NCBI GenBank assembly: GCA_013180625.2
Contig: SNVD02005101.1
Location: 124,001-188,000, forward strand
Origin: Boswellia sacra
Taxonomy: Eukaryota > Streptophyta > Magnoliopsida > Sapindales > Burseraceae
Length of the DNA: 64,000 nucleotides
Direction of reading: 5' to 3'
In this document: one piece after another, positions 1-64,000 of the stretch
Layout of the letters: each line of letters begins with the position of its first letter
Position numbering within the stretch: position 1 is the first letter of the stretch
The notes under the pieces: generated by a model
What the model was told of the DNA's origin: nothing
Databases searched by the model: none
Seen by the model: only the letters and a program-made list of their open reading frames with translations
Program-made: the position numbers and the translations under genes

Positions 1-409
1 ACGATATATAATTAGATTCTTTTGGATTTGGAATCCACGGTGTTACGGTGTATACAAATGGGGGTAGAAATTGATTGTGTGCACCAAGATAGTCATTGCT
101 TTATTTTATTTTAGCCCTGGGTTATATAAAATATTAAAAGTATTCTCCATACCTCTTCTTTTAAATATATTTCACATTTATTTTTTAAAAAATTAAAAAA
201 TAGGAAATCACTTTTATTAATAATTAATAATATTTTATGTTATCTTATTTACAATATAAGGGCATATTTTTTAAGTGAAAATTTTAGAATTATTATGACA
301 TATATTATTGAAATTGAAGCGAATATTTTCATTTTTTTATTAGGTAGTAAATCACTTAAAATAAACGCCAGGTACGAAAATCAAATAAATGTCCACATAT
401 TAATGAGAG

Positions 410-1290
410 AGTTTATTTGAAAGAAATTAAATCTAATATATCATCGAAATATCTTATCACTATCATAATTAGGCATTTCAAATTGCAAAAAAATACAAAA
501 TGTATCCTATTTAAATTTAAAGATTTTCATACAATAATTTTATTAAACATTAACTATATTGATTTATAATTCGTTAGTTATTTTATTACAATTTGAAAGT
601 TCATTGATTGAAAGTAATACGAGAATCACGCTCTCGTCAAAATTAACCCACATGCATGCTCCGACTAAAAGCAAAAATTAAATGCAGTTTCCCGTGAGTC
701 GCCAACTTGGACTTGTCATTTTTAACTGTTGACTGCATGGGTACCGATGTTTGTCACATTATGAACTCTTAAAACTTGGCGTAGATATATTTCTTTGAGG
801 TTACGCGACACTACACCCGTCTCTCCGATTGTCGTTACTTAATTGTCTTCATAATTTTATATTGTTTAGTGTTGTCTAACATCCTATTACGGGGGAAGCC
901 AGAGTTCACTTTTCGACATTCAAGATAATTAAGTATATACATTTATTTAAGTAATTAGATAGTTTATTTGAAAGAAATTATATATAAAATATAATCAAAA
1001 CGTACATCTTATCTATATATCAATATGATATGATGATTAGGTATTTCAAAATTCAAATTTAGTAAAAGTCGTAAAGTATATCATAGTTATAGTTTAAGAT
1101 TTACATATTATAATTTTATTAAACACTAATTTCATTTTTGCACACAGTAATTTATATTTTGTTAAACATTAATATAAATTTTATATTTTTATACTTTTAA
1201 ATTACTTTATCAAAATTTGAAAGTTTATAAATAGAGAATCACATTTTCATCAAGATTAATTTATATGCATGCTCTTCATTCTAAATAAAA
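410..1290 (+). repeat. Diverged direct duplication, two copies about 550 bp apart
   Basis: Copy 1 (about 410-680) and copy 2 (about 961-1290) share an ordered series of blocks: an opening AGTTTATTTGAAAGAAATTA, a block with GATTAGGTATTTCAAA-like sequence, ATTTTATTAAACA, CAATTTGAAAGTT, GAGAATCAC, and a closing ATGCATGCTC. Spacing between blocks varies through indels. This is an old segmental duplication or two remnants of one element; I cannot name the family. Confidence 0.5.
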
Positions 1291-2120
1291 ATAAAATAAG
1301 TCTTATTTTAATAGAGATAGCAAAACCCAAGGTCGGATAAATTTGGATTCCCTATCCTCATAAAATTCTCCAGGATTTAAATCACAAGCTGAAACAGGGA
1401 AATTCGGTCTGGGCTGGGTATATGAAACTCTCCTAGTGTTACTGGGGCCTGCTTTTTTTTTTTTTTTTTCAAAACGTATAATAATATGTGTTTATATTCC
1501 ATGTGTTGAATTCTAACGACAGTCGATGGGTGACCAGTGGTGCACTGAGTTCGACAAGCTTTTAAAATGAACAGAGAACTCAGGTTTGAGTCCCCACAAG
1601 ACAAGATGATTTTCGAAACTTTTGCAAGATGGGCTCTTTGATAATTATATTTAATTGGGCTTTGCTCAGCTTTGCATCTAATTCGGCTGGGATTGAACTT
1701 CAGTTTTCTAAACCTTAATAATTCGGCTTTGCATCAAACACGAAATGGGCTTTTTGATATAAAAAGGTTTGGATAAGAGTAATTCTATTCAACCCTTTAT
1801 AACCATTATCCCCATTAATAATACTTTTTCTTTTAACAAATTTATCCTTGATTAAAATTACAAAAAAGTGCAAACCAAAATCTTCAGTGCCACTAGATTG
1901 TATCTTTAACTTCATCAACTATAGATCTAGTTTATCTAGTACATACATGATTAAAATTATAACGTGACAAAGCTTGGTTAACAAGGTTGTGCATTCAGAC
2001 CCAATCTCCTCTCGTTTTTGCTACGCAAGCAAGTAATGGGTACCAAAAATCCTCTGTAGCTCCAGTAAGAGGGGACAGGGACACCAAAGAGGAGGGTTAG
2101 TGTTTGCTGGAGACTGATTT

Positions 2121-2140
2121 CTTTCTTTCTTTCTTTCTTT
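2121..2140 (+). repeat. CTTT microsatellite
   Basis: About five copies of CTTT (GAAA on the other strand) in non-coding DNA. Confidence 0.85.
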
Positions 2141-4368
2141 TTAACTTCAACTTTAAAATTCAAATAAATTACTAAGCTAAACTAAGAATCAATTAGGTTA
2201 AGATTCAGAATATTAAAGAAGAAATTATTATTTTGAAAATTTAAGATAAAAGGATAATATGAAAATCAACTGGGGTTAAAGGAGAAAAAATTAGTGAATT
2301 AAAATTTACAGCGGGACAAATTTAGAAATAAGTGTTAAAGAGTTAAAAAATGAGAGTTAAATAGATCAACTTTTTGGATATTTATATTTGATTGGGCTTT
2401 ATATTTCCGGGGCTTTTAATGTTCAAGTCGACTTTAGTGATCATCATATGCATCAATTGAAAAAAAGAAATTCACGGCATTAATTTTAATTAAATTAAGC
2501 CAGTAAGATATTTTTAGTTCGAAGATTTTTTGGAATATGAATAAACATACTTATCATTATCTTACAATGAATCTTGCAAATATAACAAAAGAAGTTTGGC
2601 TTGTATCTTGGAAAACTTTTGGCCACAATCGATGAAGATGATCTGTAGAAAGAAAAAATTGTTGAATTCATGTTTGTCAATGACATGACCTAACCCAATT
2701 ATCACTATTCATGGGATAACAGGCTCCTATAAATCATGATAATTAAGAAGAGTCTAATAAAAATCAATTTAAATTCACCATAAAATTTAAGTTTTATTGC
2801 AATATCTAAAATTACTTAAACACATTTTCGGCAGAGTTTCTTTTGTTTTTCAATTAAGTCACAGCCTGAAAACTTGTTCAAAACACTTCCAATATTCATC
2901 ATATCAAAGCCACTATTTAGGAAACTCTTGTTTCAACTCAATACAACCCCAAAACATATTTTAGTGATATAATTCAGTTTAATAGAGCTTCTAGAAAATA
3001 ACAGTATTTGTATGTGAACAAAAAGCCAATTATAGCTACAATTGTGTGGCCACTTCTGTGTAACAGTAGATGCTCAGCACCAAATCCAACAACCTACGTG
3101 GGAGAAAGTATAATAAAATAGGAAAAGAGGTGAGCAAACGACCTAGTGAGTGAATTATTTTTAGCAAATTCATAAATATTTTTAGATCATATAAAAACAA
3201 TAACAAATTTCAAGAATATTTTATGTACCATAAACTTAATCAATAAATGACTTTTGTAAATTAAAATGTCTTAACAATCAAAATAATAACAACTTAACTT
3301 CAATAAAAATTTCATATTTCAGGAAATCAGGATATCACAAATAAATCTGTATTAAATAAGTATCCACAGGGAATCTGTCATACCTGGTGCGCAGAGGCAG
3401 AGGGAAAAAAAATCCCATATCACATATCTTATCATCATTTTGCTAACATACTTATCACCCAACCAATATCACATATATGGTGATATCATCATACGCATGC
3501 ATATTGTCAATCCATAGCACATATATCACATCATCATATACATGCGTATGGCCAATTACCAAGGGGATGGGTACTTATAAGGTGATTCTTTTTCCTCTAA
3601 ATAATTTATTTAATTAAATTTAGTAATAACTTAAAATTTTCAACATCATGTAATTTCCAAAAATTTTTGAGTTTTATTCAAAAATTAATAAATCATATAA
3701 TTTCTCATAAATTCACCATTTTTCACGATTTTTGAAATTGATTCTAAATTTAGTAAATCAAATAATTCCCCAAAAATCACTAATTTCTAGCATGCTTAAA
3801 AAATCACAATTTCCAATATACTATTGATAAAAAATAAAATAAATGAAATTTTATTCTCCTTAATTATACATATCTACATAAAAATAATTTGTATTCCCTA
3901 AAATCATCAATGATTTAAATTTTTCATACTGAAACATAAAACACATATATATAAAGAATTTACTATAAAATAAATAAATTTTAATAAAATTTTTACTCAT
4001 GAAAAATTGAGAACTATTCTTGATGATCTTCAAATTGATCTTCCACTGGATTTTTCCTATTATATAAATCAAATACTTTTCCTTTAGAAAACTTAATTTA
4101 AATAAAATTAAATAAAACCACAAGGCATAATCTAAAAATATAAAAACTGCCTAAATTTTATTTCTTTTCCTCTTACTTCCTCTTTTCTTCTTTTTGATTT
4201 TCCATTTCTCCTCCAAATTTTCTTTCTTTAGTAAACATTAACAAGCTACTGCTTGCTTCTTAACTTCCAATGCTCCCCCCCACCCCCCTCCCTCTCTCTC
4301 TCTCCCCTAAGTTCTCTTTCTTCTCCCTGGAACCCCAATGAACGTATATAACTACCTAAGATAAAAGG

Positions 4369-4583
4369 AGAGTAATGCTACTATTATAAACTACTTATAC
4401 AAACTCACTCATACAAACTGATATAATATAATATAATCTGATAAATACATATAGTGATTTGATAAATACATGCTAATAATAAATGACATTAATTACGATG
4501 GGTAATGTGGTGATCATATAGGGATGTCACATTAGTTTATAAAAGCGAGTTTGTATAAATAGTTTATAATAGTAGTATTACTC
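4369..4583. mobile_element. hAT-like MITE, copy 1 (215 bp)
   Basis: Terminal inverted repeats of about 37 bp: the left end begins AGAGTAATGCTACTATTATA and the right end is its near-perfect reverse complement ending in ATTACTC. Flanks are ATAAAAGG at 4361-4368 and ATAAAAGA at 4584-4591, an 8-bp target-site duplication with one mismatch, as expected for hAT transposition. There is no ORF, so it is non-autonomous. A second copy lies at 51664-51856 and a decayed third near 52145-52270. Confidence 0.8.
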
Positions 4584-4591
4584 ATAAAAGA

Positions 4592-6895
4592 AATATCAAA
4601 CTATATATTAATTTCTTTCCCTTATCCTAATCTTTGCAAGCCGTGTAGTACAAGCTTAAGAGAAATTCTACATCATCTCATTTTTTTCCACGAGGCAAAG
4701 TCTTCCTACCTTTAATGCCTTGACCACCACTTCCTTTGCTTTTAAGCTTTTGAAGAAAAATGTCATTCCCTCCCTAAATCTCACGGTTTTGGTCTCTTTC
4801 TCCCAATTTAGATTATTCTTCTCATGTAAACTCAAAAGAATAAACATCAAACCTTTGTAATTTTATAGTAATGACTTTGAAAGGCAACATTTAATGGCCT
4901 TGACTCCTACCTAAACTTAAGCCATGTAAATCACTCTTCTTTTTGTAAGCATGTGTATCTATATACTTGAAATAAAAATAAGAACCAACTTATAATATTA
5001 TTCCCAAGGGAAAAAAGTAGTTGGAGCAATAGTGCTCATGTCCACCACTTTCATGCTTTCTATAAAATTAAAAAAAAAAAAATCTCATTTCCATAAACCA
5101 ATTCATCTAGCCTCAAATTACAATTTAGTAAATTAGTTTTATAATGATTCAATTTATATCCCAAATCATTGAATTGGGTGGGATTCAAAATCTAATAAGT
5201 GTGTACGTGACATGTTGAGCCTAAGTAAATCAATCCAACTTAAATTAAGGAAATTAGCCCAATATAAAATAAATTCATAGTCATTACTGTCAAAGTACCA
5301 TGTAAAGTAAACTGAGTAATGAAAGGTAAAAACAAGTGGATAACATGACATATTTTAAAATTTATTTTTAAATTGTGGTAGTAATTTTGTCGTTTTTTTA
5401 GTATTAGATATTTTGATTCCCAAAACATAAATCAGTCTTGAGGTTTCTTCTTCAAAATTCAAGGATGATTAATCATGATTTTGAAACATCATGTTTTGCC
5501 ATATTTTCTGGCCTAGGGTTTCAGATTGAAACAAGAGTCAAGACTGCTCGTTTCGTAGACATTTAATTACAACTTCTCGATTTATTTATGGGTTAGATTA
5601 TTTAAATTTTTAATTATTTTTGTTTACAACAATCCTTAATCAATGGTAATGTGTTAGATGTCAATTTTTTTAAATACTAAACTTTAAAATTGTTAAATTA
5701 TTAATTTTTTGACGATAAAATTTGAACTTATTTTTTGATTCTTTTCTTTTTCCTCTTTGGCAATCTGTTGGATGTCAAATTTTGTTGATGGAGAGACTTT
5801 GCATCAACCAGATTTGTATATATCTCTTTGCTTCAAAAATTTGGTTCATGCGGCCATAATGAACATCTCTCAATGAGAACTGATTAAAGAAGAAAAATAT
5901 TGTTTAAAAAGATTATCACGAATTTAATTTATAAATGTGAAACCAAAAATGTGCTTATTTCTCTCCGCTTCAAAGCATTGAATCTGGGTAATGCCACTAC
6001 CATTAACGTCTATCAATAAGTACTTACTGGAGAAGAACAACATAGAGTTTAAGGAAAAAAAGTTCAAAAACAAAGAAAAAATTTATTTTATTTAACTGTA
6101 AATTAATGTAAATGTTAATAGACAAGCAAACTAGTACTTATGACTAATGGAATAATTCTATAAAGAATGAAAGGGCGAATGACTACTGGAATTTGTAAGG
6201 AGGAGTGAAAAAAGAAGTGAGGCCGTGAGAGTTTAAATAACAAAAGTGAGTAAAATGGATAATACTAAAATTCAAAAATATGGCTAGTTCAACTCATACT
6301 GTTTTTATAATAAAACAATTATAAATTAAATTTTAATCTAATGATCTTCATGAAATTCTTAACACACAAATAGTTGGAATTAGCCAATCGAATTGCACTC
6401 TCACAACCAATTATCAAGTTAAACAAAGTTATTCGCAAATTAAAACAAACATTAAACTTTAATATCAAAAGCTTAAAAAATGAAATACTTTGTTAGTACA
6501 TGAAATCAATCAAACATACAAAATTTTAATATAAATTTAAAATGATTAGCATGATCAAATATAAACTTATACAAATTCAAAAATATAAATTTGTTAATGG
6601 AAGTTGAAATAAAGATTTAGAAGCTGGATTGATTAATTATACGAAGAATAATGGAAGTTGATTTCATTCTTTTTGAAAGAGAAATGAGGAAAGCTATAGA
6701 AAAAAAAATGATGGGAAATGTGTTGTTTCAAATGTTTGTAGATAGATAATTTCTTTTTTCTTTTTTTTTTTTTAAATTCTGACGGCTCTTTCATACTTTT
6801 TTAAAAGAAATCTTTTGTAACTTGGTTTACCTTTAAAACTTAAATGCATTACAAGCAAAAAGGTCTTTTGCATCAGGTGTGTGAAGTATTTTGGC
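4592..6895. other. AT-rich intergenic DNA, no gene seen
   Basis: No ORF with recognisable similarity, no clear terminal repeats and no RNA gene found. The ORFs here are short and of AT-rich composition. Confidence 0.6.
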
Positions 6896-7620
6896 TCAAC
6901 TTTTATTGTATAGACTAGAAAAGTGGCACAGGATCATAGCTGGATCCATGCAAAGGTGCTAATTCTGGGTCTGGAAACGCATTCATGAGGTAGAGAGTTC
7001 GCGTAGGAGCGCGATGACTATTGCATAGGACTGCAACTCTGTTTTTCCTAGTCTAAACAGGATTCTTGGCACGCAAGTTATTGGCCCATAGGCCTTGGAA
7101 TGTAAATGGGGGACGTGTTTCTAGTGTAAAAACATATCGGAGAGATCAGGGGGAAGAGAGTTAAGGTTTAGAGAGATCAGGGGTTTTTTGGGAAGAAAGT
7201 AATCCAATTTCTTCTACTTGTCCCTGTAAACACTCTTATAATATCTTGTTTTTCACCATAGCGGATTGCTCATCACCAGCAATTGGACGTAGGATTACGT
7301 TTATGGTCTGAACCAATATAAATCTTTGCGTCTTTATGTTTTTTTTTCTTTGTCCTGCTCTACTTGGGTGTGTACTTGAAACTCTTAGTTTAATTCCACA
7401 TTAAGATACTTGTGAGTGTGTGTGCCTCTCTTCTTCACAAGAGGGTGGTTTATCAAAGTGAAAGACAAGGTTGCAGCCCTACCAAGCGAACGCAAGTAAA
7501 AGGGGTCGTAGATTTTTTGAGGCTGAAGGATTGGCTTTTGCATCAAGGCCATAGTCTTTTGTGTCGACATACCTCTTAACTCCAAAGGTTTTTGCGTCAA
7601 CCATTTGCGTCGGCAACTTT
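6896..7620 (+). mobile_element. Possible copia-type LTR remnant
   Basis: The stretch is less AT-rich than its surroundings. Near 7260-7320 it has a 'GCAATTGGACGTAGG ... GTCTGAACCAATATAAATCTTT' arrangement, which resembles the 3' part of plant copia LTRs (GTGGACGTAGG ... GAACCACGTAAA, also seen at 59380 and 61550). TTTTGC(A/G)TC motifs recur at 6865, 7530, 7590 and 7605. No partner LTR or pol sequence is adjacent, so this is a tentative call. Confidence 0.3.
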
Positions 7621-7654
7621 ACTAACACAAAAGACAACCTTTCTTTTTCAAATA

Positions 7655-7920
7655 TTTTAATTAAATTACTATTTTATCCCTAATTTTAAATTCATTAAAA
7701 CTATAGTTTCAGCCCGATTTTGAATGGACAAAAAATTGCATTTCACCTCTGATTTTGAATTAACAAAAATTACATTTTACCCCTGATTTTTAAGTGATGA
7801 AAAATTTATTTTACCCTTGATTTTTAAAATTATGAAAAAAATATATAATTTTAGCCCCAATTTTAAATTGACAGAAACTTACTATTTCATTCCTATATTT
7901 TGAATTTATGAAAAGCTATA
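7655..7920 (+). repeat. Degenerate tandem repeats of about 50-60 bp
   Basis: Four to five imperfect units each contain a core like 'ATTTTACCCCTGATTTTTAA' followed by a short spacer with GACAAAAA or TGAAAAA. Units drift by substitution and indel. No coding content. Confidence 0.5.
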
Positions 7921-8169
7921 ATATTACTGACAAAACTTAACACATAAAACCATGTGTAGAAGATAACTCTTGATTTATCCATGGAAAAGTTTGAATTTGT
8001 GATGAATATTTTATTTATCAATCTATATTAATGCTAATGCTTCAAAAATAAACAACATTTATTCAAGAAATTTCATTAATCTATCCTTAGTTTTCTTAAG
8101 GGGAAAAAAAACAAATAAAAACTTTTTTTCTGTAGCAAAATCTCATTACAATTGAAAAATCCATCTCAC

Positions 8170-8281
8170 CTAGTGAGATAATTAGAACCTTCCTTCTTTG
8201 ACACCAAACATTGATCAATCCGAGAAGTGATTCGCCTGCGAACTACGCCATTAGATTTATGTGAGAGCTTTTGCGGGTTGT
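8170..8281 (-). pseudogene. Downstream part of a split plant gene exon 1
   Basis: Read on the minus strand this piece is open and encodes a basic stretch including VVRRRITSRID, then ends at CTCACTAG followed by GTGAGATGG, a good splice donor (AG|GTGAGA) at 8170/8169. It continues in frame from the piece at 19471-19537 once the target-site duplication is counted once; the Athila element sits between them. The arrangement 'LQWGN-KKRL-RCVRVK ... RRRITSRI' reminds me of the N-terminus of a family of small plant proteins of unknown function. I cannot name the gene. No later exon is visible at lower coordinates. Confidence 0.5.
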
Positions 8282-9653
8282 TGATGAACACTTAAATATG
8301 TATGTTTAATAAGAGCTTAGTTCATCATATTGCATTAATAGTGTCATTAAATTCCTCAACTTAAGCATATTTATAGTCTTTGCATCTTTGGAATTAACTT
8401 CCTCTTAATTTTGGTTTTGTTACAGGTTCGGTAAAATAGGCATAACTCTCTATTTGTATATCAAAATGGTGCAAATCTTAATGTTTTGGAAAGCTAATTA
8501 AATTATCTACAAGATTGTATTTCACAAGCATCATCAAATTCAGGCTCTTAATAGACCAAAAATGGGCTTGAAGTGAACCCATCTGCAGATTCGGCCCAGC
8601 CTAACCATGCCTCAGTATTTTGACCATATCTCTCAGAATACGTATCCAAATCATATGAATCAAGATGTTCTAGAAATCTGAGAGAGATATCTATGACTTT
8701 CATGAAGACATGTGATTAAAATTCTCAAAAATTCAATGTCAAAATCAGTGGTCAAAGTCGGTTCACCTAATTATCTCAATTGTCAAAGTTGGTGCATCTA
8801 ATATTTGACAATTATTCCTTTATAATTTGACAAGTTTGCCTCTGAATGTATCTATAAATAGAGTTGCCTTGTGACCCATTGGGGACATCTTGGCCTTAGC
8901 TGGGATCTTGTATTGTGTATCTCTTGTTATTCTCTCTTGTGTCTTGTTAATGAATTTCCTTTTTCTTGTAATTAGTTTTCTTTCTCTTATAATATCTTTC
9001 TAATTTCTCTCTTGCTAAGGTGAAAGGGTGAAACCCTTGATATGAGAGTAAGGATTCTCTAACCCTTAATGTGTGCTTAATAATCATAATCTTATGTTCT
9101 TTATATGATTTATATTTATTTTCTTAGTCAATCTTGACACCACTCGTAAAGTGGAGGTCTTGATCCATTGTAGACAATCCTTGGCACATCAAATGCTTGG
9201 ATCCTTTCTAGATGTCATATGGTTCTTCCTTACCGACATGAATCTAGTTAGGAACCTTGATTTGTTGTAGACATATAGAGATTGGCACGTTGGATGCTTG
9301 AACCCATTTACAAGAAGTGGTATAAATATTGGTAACGAAGCAAATATAATTCATATAACTAAAACGGGTTGTTTATCCTTATTTGAAATATCAAGGGCGG
9401 ATCCCCTAACCTTAGCTTTCATTGTTATTGTGTTAATTTCTCTTATGTTATTATCATTTATTATTTATGAACTTGCTCTTTTCTTATATTTATTGATATT
9501 ATCTTGCCATCTCCTTGAATCATCCATATCATATTTGCTTACTTATAGTTTGTAGCGCTAAAATTCCCTTCCTCGTGGATCAACCCCGGACTCACCGGGT
9601 TTATTACTTCGACACTCCTATACTTGGGATATAATCCTTTTTCGGATGTGTCA
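8282..9653 (+). repeat. Athila 5' LTR (1372 bp)
   Basis: Starts TGATGAACAC and ends GGATGTGTCA (TG...CA). It matches 18100-19470 nearly along its whole length. A TATA-like CTATAAATAGAG lies near 8850, so transcription probably starts shortly after it. The LTR contains a spurious 85-codon hydrophobic ORF (9298-9555). Confidence 0.95.
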
Positions 9654-9659
9654 AGTTTT

Positions 9660-9677
9660 TGGCGCCGTTACGGGGGA
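9660..9677 (+). other. Primer binding site, tRNA-Asp type
   Basis: TGGCGCCGTTACGGGGG lies seven bases after the LTR end. It is complementary to the 3' end of plant tRNA-Asp with a minor mismatch, which is the primer typical of Athila elements. Confidence 0.85.
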
Positions 9678-9789
9678 AGGTAAAAATTGGCGTGCAAAAT
9701 TGTAAGTATTCTCTTCTCTCATTTTAGATCTTAATTTTTTACTTTGTTGTGTGTTCATCTTTTCTTCTCTTTTCTTCTCTCTTTCTTGC

Positions 9790-11500
9790 ATGAAAATTTG
9801 GTCACCAACATCTAGTGATAGACTTGTTAGAAAAACATCATCTTCCTTAGAAAACATGGCCGACAATCTAGTGGAAAGGTTCACGGATGAAGGGGACAAC
9901 CGTTCCCAACAAAATGATCAAAACCAACGAAGAACCCTCAAAGATTACGTGAATCCGGTAAGGACTAGTGCACCATCTTGTGTAGTTTCTCCACAAAATT
10001 TAATCCATTTCAATTTCAAGCCAAGTTTTGTTCAACTTCTACCCACCTTTCATGGCCTTGATGTGGAGAACCCATATTCACGCTTAAAACTGTTTGAAGA
10101 GGTATGTAATTCCTACACTGACCCAAATTGTAGTATAAACACCATTAGATTAAAGCTTTTTCCTTTTTCTTTAAAAGATAAAGCTAGAACATGGCTACAA
10201 AATTTGAGGTCGAATTCCATCAGTTCATGGATGAGATGAAACAACAATTTTTGAAAAAAATTTTTCCTACCCATAGAACAAATTCTCTTAAAAGACAAAT
10301 TTCTGATTTCTCTAAAAAACAAGGGAAACCCTTTACCAATGTTGGGATAGGTATAAAGAACTACTTAATACCTGTCCTCACCATGGGTTTGAAACTTGGA
10401 GAATAGTTGCACATTTCTATGAAGGGTTAACACCTCAAGATAGGCAACTAGTGGAATTAATGTGTAATGGAGAATTTAAAGAAAAAGACCCTGAGAAAGC
10501 ACTTGACTACATAGATTCCTTGGTAGAAAAGGCACAAAATTGGGACACTGCTGGCACCTATGAGGTACCAAGCAAGGCCCCAACCTCGACATCCAATAGA
10601 GGCATTTACAACCTTAGGAAGACCATGACCTTCAAGCTAAATATGCATCCCTAGCTAGAAAAGTCGAGGCTTTAGAAATGAAAAAGAATGGTCAATTGAA
10701 TTCTATTCAAGAAAATGTCTGTAACATTTGTAATGACAATGACCATTCTACTGATGATTGCCCAACTTTGCTTGCCTTTAGGGAATGTTTCCATGAGCAA
10801 GCCAATGCCTTGAACACTTTCAAAAGGCCAAATCACAACCCATACTCTCAAACCTATAATCCTGGTTGGAGAAATCATCCAAATTTTAGTTGGAAAAATG
10901 ATAATCATGCACAATCTTCACAAGTCCCCTTTCAAACACAACAAAATTTTCAAAATTCTCATGATCATGCATATGCTCCTCCTCCTAGGAATGACTTTGA
11001 AGAAACATTGCATTCATTCATTACAAAGCAAGAGACTTTCAATAGTCAAACTGCACAAACATTAGCAAATTTGTCAGAAACTCTTGCAAAATTTGCATCT
11101 ACATTTAGCATCCAAGAGAAGGGAAAATTTCCTTCTCAAACATTGCAAAACCCCAAAGATCAATCTAACTCAAATGTAGGGAGTTCAAATAACCATTATT
11201 TTGACCAAGCCAAGTCAGTCATGACCCTTCGCAATGGTAAGATTGTTGAAAAACATATTCCTAACCCTTGTAAGAAAGAAGAAGAATCAATCTCTAAAGG
11301 GCAGGAAGAGGTTGCCAAACCAACACCTCGCGAAGAGAAAACCAAATCCTCATATGTGCCTCCATTTCCTCAAGCATTAGCTACACAAAAGAAGCCAACT
11401 CACAATTCTGAAATCTTTAAAATTTTCAAACAGGTAAAGGTCAACATTCCCTTGCTTGATGTGATGAAACAGGTACCTTTTTATGCAAAATTTTTGAAAG
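9790..11500 (+). pseudogene. Athila gag polyprotein, frameshifted
   Basis: The capsid-type retrotransposon gag domain is recognisable in three frames in turn. Frame 1 starts at ATG 9790 (an upstream in-frame ATG is at 9751) and runs through a 'LLPTFHGLDVENPY' block and a 'LFPFSLKDKARTWLQNL' block. A shift near 10230 moves to frame 3 (MKQQFLKKIFPTHRTNSLKR), one near 10335 to frame 2 (VELMCNGEFKEKDPEKALDY), and one near 10615 back to frame 1. A CCHC zinc knuckle (C-x2-C-x4-H-x4-C) sits at about 10720-10761. Downstream is a low-complexity linker rich in N, Q and S. It would package element RNA in virus-like particles. Three frameshifts make it non-functional. Confidence 0.9.
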
Positions 11501-11589
11501 ACTTATGCACTGTAAAAAGGAAATTGAATGTGAAAAGGAAGGCCTTTCTAGCCGAGCAAGTAAGTGCTATTCTTCAAAACAATAATACA

Positions 11590-12030
11590 CTGAAATATAA
11601 GGATCCAGGTTGTCCTACAATTTCATGTGTTATTGGAGACCATAAAATTGAACAAGCTTTACTTGATCTTGGTGCTAGTGTGAATTTGCTTCCATATTCG
11701 GTTTTTCAGAAACTCAATCTAGGTGAGTTAAAACTGACTTCTGTGACTCTTTTGCTTGCTGATAGATCGATCAAAGTACCAAGAGGAATAGTAAAAGATG
11801 TGTTAGTTCAAGTCGATAAATTCATTTATCCAGTGGATTTTATCGTCTTGGACACACAACCAGTGGAAGTATGTAATTCAATTCCTGTCATTTTAGGGCG
11901 TCCATTTCTAGCTACTTCTAATGCTTTGATTAATTGTAGGAATGGAGTCATGAAGTTATCATTTGGGAACATGATATTGGAACTTAATGTTTTTAATATG
12001 TGCAAACAACCAAATGAAGAAGAAGATGAA
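11590..12030 (+). pseudogene. Athila aspartic protease domain
   Basis: In frame 1, continuous with the gag end. The active-site region reads LLDLGASVNLLP (near 11660-11700), with DLGA instead of the usual DTGA. That variant occurs in other Athila-type elements, as far as I recall, so it may not be a lesion. Later blocks 'LADRSIKVPRGIVKDVLVQV' and 'VILGRPFLATSNALINC' complete a retropepsin fold. It would cleave the Gag-Pol polyprotein. This segment itself has no stop; it is listed as pseudogene because the polyprotein is broken on both sides. Confidence 0.88.
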
Positions 12031-12249
12031 ATTGATGAGGCCAATGTGATTGAATCTATTATGGAAGATCACATCCAAAAAGGGAGTTCTTCCGACCCTT
12101 TGGAAACTTGTTTGGTGAATTCATTAGAATTAAGTATGGAACTACAGTCTGATCTTTCTGATATATGTTCTTTATTGGATTGTGCACAGGTGATGGAAAA
12201 ATGCTCAAAACCAATATTCGAAGAATTGGGGCAAATGAATGAAAGCAAG

Positions 12250-13800
12250 GAAGAGGAAGCTCCCAAGTTAGAATTGAAGCCCTTACCTGAAGGACTGAAA
12301 TATGCATATCTTGGGGAGAATCAAACATATCCGGTGGTAATTTCTTCATCCCTCACATGCGAGCAACAAGGTAAGTTGATAGAAGTGCTTAAAAGGCATA
12401 AAAATGCAATTGGGTGGACTTTTAAAGATATAAAAGGCATTAACCCCTTAATTTGCACACATAGAATACATTTAGAGGAAAATGCCAAAACATCTCAACA
12501 ACCTCAAAGGAGATTAAATCCACACATGAAAGAGGTCACTAGGGTTGAAGTTCTCAAACTACTTGATATGGAAATTATCTATCCTATTTCTGATAGTAAG
12601 TGGGTAATCCCTACACAAGTAGTACCTAAAAAATCTGGAATTACAGTTGTTAAAAATGAAAAGGGGGAATCATTGCCAACTCATGTCTCTCTAGTTGGAG
12701 GATGTGCATTGATTATAGAAAATTAAATGCTGTCCCTAGAAAAGACCATTTTCCCTTACCTTTCCTTGACCAAATTCTTGAAAGAGTAGTAGGAAACCCC
12801 TACTGCTGCTTTCTTGATGGATACTCAGGCTATTATCAAATTCCCATTGCACTCGAAGACTAAGAAAAGACCACATTCATGTGCCCCTTCGGCACTTTTG
12901 CATTTAGGAGAATGCCTTTTGGACTTTGTAATGCCCCAGCTACTTTTCAAAGATGCATGTTAAACATTTTCAGTGATATGGTTGAGCATTGTTTAGAGGT
13001 TTTTATGGATGATTTAACTGTCTTTGGAAACTATTTTGACAATTGTCTTGAAAACTTAGAAAAAGTCCTAAAAAGGTGTGTAGAAAAAGGTCTTATTTTG
13101 AATTGAGAAAAATGTCATTATATGGTCACTTCAGGAATTGTCTTAGGTCATGTAGTGTCTTCTAAAGGAATTGAAGTTGACAAAGCAAAAGTGAAATTAA
13201 TTTCCTATTTGCCTCCACCAAAAACAGTTAAAGAGGTTTGTTCATTCTTAGGGCATGCTGGATTTTATAGGAGGTTCATAAGAAATTTCAGTGCTAGATC
13301 TAAACCTCTTTGTAACCTCTTAATAAAAGATACTTCCTTTGAATGGACTCAAGAATGTCAAAATGCCTTTGATACACTAATTGGGCTTTTAACAACTGCT
13401 CCAATTATGCAATCTTCTGATTGGTCCTTGCCTTTTGAATTGATGTGTGATGTAAGCGACTATGCAGTTGGTGCTGTCTTATGACAAAGAAAAGAAGGTA
13501 AGCCTTATGTGATATACTATGCAAGTAGGACTTTAAATGATGCACAAATGAATTACACAACAACTGAAAAAGAACTACTTGTAGTAGTATTTGCATTGGA
13601 TAAATTTCGATCTTATTTAATTGGCTCTCCAACAATTGTTTACACTGACCATGCAGCTGTTAGATATTTAATGTCTAAACAGGATGCAAAACCTAGATTG
13701 ATACGGTGGATCTTATTGCTCCAAGAATTCAACATCACAATAAAGGATAAGAAAGGAGCTGAAAATGTCGTTACTGATCATCTTTCAAGACTAACAACAG
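12250..13800 (+). pseudogene. Athila reverse transcriptase and RNase H, broken
   Basis: RT starts in frame 1 and shifts to frame 3 near 12685, just before an 'RMCIDYRKLNA' block. In frame 3 it continues through FRRMPFGLCNAPATFQRCM to the catalytic VFMDDL (near 13005) and on to 'FLGHAGFYRRFIRNFS'. RNase H follows, with [10 protein letters not shown] and [11 protein letters not shown] blocks. Three in-frame stops are seen: TAA at 12861 where a CAA codon is expected, TGA at 13104 where TGG is expected, and TGA at 13482. Two of these fit C-to-T transition decay of methylated DNA. It would copy element RNA to cDNA in the cytoplasm; this copy cannot. Confidence 0.92.
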
Positions 13801-15153
13801 AGACATTAATTGAAACTTCACCTATCAATGATTCTTTTCCTGATGAATTTTTATTTTCCGTTGCTACTGTACCTTGGTTTGCTAACATTGTAAATTTTCT
13901 TGCAACAGGAAAAATGCCACCTCATTGGAATGCTCAAGACAAAAGAAAATTTTTAATTGAGGTGAAAAATTTTTATTGGGATGACCCATATCTGTTCAAA
14001 TATTATCCAGACCAAATAATAAGAAGATGCATACCCGACAATGAGGTAAGTAGTGTCATTAACTTTTGTCATTCTGAAGCATGTGGACATTTTTCATCTA
14101 GAAAAACAACTGCTAAAATCTTGCAATGTGGATTTTATTGGCCCACTTTATTTAAAGATGCACATGCATTTTGCAAAACGTGTGAAAATTGTCAAAAATT
14201 GGGATCTATTTCAAAAAGAAACATGATGCCGTTGAATCCCATTCTTGTCGTTGAAATCTTTGACTGTTGGGGTATTGATTTTATGGGACCCTTTCCACCG
14301 TCATTTGTTTTGTGTACATCCTTGTTGCAGTAGACTATGTTTCAAAATGGGTCGAGGCAATTCCATGTCGAAACAATGATCACAAAACAGTTGTCAAATT
14401 CTTGAAGGAGAATATCTTGAGTAGATTTGGAATTCCTCGAGCCATTATTAGTGATGGGGTACACATTTTTGTAATAAACCATTTGAAACCTTAATGAAGA
14501 AATATGGAATAACCCATAAAATTTCTACACCTTATCACACACAAACAAGTGGACAAGTTGAATTAGCTAATAGGGAGATAAAACAGATCTTAGAAAAAAC
14601 GGTTAACCCAAATCGTAAAGATTGGTCTTTAAGACTTAGTGATGCACTTTGGGCTTACCGAACTACTTTTAAAACATCATTGGGAATGTCTCCTTATAGA
14701 CTAGTTTATGGAAAACCTTGTCACTTGCCTGTGGAAATTGAGCATAAAGCTTATTGGGCCATTAAAACATTCAACACAAATTTAAATGATGCTTGCAAGT
14801 TACGTAAACTCCAACTGAGTGAACTTGAAGAAATCAGGAATGAGGCTAATGAAAATTCTAAAATATACAAAGAAAAAATGAAGGTTTTTCATGACAAATC
14901 CATTGTTAGAAAATCTTTTGAACCTTCACAAATAGTTCTTTTGTACGATTCAAGATTGCATTTGTTTCCTGGTAAACTTTGGTCTCGTTGGACTGGGCCT
15001 TTCATTGTTAAAAATGTTTTCCCTCATGGAGCAGTTGAAATCGAGAACCCAAAGAATGGTAATGTGTTTAAAGTTAATGGACAACGGTTAAAACCATTCT
15101 TTGAAAATTTTGATCAAAATGAAGAGTCCATTACTTTAGTCGATCCTTTTTAA
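13801..15153 (+). pseudogene. Athila integrase, two frameshifts
   Basis: An HHCC zinc-binding N-terminus (H...H...CKTCENC) lies at about 14068-14200. The core has Asp in GIDFMGP (about 14275), Asp in IISDG (about 14450) and Glu in QVELANRE (codon 14560-14562), so the DDE triad is present. The reading frame shifts near 14310 and near 14460. The last 219 codons (14494-15153) are open and include '[24 protein letters not shown]' and a C-terminal beta-rich part. There is no chromodomain, in line with Athila. It would insert cDNA into the host genome. Confidence 0.92.
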
Positions 15154-15277
15154 GGATTGATCTTTCCCGGTCAAGTAGCGGATACAGTACTTCGTGAATT
15201 TTAAAGTCGGTTTTTCAGTTCCCTAAAAACTGTTGCTCACCTTGCATTCATTTTCCTTTATTTTCTCGTATTTTCAC

Positions 15278-15658
15278 ATGGACACCATTCTCTCAAATCT
15301 GCACAAACATTTTCCCTTTCTTCCTCCAAATGATTTGCTTAAAATTTACAAAGCTTGCGCAGAAAGAGTAAGGATGTTGATGCGTAAGGGTGTGTCTGTC
15401 GAAGTAAGATGGTTAATTGAAGCCAATGTTCGATTTTCTTATGAATTTTCAGATAATCTTGTTTCTCACATGCCAGGTATGGGAAAAAGCTCTTACGCCA
15501 AAAAACGAAGAGCGAAAAGGTTACAAGTTTGTCCCAAATGTGCAAGATGGACTTGTAACCAGTGTTGCCGCTCCTTGGGATATTTGTCTAATAATCGAGA
15601 GGATAAACTACAGTTCATCAAGAATGGACTGAGTATGGAGTCTTTGGATGATATCTGA
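15278..15658 (+). CDS. Cysteine-rich basic protein resembling carlavirus nucleic-acid-binding proteins
   Basis: Intact 126-codon ORF placed 124 bp after integrase. I chose ATG 15278; an in-frame ATG at 15233 would add 15 hydrophobic residues. Residues 1-65 are mixed and probably helical. Residues 69-82 are GKSSYAKKRRAKRL, a strongly basic patch. Cysteines follow at 85, 88, 93, 96 and 97 (VCPKCARWTCNQCC), a likely zinc-binding knuckle. Basic patch, spacing, position of the knuckle and overall size are those of the 11-16 kDa cysteine-rich proteins of carlaviruses and relatives (Pfam Viral_NABP), known to bind nucleic acid, suppress RNA silencing and, in one case, act as a transcription factor. 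There is no membrane segment or signal peptide, so it is not the env-like protein usual here. Function in this element is inferred. An independently evolved zinc-knuckle protein is the alternative. Confidence 0.65.
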   Translation: MDTILSNLHKHFPFLPPNDLLKIYKACAERVRMLMRKGVSVEVRWLIEANVRFSYEFSDNLVSHMPGMGKSSYAKKRRAKRLQVCPKCARWTCNQCCRSLGYLSNNREDKLQFIKNGLSMESLDDI

Positions 15659-15662
15659 ATGA

Positions 15663-15679
15663 CTCTTGAGACGCATTCT
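15663..15679 (+). repeat. 17-bp direct repeat flanking the LOG segment
   Basis: CTCTTGAGACGCATTCT occurs here, just after the cysteine-rich ORF, and again exactly at 17040-17056, after the LOG-like gene. An exact 17-bp match is not expected by chance in this AT-rich DNA. It may mark template switching when the gene was acquired, or a local duplication. Confidence 0.7.
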
Positions 15680-16085
15680 TGCGGACTTGTGCAGCGTAAA
15701 ATTTTTAATTTGTGGACACAATTACGAGATAAGCAGGAACGCTATAGTCTTGGGAATCTGACTCAAAACGACCCTGTTTGTTAGTTTATAAGAAAACTGG
15801 ATGGGAAGCATATCCCCAACTCATAGAAGGTGTTTAAGCCGTTTCTGGACGTAAAACCAGAGGAAGATGTGAGCCACAGTCACAACTACCTGTACATATG
15901 CATGTGTGCCATTATTTTTTATTTTTAATGTCTCATAGCTGTCATTTTTGAATTTGTATCTTTTGTTTGACTTATGATGCCTCATTTTATCATCTTTTTT
16001 TGAGTTTTTATGCATTATTGTCGACTTTTTCAACAAACAACCGAGTTACCTATATAGATGTAATCATTAGCATACCTTTTTGCAC

Positions 16086-16095
16086 TCCATAAATA
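16086..16095 (+). promoter_or_regulatory. Candidate TATA box upstream of the LOG-like gene
   Basis: CCATAAATAC lies about 55 bases before the LOG-like ATG at 16145. A start site some 30 bases downstream would leave a short leader. It could give the LOG-like gene its own transcript, independent of the LTR. It is a sequence match only; splicing from the genomic RNA is an alternative. Confidence 0.35.
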
Positions 16096-16144
16096 CCACA
16101 TCTCTTGTTCTCTTCTTCACACATAGTTAGAGAGTTGTATAAAC

Positions 16145-16792
16145 ATGGAGGGAACTTCAAAACGTCGAATCTAAAAGATATGTGTATTCTGTGGATCTCG
16201 ACCGGGTAAAAGTGAAGAGTTTGTCAAGGCAGCAAATTATCTTGGTAGACTACTGGCTGAAAGAAAGAGTCATGTGGTTTATAAGGGAGGTAGCCTCGGG
16301 TTAATGGGTTGTGTGTCAAGAGCTGCACGTGTAGGAGGTAGTCAAGTTTTAGGAGTTAAAAAAGCTTTGACTATAGAAAGCATTGTTGGAAAAACGATTG
16401 GGCATGAGTTACAAGTCTCCTCCATGCATGAACGCATGGCACATATGCTCATCAATTCAGATGCTTTTATTGCTTTACCAGGTGGCTTTGGTACTCTCGA
16501 AGAAATTTTTCAAATTGCCTCTTAGGCCCAACTAAATCTCTATAAAAAACCTATAGGTTTGTTGAATGTTAACAATTTCTTTGATCCTTTAATAAGTTTT
16601 GTTGATGCAGCTGTGGAACAAAATTTTATCCCCCATTTGGCGAGACAGATCCTTGTTTCTGCTACTTCTGCTGGTGAATTACTTGACAAATTACAATCAG
16701 TTGAGTATAAACCTGACCCAGCTAGTACTCAAATTAATTGGTCAGGAGGGCAAAACAAAAAATGCAAATTGGATCTGAATCTCCGTTTGTAA
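16145..16792 (+). pseudogene. LOG: LOG-family cytokinin-activating enzyme, captured, two in-frame stops
   Basis: LOG enzymes (cytokinin riboside 5'-monophosphate phosphoribohydrolases, Rossmann-like 'lysine decarboxylase' fold) release active cytokinin bases from nucleotides in the cytosol and nucleus. The frame runs from ATG 16145 to TAA 16790-16792, 215 codons, the usual LOG length. Residues include ICVFCGSRPGKSEEF near the start, GGSLGLMG, MHER (Arg97) and PGGFGTLEE (112-120, with Glu120); Arg97 and Glu120 match the catalytic pair of the family. The C-terminal part 'KPIGLLNVNNFFDPLISFVD' also matches. Stops are TAA at codon 10 (16172) and TAG at codon 127 (16523), the latter where family members have Trp, so TGG to TAG. 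There is no frameshift. Plant LOG genes have several introns; this copy has none, which points to capture through RNA. It lies between integrase and the polypurine tract, thus inside the element. This copy should be non-functional unless stops are read through. Confidence 0.93.
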
Positions 16793-18088
16793 TTTTTTTT
16801 CTTTTCCTGTCTTTTATTTTTAGCATTTTATAAGTCTTTCAGGTCATCCCTCTTGAATAATAGAAGCTTCAGGTAATGTCTCCTATACTTTATCTCTCTA
16901 CATTTAAACATTGAGGATAATGTTTCATTTGGTTGGGGGGAAAGGATATTAGACATGAGTATGTTTTGAATTTTCTTTTTCTTGAAAAAAAAAGCGAGTT
17001 AGTAATTAGATTCAGAGTGCGGCGTAAGGAGTTCAAATCCTCTTGAGACGCATTCTGGGTCAGGAATGGTAGAGTAAGGAGGACCAGTTTGAACTTTTGA
17101 AACCCATTCTAACCAATTTGTCATTTTATTTTGATTTTGTGAACTCATTTTAGCTAACTTGATATTATTTAGTCTTGATTTTTGAATTTTATAACAAGGA
17201 GGTCTTATTCATTTCACTTTGAATTATTCAAATCTATGAACTCTCACAACATTATCATTTAATAAACTGTGTGCTTATGTATTTGTTAAGCAAGTATTCA
17301 TGAACCTTTCTTCACACACACACATACCTTGATGCATGATTGTGGGTGGCAAAATGAAATGTTGCAATATTTGAGTTCTTTTATTTTGTTTAGGATAACA
17401 ACAAAAGGAAGGGGAAAGTAAAAAAAAAAAATGAAAGCAAAAAAAAAGAGGTAAAAAAAAAGAGAGCAATTGTGGATAAGTTTGGTCTCGTAGCCTCCTT
17501 AATTCGAGCAATTAAGCCCGAGGGGTGTCTCAACACCTAATACCCTAAGACCAACTGGTTTGGGAGCTATTGGCCCAAAGCTTGCTACATGGATTAAGGA
17601 GAAAGCTCAATGGGATTGAACATTGCACTATCCACAAGTTTCTAAGCAAAAATAAAGCATCGACAACCCGAGTCGTTAAGCTCGAAAGAGTGTCTTAACA
17701 CCTAATGCCCTAAGGCCAACTAGTCTGGGAGTCATTAGCCTAAGGCTCGCTACATGGGTTAAAGATGCATTCTTTCATCAATATATATATATATATATAT
17801 AAAATAAATGAATGCCCCCTGCCTACAGTTGTTAGCCTTAACAAATATTAGAACCGATATGGCTTCTTTCTAATAAGCCCCATAGTCATGTATCGACTGG
17901 GCACAAAAAGAAGGTTTATTGAAATCTTGACTGAAGAGAACATGAGTCATTAAAAAAAAAAATCGGTTGAGAGTTTGTTTATTTGGATAAAATCAAGGAG
18001 AGTGCAATAATGACCACCTTGGATGTAAAATTCTATAAATCACTTCTAAATAATAACGCTTTAATTGCTAGGGACTAGCAATAAGCTA
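16793..18088 (+). other. Athila 3' non-coding region with duplication and microsatellites
   Basis: No ORF of note. It contains a G-rich tract GGTTGGGGGGAAAGG near 16931-16945 that looks like a second polypurine tract, the second copy of the 17-bp repeat (17040-17056), A-rich low-complexity DNA (17417-17465), a 164-bp-spaced duplication (17505-17770) and a TA run (17781-17802). Confidence 0.7.
17505..17770 (+). repeat. Tandem duplication, 164-bp spacing, in the Athila 3' region
   Basis: Two copies of about 95 bp begin near 17505 and 17669. Shared blocks include TCT(C/T)AACACCTAAT, CCCTAAG(A/G)CCAACT, TGGGAG, and GCT(T/C)GCTACATGG. They are about 80 percent alike by eye. Such repeats before the 3' LTR are common in Athila and Ogre/Tat elements. 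Confidence 0.75.
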
Positions 18089-18099
18089 GTTGGGGGGTG
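18089..18099 (+). other. Athila polypurine tract
   Basis: GTTGGGGGGTG directly precedes the TG start of the 3' LTR. It primes plus-strand DNA synthesis. Confidence 0.85.
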
Positions 18100-19470
18100 T
18101 GATGAACACTTAAATATGTATATTTAATAAGAGCTTAGCTCATCATATTGCATTAATAGTGTCATTAAATTCCTCAACTTAAGCATATTTGTAGTCTTTG
18201 CATCTTTGGAATTAACTTTCTCTTAATTTTGGTTTTGTTATAGGTTTGGTAAAATAGGCATAACTCTCAATTTATAGGTCAAAATGATACAAAGCTTAAT
18301 GTTTTGGAAAGCTAATTAAATTATCTACAAGATTGTATTTCACAAGAATCATCAAATTCGAGCTCTTAGTGGACCAAAAATGGGCTTGAAGTGAACCTAT
18401 CTGTAGATTCGGCCCAGCCTGACCATGCCTCAGTATTTTGACCATATCTCTCAGAATACGTATCCAAATTGTATGAATCAAGATGTTCTAGAAATATGAG
18501 AGAGATATCTACGACTTTCATGAAGACATATGATTAAAATTCTCAAAAATTCAATATCAAAATCAGTGGTCAAAGTTGGTTCACCTAATTACCTCAATTG
18601 TCAAAGTTGGTGCATCTAATATTTGACAATTATTCCTTTGTAATTTTATAAGTTTGCCCCTGAATGTATCTATAAATAGAGGTGCCTTGTGACCCATTGG
18701 GAGCATCTTAGCCTTAGCTGGGATCTTGTATTGTGTATCTCTTGTTATTCTCTCTTGTGTGTTATTAATGAATTTCCTTTTTCTTGTAATTAGTTTTCTT
18801 TCTCTATAATGTCTTTCTAATTTCTCTCTTGCTAAGGTGAAAGGGTGAAACCCTTGATATGAGAGTAAGGATTCTCTAACCCTTAATGTGTGCTTAATAA
18901 TCATAATCTTATGTTGTTTATATGATTTATATTTATTTTCTTAGTCAATCTTGACACCATTCGTAAAGTGGAGGTCTTGATCCATTATAGACAATCCTTG
19001 GCACATCAAATGCTTGGATCCTTTCTAGATGTCGTATGCTTCTTCATTATCGACATAAATCTAGTTAGGAACCTTGATTTGTTGTAGACATATGGAGATT
19101 GGCACATTGGATGCTTGAACTCATTTACAAGAACTGGTATAAATATTGGTAACGAAGCAAATATAATTCATATAACTAAAACGGGTTATTTATCCTTATT
19201 TGAAATATCAATGGCGGATCCCCTAACCTTAGCTTTCATTATTATTGTATTAATTTCTCTTATGTTATTATCATTTATTGTTTATGAACTTGCTCTTTTC
19301 TTATATTTGTTGATATTATCTTTTCATCTCCTTGAATCATCCATATCATATTTGCTTACTTATAGTTTGTAGCGCTAAAATTTCCTTCCTCGTGGATCGA
19401 CCCCGGACTCACCGAGTTTATTACTTCGACACTCCTATACTTGGGAGACAATCCTTTTTCGGATGTGTCA
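18100..19470 (+). repeat. Athila 3' LTR (1371 bp)
   Basis: Direct copy of 8282-9653, TG...CA, with scattered substitutions (a few percent) and hardly any length change. It ends GGATGTGTCA at 19470. It carries the element's transcript end signals; I did not locate a precise poly(A) site. Confidence 0.95.
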
Positions 19471-19537
19471 GTTCTTGACTCTCACACATCTGAAGCCTCT
19501 TCTTGTTCCCCCACTGTAAAAAGAATTCTGGCTCCAT
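19471..19537 (-). pseudogene. Start of a split plant gene exon 1
   Basis: On the minus strand ATG at 19537-19535 opens MEPEFFLQWGNKKRL. After that the frame meets stops, but dropping one base near 19497 (a CTTCAGATG context) moves to RCVRVKN and runs in frame into the piece at 8170-8281 across the Athila insertion point, counting the target duplication once. So exon 1 carries both a 1-bp insertion and an 11-kb retrotransposon. A 5' leader would lie at higher coordinates. The gene family is not one I can name with confidence. Confidence 0.5.
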
Positions 19538-20593
19538 AGAAGTTGACTATTTACAAGCTCTCTGATTCCTCTCTTCCTTCTTCGTATCTGCATCCACAAA
19601 CCCAAAACAAACCTCAAAATCTAAGCTTTCCTTGCACGAAACATTGAATAATGAAACCCGAAAGCGAAAATTCATGAAGTTGATAAATTAACTTTTTTTT
19701 TTCTTGAATTCCTTTAAATAAATTGCTAAGATTATAAATCCTCCATGTAATAATGCTTCAATAACATTGTCCAAGTAAAGCATATGTCGTGGATAGTATT
19801 TCTTCCACATATGTGTACTACAAAACAATCCCATGTCTTCTCTATTTCGTTACCTATCAAAGCAAACAAAAAACAAAACAAAACAAAACCCATGGAGTAA
19901 AACAAGATTGAAAACCATATTACCACTCTCTGAGACACTGTTGCATTACATCTAACCCTCCATACACACCAACACAACAAACACACTTGCACGCAACAGA
20001 TTGATCGACAATCAAGAATCACTTAACCATCAAAACCAAAACATAGATCAGTGAAAAAATTGAAGGATAAAAATCAAAAATTTAATTAAAAAATTACAAC
20101 TTCAGATAAAAAAAAACCATCTTTTAGATTCAACTAACTAACTACACTGTTCATTAAGCATTTTCCAGATCACAAAAGCAAATAAATATATCATTTAAAA
20201 GTATAATACCACTTACACTTAACAATCAAGAATTTATATATATTAAGGGATTTGAAAAAACTTACACTTGTCTCTACTTTGCAGACAAAGTCAAAGGAGG
20301 TTATGAGCTTATGAAAGTTGAAAAGTAAATAAAAGCAACTTCAGTGTGTATATAGACTCTTGCTGTACTTAAGGAAAAAGAAAAAGAAAACTGAACCTTG
20401 ATAAGAATATATGCACAAATAAAACAGATCCTTTGTTCAAAAAAATTACAACACTAGTAGGGAATTTGAACTATTCTTCAGTAACAATATTATTTGGATA
20501 TAATGCAGCAGATCCCACTATTGACCACTTACATTTTGTGTCTCTATGAAGTTGCCTAATTCTAGGTACTATCATGCAAATAATAGCTATTTC
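19538..20593. other. Presumed upstream region of the split gene; otherwise nothing certain
   Basis: Minus-strand leader and promoter sequence of the broken gene is expected here; TATA-like strings occur near 20238 and 20350. A minus-strand open stretch at 20471-20590 ends PRIRQLHRDTKCKW...EE-stop and looks more coding-like than its surroundings, but I do not recognise it. An AAAAC-rich run is at 19868-19890. Confidence 0.4.
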
Positions 20594-20822
20594 TATAACA
20601 CCCTTAGGCCAATCCCACATCGGCAAGACACGAGGGAGTGCTGGGTATATAAGTGGGAGCATGCCTTGGTATCATAAGGGCCCCTTGGGCTCGAGGACCC
20701 GTTTTGGGTGCAGTCTAGTACAGCCTCTGATAGGCCAGTAGCTAGATTGGTGGCTCGAGAACAAAACCGTCTGGCCCAGTGGCCCAAAGCGGACAATATC
20801 CCTGGTGGGCCGGCCTGTGATA
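20594..20822 (+). repeat. TRIM left LTR (229 bp)
   Basis: Begins TATAACACCCTTAGGCC (expected TGTAACACCC, with one G-to-A change) and ends CTGTGATA (expected TGACA). It is about 40 bp longer than the right LTR owing to an extra block near 20720-20765. Confidence 0.8.
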
Positions 20823-20911
20823 GTTATGGTATCATAGCAGCCCCGTATGTCCTCTGTGCGATGGTGGGGCAAACAATAGTGAGGAAGCTGAGTCCTAAAA
20901 GGAGGGGTGAT

Positions 20912-21099
20912 TGTAACACCCTTAGGCCAATCCTACATCGGTAAGACACGGGGGAGATGTTGGGTCTATAAGTGGGAGCATGCTTTGGTCTCTTGAGGGC
21001 CCCTTGGGCTCGACGACGCATTTTGGGTGCAGTTTAGTGCAGTCTGTGTGGCCTAGTGGACCAAAGCGGACAATATCCTCGGTAGGTCGGGCTGTGACA
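20912..21099 (+). repeat. TRIM right LTR (188 bp)
   Basis: Begins TGTAACACCCTTAGGCC and ends GGGCTGTGACA. Shared blocks with the left LTR: CCACATCGG-type motif, TATAAGTGGGAGCATGC, GGGCCCCTTGGGCTCGA, and AAAGCGGACAATATCC. Confidence 0.85.
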
Positions 21100-22617
21100 A
21101 TTAAGTTCACATTCTCATTTCACAAGCTCAAAGTCAAGTCGTCCAGTCATTACAACCACATCACTTAATTGCTATAATACTAACATTTAGCTAAATCACA
21201 TTACGAACATATCACATAAAGAATAATAACAATTTTATTGTGTCCTCAGAACGGATTTAGCTTACTTACCTGATCAGTTTTGCCTCTTGATTATGATTTG
21301 CACCTAGAAATAATCAAATCTCTCATGGATTAGCAACCATTTCAACCAACCAATAACTACGCTAACAATTCACTAGTATACACATATGGGTTGGACAATT
21401 ATAGCAAGAGGGTACGTACTCCAATTATCACGAAATTTCATGGGACTCAAGAAAACACAAATATAATATGCCATGAATTTTTTGAGTCAAAGTAAGGCCA
21501 TGTACCCTTTGAAAAACCTTAATTTCATTCACACAGAAAATCAGTCTATGGACCTCTCAACTGAGCAGTGCAACTTTGAAGAATTTTATAAAATTATACA
21601 ATAATCAATTCTCTACCAATCTTTTCAGTCTAAAACTACACAAATATGAAAGTCATTTAGCCAAAAATCACAACATTCTAAAGAGTTTATGCCAGTCAAA
21701 ATTATTTTATACAGTTTACTCCATTCTGAAAGTAATAATTTTCAGTTTAAAGTGCCCAACTTTGAAAATTCATATCAATTCATATAGAGCTCCAAATTCA
21801 TAAAAAATTAAGTCTACCAGGAAACGTGTTTAAGGGTTTTCATACCAAAAATCATGAATTTTTATGACGGTATGGCCCCTCAATTCAAGTTTATTCCCCC
21901 TGCTTTGTTTTAAAACAAGGGAAGTTAGAATTTCATTCCAGAACTTCAAAAATTCACCTACTTTGAATTTTTAAGTGATTCAAAATTCCACATAACCCTT
22001 GACATGTCTAATTTCAACTATAAAAAATTTAAAACCTGAAGTTGAACCTATAATTTATAGGATTTTTCGGAATAACCCTTATTCAGCAAAGAGACTCTGC
22101 AGGAATTTCACTTAAACATGTTTCCTAACTTCCCAAACATCATCCCTTCTCCTTCAATATACCATAACATATATAATATCATGTTTTCACACAAATTTTA
22201 GAATGCACATAACACAATCATTCTATAATTTATAACATAATCACATTAATTTCCTGTAAAAATAGTGGAACCATGCAAGGAAATGGGAGGAGACGTTGAT
22301 TTCTACCTTTAGTTTGTTTCTACCTTTCTTCCTCTTGCTTAATTTGTTGGCAACAATTAAGGAGAAAGAGATGAGGGCTAGTTGCAGGGATAGGATCAAA
22401 ATGAATACATTTCTCTAGAATTCTCTCTTTTAGACTTATCCAAATATGCAAAATTTCAGCCTAACCCTTTAAGCTTTCAAGTGTTGCTAATTAGCCCTTC
22501 CATCTCATTTAATTGCATCTCACTCCATATATGTATACACATAATTCATAATGCTAGTAATACACATTTTACAATATAATTGTAAGTTAAACTTACTTAA
22601 AAATTTGGAGTGTCACA
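21100..22617 (-). repeat. Truncated 3' LTR of the long-LTR gypsy element
   Basis: The 5' edge (right end on plus) reads GGAGTGTCACA next to the purine tract. Only about 1.5 kb of a presumed 3.7 kb LTR is left; the rest is missing where the TRIM begins. It matches 32661-33937, for instance in a block CCATGCAAGGAAATGGGAGG (22275) and in CTTCCTCTTGCTTAATTTGT (22328). Confidence 0.8.
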
Positions 22618-22634
22618 ACTCTCCCCCTCCTTCA
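22618..22634 (-). other. Polypurine tract of the long-LTR gypsy element
   Basis: Read on minus: a GGAGGGGGAGAGT tract follows the gypsy end-of-pol signature AAGGACGAAATTCTTTGAAGG and precedes the LTR start TGTGACAC. Confidence 0.8.
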
Positions 22635-25600
22635 AAGAATTTCGTCCTTGAAATTCGAGATTATTCATTCGAATAATGAGGGGTACTTTGCGTGCATATC
22701 TTCCGCTCATTCCCAAATGGCTTCTCCAATGGACTGGTTACTCTAAAGTACTTTCACTAAAGGCATTCTCTTCCTTCGTAGCTCATGTCCCTTATAGTCC
22801 ACAATTCATATTCACCTTTATTCACATGAGGGATCATTACTCGGTTTTGGTAACTCAGAACTTATCAAATGAGAGGATAAAAAACATATGCACATTGGAC
22901 AATGAAGGTGGCAGTGTAAGCCAATAAGCTACCTTCCTAATGCTCTTCAGGATTTCATAATGGCCAATGTATCTTAGACTCAACTTTCCTTTCTTGCCCA
23001 AATTTTATCATCCCTTTCATTAGAGCAACTTGAGAAAACTTTATCACTTATTTAAAATTTGAATTCTTTCCGTCGGTAATTAGCATAGCTTTTTAGTCTA
23101 TTCTGGGTTGCTTTCTTCGTTTCTTTCACTTTCTCAATAGCTTCACAAGTATATTAGACAATTTTGGGTCCAAGTATCTGTTTCTTACCAACTTCATTCT
23201 GATGGGTGGGAGATCTGTATTTTCTCCCATATAATGTTTCATAAGGCCAAGTCAATGGTAGCTTGATAATTATTATTATAAATAAATTTCACTAAGGCAA
23301 GATGTTTCTCCTACTTAACTTTAAAATAAATCATACAAACCTTGAGCCTATTTTCCAGAATTCAAATCATCCACTCCGAGCATCGCTCCATCTGAGAATG
23401 AAAGGTTGTGCTAAGGTTTAGTCTAATACCCATAGCTTTATGTAGATTGTTCCAAAATAAGAGGTAGATCTCGGATCCTAATCAAAACATAGATACTAAT
23501 ATCAGTGAAGTTTGACCATCTCATGCATATACCGTTGAGCATATCAGCCTATGGTATAATTAATGCATACAGACAAGGAATGTGCAACTCTAGTCAATCC
23601 TATTAATAATTACCCAGATAGCATCATACCTATTATGCATTCTAGGGCTCACAACAAAATCCTTAGTTGTATGCTCTCATTTTCATTCTAGTAATGTTAG
23701 TAGCTTAAGCAACCCAGATAACCCTTAATGTTCGGCCTTGACTTGTTGAGAAGTCAAACATTGTTCTCAAAATCTATGGTATCTCCTTCTCTTAATCAAT
23801 GCCCCATTACTGTAAAAAACACATCCTTGTTTCTTCCTGGAGAAATCTTTCCCCTCACTTTATTTAAATGGATATCATCACACTGTCTCCCTTAATCTTT
23901 TCGAAAATATTAGGCTGTACAATCAATGATGCCCAGTTATGGATATTCACTAAGCCGAACAATTTTTATTAGCAAATTTCTTTAAATTTATTGTTATTTG
24001 CTTTTATGTGGTGATTAGCACATCCATGTGCCCAGAAGACTTTCGGCATAGTATAGTAGTTACCACATTAGCCTTTCTGGGATGATAATTGGTTACACCA
24101 TAATAATTTTTAACCAATTCAAGCCATCACCTCCGTCATATATTTTAATTCCTTCTAAGTGAATTAAGCAGGTGAGGCTTTTTTTATTAATATAAATCTT
24201 GCTTCTTGCTTATCACAAGTAAGGCCTCTAAATTTAAGTACGGACCTCACTGCTACCAACTTTAAATCCTAGATAGGGTAGTTCTATTCATAGTTCCTCG
24301 ATTACCAAGATGCATGGTTATAATTTTGCTATTTTGCATTAGGAAACACCCATGTCTATTCCTTAAGGCATCACTGTATATTACCAACCCTTCAGAACTT
24401 CAAAGAACGATCAGTATTGGGGTCGTCACAAATCTATTCTTGAGTTCTTGGAAACTCTTTTTTTTTTTTTTTACACTCATTTGACCACCCAAAAGCCACA
24501 TTATTTCTTTTCAACTATGTCCATGGTGAGGTTATCTTTGTTAAACCCTCAATAAATCATCAATACTTGTCAGCCAAAACCTAGGAGCTCCGAACTTCAT
24601 TCACATTGGTTGGCCTTGGCCACTTCACAATAACTTCTACCTTACTTGGGTCCCCCATTAAGCCTTTATCTGAAACTACATGACCCGAGAAGGCAAGTTG
24701 GTGCCACCAAAATTCACACTTCTTAAACTCGGTATACAGTTACCTTTCTCTTGACGTTTGCATTATTGCCAATAAATACACTTTGTGCTCATTGAAATTC
24801 TTAGAATACACTAGATTATCATGATTGAACACAATTACAGTTTATCCAAGAATTCTCTAAAGGTACATGGTTCATAAGGCCCATGAAGGTAGTTGAGGTG
24901 TTTGTAAGCCTAAATGACGTCACCAGAAATTTTAAAATGCCTAAACCTTATCCGAAAAATTGTTTCGGGTTTCTTTTTCCTTAATCTTCAACTAATAACA
25001 TCCAAAATAGAGAATACACACTTAGACTTCATCTTAAGGATACCATACTTTCACACATGGTAAGACTTTTCATTTGACACGTTTCAAAACACGTCATCTT
25101 TATGTATTACAGTCGATGACTTATTACATTAACACATGTCTTCACATAACACAGCATTTATATGACTACCATGGAAAAGGAATATGTGTCCTAGGGCATT
25201 AGACATGAATCCCCTTTTTACACACAGAAAATCTCATTGTCACACCATAATCAGACCATTACACATTAAAATTCATAAACTTGTGGTCACATTTCAATTC
25301 TTATCATTCATATCACATTCACGGCATGTTCATACACATATAGGATTTCATTGTTATCCATGCCATCCTACGCCAACGTTTATAGTAGTTCAATCAATAT
25401 AACTCATATACACACATAAGCATATAAAATTAAACACATCTCATAATTAAAATTTATCTATAAGTTCATTAACCATGCAATATTTTGGATGCTCAATCCT
25501 TCTTTGTGTCAATAACACAGGCTTGAAAACTTATGCACCCTCTTTCTAATAACTTTTAAGCGGGTAAGGTTGGAACAACCCTTACTAGCGAAGACAATTA

Positions 25601-25781
25601 AGTCCCAAAAATTACATCCGGACTTAGTGGAAGGATAGATCATCAATTATTAACAAATACACATGACATAAAAAGAGTGCATAACACTCGAATCAAAGAG
25701 GAAATGAAATGTTACTGTCAATCTTCTACAATCAAAAAAGGGATTACATATATTCTAATGGTCAATAATTCTTTTACATTA
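22635..25781 (-). pseudogene. Degenerate gypsy pol (RT to integrase), minus strand
   Basis: Many stops and shifts, but blocks are readable on the minus strand. Near 24590-24730 a segment like 'KKCEFWWHQLAFSGHVVSDK' then 'VEVIVKWPRPTNVNEVRS' is the RT to RNase H boundary. Near 23200-23400 a segment with 'NNNYQATI' and 'WNIIWEK' is the integrase C-terminal part. The end near 22640-22680 carries the AAGGACGAAATTC signature. Sequence 25000-25781 has no block I can assign. Confidence 0.7.
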
Positions 25782-26305
25782 TGCCACGAGCTGGGAGGTT
25801 TGCGCAGCATGCTCGTGCGACACTTAGGCAACCTAACTCCGAAAGTTGCTAAGTAAGCCTTGATGCTAGTCTTCTCGCTCAAGTAGAAGAGAGGATCGTT
25901 GAGCCGAAGAGCCTGTAGGCAAAGGAGAGAAGAGATAGAGACAAGTAATGCCAAGCAAAAGAGCTTTGTATTATACTAGAGAGCTTTACAATGCTTTGCT
26001 TTGTATTTGTGTGGATTTGTGGATTGTTGTGGATGATTGACAAATGAGCTTGGAGGGGTTTATATAGTGAACAGCCTCTCAAATGAATGGCCTAGATCTA
26101 ATGCATCTAAGGGTCCTAAATCACTATCTAGAGTAGTATACTAGACTTTACATAAATAGATAAGTACAAAGGAATATTCTTATAATATCCTATCTTGCTA
26201 GAGAATTCTAGAAGATGGGTTTGGGCTTGCAATCTTTCTAGAAGCCAGGCCAAGCCTTACACAAAAATGGGTCATTCTAACAAGTAAATTGGGCGGGTCG
26301 TAACA
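25782..26305 (-). repeat. Chromovirus 3' LTR (524 bp)
   Basis: Ends TGCCACGAG...CGTAACA on plus (TG...CA). It differs from the partner at roughly one base in twenty by eye. A TATA-box-like TATATAAACCCC (minus) is near 26056-26067. Confidence 0.92.
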
Positions 26306-26317
26306 TCCTCCCCCCAC
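26306..26317 (-). other. Chromovirus polypurine tract
   Basis: GTGGGGGGAGGA on the minus strand, immediately before the 3' LTR and immediately after the pol stop codon. Confidence 0.85.
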
Positions 26318-26668
26318 CTAATTTTGCGACGTCCTCGGCTCTCTCTCATCCTTATAGCGTTGGATGTGCTTGCTGAATTGCCACAAGGTGTCTTCACGTT
26401 CCTAACTCGCCTCACTGTCCAGAAAGTTTTTCCACCTTACCAAGTATTTCATGTATGGTGGAACTCCTCTCCTTCGTATTACTCGATCTGCAAGGATGTA
26501 TTCCATGTCCTTATCAAATACGGTGACTACGGCTATGGGTGCTCTTTTGGACTTGCTTTGACTTGGATCTTCCTTGTCCTCATGATAGGGCTTGAGAAAG
26601 CTTACATGAAAGACCGGATGGATTTTGAGGTTGGGTGGTAGTCGAACCTTATAGGAGACGTCACCCAC
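26318..26668 (-). pseudogene. Chromodomain at the pol C-terminus
   Basis: The open part 26402-26668 ends the integrase region (RLPPNLKIHPVFHVSFLKPY, a conserved chromovirus block) and enters a chromodomain (YILADRVIRR...YLVRWKN). A TAG at 26402-26404 falls where this family has Trp in EASWERE, so TGG to TAG; the frame then continues to a stop at 26318-26320 next to the purine tract. Chromodomains direct integration to heterochromatin marked by histone methylation. The lost Trp lies in the domain's C-terminal half. Confidence 0.85.
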
Positions 26669-28053
26669 TCGTTTGAGAATTGGGAAGGGACCTTCGTATT
26701 TTCACACCAACCCTTTGTGCACTTTGCGAAGTGATTTGAATTGTTAGGGTAGGAGCTTGACGAGTACCAAGTCCCCCTCTTGGAATGCGAGGCGCCGTCT
26801 CTTCATATCCGCCCACTTTTTCATCCGTTTAGCGGCCTTGTCCAAGCATGCTCTTGTAATATCAGCTTGCTCGTGCCATTCCTTTGCAAGCTTGTAGGCC
26901 GCGGGATTCTTTCCTCCATAGCTTGAGGCTATGGCATGTGGAGTTATTGGTTGTTGTCCGGTCAAAATCTCGAAAGGACTCTTACCCGTTGCCTCACTCC
27001 TTTGGAGATTATGTGAGAATTAGGCAACGTCTAGCAACTTTGCCTAATCATGTTGATGAGCACTCACATAATGCCTCAAGTATAACTCAAGCAAGGCATT
27101 GATGTGCTCGGTATGCCTATCGGTTTGGGGATGGAAGCTTGTAGAAAAGCTCAAGTCGGTCCCCAACATTTTGAAGAGCTCTCCCTAAAAACGACCAGTG
27201 AAGCGAGGGTCACGATCACTTACAATATTTTATGGAACTCCCCATAGCTTCACTATGAGTTTGAGGAATGCTTGAGTGGCTTCGTCCGCAGTGCAATCCA
27301 TAGAGACGGGTATGAAGGTGGCATATTTGCTAAACCGATCAATTACCACCATTTTGGCAAGGCCACGATGAAGTCCATCGAGACGCTTTGCCATAGCCTT
27401 TCTGCAATGGGTAGGGGCTCAAGCAACCTCGCTGGACGTTGGTGCTCAACCTTATCTTGTTGGCACATAAGACAAGTCCTTACATAGCCCTTCACGTCTT
27501 CCCGCATTTGAGGCCAATAATAAGAATCTTGTAAGAGTGCAAGGGTTTGTGCCATTCTTGGGTGACCAGCCCACTTGGAATCATGGCACTCCTTGATGAT
27601 CTCATTCTGCAAGTTCCCATGTCTAAGCACAAAGAGACGATTCTCAATTGTGAGGAGTAGGCCTTCATCATGCCAAAAACATCGTGTCTTCCCCTCACTT
27701 GCCAATTTTAAGAGGTTCTTGGCTATGGGATCGTGCTCTATGCCTTGTTTGATTCGGTCGATGAGCACACTTTGTGGATAACTTACACTCAAGGTGGCAA
27801 GGTCTGCTTTATGACTTAAGGCATCGGCCATAACATCGGCCTTACTCGCTTTGTACTCTAGCGAGTCTTGGAGTTGTTTCTCTAACTCTGCAAGTTTGGG
27901 TGGCATGAGGTAAGGCGCCATGGCTGGAGGCTTGGCATCAAGTTCCACCTCGATTTGGTGATTGACTTCCTGTCGTGAAGGCAACTTCTTTGGGAACTCT
28001 CGAGGTTTCACATCCTTATATTTCTCAAGGATGGCTTTAATTTTACTTGGCAT
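26669..28053 (-). pseudogene. Integrase with RT and RNase H deleted
   Basis: Minus-strand frame from 28053 starts in the protease-RT linker, reads KLAELEKQLQDS and then jumps (near 27862) straight to LEYKASKADVMADALSHK, the end of RNase H. The whole RT palm, including its YxDD-type site, and most of RNase H are absent, with the frame kept. Integrase follows: HHCC zinc finger (H...H...CLMCQQ), Asp in SMDFIVALP, and after a frameshift near 27343 a second Asp in VSDRDPRF and a Q(T)D-H-E type third region. Stops interrupt the core near 27190 and 27045. The open piece 26744-26965 is the integrase C-terminal part. Confidence 0.88.
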
Positions 28054-28089
28054 TGGGTCCTCGGCAATGGCAACATTCTCACCAATGTT

Positions 28090-28602
28090 TTATTCTCGAT
28101 TAGTGGTAAGAAAACTTGGATCCATCTTCGTTCCCCTTTTGAACTGTAGTACGGAGAGCGTTTTGCCTTCAACCTTTGCTACGCATTCCGCCTTGACCAT
28201 GCATACATGATTCCCATCGAGGATGTTGAGGGAGTTAGAAGATGGTATGGGAACGACATGCACTTGGTCCAAGAATTCCATGCCAAGCACTACTTGAAAA
28301 TCGTCCATGGGGACGATGGAAAAATCAAACTTTTCACTCCATGTGCCTAGTTGTGCCATCGTTGCCTTGGACACTCCCAAAATTGCCGTGGCGGGTGAGT
28401 TTACCGCCTTGATGGTGCCTCCTCCATTGACATATTTGAGGCCTAATCGTTTGGCCTTTTCTTTGAAAATTAAATTGTGCGTGGCTCCCGTATCAAGCAT
28501 TGCATGCACATCCTTGCCATTGATGGTGGCACTCACACATATAAGACCCTTTTGAACATTGGTGGGTCTTTTGAGTGCGCCAATAGTGTAGTGAGAACAC
28601 AT
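28090..28602 (-). pseudogene. Chromovirus aspartic protease
   Basis: A 170-codon open piece with active site LDTGATHNLI (Asp at residue 37), a VNGGGTIKAVNS flap-like region and a VVLGMEFLDQV block. The catalytic DTGA motif is intact. It is separated from gag by an in-frame stop near 28638. It would process Gag-Pol. Confidence 0.88.
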
Positions 28603-28638
28603 CCCTGCTTGTGGTTCCTCATTTTGTACGCCCTCATG

Positions 28639-29804
28639 TTAAGCAGCTACGGCGTTGAGGGTCTTCCTCTTGGGGCAATCCCGCACCCGATGAGGACCAT
28701 CGCAAATGAAGCAAGGACTTTTAGGTTTAGGTGCATCAGACTTACCTTTGTTAGGTGTGTCACGCTTGTCTCCCCCAGATGGTTTACGTGCACCACCTTC
28801 TTTTCGAGCATGATCCTTCTTGGTGTTCCGCTCTCCCCTACCTTTTCCTTGGTTGGTCTTCCTTTCCTTGGATTGGGATGTGTAATCTATAAGGGATTCG
28901 GCTATGGCTATGGCATCATCAAGATTCTGCAAGCCACACCTTTCAAGCTCAACCCTTGCCCAATCCTTGAGTCCGTCGAGGAAGCAGAAGAGAGAATCGT
29001 TCTCGAACATATCCTCGATCTCGAGGATGATAGTGGTGAAATCTTTGATATACTCACGAATCGTGCCGCTTTGCTTCAAACGACGGAGGCGACCCCTTGC
29101 CTCCTTTTCAGCATTGCTAGAAGAGAAGTGCTTCCAAAGTTCTCTCTTGAAATCCTCCCATGTGCGAAGGGATAAGATGCTTCTGCCCGCGTCGCCATGC
29201 TTACAATGCCACCATAATTGGGTTGCATCTCGTAGGAATATGGATGCAATGCCGATCCTCGAAGCATCATCCTGGACACGTTGGCTTCGAAGTATTGCTC
29301 CAAGCCGAATAGCAAGTTCTCAACTTCCGTAGCATTATGAGTGCCATTGTATGTGGCAGGAGTAGGCATGTGCATGGTGCTTAACCCACTTGGGTAAGAA
29401 GGGTTAGCACGGTCACATTGATGCTTCTCCCATTCCGTTCGAGTTTCCTCCACTTCCTCACGGATTGCTCGTAACTCATGCTCCACAAAGGTCCGCAAGC
29501 CCATGATCTCTCGTGTAATGTTGTGAAGCTCCTTCTCATAAGCTTTGCTGAACTCAAGGATGTTGGACTTTGTTGCTTGGGGGATCTCTCCATAATCGGT
29601 CTCTAGGCCTTTAAGACGGTTCGTGAGGCCCTCAATTGCATTGTCCATCCCTGAGATGGCTTGCTCTAAGCTAGCAACACGAGGCTCTAAAGACTCCGAG
29701 GGTGGAGCTTTGGACTTACCTTGTTTTCCTTGTTGACGTGGTTGAGGTTGCTCCTCTTGTCCACGAACTTGCTCCTCCATGGTCATTTCAAGGTCGGATG
29801 CCAT
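28639..29804 (-). pseudogene. Chromovirus gag, frameshifted
   Basis: Start chosen at MASDLEMT (29804), just after the primer site. The first part has coiled-coil-like heptads (about residues 45-135), then PTPATYNGTHNATEVENLLFG, the capsid start. A frameshift near 29270 breaks the capsid; the second part (28639-29079) resumes with SGTIREYIKDFTTIILEI and ends with a zinc knuckle CFICDGPHRVRDC (28675-28713, C-x2-C-x3-H-x4-C). It would bind and package element RNA. Confidence 0.88.
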
Positions 29805-29823
29805 GCTCTTATGCTCGAAATGT

Positions 29824-29837
29824 GCTCTGATAGCAAA
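29824..29837 (-). other. Chromovirus primer binding site, tRNA-Met type
   Basis: TTTGCTATCAGAGC on the minus strand, next to the 5' LTR. It matches the usual TGGTATCAGAGC site with changes in the first bases. Confidence 0.75.
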
Positions 29838-30361
29838 TGTCACGAGCTGGGAGGTTTGCGCAGCACGCTTATGTGGCACTTAGGCAACTTGACTCCGAAA
29901 GTTGCTAAGTAAGCCTTGATGCTAGTCTTCTCGCTCAAGGAGAAGAGAGGATCATTGAGCCGAAGAGCCTATAGGTAAAGGAGAGAAGAGATGGAGACAA
30001 GTAATGCTAAGCAAAAGAGCTTTGTATTATACTAGAGAGCTTTACAATGCTTTGCTTTGTATTTATGTAGATTTGTGGATTGTTGTAGATGATTTACAAA
30101 TGAGCTTGGAGGGGTTTATATAGTGAACTACCTCTCCAATGAATGGCCTAGATCTAATGCATCTAAGGGTCCTAAATCACTATCTAGAGTAATATGCTAG
30201 ACTTTACATAAATAGATAAGTACAAAGAAATATTCTTATAATATCCTATCTTGCTAGAGAATTCGAGACGATAGGCTTGGGCTTGCCATCTTTCTAGAAG
30301 CCAGGCCAAGCCTTACACAAAAATGGGCCATTCTAGCAAGCAAATTGGGCAGGTTGTAACA
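29838..30361 (-). repeat. Chromovirus 5' LTR (524 bp)
   Basis: Same ends and length as the partner at 25782-26305; begins TGTCACGAG and ends TTGTAACA on plus. Confidence 0.92.
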
Positions 30362-30459
30362 ATTAGCTTACTTACTAACTCTTATTGCTCAGGATTTAGC
30401 ATAGGACTTGGTTCCCTTGACCACTTGCAACAAAATTGTCTACAGAATCCTAAACCTTT

Positions 30460-30471
30460 GCTCTGATACAA
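30460..30471 (-). other. Primer binding site of the long-LTR gypsy element
   Basis: TGTATCAGAGC on the minus strand, five bases from the LTR edge at 30476. It is the tRNA-Met type with one change. Confidence 0.7.
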
Positions 30472-31095
30472 CTACTGTAACACCCCATACCTTAGAGGTC
30501 CAGAATGTGACTTAAAAGGCAGATCAACACAAAATAACATGGAAGCGTCATATGTTTGTCAAGGGAACTCCATCGTTGTCTCTCCAAAATCCTCCAAAAC
30601 CTGAGTAACCATAATTACACGAGGCACACAATAAAAATTAGTGAGTATATAACTCAATAAGTAAGCTACTTGAAGGCAATATTACAGTCAAACATAGCAA
30701 AAATCAAACATAAGAGTGAACACTATTCATTCTTATCGAACAAGTAACAATTCCTTGAATCACAAGTCACCAACATAATATTTACTATTCATATGTTGTG
30801 CTCCTGGGCAATCGGGTTGGCGCTCTAGTGCCAAATCTCGAATGGGTAACCTTTTCGAAATACCAGAACAGCCCTCTTATGCCACTTGATTCGTGCAATG
30901 TATGGTGCCAACTTTTTGTCTACAAAGTGTTGAGTTGGTTAAATACGCGCTCCTACGCCACTAAGCTTACACGCCTGTGCCAATTCATAATTTAGTCTAT
31001 CCTTCTTAACTTATTTTCACCCTTTAGTCTGTCTATACACATACCAATTTGAGCTCATACATGCCTTTCTCAGGCTAATATTCTCATACACACAT

Positions 31096-31629
31096 ATGTG
31101 TACTTATTCCATTTCCCATTCGCCTTTCTCAGGCCACTTCATCATGCATGCATATACACACATACACATTTCATTTCACATATACCTTCTTGGCAATTTT
31201 TATCATCCATGCACATACCTATATTTCATCTCTATATATGCCTTTTTCTTATCTCACTTGCACATACATATACAATACACATACACCCACACATGTGCAC
31301 GTTTCATCTTATATAGGCCATTTTCAAGGGGAATCTTATCACACATATACATGTACATGTTTCACTTTACATACCCCTCTTTTAGGCCATTCATATCACA
31401 CATATACACACATATAAATACAAATATACATTCACATACAATGACACATACGTGTACATTTCTCAGTTTACATATGTCATTTTCAGGCCACATCGTATCG
31501 TATATACACATACAAGTACAAACACACATACACATGTACATATCTTATGTCACATACGCCTCTTTTATCTTAAGGAGCCTTAAGGACACACATATATTAC
31601 CTATCTCATTTAATCACATGAAGCCTTAG
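31096..31629. repeat. CA/TA-rich low-complexity cassette array inside the LTR
   Basis: Recurring ACACATA runs are punctuated by a motif like CCTTTCTCAGGCCA at 31057, 31123, 31375 and 31470. The long open frame across it is caused by composition, not by a gene. Confidence 0.65.
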
Positions 31630-31737
31630 GGATCCATATATCACACATAATCACATATCAAAGCTACCAAATTATCTGATTTGGACTTCAAGAGGTGGGT
31701 CAACCATGCCACTTTGTGTCCTCAATGTTTTGTTTTT

Positions 31738-32010
31738 GGAACCTCGACAAGTGGCCTACAGTACTTTGCATCCCAAAACGCGTCCACCACCTTTGGGACA
31801 TATAATCACACATTAACAGTTTTGTTTTCGGAACCTCAAGAGGTGGCCTATAGCACTTTGCATCTTGAAATGTGTCCACCAACTTTGGGACACATAATCA
31901 CACATTAACAGTTTTATTTTTGGAACCTCAAGAGGTGGCTCGTGGCACTTTGCCTTCCGAAACATGTCCACTAACTTTGGGCGGACACTTCCACAACCCA
32001 TAATGCGGTT
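31738..32010. repeat. 92-bp tandem repeats, about three units
   Basis: Units start at GGAACCTC at 31738, 31830 and 31922. Shared blocks are GTGGC(C/T), CACTTTGC, TGTCCAC and (units 1-2) ACACATTAACAGTTTT. Looser relatives of the AAGAGGTG and CACTTTGTG motifs continue to about 32370. Confidence 0.8.
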
Positions 32011-33937
32011 ACTAGCTTCACAAGCATGTGTCACTTTGTGGTCCAGAACCCTTAAGAGGTGACCCCCATGCATGAATTACACATTAAACATTCCATATTT
32101 TCCCATAGGCTTTGGCATGCAATTTCACACACTATCTTACATATGTCACTTTGTGTTGTGTGTGGCACTTTGCGATCATTTTAACCCTTAAGAGGTGTCT
32201 TACATATACAACTTCAAGAGGTGACACTCATTAAATAATGAACAATTCACATTCACATTTCACATATTTTCTTACATATGACACTTTGTGTTGTGTGTGA
32301 CACTTTGTGGTCATTTTGACCCCCAAGAGGTTGCTCATACACACAACTTTAAGAGGTGCCTCATTCATATATGTACACAATCACATAATGGACATTCAAA
32401 GTCTGAAGGTTTGGCATGCCATTCATATATCATAATTCCAATTTAATTACATAAGTGAAGCTCTAAGTCAAACCTTCCAAGTATCATAACATATCATATT
32501 TAGTCTTAAAGCTTTTCCAACTATCACAACATATTACATTCATAACATTTTATATCACAATTCATGCCCTCCTTATCAACCATCACATTCAAACTCATAA
32601 GCAAAGCTTTAAATTAAGCTTCATATCAATCACAACACATTACATTCAATGCTTAAATTCACATTCAATCTCATTTAACAAGCTCAAAGTCAAGCTTTCT
32701 AGTCATCACAACCACATCACTTAATTGCAATAATACTAACATTTAGCTACATCACATTATGCACATATCACATGAAGCATAATAACAATTTTATTGTGTC
32801 CTCAGAATGGGTTTGTCTTACTTACCTGATTAGCTTTGCCTCTTGATTATGATTTACACCTAGAAATCATCAAATCTCTTATGGATTAGCAACAATTTCA
32901 ACCAACCAATAACTACATTAACAATTCACTAGTATACACATATGGGTTAGACAATTCTAACAAGAGGGGTATGTATTCCAATTATCACCAAATTTTATGG
33001 GACTCAAGAAAACACACATATAATATCCCATGAATTTTATTGAGTCAAAATAAGGCCATGTACCCCTTGAAAAACCTTAATTTCATTCACATAGAAAATC
33101 TGTCTACAGACCTCTGAACTGAGCAGTCCAACTTTGAAGAATTTTATAAAATTATACAATAATCAATTCTCTACCAAACTTTCCAGTATAAAATTTAACA
33201 CATATGAAAGTAATTTAACCAAAAATTACAACATTCTAATGAGTTTATGTCAATCAAAATAATTTTATATAGTTTACTCTGTTCTGAAAGTAAGAGTTTT
33301 CAGTTTAAAGTGCCCAACTTTGAAAATTCATATCAATTCATACAATACTGCAAATTCAATGAAATCTTACAATCTACTAGGAAATGGGTTTTCATACCAA
33401 AAATCATGAATTTTTATGAAGGTATGGCCCCTTAATTCAAGTTCATTCCCCCTGGTCTATTTTAAAATAAGGGAAGTCAGAATTTCATTCTAGAATTTCA
33501 AAAAATAACCAAAATTCACCTACTTTGAATTTTTAAGTGATTCAAAATTTTTCATAACCCTTGACATGTCTAGTTTCACCTATTAATGTTTTAAAACCCT
33601 TGTTCAGCAAAGAGACTCTACAAGAATTTCACTCAAACATGTCTCCTAACTTCCCAAACATCATCCGTTCTCCTTCAGTATACCATAACACATATAATAT
33701 CATGTTTTCACACAAATTTCAGAATGCACAAAACATAATCATTCCATAACTTATAACATATCACATTAATTTCCCGTAAAAATAATGAAACCATGCAAGG
33801 AAATGGGAGGAGAAGTTGATTTCTACCTCTAGTTTGTTTCTACCTTTCTTCCTCTTGCTTAATTTGTTGGCAAGAATGGAGGAGAAAGAGATGAGGGCTA
33901 GGTGCAAGGATAGGATCAAAATGAATACATATCTCTA

Positions 33938-34897
33938 GGCATATAACTCTTCATATGCCTTTTATCCTTCTAGCATAAAAATATAACTACATTATGACCC
34001 TTGAACTTTTAACTAGTGGGTTCATATAAGAGGATAGCATAACTTACGGGATAATGCCAATTTTACTGACAAGTCAAGTTGAATATGAAAGGACGTTAAG
34101 ATTGTTTAAATTCCTCCTAATACTCAAAAGAGAACGAGAGCACATAATCATGGACTTTATTATGCGTAACATAGAATTCCAAAAGGCAGTAATACCATTT
34201 GGATAGTTATTGATAGATTGACCCATTTCATACCCTTTTCTTCTTGTATACATTATTTTGCTGTCGACCAAAAGAAGGGGGTAAATTTATGTCTACAAGA
34301 TGTTCGGTTACATGGAATATTTGTGTTTGATGTTTTGATTTGAGACCGAAAGGTTACACCTATATTGGAAAAAGTTTGTACATGGTTAAAAGCACTACAT
34401 TCCAATTTAGTATGGTTTTTATGGGCAAACTGAGAGAGTTATTCAATCTTGGAATATATGTAACAACTTGCGGAAATGATTTTAAGCATAAAAGTGACAA
34501 AGTTTGGTAAGAAAAGAAAATTTAGTCCAAAGTACATCAACCTTGATGAGACTTGTTGAGGATTAAGAATGCAGCCGATGGATCACACTGCCTTTTTACA
34601 ATTAAGTGTACCAGACGTATTATACAAGTGAAGGATGAGGGATATAATTTCAATTCCTCCTGTATACTAAGTTCTAAATCATTAGAGCTGAGAAACAATT
34701 TTCCTATGAATAAGGGTCAATATCAATTATGGACTATAAAGAACATTAGATACGGAAGGAAAAGATATCCTTAATGAGAATGCTCCAAAATAAATTCCCC
34801 ATTTGTGAAGCAACTTCGGGAGCAATAAAGAATGAATATATGGTAAATATTTTCATAATTGAACGATGGCATAGAATTTCAAGGACGAAATTCTTTT
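33938..34897 (+). pseudogene. Degenerate gypsy integrase remnant, plus strand
   Basis: Plus-strand blocks of a second long-LTR element: a VIDRLT-like segment (about 34206-34222), a stretch like ATTCCAATTTAGTATGG followed by an H-x-Q-T-x(E/R)-type segment (about 34400-34445), and the end-of-pol signature TTTCAAGGACGAAATTCTTT at 34876. Stops and indels abound. The 5' part of the element is missing at the junction with the minus-strand LTR near 33937. Confidence 0.6.
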
Positions 34898-34910
34898 AAG
34901 GGGGGAGAGT
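34898..34910 (+). other. Polypurine tract of the plus-strand gypsy element
   Basis: AAGGGGGGAGAGT directly before the LTR start TGTAACACCC. Confidence 0.85.
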
Positions 34911-37900
34911 TGTAACACCCTAAAGTTTACTAATGACTATGATATTTTTATGTTACCTTATATATGTGTGTTGGGTGTAGGTGTTGTTGCAATAAAATAA
35001 GGATTAGGGAGGTGATTGAAAGAATTAAGGAAATGAGGGGCTGCATTGTGTTTTTCCCCTTCATGTTTGTCTATATAAACCCCCGACATCTAGAAAGACC
35101 CATTTTTCTCCCTCCCTTTCTCTTTGAAACGTCCAGCACCCTCTTTCTTTATTTCCCTCAATTTTGCCATGGAATCAAGAGGAGAGTAAGGAAACAAGAG
35201 GCCAAGAGGTAAAAGATTCACTCCTCTCTCTCTTGCTCTAGCCATACGCATGCAATTAAGTGATGGTTTATTGTTATTTGTGATATTTCATGTTAGGCAT
35301 ATGCTGTAAATGGCTAGAAAAACATGAATTAGAGTGAATTATGGAAGAATGTAAAGATTTGATGATGCTAGGAAGCTAGAAGTAAAGTATGAGTATAAAT
35401 CTTGCAGAGTTGTTTCTCTTAATAGTGCTAAGTCCGAAAATTTCCATAAATTTCATGATTGTTTTCTGACTCTGAAATGTTTATATAGTAAACTAGACAC
35501 ATGAAGGAGTTAATAGAATTTTGTAACACTCAAAAATTTGAAGTAGGTTAATTTTAGTGAATTTTTGAAATTCTGGTTCGAAATTGTGAATTCCCCTATT
35601 TTAGAGCAGGGCATGAACAATGAACTCGTTTTGAGGGGGAAAATCTTCATTAACTTTTTTGATTTTTGATATGAAAATCTTTGGATACGTTTTCTATTAA
35701 GCTGTAAATTTTCATGATTGTTGGAGTTGCGTCTGAATTTTTATGAATTTCTAAAACTGGACTTAAAGAATTGTGAATGACAATTTCCAGAATAGAGCAT
35801 ATGGAATAAATTTCATTTGACTGACTTAATCTCCTTAGAAAATCATGATTTTTGGTTGAATGACTCTTTTATGTTTCTAGTTCTAGAATTGAAAGTTTGG
35901 TAGAGATTTGATTATTGTAATAGATTATAAAAAAATTCTTCAAAGTTTCATTGTTTAGTGGAAAGGTCTACAGATAGATTTGTTGTGTGAATGAAATTAA
36001 GGATTTTCAAGGGGTATATGACCTTGTTTTGACTCAATAAAATTCATGGACTATAATATGTATGTCTATGTGAGTACCATGAAGTTTGGTGATGATTGGA
36101 AATGAATAACCTCTTATTATAATAATCCAACCAATATATGTGTGTGATAGAGTTTAATAAATGATGTTATTGATTGGTTGAACTGTTGTTAACCTATAAG
36201 GGGTTTAATGATTTCTAAATGGAGACTGATCAGTGCGTCATAGCTATGGCAATGATTGTCAGAGATGAAGGAGAAGAAGAAGAGGTTAATTTCAAACATC
36301 TACGTTTCTTCTCTTGATACATATGATGTCGTTGTCAAGAAATACATGAAAACAAAATTAAGAGATGAGGCTAATCAGGTAAGTAGCCAGACCCTTCTAA
36401 GGACACAACAGATGTTAACTCTTAATGAAATGTGTTTAATGATTGTGTTTGTGAATATATGTGAAATCTATTGATGGAATGTGGATGGGGCCACGAATAC
36501 ATAGACCTTGATATGAGAAATGATTTGATTGGGGTTTATAGTGATTTATGAAATGTGTAATTTTGCACACTTTCATGTGTATGTGAGTTACATGTTGGTG
36601 TTAATTCTGTGTGTATGAGATATAGAAATGGGAATGTGCCCTCATGTATGTGAATTTGTTATGATATGGCTTGAATAACATTGCCAATGAAATGATGTGT
36701 GTATATGAAGAATGAAATACATGCCAAACATTCTAGGATACTAATTCCTCATGTGAGATGGCATGACAAATGAATGTCTATGAAATACAATTTGTATTAG
36801 AGTGCCATGAACATGTATGAGTGGAAAATGAATAAGATCAGTTATACATGGACATAGTTGTGCAACGATATGATTGAAATACATCGAAGAGCAATGAAAG
36901 GGTTGGCACGAATAAAGAAGTCAATGAGGTTCTATGTGTGTAGAAATGATGCCAATGTATGGATTGTGAGCATCCATAAGTGTATATGAGAAATGTAGGC
37001 TTATTGTATTTATGAATATATATGTGATTAATGAGAAGCCTACGTAGAACCTCAATTATGAAAGTGAACTGCAATAATGTGATGTGTGAAGGCATGCATT
37101 ACTGTGTGATGTGTATGAATTTGAAATTACATGCCAAGCCCATGGGAATATATTGAATGTTAAATATGAAATGTGATACCGCTAAATGCTAGCATTATAG
37201 TGAATGAATTGTGATAAGTTATGATGAGGTTAGAAGCTTGACATAGAGCTTCATCTATGTCACTGAAATGCGAAATGTGATATATGAGTGAAAGCTTAAT
37301 ATAGAGCTTCACTTATATGACTAAATATGAAAACTGATATGTAAGTGGCATGCCACAACTTAGGATACTTAGCTCTCATAGCTTGAGGGGAGGTCTGGAC
37401 CATGTGTTTCCTTACATAGGATTTTGGTAGCATGGACCCGGTATCGCTCGGATTGTCAGACTAGCCTTGAGCTATCTCAAGTATAGGCATCTCTGTGTAT
37501 ATGTACTGTTCCGTATGGCAGGATGTAGTCCAGCAGGACTACGTTGCTGTCACCTTTGGGTTATGGCGGATTCGTGCAATATGAGAATGTGATAAATACT
37601 CATAGCGACGATGCCTTGCCTACGGATGCCGCCAATGGGTGGCTTTGTGATATGGACCCATATATGTGATCTAACTGTAATATGATAAGTCCTACCTTGA
37701 TTAAAGAGCATTGTTCCTAAGTATTTATGATTGTACTATGGAAGCTTAAATAATTATGTAAATAGATATCCATATGAACAATGTAGCTAGCTTGTGGAAA
37801 CTCATGTGTGAATGATTATGTGTTTATGGAAGCACATGAGAATGTGATAGACTTGTGGAATGTTTATTTGTAAATGAGACATGTGTATATAAATGGGTGT

Positions 37901-38634
37901 TTGTATATATATATATATATATATATGTGATGAGCTTTGACATAGAAAACCCATATTTAATTACCCATAGATAGGTATTTATAGAATTAGAAATGTGATT
38001 AGATAAGTAAGTAATTGATCTAGGAAATTGGCCAATGATGCAAGGTTGGCGCATGAGCGCTATTAAATGGCGCAGGAGCGCATCTTTAACTGACCTAAAG
38101 AGGTATCGACAGAGAAATGGCATCTTTGTGCCATATCTTTCGCGTTGGAGCGCCACTTGCACTAACTCAAGTAAGAGAGAATAGAGAGTTGGCACATGCG
38201 TGCCTCTCCCTTGGTGCAGGAGCGTGAAATTAAAATTTGCAACAGATTGAAAATCAAAAAATTGGCACCGCCGCGCCAGTTCCCTCGAGCATAGGCGCGA
38301 TCCTTGAATACTAAAATCAGTTTTATGACTTTCTTAGCAAGGCACTAGTGGCTTGTATACTAAGAAATGAATAGTAATCGGTGATTTATGGAATAAGCAT
38401 TGAATAGCAGTCACATTCTAAAATGGTTATCGCCATTGATTGTTTTATTTTGAGTGTTACGCCAATTTTCATAATTCTAGTTGCTTACTGAGTTTCATAC
38501 TCACTAGCCTATTGTGTACCTCAGGTAATTGATCAGTTAAAGATTATAGGAGGATTTCGACATAGTGACGACTGTGTTTCCTTGGCAAGCTTTTATCTGC
38601 TACGGTATTACTATATTGGATGTGGGGTATGACA
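34911..38634 (+). repeat. 3.7-kb gypsy LTR, plus strand
   Basis: Starts TGTAACACCC at 34911 after the purine tract and ends GGGGTATGACA at 38634 (TG...CA). Its interior is the reverse-complement relative of 30476-33937, for example 36000-36060 against 33000-33070. A TA microsatellite lies at 37906-37926, and GGCGCA(T/G)GAGCGC-type motifs lie near 38045-38080. It ends within an NLR gene. Confidence 0.85.
35072..35079 (+). promoter_or_regulatory. TATA box of the 3.7-kb LTR
   Basis: TATATAAA-type sequence about 160 bp into the LTR, followed by C-rich leader-like sequence. A plausible LTR promoter. Confidence 0.5.
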
Positions 38635-39080
38635 TGTGGCCTCTCAGACAATACATTCGTTGGGTCAATATCATCTTTTAGATCTCTTACCTCTACAGTC
38701 TTATTCATGATTTTTTTGCAAAGCCTCCACAGTTTAGAGAAGGGGCATAGGCCACAGCAGGGTTTGCTGGTGTTATTACAGTTGTCCTTCAAAGTTTGGA
38801 TATCACCTTTCATCTATTCGACCTTTTTGAGCCAGGTTTCACAGTTGCGCTTAATCCTCAATAGTTTTTTAGTTTCTGTCCGCTTCATCATTTATTTCCT
38901 TCTCTATATCACATAGAGATATCTCTCCACTTTGAAGATCAGCAAGGTTACCACTTATATTCTTCACATAGCCAAATTGGTGATAAAACCATCTACAAAT
39001 GAAGTTGACATCTTTGTATAAGGATCAACCGCTGTAGCAACAGCCTGCTCGCCTGCCGACATGCCAAATGCTGCACCCAT
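38635..39080 (-). pseudogene. N-terminal coiled-coil part of a CC-NBS-LRR gene, truncated
   Basis: Minus-strand ATG at 39080-39078 opens MGAAFGMSAGEQAVATA. After a frameshift the segment reads GNLADLQSGEIS, then CETWLKKVE-stop, MKGDIQTLKDN, a cysteine-rich CCGLCPFSKLWRL, and 'KTVEVRDLKDDID...VLSERP'. This order is the CC domain of RPS2/RPS5-type plant resistance proteins, just before the NB-ARC domain. Three or more lesions are present. The frame ends exactly where the gypsy LTR begins, so the NB-ARC and LRR parts are gone. Such proteins sense pathogen effectors in the cytoplasm; this copy is dead. Confidence 0.75.
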
Positions 39081-40299
39081 CGTGCAAATATTGTAAAAAA
39101 AATTGAATATTTCTAGAAAGGGCTTATTACCGAGATACGCAACATGTTACACCCACAAAAAAAAAAAAATGGCGCTGACTTGTAAAATGAGAAGCTATCT
39201 TATATGCATCAATAGTGAAACTGCTTCCATGAACACAATTCTGTGCGCGATATAGTTAATAATCTCTCTTTCTCATTGGTAAAATGTGTGTAATCTCTTA
39301 TCTTGTCTTTTGATTTTCAACTTAAAAAATTTTATGACTATACGTATCATAGGACACCCAAAGTTTTTATGTTGTTGACAATCAAGTGATCCATGCTAGA
39401 TTAACATTTTACTGACTGTTCGACACCAGAAATTATCATCCACATCGTAGCTTTTATATATGTTGTTTTAGAAAGACTGCAGATTGCAGTTCTCCAACGC
39501 CAAGAAGATATTAATTTTACCTCATCGAGAACGAATAAAATGGTACAAGATTTGCCGCAAGATAAAAATATCAATTCTCTAAAACTCTATCTTTCTAAGT
39601 AAGTTGCTTTTCCCTTAAAAGGACAAGACAGAAATATCTTTGCTTGTTTATGTCCTAAGAGGGAATATTTTAGTCACGTTTGAAATTGATATTTCAATAA
39701 AAATCATAATAAATCAATGCCTTTAACGTAGAACGTAATGCATGCTACTACTTGCATACACTTTGGAGAACACAAGTATACGTTTCCATTTGGACAGGTT
39801 GATCATTTGGTATTACTGTGGCACTGAATCACTGTGTCCTCGGCATAAAGAGTGCTTGCTCTCGTGAGCCCACTCTTGGGTCTTTTCCAGCGGATTGAAT
39901 TCAGACAAAGACAAACTCACTATTGGTTTTGAGTCCCTAGGACCCTTGAACTTGAATACTCTAAAGATATATAGTAACGGACTACTCAATCTAGTTAGGG
40001 CCCGCTCAAGGGTTTTTGGGGTGCAAGGTGAAATTTATAAGTTGAACCTTTTATATTTAATTAAAATAATTACAAATTTAATTTTTTAAAAGTATATTTT
40101 AACTAAAATTAATTTTTCTTATCTTTTGGGATGCAAAATTATTAATTAAATCTTTATATTTAAGTTTTTCTACTATTTCTTTTTCGATAAACTATAACTT
40201 TATCAAGAGCTCCTTTTTGGATTCAATTAAGTTTTTTCTTTTTTTTCTTAAGTTTTTCATATCCTGACTAATATTTCTAGTAGCCACTTCTAAGATTTC

Positions 40300-40670
40300 T
40301 AAGACTAAATTAATAATATTAACAACTAGCAAACACAAAATAAATGATAACTACAAATAAATAAATAAAATAACAGCTATAAAAATGAACAAATTAATAA
40401 TATTGACAATAATCTAAAATTATTAAAATATAAAACAAAAAGAAATTGGCTAGAAAGCTTAAGGAAGACTGGAAGAGCACTCTGCACATTTGGCTTACCA
40501 ATTGCATTCAACTTGGTTAGCAGCAATTTATTAGATTTCTAAGACTAAATTACTAATTAACAACAAGAAAACACATAACAAAAGATAAGTACATTAAATA
40601 ATATTATAAAAAATACGAACAAATTAATAATATGGACGATAATCTAAAATTATTAAAATATTAAAATATC
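40300..40670 (+). repeat. Diverged direct duplication
   Basis: Copies at about 40300-40430 and 40528-40670 share AGATTTCTAAGACTAAATTA, GAACAAATTAATAATAT and GATAATCTAAAATTATTAAA-like blocks in the same order. Confidence 0.65.
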
Positions 40671-40786
40671 AAACAATAAGTTATAGTAATTTGGAGTGGC
40701 CGGTGGGCCTATTAATATATTAAATAATAAAAAATAAAAATTTTGATATTTTTATGTTGACGTTTATTTATATTAGAATTTTAAAA

Positions 40787-41035
40787 TAAAATGAAATTAT
40801 TAAAAGAAATTTACTTGGGGCCTTCCATTTCAGATTTTGCGGCCTAGGAACTTTTAAAATAAATAACATTATTCAAAATTTTTTACATGGGGCCTTCCTC
40901 TTCAGGGGCCTCACTAACTTTTAAAATAAATAAAATTATTTAAAATTTTTTACATGAGACCTTCCTCTTCAGATTCTAGGACCTAAATAACTTTAAAATA
41001 AATAAAATTATTAAAAAAAATTTACATCTCGTTGT
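40787..41035 (+). repeat. Tandem repeats of 66-73 bp, about 3.5 units
   Basis: Units begin TTAAAATAAA near 40787, 40855, 40921 and 40993 and contain TTTACATG(G/A)GGCCTTCCTCTTCAG-like cores. Confidence 0.75.
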
Positions 41036-43468
41036 AGCTCCTAATGGCTCTTGTTAAAAGTCACTCAAACCACTCAAAATTTTAATCATTGGTTTATTAA
41101 CCACAGGGAATATATCTCGTTGAAACTCTCATTTCACAACCTCAACTTCACTTACAAAACAGGAAAAAAAATTCTGGGTTCCACTGGTATCACTTCATAA
41201 ACTTAAAAAACAATTAAAAAAAAGGCAAATCAGAATTATATTCCGGGCTAATTTAAAAGGTTTGGTTTAAATGTTATGTCTTGTATCAATACAGATTTAG
41301 CTATTTGGGTTGAGTATAGCTCTACCATAAATATACAGTCTAGAACTAGAAGCACATATGAAATAGCCAATTATTTGAACAGAATTTATGATCACAAAAT
41401 ATCATTCCTCCTTAAAGTTATCACTAACACGTAGAGCTATATATCTTTTGAAAACAATTTTTTTTTCTTTTTAATTAACTTCCAAATATCTATAAAAGCA
41501 AATAGTTGAGCAAATCACACATCAATCAACCGAATGAAATTAAAAAAAGAAAAACTAAATAATCGAGTAACCAGAAAGAAAAGATGGTCCTGATCCGATC
41601 CCGTAACATTTACTCTTTCTAAAGCATTTCAGCCCCACAGAGAAATCCGATACGTTATATCAATCATGAGACAAAGATTTTTCTTCTGCAACGAAAAACA
41701 AGTTACCTGAACAGGTTTCATGAAAATAAAAAATGAAAAAAGATAAACAAACCAAAGGGAACGATATCTTGAATATTAATCTGTGTCTATCCTCGTTCTT
41801 TGATTCTCTGAAGAAGGAGAAATCTGGGCATAGCGGTTTACTGACACTCAGAAAAGGTAGATTTTGTCACTCTCTGTGTAATGCCCATTGGGCTTAAGTG
41901 AAGAAGGTCCAGCCCAGCCCAAAAATATTTTACAGAAAATAAGAGAAGGGAGAGACAGAAAATGGGGAAAAAAAAGAAAGAAAAATCTAGAGAGAAGAGA
42001 AGAAGACAGACGTGAGAAGGGAGAGAGAGCTCAAGGGAAGTGGCAATTTTTGGAGGATTTTGAGGGCATTCTCAAGGTAATTTCTTCATCTTTGACTTAA
42101 ATTAGATTCAATATTTTGATTCCTACCTATAGATACGAATTTTAGAGGAGTTATTTAGCATTTGAAAAATTTTTAGAGAGACAAGATAGAGAGAGAAGGA
42201 AGAACAATGATAAAATTAGAAGTATTATTCAAGGTATTTCACATTCTTGTTGATTTTTATGGAATTTGTTTGAAGGAATATTAAGTTTTAATGATAATGA
42301 TGGAAGTCTAAGGTTTTGTGAACAGTAGTATTTCCAAAAATTTTTGCAATTTGTTGGCTTTGAATCTGATTCTCTAATTTATATATGTTAAAATAGACAT
42401 CCTAAGGATTTGTTTAAAGTTGAATTCACTAAAAAATGTTGTATATACAATTTTATATGAATTTTCGAAGTTTACTGTTTACTATAGGAAATTCAGTTTT
42501 TATGTAGAAAATCAGTTTTGGGTAAGTTATTTGAAGTATCTAGAGGTCTTCAAAAATTATGAAATTTGGGATTCGAGTTTGTATATATTTCTAGTTTAAA
42601 TTTGGAGATTTTTGTGATTTAAGAATTTATTACAAATTATCATATATTTTAGAAAAGGGAGAGGTCAGTCATGGAAACGAATATACAGAATTTTTTGTAT
42701 CTGAAAACATGAAGATTTTGAGGTACCTAATGAACATATAAGGCTATGAAATTTTATATGGTATTAGATATGTATGTGTAGAAGGTCTGTATAAAATTTT
42801 AGACCAAGTTAATTATTTGTTAAAAATCAGATAACATGAACTGTTCTGTTTAAGAAGTTTGGAAATAGAGTTAATTAGAATTGATTGGATTAAGATATGA
42901 AGTTAGATATTAGGAAATTTAAACATTCAAGTTGAATATGAATTGAATATGATATGATCAGCTTTTTTATGATGTTAGGACAAGGAAGGATTAATTCTTT
43001 GTTGAAGGATATGGTCAGCTAGGTGGAACGTTGACTTTGAAATCTATTGCGAGCTAACCGAGTTGTGCAACCAAATTAGTGAGTGGAAAAGTATTTTATT
43101 TTATGGGTTATAATGATTTCTCTAAATGTTATTTTATAGATATTTTAGAAAGTTTTAGAGAGAGTAGAAGATTTATTTTTCTAGATAATTAAGAAATATA
43201 TTTTAGTATTTACTTAGTTATGTTTATTTAACATTTTATAGAATTTTCGAGAATTTTAGTAAATTTTGAAGAATTCAAGTTAGTTTCTTTTGTATTTTTT
43301 GAGGGTAGATAGATCCATTTGTTATACTTGCTTCTATTATTAATATGTTTCAGGGTTAGTTTTCAAAATGGTTATAGACATGAATTTTATTTTAAAATTA
43401 GTTTTGAACAAAAATATAACATTTATAAGGGAAAAATCAGATTTTCCATTTAAAGTGCATTTTAGTTT

Positions 43469-43760
43469 CACTACAAGAAAAATGATCATATTTGGCGGTC
43501 TTTGACCGTCATATATGTATATATTTGGCGGTCTTAAAAACGCCACCAATGGCACCGCCAAATATAGTCAATTTGACTATATTTGGCGGTCAGTCAAAGT
43601 GCCAAATATGCATCTGACTATACTTGACATTTTTTGACCACCAAATATAGTATGTTTAAAAATTAAAAAAATATATACTTGGCGGTTTTTGGCTGCCACG
43701 TATAGTAGTTCAAAAATTAAAAAAAATATACTTGGCATTTTTTAAAAAGCCAAGTATTTA
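43469..43760 (+). repeat. CACTA left end with subterminal repeats
   Basis: TTTGGCGGT occurs at about 43493, 43520, 43581 and (as TTGGCGGT) 43678. Inverted copies ACCGCCAAATATAG and GCCACCAA lie between, so the end can fold. These are the usual transposase-binding repeats of CACTA ends. A TA-rich run follows (43775-43830). Confidence 0.8.
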
Positions 43761-43775
43761 AAAAAAAATTAATAG

Positions 43776-43829
<54 letters not shown>

Positions 43830-43887
43830 AACAGGTATCATTGTTAAATAATACAATTTTATAGCATTCTTTGTCCATACACTAATC

Positions 43888-44032
43888 TCATTGCAATGAG
43901 TATAATACAATTTTTGCATTTTTTTCATATTCAGCAGCCTTTTTCCTTTGATCATCGGGACACAGAAGGGCATTGAGAATATGTATGAGACAACATAATA
44001 TCCCAGAATCAAGAAGAGATTGTTTATCAATA
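43888..44032 (-). pseudogene. Captured exon of a BEACH-domain (SPIRRIG-like) gene
   Basis: On the minus strand an acceptor-like ATCATTTGCAG precedes the exon (plus 44033 upward). The exon encodes PIDKQSLLDSGILCCLIHIL and NALLCPDDQRKK and runs into a stop at 43888. This is a conserved segment of the long N-terminal region of plant BEACH proteins, which act in vesicle trafficking and mRNA-granule regulation. The assignment is from memory of the family, so moderate. Confidence 0.5.
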
Positions 44033-44604
44033 GGCTGCAAATGATAATGATAAATGTGATCACGTTTTCTTATCAAATAAAAAGAGTAACAAATAATAAT
44101 GAAAAATAACCAAATTTCCATGCTTTAACATATATCAAAATGAATCTGGAGTACACACTCATGTGCACATTGATCCATAACTTTTTATATTTCACCAATC
44201 ACATCTTGGGAATTTTAAAAAACTTCATCTCCATCGGCAACATAATTTTCATTGTTAATGAAATTTGAATTAATCAGAAAAGTCAATTCATGCAAATCAC
44301 GATAAACAATTCGAAGAAGATCAATCTTGAATACCAAGATAAATGATACAACAAAACAAAGAATATCATGAATAATTCAGAATAGGATATCCCATAACAC
44401 AGTATGTGAACACAAATTACAATCTCACCAAGTAGATTCTATAAAGGTTCATGGATAATGAAAACATACCCCAGATACAATTACTTCAACTTCAGTTAAC
44501 AAATTTGAACCAGGATTGATGCCATCCTGCAGAAAAGTACACATGAGTGACTTCAACACCTAATCATCAGTCAACATATGCAAAACAAAAACATTTAGAC
44601 CAAC

Positions 44605-44748
44605 GGACTTACTTTTGTGGCCTCCGAAAAAAAACTTTAACACTTTTATTACATCCAAAGATCTTGTTTTGCTGCTGAACTTTAACTTCTCAACATCAGT
44701 TACAAATGCTCTTCCCACAACAAAAGAGAATATATGTGTTTCAACTAA
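44605..44748 (-). pseudogene. Second captured exon of the same BEACH-type gene
   Basis: Minus strand: an acceptor-like ATATACAG precedes an open stretch reading VVGRAFVTDVEKLKFSSKTR and SLDVIKVLKFFF. I associate it with the same SPIRRIG-like family. It lies upstream of the exon at 43888-44032 in transcription order, consistent with one captured genomic segment. A run of T (AAAAAAA on plus near 44628) probably breaks the frame. Confidence 0.45.
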
Positions 44749-45357
44749 CCTGTATATTCATCAAAGATGTCCAAGTTGGTTAATGTGCTCACAATTAGAG
44801 AATGTACAAAGCATAGCGATCTCATCTATAATATTATATGCAAATATTCTCAGTACTACAACATGTACTAAATTTGGCACAATAGATATTCAAAAAACAA
44901 TTTTAAAAAAATCACTAATCCTATTCAATAGTGGCAAGCTTACAGTAGTTTGACCTATAAGAATAGTTCTCTGACGTGATTGTATACAAAAGTTAATATA
45001 AGAGATAAAGAAACAAATAAAATGCTGCCTCTAAAAGAACAATCTTATACAAACAAGATTGTACAAAATAATTGCTGCCTTATTTTTAACAAGTAATAAC
45101 TTTTATTTTTTTAAAAGTAATAATAAAACAGTTCAAAGCAACAATAATTAGAATATGATATTTTATTGTGTAACAATACATCTCAATCCAAAGAAGCATG
45201 TTAGACATGGAAGAGTGATACTTTTACATGGTTACTAATTGGGCTACATCAACATGCTGCTTTACTAATCTACAAAAAACATCTACAGTCAAATACATTA
45301 GCATGCTGCTTTACTAATCTACAAAAAACATTTACTGTTTGGAGTCAGAACCATTAC

Positions 45358-46149
45358 CTACAACGCTCAAGGTCATTAGTGGAGGAATAACTTCGTGAAG
45401 TGCATTAAAAAAAGTCATCCATAGTAACTTTGATACTCTCTTCATCCACTGGCTTGGTAATATCATCCATACTTAGCTGTCTATTTAAAGCATAAGATAC
45501 TGCACTTTTAACAACACCTTCGAGTTCTGCCCCACTGTAGTTTTTTGTTCGAGCCGCTGTACACAAAATATGAATGAGCAGAACACGTCAAGCCTTTCCC
45601 AAATGCATTGATTCAAAAGAAATCAACATTAACATTTGAAGGTTGCACCCATTATTAATGAGGAAGTGTAAAGGGAATGTGTTGACTTCTATGTACAATA
45701 TGATGAATGCACTTGTAGTGCACATACCAAGTTCTTGAAGGTTCACATCAGGAGCAAGAAATGAATTCTCTTTCATCTTGTTGGTATGAATTTGTAGAAT
45801 TTGAAGTCGGCCATTTTCATCTGGAAGGCTTATCTCAACTTGAACCTCCAAGCGACCTGGTCTATAAATTTAAAAAATAAAAATAAAAATCAAAGCTCTA
45901 TAATTAAACTTTGCATAACTACTTATTTATTTGATATATTTTCTATGGAACAACTACATATATTTCTGGATGTCAACATATGTTCCGTTAGAGCCAACCA
46001 GTCATTGTAGCTCCAATTTACTATCAACACATACCAATTTGACTATTAATTTTTCTTTGTTAAAAAGAAAGAAAAATTGAGGTTTAATTGCTAGTTCTTC
46101 TCATGCTGCCTATGATATGAAATGATCCACAGTAGCAGGAAGCAGTTAA

Positions 46150-46185
<36 letters not shown>

Positions 46186-46480
46186 CAAAAGGGCTTCATC
46201 AAGCATATCCTCTCTGTTGGTCATTCCAATAAGCAAAACATTATTTAGGGACTCCACTCCATCTATCTGAAAAACTAGTGGTCTGTTAGTAATTTGCATA
46301 AAATCACTTAGCCTTTGCAATGAATAGGAATATCCAGAAATACACAAAGTGATAGGGCTGAGAAAAAAGTATATTGATTTTACAGGATTCAAAAGTTATT
46401 TAAAAATCGTTACTAACCTTTGTAAGTAGCTGATTCACAATGCTATCATGCACTCCTGTACCATCTCTAGTTCATCCCCT
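45358..46480 (-). pseudogene. NSF: Captured genomic fragment of NSF, four exons
   Basis: NSF is the AAA ATPase that takes SNARE complexes apart in membrane fusion. Minus-strand exons, in order: 46480-46418 (GTGVHDSIVNQLLTK, donor ACAAAG|GTTAG), 46266-46184 ([21 protein letters not shown]1 AAA core; donor GAG|GT followed by a CT run), 45861-45728 ([20 protein letters not shown] and on, donor CTTG|GTATG) and 45556-45358 ([20 protein letters not shown] and on, donor TGTAG|GTAATGG). Each internal exon has AG before and GT after. Exon 4 has an extra T near 45410 and a small deletion near 45385, so it is frameshifted. Introns are retained, so the fragment was taken up as DNA. Exons for the rest of NSF are absent. 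Confidence 0.85.
46155..46182. repeat. GA microsatellite at an NSF splice donor
   Basis: About 14 GA units directly abut the donor site of the exon 46266-46184, so on the gene strand the intron begins with a CT run. Confidence 0.85.
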
Positions 46481-49200
46481 TGAGTGAAAATATAAAATAA
46501 AGCACATTTAGGAAAAATTTTCCCTATACAACAACCATCTCATATCCAATGTAAATGAAAACTTATTACCCAGATTCCTTCAAAATAACTAACTACCAGC
46601 AGAGGCAAAAATGCAACTACAGCCACGTGGTATATTTCTTGGGTGGTTAAGAAGCAAATTTTACCCCAGTGCACTATCCAAACGGGAATAAATTATTCCT
46701 GGGAGATACAAGCAATATAATTTGGTATGTTATAGCCTTAACATTAAAGTGGATCCCACTTCTTGCTGCAACTGAAGGATTTATCTCCTTCAAAAATTAT
46801 TATTACAGTCAACAAAAGGTTGATAAATACAAAACATTACTATCCATCTGAAAAAATTCATCCTCACAAGAAGTAGAAAAATTACATTGCTACTTAGACA
46901 TACATTTCCTAAAGTAATTACATAGTCAAAACATCAATACTCCCAGAAAGTAAAGATCAAATTTGGTCAGATCGATAAGAATTTAACTCTAATATATTTT
47001 TAACAAAAAATCTATTAGAGAGTAGATGCATCCTAACCATATGTTGTTATATGAAAAAAGTAGAAACAACAATAGCAGCAACATTAACAACAATAATTAT
47101 ACTAACCTGTAAAATTAACAGATCATTTCTTTATTTTATTGCAAAAAATAAAAATAAAAGTAAAAATTAAAATCAAAATAAAATCAAAAGATGCCATCAA
47201 CAACAAATGCTAAACATTAGTTCACTAAATCCTCACAAGACGTTCAAGAAAAAAGAAAGAAGATTAGCCTGATCCCTACCAAAGCAACAACTACAGTAAA
47301 TCATCAAATTTTCAGCAAAATAGTATTGCACAACATGACAAGCTTCATTACCATCCCAACTACAAACTCTTGAAAAGGAAGCCTAGCTGGAGCATTCTCG
47401 GCATAAATAGGTGAAAAGGAAAATGCATGTTTACAAACCTATAAAACAAGAGCAGCATGTCAGAGGAAATATATCTTCACCTAGAAAAATGAATTCATCA
47501 TAAACATGATCAGGAAGAGGGAAAAGCAACAATATACACTTCCTGGCACTTGTAAAATGCAAACCAAAGACACAATCTATTCCATAATAGCATAGAATGC
47601 AAAAGGAAATCAAAATACAACAACAACTCACATGTGTTTTTGTTATACCATTATATTTTCACCCCCAAACCGAAGCTCCAAATTTTTAAATTTATTTTTT
47701 TAATGCTGATATTCTTGAAATATATACTTTTTAAATCCTGAGATTCATTAAAAGCATGTAATTCATTAAATCCTGAGATTCATTAAAAGCAAAATGAAAG
47801 TCACTCATTTCTAAAACATATAGCTGGTACCAAGACATGCTTCTACAATTGTTTTTGATTTTTTTCAAGACTGCACCTTTTTTATCCTATAGAAAATGAA
47901 AAAGAAACTTGAACTCCTCTCTGAATCATTTCCTTGCTCTCTCCCATCAATACTAACAACCAAGTAGTCAAAAATAATCTATTTTCTTCAAATTTATTAA
48001 AAATCAGATATTCATTAGAAAAAAATTTTAAATCAATTTTCCAAGAAGTAGCACACAATTCAAGTACACCCATCTGATTCTTCAAATGTCTTAATCAAAT
48101 GATTTCACCACAGCCGAGATAATCACTAAAAAATCCCTAGTTTATTAATCTTTCAAAATTTTAACAAAAAGAGAGACCGAATCGGAGAACCTCACATTGG
48201 CGGGCGTTGCAGTGGTTGAGCCACTGAAGGAGACAATCCTGGTGAACGAAATTGATGCTTCCACTACACGCGCAAGGGTACCAAAGATCTAGTATCCCAT
48301 GGATTTCGACAGATCCGGCACACGTCCCCTTCTTCCTCCTCCTCGTCTTCGTTCCTCGACACGCTCTTCTCTCTCTCCTCCTCGACTAGCTTCATCGCTC
48401 CACCGATTGACACCAAGGATGTCGATGTTGAAGGCCCGATGGACGAGGAGACATCGGAGGTGAACTGTTCTGGACCCTGATGGCTTTACTATCATGATGC
48501 TGCACGTAACTTTCATCGACTCTAATGGTGATTCATCAGCGTCTGATCTCACGTTCCCACCCTTGCCGGAGCTTGCTCGGAAATTGAAGGTGGAGTGCTT
48601 TAGGATAGTAGAGTGGAGGAAGGTTTAGGAACTAGGAATTTAGGAGATCACGGCTAGGGTTGTATCATTTCCTTTATATAGTATTATGAAATTCCAGGAA
48701 ATCCAAATCTTTTAAAAATTATCAAAATCATCCACCTGTTCAGTCCTTGTATTTTAAACTTTTTTATTTACACCATTAGACTAATTTTTTTAAAATTTTT
48801 AGAACACTAAATGTTTTAATTTAATTTTTAAAATAAATTATAATAATCTTTTGATTATTTAAAATATTATATTATTACAAAATAATTTTTTTGATATTTT
48901 TAATTACTTAATTTTCATCAAAGTAATTAAATAATGTGATTTTTATCACATTGAAATTAAAAAATAGTTTTATTTATTTTATAAAATTTTCATATTTAAA
49001 AATTCATTTTTCTAAAATTTAATATTCAAAAATTTATTCTTTTCATACATATAATAATGTTATCTCTAATTTAAAGATTTTTAAAAATTATATTTAATTT
49101 TAGATTAAAAATAAAATTATATTGTTTAATTATATTTAGATAAATTTATTGAAATTTTAAATATTATATTCACATATTTGAAAGAAAAAATGAAAAGAAA
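46481..49200. other. CACTA interior, mostly unassigned
   Basis: AT-rich and without recognised genes, except a GC-richer segment at about 48190-48620. There a plus-strand open stretch near 48470-48600 reads LDPDGFTIMMLHVTFIDSNG and then LTFPPLPELARKLKVEC; it looks like real protein but I do not recognise it. It may be a third captured gene piece. Short direct repeats TTAAATCCTGAGATTCATTA occur at 47731 and 47766. Confidence 0.45.
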
Positions 49201-51663
49201 GAGGAAAATTTGAGAGGGAAAAGGAAAATGTAATTTTCATATACTTGTCAAACTTTTATAAAAATATGATATATATGTGATTGAATAAAGACAAAAAGTG
49301 ACAAATAAGATGAATTGATAGGTTTGACTTTTAAAATATGGTTAAATTTATCACTTTTTTAAAAAAACTGCCAAATAAAAAAATTGTGAAGTGACAAATA
49401 TGTAAAAAATTCTTGTAGTGTTTTTTAGAAAGTTATATTTTGTAAATTTAGAGAAAGTTTGAAAGCATTGATAATTAAAGTTTTCATAGCTATTTGACTC
49501 AAGGATTTCTTAAAGTATTTAGAAATGTCTTTTTAAATATTTGTCATGGATTAATTTAAATAATAAAATATTTCTAGTTTTAGCTTGTATAAAATTTTCA
49601 GATTTTGATAACTTTACCTGAAAAGAGAAAGTTTAGCATATGAAGCATTTTTTAAATGAAATTAGTTTTAATAAAAATAAGAAGGTGCAATTATATTATT
49701 TTAAGTTATTATCCAGATACTCAAACAGTTATTCAAATCACTTAGACAGTGATATAGATAGAAGCCTTTGGGGCCCATTCAGACGCACATGGAGGCTTTA
49801 GGCCGTGTGATCTGGGCATTTTAGCCCTTTGGGGGCAGCTCTGCGCATGCGTATGACGAGTATAATAGGCATATGCGATGTTAGATCTCGTCAGGTAGGA
49901 TCAGACAACTTAAAGGGTACTTGTTTAGTTTATCATACGAGTTTTAAATATTTATATGAATTAAGAAAAGAAAAGTATTCAAAAAAGAAAGATGCTTAGC
50001 AAATTTTTATAAAATTTATCCAAAATTTTTAGAAAGAATTTTATTATGATAGTTTATATTGTCTCAACAGCTTCATTATTTTATAGTTTTATGAAAACTA
50101 AAACATAATTTTTCTCATGAGTTATATAAGTTTCTTTTTAAAAGAAGACTTGTACGGAAAGTTATGCATTTTGTTTTAAATCACAGTTGAATAAATGTTT
50201 TAGCATGATCATCAAGAGCATCTTTATTATATGATTGAAGACGATTATTTTATTGTTTTAAATATAGACAATAAGAAGTATTATTTTGATTAATTTAGTC
50301 ATTAATAGTTATTTATTTTAAAGTTTTATGACATTTTAGATGACATGAAAGTTATAGGTTATGAAGACTATTTTTTTTAATATAAAACAAAGATTTATTT
50401 TGTAATAATATAATTTTTTAAAGATTTATTTACAAATATATCATTATCCCCACTCACTGAGCTTTATACTCATTCTTTTGTTTTATTTTTCTTTCCTTTT
50501 AAAATCCACCCCCCTTCCCCCTCCCCCTCCGGTGAAAGCAAAATGTGATTTAGTTAAAAAGTTTGGAGGCCAGCCACGTGATGGTGTAAGGATATATTAA
50601 TGTTGTAATAGTTATATTGTAGGAAAAATTTTATTTCTAGCTATAATTGGAAATTATTTCAAGTTTGTTCCATAAGAAAGACAAGAATTAAAAAATAGTC
50701 AGTAGTCCATAGTTTTAGGCATGATTTACCTGCGTAGCTAGGGGCGGGTCGTGTCACTTTGGTAGTTGCACACACCTTACTTGGCACACTTCTTTTCTAT
50801 GAGCAATTAAGAGTTCTAATTGCTAAAAAAAGACCTTCATATAGTTTCCCTTCATTTGACATAAATACCCTTATCTCCCTGGTCTCTCCCTCGTTAATTT
50901 AGTAAACTTCCAGAATTACCCTTTTAATAGTATATAAAAAATTGAATACCAATTAAACCTATCGCTGCTCCTTTTTTAACCAATAAAATTACATCAATTA
51001 CCAAAGTAAATGATGAATGCCTATAAACCAAGGTATAAGATATTTTACCTTAAAACTAAATTCAATTGTCAAAATTTAATATTTTCTTATTGTAGTTCTT
51101 AAAACCCTTTAAAGATTAATGTAATTCCAAAAATTTGGTACTTGTGTAACTAAAAATAATTTTAGAGTTATTGTTATATATATGGATAGATAAATTTGGA
51201 TAGATAGGTCTTTAATCTTTGAAATTATATTATAATATAGGCATTTAATTTTTCAAATAATATTATAGCTAAACAAATAATTTAGAAAATTATAAGAAAA
51301 ATATTTTGAAAATTAAATTAAATTTAATTTAAAGTCAAATATTTCCAAATATAATCTTTATACAAATTTTTAACGTTACATAATTTCATTATTAATGTAA
51401 TTCACTAACTATCAAAGTGTAGAACTATAATTTTTTTGAATTTTTTTTACACATTATTAAAGGATATAGAATAAAATTTTTACATTTCCTAAATCAATAA
51501 AATTAAATGATATAAAATATTTTAGAAGGTTATCCAAGTATTATACTTTAATGTTCTATAATTTTGAAAGTTCATCTAAACCTTTTACATTTCCCATACC
51601 ATCAAATATTTTAAACACAAATGAAAATTGTTGTACAGAAAAAAATCTTTGCTATACTCAGTT

Positions 51664-51856
51664 GAGTGGTGTTACTATTATAGACTATCATACAAACTCA
51701 CTCATACGAACCTATACGACATTATTATATGATTGCTGCATCATCTACATTAATGAATGTAGTTAAAATTTGAAATTCACTCATTCAATCAACTTATCAT
51801 ATATCAATTTGTACAAGTAAGTTTATATAGATAGTTTATAAAAATAGTATTACTCT
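51664..51856. mobile_element. hAT-like MITE, copy 2 (193 bp)
   Basis: Ends GAGTGGTGTTACTATTATAG and AAAATAGTATTACTCT are inverted relatives of each other and of the MITE at 4369-4583. Flanks ACTCAGTT (51656-51663) and ACTCAATT (51857-51864) form an 8-bp duplication with one mismatch. Confidence 0.75.
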
Positions 51857-51965
51857 ACTCAATTTCTTCCCTTTTTTTATAAGCTCTGCAACTAATTGTC
51901 AGAATTTATACATTATCACATAAGTTTAATGTCAAACATTCTTGTAAGAAAACTGAAACAAGATG

Positions 51966-51995
51966 ATGATAATAATAATAATAATAATAATAATA
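51966..51995 (+). repeat. AAT microsatellite
   Basis: About ten ATA/AAT units. Confidence 0.9.
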
Positions 51996-52144
51996 AAATA
52001 TTGTTATTATTTAAAGGATTAGTAAAATGTTCAAAAGTATAGACATTAAATAGAATTGTTACAAGGAAAATAAAAATTTTCTTCGCTATAAAATCGAACT
52101 ATGCTATGTATATCTTTCTAAAATAATATTCTTCATATCTATTA

Positions 52145-52270
52145 TTCTAATTGAATAATACCATTCTTACAAATTACTATATGAACTAATTTGATAAGTT
52201 TATGTCAAAAATTAATTACATTAATTAACATTGATGATGTGGCAATCATATTATAATAATGTAACATGAA
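52145..52270. mobile_element. hAT-like MITE, decayed third copy
   Basis: The middle (ACATTAATTAACATTGATGA, then TGTGGCAATCATAT) matches the middle of copy 1 (GACATTAATTACGATG, TGTGGTGATCATAT). The left end is an eroded relative of the family terminus; the right end is unclear. Confidence 0.45.
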
Positions 52271-52379
52271 TATATACCTCACATCACTATTTAAATCTAA
52301 CTCAACTCATATTGATAGTTAGAAAAAAAAAGTGAAATGGAAAAAAGGGAACAGAACTTGAAGAAAGGGAACAAAAATG

Positions 52380-52790
52380 GCGAAGGCTAGATACAGGGAG
52401 ACCAAAACTTTCTCCACTACCACTGAAGGCTTCAATCATGGAGATTTGGTAGGAGCACAAGAATAGAGGCATTATAGGACACTCAAACCTCTACCGGAAG
52501 GATCCACTTAGGACAAGAGCGTATATTGCTCCTTCCATGAAGACTACTGACACTTGGTAAGTGATTGCAAAAACTTCAGAACCCATATAGAGATTATGAT
52601 TAGAAAGGGGATGTTGACCGATTATATGGCAGAAGACCTAGGGGAGGTTGAGCAAGAGCAAGGTTCAAGCTTACGATAACCTGTTACAGTGGCACGACCA
52701 AGAATAGAGGGGCCTAAAGTAAGGCACATAGTAGAAATTAATGGGGGAAGGCATATCTATACCATACATGGAAAATCAAGCTATATGGCA
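52380..52790 (+). pseudogene. Tat/Ogre-type gag remnant
   Basis: A plus-strand frame reads YCSFHEDY-stop-HLVSDCKNFR, the C-F-H-H-C zinc-binding block of Tat-lineage Gag, then THIEIMIRKGMLTDYMAEDL (52505-52650), the block that normally follows. Further on 'EINGGRHIYTIHGK' resembles the start of the protease region. No other pol block follows. A stop replaces the conserved Gly before His. Confidence 0.6.
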
Positions 52791-53167
52791 TGGGCTTAAC
52801 CAGATTGGATGGTACTGACCAAAGCAAATGTAGATTGGGAAGAAACATAACAGAGCAAGAAGGACTTGGGCAAAGGATCTTACCCCTTGATCACTTTGGA
52901 CTGTAAGCAAATTATTAAACTTTAAGACACTCTTCAATTTAGGAAATACTATGTTTGATATGAGGATGCATGTATCGTGCCTTAGGAGAGTCATATATGA
53001 AGCTTATTGTATGACTATAATTTAAAAAATTGTGTATAAAACCTTTTGCTCATAAATGCAAATCTACATGGATCAGATAGGCTCAAAAGGGATAAGGGGA
53101 ATGAAATAGTCTTATTTGTGTAAAAAATTGTGTGAAAATAAATGCTGATTAATTATTTCTTTACTGT

Positions 53168-54030
53168 TGATTGTATGCCCAAATCAAGGGTTCCTGTCGC
53201 GTCTAAGGCATTTGGGGGTTTTGACTGCCCAAATCAAGGGGACCATATTAGGTCCAAGGTATTTGGATTTTGACTGCCCAAATTAAGGGGTCTCTATCGT
53301 GTCTAACGTATTTGGGGTTCTAAGTGCCCAAATCAAAGGGACCCTATTAGGTCCAAGGTATTTAGGTTTTGACTGACCAAATTAAGGGGTCTCTATTGGG
53401 TCTAACGTATTTGGGGTTCTAAGTGCCCAAATCAAGAGGTCCCTATCAGATCCAAGCATTTAAAGACTGAATACCCAAATTAAAAGGGACCTTGGTCAGG
53501 TTCAAAGCATTTGGGAACATGGGGGATCAGGATACTAAGTGCCTAATTTAAGAAAGACCTTGGTCAGATCTAAAGCATTTGGGAATAAGAGACATCAGAA
53601 CATTAGGTGCCTCGTCAGGCTAAACCTAGACAGACCCAAAACATTTAGGAACAAAGAGAAACAAGATTACTAAATGCCTAAATCATAGGGAATCCAGACA
53701 GACCCGAAGCATTTAGGAGCAAAATGGAATCAAACTAGTGAGTGGTAAATCAAAGAGGGATCGACCTTGTTAGGTCTAAAGCATCTGGGAATAAAACGGA
53801 TCAAGATATAGAGTGCTCAATTCAAGGGAGACCTTGGTCATGTCCAAAGCATTTGGGAACAGAGAGATTAGATTATAGAATGCCCAATCCAAAGAGGACT
53901 TTTAACAGGTCCAAGGCAAATGGAAATAGAGGGGAACAAGATACTTAGTAGATACTAAATGCCCAATTCAAAGGGACCCCATACAGGTCCAAAGCATTTG
54001 GAAACAAGGGAGATAAATTACAAAAGTAAT
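53168..54030 (+). repeat. Tandem array, about 14 units of 49-79 bp, with a ~99-bp higher-order period
   Basis: Each unit starts TGCCCAAAT(C/T)AA(A/G)GGG and includes (G/T)(T/G)(C/T)CAAGG-type sequence and CATTTGG(G/A) or TATTTGG. Starts are near 53169, 53226, 53275, 53325, 53374, 53424, 53472, 53540, 53608, 53675, 53743, 53814, 53881 and 53960. Units at 53226 and 53325 resemble each other most, as do 53275 and 53374, so the pair is the repeating block. Later units are longer, with an inserted GAACA-rich tail. It follows the Tat gag remnant and could be its 3' untranslated repeat array. Confidence 0.88.
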
Positions 54031-55182
54031 CAAATTAGAGGGGGAAAGATTGTAGAGTGCCTAAAGTCTAGGGCACATCTTCAAACTAGGACACACCTGT
54101 AAAAAGCAACTAGGTGTTGGAAAAATTACTTTAAGAGTTAGTAAAACTCGTGTAGCCCTATGAAGTCTTAACCTTGGCAAGGAGACGTCCTAAGGTTCTT
54201 TGAAGAAAAATTATAAGAATAAGGGGGGTCAAAGGCGATCCAAGGGTTCAAGGGCCAAAAGGTAAAAAGATTGATTTTTTACATGTGGGCCTTTAGCTCA
54301 ATTAGGCCCATGTCCAAAAAATGGGGGCAAATGAAAGGGAACAATTTTGACTCTAGGGTCCAAGCCCAAAAGCAGCCCAAACCCTATCCTATGATGGCTT
54401 GGAATTAATATAACTTCATGGTGGCCCATTCGAAGTTTTGCCAACCCAGCCTTCACAATTCAACCTATCAACCCATCTACTTACTTTTATTTGCTGGGAA
54501 GAGACAAATAAGTTGGAAAATAAGTGAGGAAGGATAGAAAACCTGCTAGCATCTATGTTTGCAAATGGCTTCACGTGTGAGAGAGAGACACATGGCAAAT
54601 TCAAATTTCAAAGAGGAAGAGTTGAAGAAACTAAAAGGGAAACCACAGGGACTAGACAAGGAAGAAAGGCACATCTTTATACAATAGGTAATAAAGGGAA
54701 GAAAGTTTGGAATAGGAAAAAACAGCTAGCTACAGGCTCAATCAAGGGGGGTGGAAACATCATGGAGGCCAAGAGCCAGTGTTCTCAAGAGAAGAAAGCC
54801 AAAAGAAGAAATATATGCTGTAGGAATCAATCCAAGAATGGTGAGATGCCACAGGTGAGGAGGGAGCTTGAAGGGAACCTTGGGCATCAAAATGGAGGTG
54901 TTTTAGGATAAATGGGAAATGGGACAGTCTATTATGGATAGCGAAAACTCTCCCAGAGCTCTTCTGATGATCGTCTTCTTCTTCTTCTTTAATCTATTTA
55001 CTAAGTACAGCTTTGTGCATCTCTGATTTACAGTCAATTATTCTCTGATAATCTAACACATGATTACTCATACAAAATTTGTAACCTGAATTTGGAATCA
55101 GAGTGCCTTTGATGTACACCCCCCACCCCCCAAACAGAGAAGAGGGCTGCCTGGAACTATTACCATAAACTCTACCATTCAA
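54031..55182 (+). other. Possible Tat-type purine tract and LTR remnant
   Basis: AAAAAATGGGGGCAA at 54315-54330 followed by ATGAAAGGG looks like a purine tract and LTR start. Sequence from 54331 to about 55000 is less AT-rich and has no recognised domain; the 118-codon ORF at 54555-54911 is basic and low-complexity. No second LTR is seen. Confidence 0.35.
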
Positions 55183-55641
55183 GGCTTACCATCACCAACA
55201 AATGAAGTACTGTCCAACTCAATATTGAGGTACAAATTTTTGCTCCTTCGATGGTGTTGAATCATATATCCTGAAGGTGTCCATTTGAGATGTTATCCGA
55301 ATTTTGACGTTACAATATAGTAGTAGATGTCCATATTATATATTTCTTATTATTATAAGAAAATTATATGCATTAACCATTTTTTCAGACTCTATTCTAT
55401 GTTCATACACAAAAGTAAAAGGCTTACCATCACCAGCAAATGAAGTACTATCCAACTCAATATTGAGGTACAAATTTTTTCTCCTTTGGTGGTGTTGAAT
55501 CATATATCCTGAAGGTTTCCATTTGAGATGTTATCTGAATTTCGACGTTACAATATAGTAGTAGATGTCCATATTATATATTTCTCATTATTATAATATG
55601 TATTAACCTTTTTTTTCAGACTTTATGTTCGTACACAAAAG
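55183..55641 (+). repeat. Tandem duplication, period about 237 bp
   Basis: Copies at about 55183-55419 and 55420-55641 begin AGGCTTACCATCACCA and end TACACAAAAGTAA. They are over 90 percent alike by eye, with a short deletion in the second copy near 55600. No coding content. Confidence 0.88.
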
Positions 55642-56351
55642 TAATTATCTCTTATATTAAACGAAAAATTTAGTATATCTAGAACGAACGAATTATATAT
55701 GATTTCTTAAATTTGAAAAAAAAAAGTCAAGGTCACCTTTTAGTAACCCAATGATTCAATCCTAGTTTCCCTGCTGACATAATCCAAAGATTGATTATTT
55801 TGTACATTATTAAGTGGTAGATATTTAACAAGCTAGCCATGTCGGTTATACTAAGAGCAAAATAACAGCAAGCAAGCAACTCAAATCTTCTAATAATTAA
55901 AAGCCATGGTTAAAGTCGGTGAAGGAATAAATAATTCAGCCTACATCTTCGCGCAACCAGCATGAAGCTACAAGAACAGTCCAGCCATGGATCTAATGCA
56001 AAATGAAGCTTATGTTACCACACTCCACCAATTTGACACATGCATACGGGAAATTCAGATAAAGCAAATAGCTAAGCACAAGCCATGCAGCCGCACTCTT
56101 CCTCCAACGAATTAAATTCACAATGGAGACCGATTTAGAAGAATGAGTAAATTAATTCATGACCGACTTTGACGAATTAATTTGTTATTCGAATACCGAC
56201 TTGTTTAATCGTCGATTACAGCTATAAATAGGCCTTTGAGCTCTCATTTAACATGTTCTATCAACTAGTACTGAGAATTGAGAGCTTATGGGTACGCAAA
56301 TACTAGAGACCATCACTTTGTAACACTCTCAATCTTCAATATTGAAAAGCT
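55642..56351. other. Intergenic DNA, possible LTR or promoter remnant
   Basis: A TATA-like CTATAAATAGG is at 56222 followed by a leader-like stretch up to the copia fragment. It might be part of an LTR, but it shows no match to sequence after the copia fragment. Confidence 0.35.
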
Positions 56352-56717
56352 CAGTCACAGTCCATTGTTGTTTTATCAACTATAGAGTCTAAATATATAG
56401 TTGTTACTGAAGCTATAAAGGAAGTTTTGTGGTTAACAGGGTTGGCAGCTAAACTTTAAGTGTCACAAGAGTCTATATCTATATTTTTTGATAGTCAAAG
56501 TGTTATACATCTGACCAAGTATCAAATGTATCATGAACATACTAAGCATATTGATGTGAGGTTGCATTTTGTTCGTGATGTTATAGCAAAGGGGCCTATG
56601 AAGGTGAAGAAGATTTCTACGAAAGGCACTCCAGCTGATATGGCTACAAAAGTGGTACTGTTGAATAAGTTCTTACATTATCTAGGTCTGTTAAAGATCC
56701 AGGATGAGGTTCTTTGA
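56352..56717 (+). pseudogene. Copia RNase H C-terminal fragment
   Basis: In one frame: SQSIVVLSTIESKYIVVTEA, one TAA at 56457, then SIFFDSQSVIHLTKYQMYHE, HTKHIDVRLHFVRDVIAKGP and 'GTPADMATKVVLLNKF'. This is the end of Ty1/copia pol. The upstream RT, integrase and gag are absent. The fragment ends with TGA at 56715. Confidence 0.9.
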
Positions 56718-56769
56718 TGAATTCTGTTGAGAAAGGCTGCAGTGTGTTATAGAGATGGAGGATTTGAGA

Positions 56770-56781
56770 TCCAAGGTGGAG
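56770..56781 (+). other. Copia polypurine tract
   Basis: TCCAAGGTGGAG, the usual copia purine tract, 52 bases after the RNase H stop. The LTR expected next is not clearly recognisable. Confidence 0.7.
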
Positions 56782-59099
56782 TATTCAAAAGTGCTTTCTC
56801 AAAAAGAAAAGGAAGCTTTTAAATCATGTCTAGTTCGTGAACATTAACTGACATTGCGCAACGACTCAAGGTCTCTGCCTGAAGGCGAGGCATCTTTTCC
56901 CGTCATTGCGCAGTGGTGCAACTCAACTTGAGCAGAAGCGCAGCAACTTTGCCAAACTTGCATAGGAGTGCAATCCATCTTGTGCAGAGCGCAAGTACCC
57001 CAAATTTGACACCAAATTTTACTAGGATTTGTGAAGCGAAATTAACAAATTATATTATATATAGTACTGTAGAACACTTTAAATCAAGGTCATTGAGAGA
57101 AATGTTGGCACCTGCAAGCAGCTTGTGTACATTCTCGTTGGAACATACTTTTACTGTTGGATTACTAAATTTAAAGCTAAGCTTTTTGTTTACTAATTAA
57201 CACTTAAAACCTCAAGGAAATTGCAATAATGTTGTATTATTAAGGTTTTCTTGTATCTTGGAGGTATTTTGCCATATAAAGAGTGAGCAAATTGTTGTGA
57301 GTGGAGGCAAATAAAATCTCAACGAAAGTATAACAACACACCTTAAAATTGTTGGTCTTTCATTTTCAAAAGGTGTATGAATCTACAAACAAGAATACAG
57401 AAGAAGAGGAATAGATTAAAATATACATATATACACATACCACACATATCTAATACTATTAAAATCGATGAAAAATTAAGACAACGATTTTAACTATTAA
57501 AATCCACATATTATCAAATCCTTAAAAACTTTGGAAAGGTTAAATAAGAAGATGATCCTAATCCTAAACACAAATAGATAAAAAGCTCTCGAAATAATTA
57601 ATACTTGATAAAAGATTATTCGTAACAAATCAAAATTCTTGATACATAATTCACCACATCAATATTTAAAATCATGTAATTAAATTCATTCCAAGTCACA
57701 TCTCCTCTTCATAGACGATAGAGTAACAGCACGCATTAATTATGAGACGTCAGAATCAATAGATGTAGCTAGTAGACACACAGTAACATGAATAATTTGA
57801 GTTATGATTCACCTTTAAGTTTCGACGATCCTTGATGTGTCCGCAATTATTTCTAGAGCATTGTCCATCTTGCTTTTGCTTGTACCCAGATACATATACA
57901 CTTCCAAGAAACAAATATTTCTTAGAAAGAGAGACCCTTCTTGCTAGAGTATTGAAAGGTGGAAACTAGAAAGTATTTTATAAGCTCTGGGTGCTATGAC
58001 AAGTCCAAACGCTACGCTAGCTACATTTTGTAATAATCTAAATTAACTCTGAGAGCTTTTGATCATCCAAAGCCCAAATGAACAAAAAAAGAAATTACAA
58101 ACTATGCGTGCATGCAAAAACGTATGGCGGCATTATTTTATTTTATTTTACGGTGATTAATTATAACAATTATTTTTCGATGAAATATTATGAATGAAAT
58201 AATATTCAACTTAGATTACCGTGGATCAGAGCCGGTAATATTTGGGCGTTGGGCCAAATTATAAAATGGGCTTTTTCGTACTTAATATAAAAAATTAATT
58301 GAAATTTTAGAAAAGATCAACAATTTCATCATCTATTACTTTTGCTAGTATTATACAATTATTTTTTCCGTTCCTAAAGTTTATTAATACATTTTTATTG
58401 GTTTTGACATATTACCAAGAAATTTTTAGGATTCAAACGATTCTTCCAATGTTTTTTTTTTCTCTAATATTTTTCATGTGTAGATTTCATATTTATAATA
58501 TACATGTGTAGAATTGAAAATTAATTAAATTACAAATAATGAATATAATAGTAAGATAAAAATATAAAACAGTAAAAGGCAGAGAGTTATATATAGATAT
58601 ACTGGAATCATCATGAGACAATATACACAACTTCAATGATATATTACAATCTTTGTTAGCAAACATGAGATTGTTTGATATATGCTTTTATGGAGTTGAA
58701 AGATAAGTTTTGTAGCGTAAGAAATCATACAAAATGTCAAAAGCTTTAATGTATATAAGAATATTTGAATTTGTTGATATAAAATTTGGAGCCTACGTGA
58801 AGCCGACCCTGGATGCACAATCTCGTAGATGCCAAATAGATCCGCATCCCTCAATTCATTGAAGTGTACAGGTGTTATCGATTAGATCGTGATATTAGTA
58901 ACAAACAAACGGAATGTTTTACATTAAGAAAGCTTAAAACTTGGTACTTTATAGATCACTTTTTTCGGTTGTCATTTCTCAATTATCTTCAAAATTTTCT
59001 ATTCTTTAGTGTATGTCTAAGATGTTGGGAAACAACGACTTACCATTGTCATTGCTCAATCAGTTCACAATTTTCTATTATAAAGCATCTTTTATTTGT
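56782..59099. other. Intergenic DNA, no gene seen
   Basis: The part near 56870-57000 has repeated GCGCA and TGCGCAG(T/A)-like motifs, possibly an LTR portion. A minus-strand open stretch near 57830-57890 reads LGTSKSKMDNALEIIADTSR; it is too short to assign. The rest is AT-rich. Confidence 0.4.
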
Positions 59100-59430
59100 T
59101 TAAACTCTTTGAGTTTTTATTTGTTTTGAGTGTGATCGTATGAAACTCATATCTAGTTGAATAATATTCATATGTGTTATTAATGGTTTTTTTGTTAAGT
59201 TTGTTTAACAGATTGTATGAGTGCAGTAGGGAGTGACTGAGTTACTGGTGTAAGTCTCAAGGGTGAGCAGCTTTACATGGAATAGGCTAGTGGATTTGCG
59301 TGACTCAAATCACCGTAAAAGTCTCCTATATCTTTTAAACCAATATACTACATAGTAGATTGCAATTCATACAGCTCGTGGATGTAAGTTTGTTTGATAA
59401 ATCGAACCACGTAAAATTACTGTACAGTTT
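59100..59430 (+). mobile_element. Copia-type LTR remnant
   Basis: Has GCTCGTGGATGTAAGTTTG and ATCGAACCACGTAAAATTAC (59375-59420), the LTR 3'-end signature of a common plant copia family. It is diverged from the similar piece at 61250-61620. Confidence 0.4.
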
Positions 59431-61249
59431 TTACATTCCAATCATAATTTCTGTGGTTTCCTCTAGTACATATCACGATAGATCCATCCCTTCAAACCCA
59501 CAGAATCTAATCCTAATAATTCATTCAGGCAAAATATTTATGCTACGGGTGGTTTCAAATTTCAACTTTTGGGCGCTTAGTTCCATAATAAACGGCCTAC
59601 AACTGAAAAACTGATTTTGGCCCAAAGAACTTTGTTTATGTTAGGAATATTTATAATAAATCTAAATAAAATAATCAAGTAACAACACATTGAAGAAATA
59701 ATAAAATATAAATTAGATTAACATAACAATATATTAAATAAATAGAACAAGTAAAGAGATAGAGTAAGAAATATATGGCCTGAGCACTTGGGAGGCATGT
59801 CAAAGGCATTGTCCTAAAGCCAAAGAGTCCTCCCCTCGTGCGGGTCATATCGGTACTCAAGGGCTCCAAGATACAACCAAGTGCTTACAGTCTATCTTCT
59901 CGATGAGCATGATCATGGGAAGAAAATAACCTGTCTTCATGTGTCGCGGTTGCTCACAATATAGAAAATAATAAAAGAATATTCACCTCTGATGTTAGAA
60001 CCATGAGACTCCTTTATATAATAATCTCGTACTTAGGTAACTTACAAATTAATTCTTGTAACTCCCAAGCCATAAGTTCTTAATAAAAGCATGAACGTTA
60101 CAAATAATAAGTGTCGTAACGTTCATGTTTTTATTATACTTGTAACGTATGAAATTAATATCAAACTAAATATTGTAACTTATAATATAAATGTTTGTTT
60201 TAAACCTTTTATTTCCAACAGTTTAGGCTCTTAAAAAAGTTATTTTTTTCGTTTTAGAAAAGTTCTGTTTAGCTAATAACTCTGGTCTCTCCAATTGGCT
60301 TGCCATTTGTTTTTTAAAGTTTTTATTTTTTATTTCTTATAATGATTCTGACTCAAAACTGTCCAAAATTGGAAATATTTTATGGTTCAGTCGGAATTTG
60401 CTTGTCTAGTATAGTTTTGTTAAGGTTTTGGTATTTAAACATTTTTATTTCATTTGGGTAATAACATTTGACGATTTAAAAAAATAACATTTTCATAATT
60501 TATTTTGATTTGGGTTATTAAGACATATAATCAATAAATTTATTAGTAGGCTGCTTGATATTGCATGGTTTGTCTTTTTTTATTTTATTTTATCATAACG
60601 CTTCCTTGCATCAAATACAACTGCAAATAATGATTAGTATTTTTTGTTCCATTATAACATTACCTCTTCAGTAATATTAAATATATAACCAACCTATATA
60701 ACCAAATATATACAACTTGATAACTTGATATGTAAAATATCATTGGATGGTTAATATGTATAAAATAATAGTAACAATAATAATTGTTGGTGTTAACGTA
60801 AAACATGTGATATGCACATGTTCAAATTTTTGTTAACTTGTGATAAAAGTAATAAAAGAATTTTGATTCCTATTTTATTGTTTCCAGATGAAATATTTTG
60901 ATATCTCTCTAGATCAGGATAATATTTCTTGTATCCTATCAAAATAGGATAGTTAATATGACCTTATTACTTTAGGAGATTAACTATAAACATTTCCTCT
61001 TTTGTTTATCCTAATCCTAATGTGATCTTGATTGAGATCTCTACAGGACTTTTAGGGAGATTGTATCAAGACCTCTCAAGTATATATTGGTGTATGAAAA
61101 AGCCGGCTGCAAGATTTGAGAGAGTCTTTTGCGCAAGATAGGTTGTTGATTGTTGATCATGGCATTCCATGACTCCATAAGAGAAAAGCTTTGACGCAAA
61201 GAAATGTCTTTATTACTTTGATTTATTGGTCTTTGTTTTCATGTATGAG
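59431..61249. other. AT-rich intergenic DNA, no gene seen
   Basis: No supported gene. AACGTTACAA-type short inverted sequences occur near 60085-60145. From about 60890 on the sequence may be the 5' part of the LTR remnant that follows. Confidence 0.5.
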
Positions 61250-61620
61250 AATTGAAAATCGTACATGATTTGTTGATTAAGTCTGAGTGAGCTAGTAGAC
61301 ACTTAAGATAACTTGAGGGTTGAGTGTTTATGTAATTCTGTGTCAGATATCGGGTGTTATGTGTAACTTAACATAGTTCTGTTAAGTTATCTGTGATAGA
61401 GAGTGAGCAGTGTCACTAGTGTTTAGGATATTTGCGAAGATTTTGTTTGTCAAAGATTAGGTCTGTGTGTGAGAGTGAGTCAATACTGTAAAAGGTCTTA
61501 AAGATTGTACAAACAAGAACATAGTGAATTGCAGCTCTATAGCTGTCCGTGGACGTAGGTTTTTATAACCGAACCACGTAAAAATCCTCCTGTGTCAATT
61601 TACATTACAGTTGACTGTGT
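61250..61620 (+). mobile_element. Copia-type LTR remnant, second
   Basis: Carries GTCCGTGGACGTAGGTTTTT and ACCGAACCACGTAAAAATCC (61545-61590), as in plant copia LTRs, in the same orientation as 59100-59430. A TATA-like TATATATTGG lies upstream at 61080. No pol lies between the two remnants, so they could be unrelated insertions. Confidence 0.45.
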
Positions 61621-61738
61621 TGTTGTTTATAACTGCATACCTCTAGAATTTACAATAATAAAAAGAGAGAAATCATATTAAAGATTCGATAATCATCCAT
61701 CAAATAATATTACGCCATATCCAGTTATGTGGACTTTG

Positions 61739-62840
61739 ATAGTGTTTGTTTTGATCACTTAACACTTTTTAGATCTAAATACTTTTTAGGACTTAATTTA
61801 CACCACTTAATAGGAAGTTTATTTACTCTTTTAGATACCACTTAAAAAAAGTGATAAGGGAATATTTTACCTTTAATGTGACTTTTTTTACCATTGTTGA
61901 AAGGTAAAATATTTATATTATATTTATACAATCTTTTAAAAATTAAATAGTTGATAAAATTAAATCAAAATTCTTTTTCATTTAAATAATTAATATTATA
62001 TTTCTTACAAACCTTTAAAAAATAAATACTAACTAAAGTAATTAAAAATTATTTTTCATTTAAATAGTTAATATTATATTTGTTATAATCTTTTGAAAAT
62101 TAAATCAGAATTCTTTTCCATTTACATAATTAATATTATATTTGTTACGATCATTTAAAAATTGAATATTTAATAAAATTAAAGCAAAATTATAAATAAC
62201 TATAAATTTAATAGTTATTAATTGTATTTTAATTAATAAATTTATTTTAACTTCTAATTAATTACATTTTATTTAAATTTATTCTTGTCAATTATTAACC
62301 AAATTTTCTTTAAATTAGTTATTTTAACTAAACTATGTTAATAAAAATAACTAATAACTAAAAAATATAAGTAATAGATAAACTGATCTCAAAACCATAT
62401 TTATTAAAACTCTTCATTGTAGCAAGACCATAAAAATTAGTTATAAGCTCGAAATAATTGATTAGCAATGTGATTGGTATTTGATTCTGATAAGCTTCTT
62501 TATCCTCTAGTTGGACTTCTTCGTCATCAAATTTAGAAAATAACGCATCAATTATTAAAAAAATTAAAAGAATTGTTTTAATTTAAATTCTTTTCATAAA
62601 TAGATGTCTCAAAATTTTGAGAATAGTAGGGATTTTATACCTTATTTTTTTATACAATGGTACTTTAGGTATTTTAATATATTCAGATGTTTTAAATAAA
62701 AAAGTGGTATTTTTTAACTTTTCCCATTGAGATGTATATATTTGAAAATAAGTTACTAGAGTCCAAAACAAACGGGCTAAAATTTTTTAACCTTTGAATC
62801 CTATTCAGATTTAGACTTCAAAGCCCAAAACAAACGGGTT
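61739..62840. mobile_element. Possible non-autonomous hAT-like element (about 1.1 kb)
   Basis: The left end AGTGTTTGTTTTGATCACTT and right end CCCAAAACAAACGGG (62825-62840, with a near copy at 62763) are inverted relatives sharing GTTTGTTTTG. The interior is very AT-rich with internal repetition (ATTAATATTATATTTGTTA-like blocks near 61990, 62060 and 62130) and no ORF. Target duplication unclear. Confidence 0.4.
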
Positions 62841-63641
62841 GATTATATGTATGTCAAATTATATATTCTTACATTGTCTAGCAGACATGTTAATTGAGCT
62901 ATTTAATTGGACCTTTATATTGCAAGACTAGAGTAGATATTATCAGTTAAACAAACTGGAAGTACATTTGAACATGTTGAAGTTAGTTGTAATAAATTCA
63001 GCTTTTTAATTTGTTTTGCTCCAAGCATTTCATCGTCGTTAATTTCTAGAGCTAATTAAGGACATAAATCGATAATCATTCAGCACATTGCAATTTAATG
63101 AACAGTTTATTTTACTTATTATTTCTGGTGCCTGGCCAGGCACATCGAATGCAATCAATCCTAATGTTAGTTTTTTTAAGCAATCATTGGTCTTTCTAAA
63201 GACAACTTACTGGAACTTTTTTTACTTTTAGCTGCTTTAAAATGAAAAAAAAAAGTTTATTTCTAATACCAAGATCACATTAGAGTGTCTAAAGGTTTAG
63301 TGAATCTTTAAGAAGAAAAAATTAACTTTAATGCTTGACAAGAAAAATTAAGTAAACAAAATAAATATGCACTATAAGTCAAATTAATTAACCTTCCAGA
63401 TTGCAATATCTTAAGCTGGATCAGTTGAATGGATTTAGCAAGTTCAAATAAAGGAAACATTTACTCTCTTATTAAAGTTACCCAAAACAAATCTCTCTCA
63501 TCTTTAATTTAATTAATCTTTATTAAACTAATAATTTACTTTTTTTTCTTTCAATGTCTAATTTACTATTAAAATAATAGTTTACCATTTTCTATAGAAA
63601 TTATAATTTAAAGGGTAAGGTTTCATCATATGTTCTCTTGA
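62841..63641. other. AT-rich intergenic DNA, no gene seen
   Basis: No supported feature. Confidence 0.6.
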
Positions 63642-63661
63642 TTATATATACATATACATAT

Positions 63662-63714
<53 letters not shown>
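63642..63714. repeat. TA microsatellite
   Basis: A long TA tract with TACA interruptions in its first part and about 23 uninterrupted TA units after that. Likely polymorphic in length. Confidence 0.95.
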
Positions 63715-63716
<2 letters not shown>

Positions 63717-64000
63717 CAACAAGCTCTCGATCCTCTCATACCTTTCATACCGTCTACTTTCACCAAAATTTTGGAAAATTTACTAGCGCCACCTGGAAAA
63801 GTTTTTGGTTTTGCCATTGAAGAAGAAAGCAAAAGGAATGACAAGTACTGACAACAAAGAATTATGTGTTCTTAACTCCTGATCAATTACGCTATAGGAG
63901 TGGAAGCTATGATCATGAATTTGCATTTTCTAAATATAAATAAATTAAATACCTGCAGCTTAGAAGTATAAACATAGAGCCATCCATGCATTTCTTATAA

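Follow-up and report, generated by a model that had tools for sequence, protein, structure and literature searches.

An Athila-like family of retrotransposons in Boswellia sacra carries two accessory genes between its integrase and its 3' LTR, NABP first and then LOG, and we consider it on balance probable that the two form a module serving roles in silencing and in nucleotide chemistry. NABP resembles, in sequence, the cysteine-rich nucleic-acid-binding proteins (NABPs) of betaflexiviruses and would be a homologue of virus silencing suppressors. Some of its viral relatives shield viruses from RNA silencing, and by analogy it would blunt the silencing directed at the element. The element LOG would be an enzyme acting on a nucleotide 5'-monophosphate, derived from a captured LOG whose base pocket was later remodelled, and in cells that support replication of the element it would alter cytokinin or some other nucleotide signal. 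The LOG transcript may start at a TATA box of its own.

The element and its accessory genes

The window, that is, the whole stretch of 64,000 nucleotides that was analysed, contains a Ty3/gypsy, Athila-like element of 11.2 kb, bounded at 8282-19470, with the LOG-like frame inside it. Its features are the following:

8277..8281, unstranded: target site duplication, left copy, GTTGT (read directly)
8282..9653, plus strand: 5' LTR, TG..CA (blastn, ends read directly)
9660..9678, plus strand: primer binding site TGGCGCCGTTACGGGGGAA (read directly)
10678..12726, plus strand: gag-protease frame piece (PF13650 aspartyl protease, 1.9e-5)
13122..14333, plus strand: RNase H and integrase zinc-binding pieces (PF17919, PF17917, PF17921)
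14494..15153, plus strand: integrase C-terminal frame (matches a Rhamnella gene model, 74% over 111 aa)
15278..15826, plus strand: second accessory gene, NABP (PF01623, PF05515)
16087..16095, plus strand: TATA-like box CCATAAATA, candidate internal promoter (58 nt 5' of the LOG start)
16145..16792, plus strand: LOG-derived phosphoribohydrolase frame (PF03641; stops at 16172 and 16523)
16907..16940, plus strand: motif AACATTGAGGATAATGTTTCATTTGGTTGGGGGG (read directly)
18090..18099, plus strand: polypurine tract TTGGGGGGTG, 5' of the 3' LTR (read directly)
18100..19470, plus strand: 3' LTR (blastn, read directly)
19471..19475, unstranded: target site duplication, right copy, GTTCT (one mismatch against GTTGT)

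LTRs, target site duplication, primer binding site and polypurine tract are all present, and protease, RNase H and integrase follow one another in this order. We call the element Athila-like on the basis of its type of primer binding site, its layout and a published parallel; the primer binding site is of the tRNA-Asp type, typical of Athila, and the motif at 16907 resembles an Athila-element motif. The RNase H/integrase zinc-binding region consists of two open frames (13122-13484 and 13509-14333), and the integrase C-terminal frame has no Pfam match at E 0.001. The 5' and 3' LTRs are 94.9% identical over 1391 columns (blastn), with 65 differences in 1371 compared columns; at LTR substitution rates of 1.3e-8 or 7e-9 per site per year, these differences give the element an age of about 1.9 or 3.5 million years. 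LTR pairs of four other copies (L010, L014, L017 and L025) diverge by 1.7 to 3.4%. Elsewhere in the window, a repeat beginning TAACACCCTTAGGCCAATCC is found at 20596-21112, in two copies about 318 bp apart with segments 79-93% alike, and the integrase zinc-binding domain (PF17921) of another retroelement lies on the minus strand at 27343-28053.

A preliminary description of this DNA had reported an intronless LOG-like frame of 215 codons at 16145-16792, located between the integrase and the 3' LTR of a single element, with the main LOG motifs and two stops that mark it as decayed, and all of this was borne out. The frame is supported by translation and by PF03641, it contains PGGFGTLEE as well as the HER-motif Arg, and it is placed within one element between the integrase pieces (13509-15150) and the 3' LTR (18100-19470). 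Its in-frame stops are TAA at 16172 (codon 10) and TAG at 16523 (codon 127), ahead of the terminal stop at 16790, and both open pieces match PF03641 above the curated cut-off (5e-17 and 2e-9). Host plant LOG genes have several introns, and it is possible that the LOG was taken up through a processed transcript. Absent from the preliminary description was the second accessory gene, which lies beside LOG at 15278-15826.

This second gene, NABP, has 182 codons in open copies and is interrupted in the window by stops at 15656 and 15782, before the one at 15824. The window copy matches PF01623 (Carla_C4) at 2.6e-6 and PF05515 (Viral_NABP) at 3.4e-5, both above the curated cut-offs, and two of two open copies likewise match both viral families above cut-off; at E 0.001, Viral_NABP is matched by 37 of 43 NABP relatives and Carla_C4 by 34 of 43. 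The basic run KKRRAKR, putatively of the nuclear-localisation type, is immediately followed by a CxxC-type zinc-finger-like motif, and most columns of the two are at least 90% conserved across 43 protein sequences. According to the accessible part of one report, the carlavirus members of this protein class share a conserved nuclear localisation signal next to a zinc finger, and they may contribute to pathogenicity (PMC10141686). NABP has 336 relatives, and the names among the 120 listed include Xanthoceras, Acer, Populus, Rhamnella and Orobanche; one Rhamnella gene model, which matches the window integrase at 74% over 111 aa, fuses integrase with NABP, and another joins NABP with LOG. The predicted NABP structure is poor (pLDDT 64), and a Foldseek search with this poor model against a viral library listed 22 matches, none below E 0.001, of which 10 were betaflexivirus-type proteins named as silencing-suppressor, nucleic-acid-binding or 15-kDa proteins and 12 either bore no name or were unrelated, among them proteins of phages and giant viruses. 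Two scans for NABP on viral contigs gave 11 and 37 pattern matches, none of which was confirmed.

Copies across the genome

A degenerate codon pattern for GGFGTLEE occurs at 1415 places (686 + 729) in the 638.6-Mb genome, a count in which host LOG genes are either included or missed by the pattern, and its reversed control occurs at none. From the sample of places that were read, we infer that nearly all of these are element copies, and the family probably numbers over a thousand copies in this one genome. The sample comprised 41 motif places in 40 stretches (L009-L048; 20 of up to 10 kb and 20 of 1.8 kb), which were taken from the first motif places listed, mostly on long contigs, with L026 and L027 picked for their deviating motif spelling. 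NABP is found upstream of LOG in 39 of the 41 places, the two without it (L036 and L042) being 1.8-kb stretches, and NABP and LOG matches are present in all five further 3-kb loci (L001-L004 and L006). The preliminary description had pointed to an integrase upstream and an LTR downstream as the flanks of family members, and this was the usual arrangement among 17 main-family stretches with lengths up to 10 kb, a set that excludes L013 (contig end) and L026 and L027 (other lineages): all 17 have gag upstream of LOG, 13 have integrase upstream, and 16 have an LTR downstream.

The four stretches without integrase (L010, L014, L023 and L025) are short variants with gag pieces, NABP and LOG. LTRs are present in these variants and pol was not detected, and they are probably non-autonomous partners. 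By alignment, and with the window copy included, 11 of 48 LOG copies and 5 of 43 NABP copies are open, although the LOG of L026, which the alignment scored as broken, is an open frame of 216 codons. The catalytic Arg is present in 43 of the 48 copies; conservation of PGGFGTLEE in our own copies is biased, since they were picked by that motif. The element family is abundant and largely decayed. Two older LOG-bearing lineages were also observed in the same genome, at L026:4972-6774 and L027:3300-4668. Their LOGs share 64% and 48% identity with the window frame, respectively, and each has NABP sequence upstream.

The LOG clade, its base pocket and selection

By PF03641 and PGGxGTxxE, the element LOG belongs to the LOG family. 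It has 7877 relatives, and the names among the best 120 include Xanthoceras, Diplodiscus, Reevesia, Populus, Melia and Parasponia. We call element-type those LOGs that a tree places in one clade with element copies; 124 of them (the best 120 of the 7877 relatives and four of our own) were compared with 121 host LOGs (the best 120 by likeness to Arabidopsis LOG3, and LOG8), and neither set is a full sample because each was picked by likeness to one query. When two bacterial outgroups were included, 27 element-type LOGs (four of our own and 23 of the best 120, with three long rows dropped) formed one clade (99/99) and 25 host LOGs, 24 of them from the best 120, another (100/96), in a tree whose root may be distorted by long branches. 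Without an outgroup, with 26 of the best 120 element-type and 24 of the best 120 host LOGs, the host LOGs again stood apart (100/100), both trees being built without Xanthoceras rows and without LOG5/LOG7-type host genes. A quick tree of the best 120 and our four held the 124 together at 0.969. Judged from these sequences, the element-type LOGs form a clade separate from the sampled host LOGs and spanning several eudicot families. Three Populus proteins named 'probable ... LOGL10' in databases (P0161, P0182 and P0217) sit in the element clade. From this placement it is likely that element genes were given host-gene names, a warning that some poplar 'LOGL10' entries group with element LOGs and not with host genes.

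The 124 element-type sequences keep the catalytic Arg in 119 and the catalytic Glu in 120. Among the pocket residues (CgLOG numbering), Met96 is kept in 109, His97 in 48 and Trp129 in 122. The Lys100 site, in contrast to the host LOGs, has Ile, Leu or Met in 119 (His in one and Lys in four), and Glu125 is replaced in 121 (by Gln or His in 115) and kept in three, whereas both Lys100 and Glu125 are present in 121 of 121 host LOGs. The loop Glu is Asp or Asn in 102 of the same 124. Our own 48 copies have Met (44) or Ile (4) at the Lys100 site. Met96, His97, Lys100, Glu125 and Trp129 line the proposed prenyl site of CgLOG, and Lys100 its adenine site as well (PMC4979012); the matching Lys-to-Ala change abolishes AMP hydrolysis by CgLOGII (PMC5379747). 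The accessible parts of these two papers hold no description of a change from Lys to Ile, Leu or Met. The adenine/prenyl pocket of cytokinin LOGs is, with few exceptions, not what the element-type LOGs have and, since two base-pocket residues are replaced, cytokinin release by the element LOG is doubtful. The preliminary proposal of a hormone-producing gene carried by the family accordingly stands for the carriage, given the 1415 motif places, and is doubtful for the hormone.

Three Xanthoceras models form the first branch of the element clade and keep both Lys and Glu, which suggests that a host-like LOG was captured and that its pocket changed later; in one of the three, a gag-protease piece of Athila type is also present (56% over 48 aa). 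The solved sequence closest to the element LOG is Arabidopsis LOG3 (At2g37210, 1e-58), and a structure model of the LOG P0126, made without an alignment, was uninformative (pLDDT 43).

The dN/dS comparison that the preliminary description had proposed gave a divided answer, with values near 0.2 between families and no significant constraint on LOG within the main family. Between the L026 family and four open main-family copies, LOG dN/dS is 0.17-0.22 at a dS of 1.1-1.4, near saturation (NG86), and the YN00 estimate, obtained for one of these four pairs, is 0.14; among the four open main-family LOGs, dN/dS is 0.28-0.44 (NG86). LOG looks constrained between families. Within the family, constraint was assessed as an excess of shared synonymous changes in biallelic columns, expressed as an omega-like ratio, on 45 of 48 LOG rows (without L001, L026 and L027) and 42 of 43 NABP rows (without L026). 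It was not significant for LOG (0.82 versus 1.03, Fisher p 0.17; 1.21 for the class seen in two copies), for NABP (0.90 versus 0.99, p 0.24) or for the integrase C-terminal piece (0.63 versus 1.18, p 0.13, 14 copies), and the RNase H/integrase piece was clearly constrained (0.13 versus 1.10, p 1.7e-9). An earlier LOG count gave 0.53 for shared and 0.91 for singleton changes; the recount on biallelic columns is weaker, and we rely on the latter.

As for the candidate promoter, YATAAATR lies within the 170 nt upstream of LOG in 45 of 47 copies; because these copies are related, they do not count as independent. A TATA-like box is also found in the old L027 lineage, and L026 and L021 have none in the alignment. 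Between the window and L027, alignment reaches 82% over a block of 34 nt that surrounds the box (E 5e-5) and 81% over the first 73 nt after NABP, with short pieces only in between.

Alternative readings and comparison with known systems

Several other readings were weighed against a functional module. The element LOG might be a true cytokinin-activating enzyme, with cytokinin driving division and thereby replication in meristem or germ-line precursors; this is favoured by PGGxGTxxE, the Trp of the pocket and the two catalytic residues, nearly always kept among the 124, and by the proximity to Arabidopsis LOG3 and the host-like pocket of the early-branching Xanthoceras LOGs, but the near-universal replacement of Lys100 and Glu125, at positions that line the adenine and prenyl sites of CgLOG and of which the Lys is needed by CgLOGII, makes it unlikely in our judgement, if still a serious candidate. 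NABP and LOG could also be passengers, carried but unneeded, as would fit the lack of significant within-family constraint on either gene and the broken state of most sampled copies. We regard this as decidedly unlikely, given a between-family dN/dS of about 0.2, relatives of both genes in several plant families, and the retention of both genes by short variants in which pol was not detected.

A later nested insertion, or a processed pseudogene, in one Athila copy has in its favour the intronless LOG frame and a 17-bp direct repeat, CTCTTGAGACGCATTCT, at 15663 and 17040, and the preliminary description had allowed for a separate element bounding 15660-17060. The left repeat (15663-15679), however, is NABP coding sequence that is open in other copies, the arrangement recurs in 39 of 41 motif places, and NABP and LOG are joined in the Rhamnella model. 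LOG is neither flanked by a target duplication of its own nor single-copy, and we reject this reading, to which we give practically no weight. One-off capture is likewise rejected, as single-copy status was excluded by the 1415 motif places. A two-gene module serving silencing and nucleotide roles remains our preferred reading. A bolder form of it, which we see as a long shot, is that of a paired counter-defence kit, in which a virus-derived silencing suppressor and a LOG whose pocket was rebuilt so as to remove or modify a host nucleotide signal distinct from classic cytokinin, for example an immune nucleotide, would have been fixed together in the ancestor of elements of several eudicot families. 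With the virus-type partner gene and the changed pocket, the question shifts from hormone production to which substrate the element LOG cleaves. Two ideas become testable: that retrotransposons of plants turn the tools of viruses against RNA silencing, and that LOG enzymes are able to change substrate.

The preliminary description knew of no LTR lineage with LOG cargo, a statement that does not hold: a YgdH domain (LONELY GUY family) occurs in LTR elements of Citrus sinensis, C. clementina and Populus trichocarpa according to the accessible part of PMC9289625, which cites Steinbauerova et al. 2011 for YgdH-bearing LTR elements. Those elements share with the window family the combination of an LTR element and a LOG-family domain, and differ in that the accessible part of PMC9289625 is silent on a companion gene, on genomic copy number and on any change of the pocket in them. 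The LOGs of Populus and those of the window family share one clade. Steinbauerova et al. in 2011 reportedly found two Athila-like elements with similarity to LOGL4. Ty3/gypsy elements of Phalaenopsis with an AlkB m6A demethylase likewise carry an extra enzyme domain as cargo, but the enzyme is unrelated and no viral-type partner is mentioned in the same accessible text (PMC9289625). Cytokinin is not mentioned in the accessible parts of the plant LTR-element reviews and surveys PMC7264820 and PMC6317226, and a carlavirus-type protein in a retrotransposon was found neither in that of PMC6338049 nor in the literature searched, which lacked most subscription journals.

Like plant LOG1, LOG3 and LOG8, the element LOG has PF03641, PGGxGTxxE and the catalytic Arg and Glu; unlike them, element LOGs mostly have Lys100, Glu125 and the loop Glu replaced and form a separate clade. 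Like the cysteine-rich proteins of betaflexiviruses (carlavirus ORF6, trichovirus 15-kDa), NABP combines a basic run with a CxxC-type motif and matches PF01623 and PF05515 above cut-off; unlike them, it is encoded by a retrotransposon, is 182 aa long, and has a conserved C-terminal part beyond the Pfam match. LOG cargo is already known in kind, whereas the NABP partner gene, the separate clade of element LOGs and the changed base pocket look new against the literature searched. The family would be a retrotransposon lineage that acquired an enzyme of plant hormone type together with a protein of RNA-virus type and multiplied them to probably more than a thousand copies in one genome.
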